Of a stretch of DNA of 5,182 nucleotides, positions 1-5,182 are shown in pieces. The position numbers and the translations under genes are program-made. How positions within the stretch are numbered: position 1 is the first letter of the stretch; each line of letters opens with the position of its first letter. Location of the stretch: contig PBAU01000006.1 of the NCBI GenBank assembly GCA_002716355.1, forward strand, positions 33,678 to 38,859, given 5' to 3'. The notes under the pieces were generated by a model, which was not told where the DNA came from, ran no database searches, and worked only from the letters and a program-made list of their open reading frames with translations. This DNA is from a bacterium (GTDB lineage: Bacteria; UBP7; UBA6624).

Positions 1-131
1 GTACTTGGAGCTGATGCGTTTCCACTTTCTGTAGCCGCATCTTGTGCGTCCGCTTTACCGTTCATGACAAAATATAGAGCAGCAACTACCACAATAATTA
101 TGACTGCTGCAACTTTGTTGTCAACCTGCAT
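1..131 (-). CDS. N-terminus of a membrane-anchored or secreted periplasmic protein, possibly PilP-like (partial, 3' end outside window)
   Basis: Only the first 43 codons are in the window. ATG at 129-131 is preceded by AGGAGG at 141-146 with good spacing, which fixes the start. The peptide begins MQVDNK, followed by a hydrophobic helix at about residues 7-23, then a polar Ala/Ser/Asp/Glu-rich stretch typical of a periplasmic linker. Ala27-Asp28-Ala29 followed by Gln30 fits a signal peptidase I site, so it is either a cleaved signal peptide or an uncleaved anchor. The gene follows pilO in the same direction, where pilP normally lies. PilP couples the PilN/PilO platform to the secretin N0 domain. 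However, PilP is usually a lipoprotein, and no lipobox cysteine occurs in the visible part. The PilP idea rests on position only. That a real gene starts here is well supported; its identity is not. Confidence 0.7.
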   Translation of the reverse strand, partial: MQVDNKVAAVIIIVVVAALYFVMNGKADAQDAATESGNASAPS

Positions 132-140
132 TTTTGCTAA

Positions 141-146
141 CCTCCT
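141..146 (-). promoter_or_regulatory. Shine-Dalgarno site of the leftmost gene
   Basis: The minus strand reads AGGAGG here, 9 nt before the ATG at 131. It is the strongest ribosome binding site in the window and is what supports calling a gene that is cut by the left edge. Confidence 0.8.
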
Positions 147-155
147 AAAAATTAT

Positions 156-174
156 TTAGTTAAATTATAACTAA
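156..174 (-). promoter_or_regulatory. AT-rich inverted repeat overlapping a TATAAT-like box
   Basis: In the 51-bp gap after pilO, TTAGTTA and its exact reverse complement TAACTAA flank a 5-nt spacer. The minus strand also reads TATAAT at 169-164, a perfect -10 match that would direct transcription into the leftmost gene. I see no convincing -35 hexamer about 17 bp upstream, and the stem has only one G-C pair, so it is a poor terminator. It could be a weak internal promoter, an mRNA processing element or chance in AT-rich DNA. Confidence 0.25.
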
Positions 175-182
175 TCATCATT

Positions 183-1070
183 TTAACCAGATGGACCAAA
201 TCCTCTACCCATTGTTCCATCACCAGAATCACCTCCACCAGTAGGCTGGTTGTTTCCACCAGAAGCATCTGGAATATAAGAACGTGGATCCTGATTGGGG
301 GTTCCATCTTCTGAAAGATAATAAGCAGAACCCTCAATCACTGCTGCTTCCCATGTACCAACAGGTCTTATTGTGAAACCAGAGCTACCGGTTTGGTAAA
401 AAGATAATGCCAACTGATACGCACCAAGGAAATACTCTCCTTCTCTGTTTAGTATAGAAGGGAGACGTTGAACCTTGTCATATGTTCCAGCTGCTACCAT
501 CACAAATGGCAATTTATTTATAAGCATGTTTCCTTCAATACGCGGACCCACACTTCCAAAATTGTAACTACCAGGACCAAACACCTCAGTTACCCTAGGT
601 ATAGGCCATTGGTCTGGAATCTCCTCCCTTCCTTTCTCTTCCCATTCAACTGAAAGAAGCTGACATGATAAACCTGTTATTTGACACGCTGTATTAATAG
701 CACCAAAAAAATTGTCTTGGATATCCCAATTATCTTTAAAGAACATCGGCAAAGCTTCTTGCCATTTTTCTTCATAAACATCATTCAGGTCAATAAGCTC
801 ATGGACCTCATTACTTTTTTGTTTCATTTCTCCAGTTCTTTGTCTTTCACTTGTTATATTGCTTTCTATTGTGGTTATTTCATCAACTTTTGGTTTCTTC
901 ATGCCAGATTCAAAATAATACCAGGCACCACCAACCAACATGATTGTCAATACAACAAGTCCTATATACTTACCTTCTTTATTCTTCCTTGATTCTTGGG
1001 TTGATGGGCCAGCTTCAATCTGAACACCCCCAACAACCTTAGGTCCTTCATCTTTTTTCTTAAAAAACAT
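183..1070 (-). CDS. pilO: PilO-like inner-membrane platform protein
   Basis: This 295-residue protein is a bitopic inner-membrane component expected to pair with PilN and link to PilP and the secretin. It has a charged cytoplasmic N-terminus of about 34 residues (starting MFFKKKDEG), one transmembrane helix at about 35-52, and a polar heptad-like stretch at about 60-100 that fits a coiled coil. A mixed alpha/beta periplasmic domain follows; LPFVMVAAGTYDKVQRLPSI at 187-206 matches the PilO core pattern of a beta strand, a G-x-Y turn and a helix. Cys129 and Cys136 could form a disulfide. The last 25 or so residues are Gly/Asp/Asn-rich and probably disordered. PilO proteins are usually about 200 residues, so the extra length lies in the N-terminal part, the inserted WPIPR-to-GPRIEG region (about 155-179) and the tail. 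ATG overlaps the pilN stop by one base, with GGAGG 6 nt upstream. Assignment rests on topology, order and weak core similarity; a GspM-like role cannot be excluded. Confidence 0.78.
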   Translation of the reverse strand: MFFKKKDEGPKVVGGVQIEAGPSTQESRKNKEGKYIGLVVLTIMLVGGAWYYFESGMKKPKVDEITTIESNITSERQRTGEMKQKSNEVHELIDLNDVYEEKWQEALPMFFKDNWDIQDNFFGAINTACQITGLSCQLLSVEWEEKGREEIPDQWPIPRVTEVFGPGSYNFGSVGPRIEGNMLINKLPFVMVAAGTYDKVQRLPSILNREGEYFLGAYQLALSFYQTGSSGFTIRPVGTWEAAVIEGSAYYLSEDGTPNQDPRSYIPDASGGNNQPTGGGDSGDGTMGRGFGPSG

Positions 1071-2005
1071 TACTGACCTCCAACTCCCATGCCCATACCC
1101 ATGCCACCAGGCATTCCTCCAGAAGGTGGTGGTGCGTTACCACCAGCAACATCACCTCGACCCATAGCTGCCTCAAGCTGATTTTGAATAGCCTGACTGT
1201 CCATAAGTTCAGCACTTATGTCAAACTGCATCTCAAAATTGTATAAAAAAGTAACATCTGGCTTAGCTTCAAAATAAGCAGTTAGCTGTTGAAGAGCACC
1301 GCCAGCAGAACCTGCTTGTTGTTGAGCGACAAAATTAGGATCAACATCAACAGCGTAAGACCAAGAAAATTTTAAAGTTCCTGGGTTGAAAAACTTACTC
1401 GCTTGAATTGCTTTAGCAAACTTGTATATATCCTCTTCTGTTATGGATTGACCAAAGATAGAAACATTTGTCATATCTTCAACTGTGATACCAACAGGGT
1501 TGTTGCCATTTCCAGCTCTTTGAGAGAGCCAAACATTCTTTGGTATCAAAGTTCTAATTTCATCAAGTAAAACTTCCCAAGGAAATTGAGTTGCACCAAG
1601 CAAGGTAACAGCGTAAACTTTAGGTCTCATAGTGTTGTATGTTGTCTTTTCAGAATCAAATAATGTTGCATCTTGTTGATATGAATAGGATCTTGAGCAT
1701 TTCCCAACAGAGGGGGGGTTGGTTTCTGTACCATCCCACTCACCAGACATAGTGTCACAAACAACCTTTAAAACATCTGGGCTTGTGTTTGCATTCCAGG
1801 TTCTAGGTGCTGTTTGCTCTCTTTTAACACTTTGCAATTCTTGATTCTTTTTATCAATTTGCTGATCTAAATCTTTCAAAATTGTAAAACCATAATAAGC
1901 TCCACAAAAAGCCAAAACTGTAACCCATTTAATAATAGATACAGAAGTTTTTTTAACGGTAAACTCACGTGGTAATAGATTAAATACTTTTAATTGCTTT
2001 GACAT
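1070..2005 (-). CDS. pilN: PilN-like inner-membrane platform protein
   Basis: This 311-residue bitopic protein carries the hallmark N-terminal motif (KVFNLLPREF, residues 6-15), the conserved NLLP segment that binds cytoplasmic PilM in known PilM-PilN complexes. A transmembrane helix spans about 22-43 and a short coiled coil about 44-65. The periplasmic ferredoxin-like core is visible at about 143-260: WEVLLDEIRTLIPKNVWL, then a strand-rich part with VSIFGQSITEEDIYKFAKAI and SKFF, the usual PilN order. Typical PilN is near 180-200 residues. The excess is an insert at about 66-128 holding Cys83 and Cys103, a Gln/Ala-rich stretch near 226-242, and a Gly/Met/Pro tail from about 287 to the end. 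The gene starts 3 bp after the pilM stop and overlaps pilO by one base. A run of seven Cs on the coding strand (1712-1718) lies inside the cysteine-bearing insert. Confidence 0.88.
   Translation of the reverse strand: MSKQLKVFNLLPREFTVKKTSVSIIKWVTVLAFCGAYYGFTILKDLDQQIDKKNQELQSVKREQTAPRTWNANTSPDVLKVVCDTMSGEWDGTETNPPSVGKCSRSYSYQQDATLFDSEKTTYNTMRPKVYAVTLLGATQFPWEVLLDEIRTLIPKNVWLSQRAGNGNNPVGITVEDMTNVSIFGQSITEEDIYKFAKAIQASKFFNPGTLKFSWSYAVDVDPNFVAQQQAGSAGGALQQLTAYFEAKPDVTFLYNFEMQFDISAELMDSQAIQNQLEAAMGRGDVAGGNAPPPSGGMPGGMGMGMGVGGQ
1077..1081 (-). promoter_or_regulatory. Shine-Dalgarno site of pilO
   Basis: GGAGG on the minus strand, 6 nt before the pilO ATG and inside the last codons of pilN. It encodes part of the glycine-rich PilN tail as well, and it fixes the pilO start at 1070. 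Confidence 0.75.
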
Positions 2006-2008
2006 AAC

Positions 2009-3400
2009 CTATAAAGCCTCCGTCGCTAAAGAAACAGCAGTTGCAATTTCATATACAGCGCCTCTCATTTTGTCAGGAAACCATTCCGTTGATCCGTAAT
2101 CTATATTCTCTAACGGATCTCCTAAAACTACATCCAAACCACTTTTTTCACTTAGGTAAGCATCAATATTATTGAATCTTCTTATGTTTCCTATCAAAAC
2201 AACCCTACCCAATCTCTCTCTGCTTCTAGACCATGATTCAAAATATCTTTTACTAGAATCTATATCTGAAGCAAAATTATCAAAAACTTTTCGCAAAGCA
2301 TTGTTGACATCAGCCGAAGAAGGCAAATTCGAATCATCATCAAGAGGATCTTCAGTCTTTTCATCAGTTCCGAAAGAAGCAAAAGGGTCATTCTCTTGTG
2401 AATCATCTTCAGTTTCTGAAGAAGTGGAGTCAAGTAAATCTATATCTGTCATTCTAAAAATTTCTGGAAGGTCTTTTACAGAATTACCATCAGGTAACTG
2501 ATCTGCGAAATCTCGAATCACCTTTTCATAACCAAACTCAATAGTTCTTGACAGTCTTCCCGGAGTCAGTGGCAAAGATTTTGCTTTCTTCTTCTTTTTA
2601 GAGCCTTCATCGATATCCATATCTAAATCATCATTAGAGCCAGAAACAAAAAGTATATCAGTTATAGCATTTCTTAAATCAACTATAGCAACGGACTGAG
2701 AATAGTCTTCAAAATATCTAGAGAGCACACTTGTTGCTGACAAAAAACCAACCTTAACACCAACAGGATCCATATTGAGCTGCTGTAAAGCCATAAGGAT
2801 TGGATCAAGAATGGAATATCTTGTTGCAACAATCATCACCTCTTGTTTTTCTATTTCATCTTCAAGTATATCCCTTAAAGTTTCATATTTGAATAAGGTG
2901 TCTTCTGGTGGGAATGGAACGTATTGGCCAAGTTGTACATTGATAGTTTCTTTAAGTTGAGCTTTTGTTAATCTAGGCAACCTAACAACCCTAACAACAG
3001 AGTTGGTTCCAGATAGCCCGACAACAGCCTTTTGACCATTTATACCAGCGTCTTCCAAACCTTTTTTGAGAATCTCTAAGAATTTAGCTTGATCTTGGAT
3101 CCTTCCCATTTTCCAAACACTGCCATCCATGGGTATAAATGCTGCCCTTTCCAAAATCATCTCTTTTTTCTTTTTAGTCATTTGGACAACCCTGATTGAG
3201 TTATCCTGAAAATCAAAACCAACAACAGACTTCTTGTTGACTTTCGTCTTTTTGGGTTTTGCTACTTTTTTTGCTTCACCTTTTTTGTTAGGTTTATTTT
3301 TTGCAAACTTTGCAAAAAGACCGCCCTTTTTCGGTAAAGCCTTAGTTTTCGAATCACTTGATGATTCTTTCTTTTTGTTTTTTAAGAACTTAAATGCCAT
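2009..3400 (-). CDS. pilM: PilM-like actin-fold cytoplasmic platform protein
   Basis: This 463-residue protein is the cytoplasmic PilM (FtsA/actin-like fold), which binds the PilN N-terminus and connects the platform to the motor ATPases. The fold signature runs in order: VVGFDFQDNSIRVVQM (59-74, phosphate-1 hairpin), VVGLSGTNSVVRVVRLPRLT (126-145), the helix ending in QYVPFPPEDTLFKYETL (159-175, strongly PilM-like), SVAIVDLRNAITDILFVSG (236-254, phosphate-2 region), and RVVLIGNIRRFNNIDAYLSE (399-418, adenosine region) followed by LGDPLENI. Typical PilM has about 350-380 residues. The extras are a lysine-rich extension (22 Lys in the first 57 residues), an insert near 255-281 that is acidic then poly-Lys, and an acidic Ser/Asp/Glu insert at about 322-365. 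Nucleotide-binding motifs are degenerate. No signal peptide or membrane segment. It begins 4 bp after the secretin stop and lacks a clear Shine-Dalgarno, suggesting translational coupling. Confidence 0.9.
   Translation of the reverse strand: MAFKFLKNKKKESSSDSKTKALPKKGGLFAKFAKNKPNKKGEAKKVAKPKKTKVNKKSVVGFDFQDNSIRVVQMTKKKKEMILERAAFIPMDGSVWKMGRIQDQAKFLEILKKGLEDAGINGQKAVVGLSGTNSVVRVVRLPRLTKAQLKETINVQLGQYVPFPPEDTLFKYETLRDILEDEIEKQEVMIVATRYSILDPILMALQQLNMDPVGVKVGFLSATSVLSRYFEDYSQSVAIVDLRNAITDILFVSGSNDDLDMDIDEGSKKKKKAKSLPLTPGRLSRTIEFGYEKVIRDFADQLPDGNSVKDLPEIFRMTDIDLLDSTSSETEDDSQENDPFASFGTDEKTEDPLDDDSNLPSSADVNNALRKVFDNFASDIDSSKRYFESWSRSRERLGRVVLIGNIRRFNNIDAYLSEKSGLDVVLGDPLENIDYGSTEWFPDKMRGAVYEIATAVSLATEAL
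2017..2021 (-). promoter_or_regulatory. Shine-Dalgarno site of pilN
   Basis: GGAGG on the minus strand within the last pilM codons, 11 nt before the pilN ATG. The spacing is slightly long, but no better start lies in frame and the NLLP motif follows directly after this ATG. Confidence 0.6.
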
Positions 3401-3404
3401 TTAT

Positions 3405-5182
3405 TTAGTTTTGACTATTAATCAACCTCACTGTAATCAAGAACAGTACTTCTTGATCTGTTGTATTTGTATCAGTTTTAGTAAATAATTTTCCTAAGAT
3501 TGGAACATCACCAAGCCAAGGGAATTTGTTAATTGAAGTAGCAACATTCTCTCTTGAAAGACCACCTAGAACCAACGTCTCTCCATCTTTCAAAACAACA
3601 AGAGTTTGAACTGAGTTATTTGCAGTAGCAGGAACACTGCTGCCTGATTGTCCTGGAACAGTTATAAAACCTGTTATTTCAGAAAATGATGGTGACAAGA
3701 GTAATGTAACCCTCCCTTCATCATCAATGTTAGGAGTCAATTGCAACTGGACACCTGTATCAACCGTGTTAACGTCTGTATTTTCAGTAACCGTAGTTCC
3801 ACCATTTCCATCAGGAATAAAAACAGTTGAGGTTGTTATGAAAGGAGTTGATTGCTGAATGTTTACAAAACAAGGAATACCATCAGAACAGACAACTCTA
3901 GGAGTTGAAAGGACCCTTCCTTGATTTTTATTCAAAGCTGCAGAAAGAGCGGCAGTGTAATCTTCTAAGTTGGTGCCATTGTTTCTTCCCAATATCGCTA
4001 AAGATACTGAAGTTCCAAATGTTAGCTGGAAACGATCCCAAACAGCTTGATTTTGAGATGGATCACTAGATAAACCGAAACTCTTTGTTATACCGTGATC
4101 AAGAGTAAACATTTGAACCTGAATATCAACCTGCCTTGGAGGTTTATCTAATTTTCGAATCATATCTTCAATAGTTTCAATAAGTTCAGGTGTACCTCTA
4201 AGGATAAGCTTGTTACCTTTAGCAGGGAATATAGTTTGGCCAGCACCGCCGCCGCCGCCTAAGCCGCCGCCGCCGCCGAAGCCGCCGCCTCCACCGCCAA
4301 GACCGCCGCCGCCGCCTAAGCCGCCGCCTCCTCCACCACCGCCTGGCAAACCACCAAACTGAGTTGGAGAATAGTCAGGTAATGTTGAAGAAAAACCGCC
4401 GAAGCCGCCGCCGCCGAAGCCGCTACCGCCGCCGCCGAAGCCGCTACCGCCGCCGCCGAAGCCGCCGCCTCCACCCATATTTCCTCCTCCCATTGGACCC
4501 ATGTAATAAGCAAAAGCGCCTGGAGCCATGTCTAACTGACCTAATATTGAAAACAATAATGTTGGATTAGCATAATCAATTTGGATAATCTTTATAACAT
4601 CTAAACCGTACTTGGTTTCTATCTCAGTTCTGTCACCAATAATAACAATCGGAACACCTGCATCACTATTTCTAACCCTGTACTCAAGGCCAGCACTTCT
4701 TACGATAGTGTCCAACGCGGTATCAAAATCAACAGGTGGCAAAGAAAGACTAATTGTTGTACCAAGAGCACCTGTAAGAGCAGTCTGGTCAAAAATTACA
4801 CCAACACCCGCTTGTAAAGCCAAGTTTCTCAAAACATCTTGGATAGGACCGGTGTAATCAATATTAACCTTTATTGGACTTATCTTGTAATCATCCTGAT
4901 CTGGTTCAGGTAATGAAAAATCTTCCCAATCTTCATCAAGTTCAATTTCATCTTCTTCAATAAGCTCATCTTCTGTTGCTTCCTCTTCTTCCAAAAGAGC
5001 CTCTTCCTCAGCAGCTATTCGAGCAGCTTCCTCTTCAGCAGCGATCCTTGCAGCTTCCTCTTCAGCAGCGATCCTTGCAGCTTCCTCTTCAGCAGCGATC
5101 CTTGCAGCCTCTTCCTCAGCAGCTATTCGAGCAGCCTCTTCCTCAGCAGCGATCCTTGCAGCCTCTTCCTCAGCAGCTATTC
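3405..5182 (-). CDS. pilQ: PilQ-like outer-membrane secretin (5' end outside window)
   Basis: The frame is open from the right edge to the TAA at 3405-3407, giving 591 whole visible codons; the start and any signal peptide or AMIN domains lie beyond the edge. A start at TTG 4992-4994 is unlikely because the frame continues upstream through a regular coding repeat. Order of parts: Ala/Glu-rich 9-residue repeats (5182-4992), acidic linker (about 4991-4887), N0/STN domain (about 4883-4620; VNIDYTGPIQDVLRNLALQA), N1 domain (about 4607-4140) split by a poly-glycine insert, then the secretin barrel domain (about 4137-3415). The barrel shows GRVLSTPRV, GVQLQLTPNIDDEGRVTLLL, LVVLKDGETLVLGGL, the late motif FPWLGDVPILGKLF and a final VLFLITVRLI strand. 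One N0 plus one N1 fits PilQ better than GspD, which has three N1-type domains. No pilotin-binding C-terminal tail is present. A cysteine pair (CSDGIPC, 3890-3870) replaces the usual residues after the STPRV segment. It forms the outer-membrane pore through which the filament passes. Confidence 0.93.
   Translation of the reverse strand, partial: IAAEEEAARIAAEEEAARIAAEEEAARIAAEEEAARIAAEEEAARIAAEEEAARIAAEEEALLEEEEATEDELIEEDEIELDEDWEDFSLPEPDQDDYKISPIKVNIDYTGPIQDVLRNLALQAGVGVIFDQTALTGALGTTISLSLPPVDFDTALDTIVRSAGLEYRVRNSDAGVPIVIIGDRTEIETKYGLDVIKIIQIDYANPTLLFSILGQLDMAPGAFAYYMGPMGGGNMGGGGGFGGGGSGFGGGGSGFGGGGFGGFSSTLPDYSPTQFGGLPGGGGGGGGLGGGGGLGGGGGGFGGGGGLGGGGGAGQTIFPAKGNKLILRGTPELIETIEDMIRKLDKPPRQVDIQVQMFTLDHGITKSFGLSSDPSQNQAVWDRFQLTFGTSVSLAILGRNNGTNLEDYTAALSAALNKNQGRVLSTPRVVCSDGIPCFVNIQQSTPFITTSTVFIPDGNGGTTVTENTDVNTVDTGVQLQLTPNIDDEGRVTLLLSPSFSEITGFITVPGQSGSSVPATANNSVQTLVVLKDGETLVLGGLSRENVATSINKFPWLGDVPILGKLFTKTDTNTTDQEVLFLITVRLINSQN
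4245..4355 (-). repeat. Poly-glycine tract 2 of the secretin N1 insert (GGC runs)
   Basis: Encodes 37 residues that are almost all Gly, broken by single Leu or Phe residues and one Pro (LGGGGG and FGGGGG-type units) and ending just before AGQTIFPAKG. Codons are largely GGC with some GGA/GGT, which makes the plus strand a run of GCC/CCG triplets in otherwise AT-rich DNA. It probably forms a flexible loop in the N1 domain. Confidence 0.9.
4392..4490 (-). repeat. Poly-glycine tract 1 of the secretin N1 insert, with 21-bp tandem units
   Basis: Encodes about 33 residues of Gly with periodic Phe and Ser. A 21-bp unit occurs as two perfect tandem copies (4416-4436 and 4437-4457) with partial copies on both sides; in protein it reads GGGGSGF. 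A 12-residue non-glycine spacer (SSTLPDYSPTQF) separates it from tract 2. Confidence 0.9.
4992..5182 (-). repeat. 27-bp in-frame tandem repeat, at least seven copies, running off the right edge
   Basis: Each unit encodes IAAEEEAAR. Seven isoleucines at exact 27-bp spacing (codons at 5178, 5151, 5124, 5097, 5070, 5043 and 5016) mark seven copies; the last decays to IAAEEEALL. The peptide is identical in the other six, although codons vary. Ala/Glu/Arg composition with regular Ile predicts a long charged helix or rod, probably periplasmic and N-terminal to the N0 domain of the secretin. Confidence 0.95.

Follow-up and report, generated by a model that had tools for sequence, protein, structure and literature searches.

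It has long been asked how secretins stay closed outward and yet pass a 6 nm filament, and of these channels the N-domain loops in contact with the filament are resolved least well. The last N domain before the barrel is termed N3 in cryo-EM papers (PMC7545093, PMC12114550), and its variable loops have been described as disordered, variable, and pore-facing or constriction-forming (PMC6155069, PMC6882859, PMC8563730). In InvG, the N3 variable loop comprises residues 217-265 (PMC6155069). It is disordered in other structures, is suspected of forming a periplasmic constriction, and is ordered when the needle is present; in the needle-bound state it runs outward between N3 and N1 (PMC6155069). 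In f1 pIV, disordered N3 loops are directed into the pore (PMC8563730). BfpB, the secretin of the EPEC bundle-forming pilus, has an extended N3 beta-hairpin with a Ser-rich loop that was proposed to ease pilus passage (PMC12114550). Herein, we describe a PilQ-type secretin from UBP7 whose loop in the last N domain consists largely of two glycine arms holding an island. In the literature collection that we searched, no publication on a glycine-rich PilQ insertion was found.

The locus and its secretin gene

The window, the whole stretch of 5,182 nucleotides that was analysed, corresponds to C6:33678-38859 in a 1.26 Mb genome of UBP7, the phylum Candidatus Bimafiota, which is known from saline and marine water (PMC11382960). 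The same-genus relative of the window genome is MAG UBA7824, also UBP7. The features of the window are as follows.

3405-5180, minus strand: pilQ, PilQ-type secretin gene, 591 codons, 5' end lost at the contig end
5001-5180, minus strand: tandem AAEEEAARI repeats N-terminal to N0, seen in the translation, at the contig end
4620-4889, minus strand: N0 domain, residues about 98-187, weak phmmer match to N0 of 4ar0/9sh1/6w6m, inferred borders
4530-4610, minus strand: last N domain, first half (beta-1, alpha-1), from alignment with homologues
4491-4529, minus strand: aromatic lead-in MAPGAFAYYMGPM, GWYVY-type in the G018 group
4395-4490, minus strand: Gly arm 1, residues 231-262, 32 aa
4356-4394, minus strand: Gly-poor island FSSTLPDYSPTQF, residues 263-275, some island being present in all relatives
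4359-4367, minus strand: P-x-Q motif of the island (PTQ)
4245-4355, minus strand: Gly arm 2, residues 276-312, 37 aa
4110-4244, minus strand: last N domain, second half (beta-2, beta-3, alpha-2), preceded by the exit, NKLILRGTPELIETIEDMIRKLD, Pfam Secretin_N positions 25-69
3420-3932, minus strand: secretin barrel domain, residues 417-587, Pfam PF00263
2009-3400, minus strand: pilM, PF11104 5.5e-21
1070-2005, minus strand: pilN, PF05137 4.8e-4, slightly below the cut-off
1073-1144, minus strand: PilN tail, Gly/Met/Pro-rich (GGNAPPPSGGMPGGMGMGMGVGGQ), with a Gly-rich tail in G002 too
183-1070, minus strand: pilO-like gene, assigned by position, with one N-terminal membrane segment and the same gene order in relatives
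186-266, minus strand: tail of the PilO-like protein, Gly-rich (ASGGNNQPTGGGDSGDGTMGRGFGPSG)

The window secretin matched Pfam Secretin (PF00263, E 2.3e-37) and Secretin_N (PF03958, 5.1e-07), both exceeding the cut-off. The best match was the NCBIfam PilQ family TIGR02515 (1.5e-38, 132.9 bits), which lay under its curated cut-off of 284.35, a naming threshold and not a structural feature. The gene adjoins pilM-pilN-pilO(-pilP), in which PilM is identified by its PilM_2 match (5.5e-21), PilN by a weak match, and PilO and the PilP-like protein from position and gene order only; a Pfam search of the window proteins gave no match for the pilO-like protein. The PilP-like gene comes next, just beyond the window end. 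The order pilQ-pilM-pilN-pilO-pilP-like is retained among relatives, and in UBP7 and the G018 group it is followed by a NuoN-like gene, so named by reading of its sequence. Judged on domains and operon rather than on TIGR02515, the window protein is a divergent, PilQ-type secretin.

Several other features of the locus were recorded. PilM has a Lys-rich N-terminal extension of ~58 residues (window 3225-3400). A small minus-strand frame (MQVDNKVAAVIIIVVVAALYFVMNG...) begins at window 1-131, between the pilO-like and PilP-like genes, and continues past the window. Scattered N bases occur in the window's contig downstream of pilO (L002, about 6850-9520). A stretch resembling the AAEEEAARI repeats (86% identity) is found in a separate 306-aa frame of the same genome (G000:C11:88008-88112).

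The glycine-rich loop of the last N domain

The initial annotation had reported a poly-Gly insertion of about 82 residues, and its coordinates were matched exactly: minus-strand window 4490-4245 encodes residues 231-312, of which there are 82, with 55 Gly and 7 Phe. The flanks that it quoted were also recovered, VIKIIQIDYANPTLLFSILG at residue 195 and NKLILRG at residue 323. The tract is not a single run, however, as two Gly arms flank a 13-residue Gly-poor island. The insert is arranged as the lead-in MAPGAFAYYMGPM, the 32-aa Gly arm, the island FSSTLPDYSPTQF, the 37-aa Gly arm, AGQTIFP and then beta-2 (NKLILRG), and the whole insertion amounts to ~104 residues once the lead-in and the exit AGQTIFP are counted. 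The island, its P-x-Q motif and the glycine-rich tails of partner proteins, all found here, had been missed. In UBP7, the arms contain spaced Phe and no charged residue.

The tract was also present in two other UBP7 assemblies, a congener (97% protein identity) and a member of another genus (77%, with Ns within the tract). An assembly or frame artefact was rejected because the tract was found in three assemblies. The GC content was 71% in the tract and 40% in the remainder of pilQ, and the Gly codon GGC accounted for 37 of 55 codons in the tract versus 5 of 35 in the rest of the gene (Fisher p about 1e-6). When the tract was compared with that of the congener, 15 gapped columns were observed, all in multiples of three and confined to the arms; none occurred in the island or in about 1,240 flanking bases. 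This gap pattern fits slippage of triplets within the arms, the island staying fixed.

The initial annotation placed the tract in N1. Part of the type IV pilus literature uses that name for the last N domain before the barrel, and other papers on these pili use N3; its structural counterpart is GspD N3, not GspD N1. The Pfam Secretin_N match picks up at profile position 25, past the insert. In phmmer alignments, the residue after the insert corresponds to beta-2 in PilQ 6w6m and 6ve2/9x0w, which have short Gly-containing loops at the insert site (GGEGNVNMLSERG, DGGQEGKEGGRG). InvG from 261 aligned with window residues from 310, and MxiD from 271 aligned with beta-2. Like the secretin N3 variable loop, the insert follows alpha-1 and precedes beta-2 in the last N domain. 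Since these aligned InvG and MxiD residues come directly after the InvG N3 loop 217-265, we take the insert to be an N3 variable loop that has been enlarged. The domain that holds it is N1 in PilQ and corresponds to N3 in GspD/InvG. An AlphaFold2 model of the window protein, built from 17 alignment rows of which most were distant, had a mean pLDDT of 39 and no usable loop. By homology only, from published structures, the loop would be disordered in the closed ring, face the pore or the N-domain seam, and be open to reordering by a filament. The lumen position may apply in one state only, given the outward course of the InvG loop with the needle.

We compared the loop with those of other secretins. 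The last-domain loops had a median length of 29.5 (about 30 aa) and a 90th percentile of 80 among 68 other loops, a set made up of only those loops that both half-profiles detected. For the beta-1/alpha-1 half, iterated profiles drifted on the large set and a stricter profile was used instead. The Gly fraction of these 68 loops was at most 0.23, the G018 row excepted. The maximum Gly count per 60 residues had a median of 11 among 126 distinct secretins and reached at least 34 only in UBP7, L006/G018 and L007/G006. Other secretins hold varied low-complexity loops of 14-133 aa at this site. Thus, the loop length is at the upper end of normal, and the glycine content is a true outlier.

Inheritance of the insert and glycine-rich tracts in partner proteins

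The arm-island-arm design was found in every readable PilQ (16 sequences) of three phylum-level groups, namely UBP7, the 10-genome G018 phylum and the 4-genome G111 phylum. We looked for relatives without the insert, a case that the initial annotation had set against its own proposal, and all readable clade relatives carried it; the PilQ of some relatives was interrupted by contig ends or by Ns in the tract, and G126 yielded only a barrel-less PilQ paralogue. The 16 armed PilQs formed one clade on core sequence, with UBP7 outside the other two groups, at a support of 100/97 from a bootstrap that had not fully settled. Identity between the groups was about 35-40%. The same design and a single clade in three phylum-level groups indicate that the insert is old and inherited. 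On this tree, the insert has a single origin and was retained in three phylum-level lineages. The G006 secretin L007 (G006:C11) also has a poly-Gly insertion before beta-2 of its last N domain. It falls outside the clade, has no second arm and no P-x-Q island was seen, so its insert is apparently independent.

Arm 2 was mostly 30-40 aa, with 24 and 19 in two cases, the latter next to a contig end. Arm 1 was mostly 21-44 aa where complete, and 77 in G111 by the same rule. The glycine content of the arms held at about 0.6-0.9 and the spacers varied: UBP7 has Phe and Leu, G018 Arg and Asn, G128 Ala, G111 Gln and G134 Phe, and Ser also occurs. The arms of several relatives contained no FG pair, and those of G134 contained the most, 11. 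Arm aromatics numbered 0-12 across the clade, with none in G018 and G381 and one in each of G130, G131, G128 and G132. The conserved aromatics lie in the lead-in and the island, not in the arms. The island varied in length and sequence and retained aromatic residues. P-x-Q stood just before arm 2 in 14 of 15 islands (PTQ, PSQ, PLQ, PMQ, PIQ, PEQ), G131 being without it; the G393 island, read after this count, has QPMQ. Per-sequence shuffles yielded P-x-Q in 6-38% of cases, figures that describe conservation and are no test, since the motif was chosen after inspection and the sequences are homologous. As judged from these comparisons, the conserved features are flexibility, glycine content, roughly arm length and the P-x-Q island, and not the spacer residues or FG/YG stickers.

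Shorter PilQ-like paralogues, with N domains and one Gly arm and without a secretin barrel, were observed in the G018 phylum and in G381/G393 (L189-L196, L187, L223, L224).

Glycine-rich tracts occur in several parts of the one machine. PilO of G002, G111, G381 and G255 has a long poly-Gly tail at the C-terminus, and some partner tails end alike (GLSL in G002, GLSLGAG in G111). The PilP-like protein of genus g1 has a terminal Gly/Arg tail, and a Gly-rich tract lies inside PilN in the G018 group, G111 and G381. In the window genome, 17 of the 38 matches to five GGN codons fell in one stretch of 5.3 kb that begins with the PilP-like gene and reaches pilQ, where 0.16 was expected; these matches overlap and are therefore not independent, and the genome-wide glycine counts come from pattern searches. 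Several other matches that were examined were linkers directly after a lipoprotein-like signal. These partner-protein Gly tracts lie at window 1073-1144 and 186-266, at L033:5183-5872 and in L233, L234 and L235.

Proposed role, rival readings and known systems

We tentatively propose that the two flexible glycine arms with their docking island may act as an elastic collar and as a tether from the secretin to the alignment complex. The 12-15 loops of a ring, a subunit number assumed from other secretins, would form a compliant mass filling or lining the last N ring without a pilus. The island would dock weakly on a partner within a few nm, the candidates being the neighbouring N domain and the PilN-PilO-PilP complex. 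An outgoing pilus would push the arms aside, into the vestibule or between subunits, much like the rearrangement of the InvG loop, and the loop would work as collar and tether together. The function is a proposal and the pore-facing position is taken from homology, and we infer the filling, docking and yielding.

The roughly one thousand flexible residues per ring estimated in the initial annotation agree with our count of 984-1230 for 12-15 subunits. The calculated rms reach of a 35-aa arm was near 3.5 nm. The dry volume of 14 inserts was about 147 nm3, against 163 nm3 in an N ring of 77 A x 35 A; 64 nm3 remains around a 6 nm pilus, and 14 inserts exceed twice that, with the bore taken from a table in PMC12114550 and assumed values for ring height, pilus width and persistence length. 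Loops facing inward would thus take up most of the ring at rest, and since the volume of the inserts is more than double the space left around the pilus, they would have to be displaced. Of the original interpretation, a long flexible insert in the last N domain, in a loop published as disordered, pore-facing or constriction-forming (PMC8563730, PMC6155069), is supported, and the comparison with FG sequences is not.

If the Gly/Phe arms of all subunits gelled into a selective plug of the channel, like FG nucleoporins or PEX13 YG, the spaced Phe and missing charge of the UBP7 arms, the 11 FG pairs of G134 and a thousand or so residues per ring within a small volume would be understandable, and PEX13 YG domains do gel via aromatics with short Gly/Ser linkers between them (PMC9795577). 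However, YG gelation requires aromatics (PMC9795577), and here the conserved ones are in the lead-in and island; six members of the clade have one arm aromatic or none, and spacers in the clade include Arg, Asn, Gln and Ala. With 0-11 FG pairs across the clade and stickers that are not conserved, the resemblance to FG-type disordered sequences does not hold throughout the clade. Because the arms across the clade do not keep aromatics, the FG-repeat reading was rejected as a shared conserved role, and a cohesive phase of this kind seems very unlikely. Rather than a gel of the nuclear-pore kind, the insert probably forms a compliant lining or a docking tether. It is also conceivable, if unlikely, that slippage of GGC triplets enlarged a permissive disordered loop which itself serves no function. 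The GGC bias, the GC-rich tract, the congener triplet indels confined to the arms and the varied low-complexity loops of other secretins at the same site are consistent with such neutral growth. With neutral repeats, one would nevertheless expect some lineages to have shortened them, dropped them or given up their glycine, whereas the insert was kept in all 16 sequences of the three groups, arm 2 mostly stayed in its narrow length range, each sequence has an island, and P-x-Q was kept while other residues turned over. Neutral slippage explains the DNA of the arms, as far as the sequences tell, but does not account for why arms and island were retained.

The glycine-rich tracts of the partner proteins bear on two further readings. 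The PilQ arms might form polyglycine-II-like bundles with the tails of PilN, PilO and the PilP-like protein, a zipper joining the secretin to the inner-membrane alignment complex. Each of the three groups has such a tract in PilN, PilO or the PilP-like protein, and the clustering of overlapping five-GGN matches described above points the same way, but the tract-bearing partner varies: PilO of the G018 group is without one, the PilP-like tail is confined to genus g1, and the PilN tract is internal or terminal. We regard this zipper as improbable. It is similarly doubtful, and to our minds hardly probable, that arms and tails constitute a shared disordered or polyglycine-II phase which fills the periplasmic conduit and is addressed by the P-x-Q islands. 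If true, the shared phase would amount to a glycine seal in bacteria, one that three candidate phyla have retained.

We retain the compliant collar and tether as a tentative working proposal for a clade whose long flexible loop with a conserved peptide offers flexibility, length and docking as separately variable properties in one loop.

Compared with known systems, the nearest are the secretin N3 variable loops (InvG 217-265 and the f1 pIV N3 loop), which occupy the same last N domain, the InvG loop stopping just before the aligned beta-2; the unmodelled PulD loop 288-303 is probably an equivalent N3 variable loop. Those loops are short to medium and of mixed sequence, whereas the UBP7 loop has about 104 aa, two poly-Gly arms and a conserved island. 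Canonical PilQ (V. cholerae 6w6m, P. aeruginosa 6ve2) has a Gly-containing loop in the identical place, but it is much shorter and without island or arms. BfpB, also the secretin of a type IV pilus, likewise carries a large insertion in N3, situated below the gate; its hairpin (residues 214-253) is structured and near the N3 start, while the UBP7 insert lies before beta-2 and is glycine-dominated. With FG nucleoporins and the PEX13 YG domain, too, numerous disordered chains rich in Gly occupy or surround a ring-shaped conduit, but the arms of the UBP7 clade have no conserved aromatic stickers, and there is no cargo receptor and no homology. By sequence comparison, the known kind to which this insert belongs is the secretin N3 variable loop, and what is new is the pair of glycine arms holding a conserved island.
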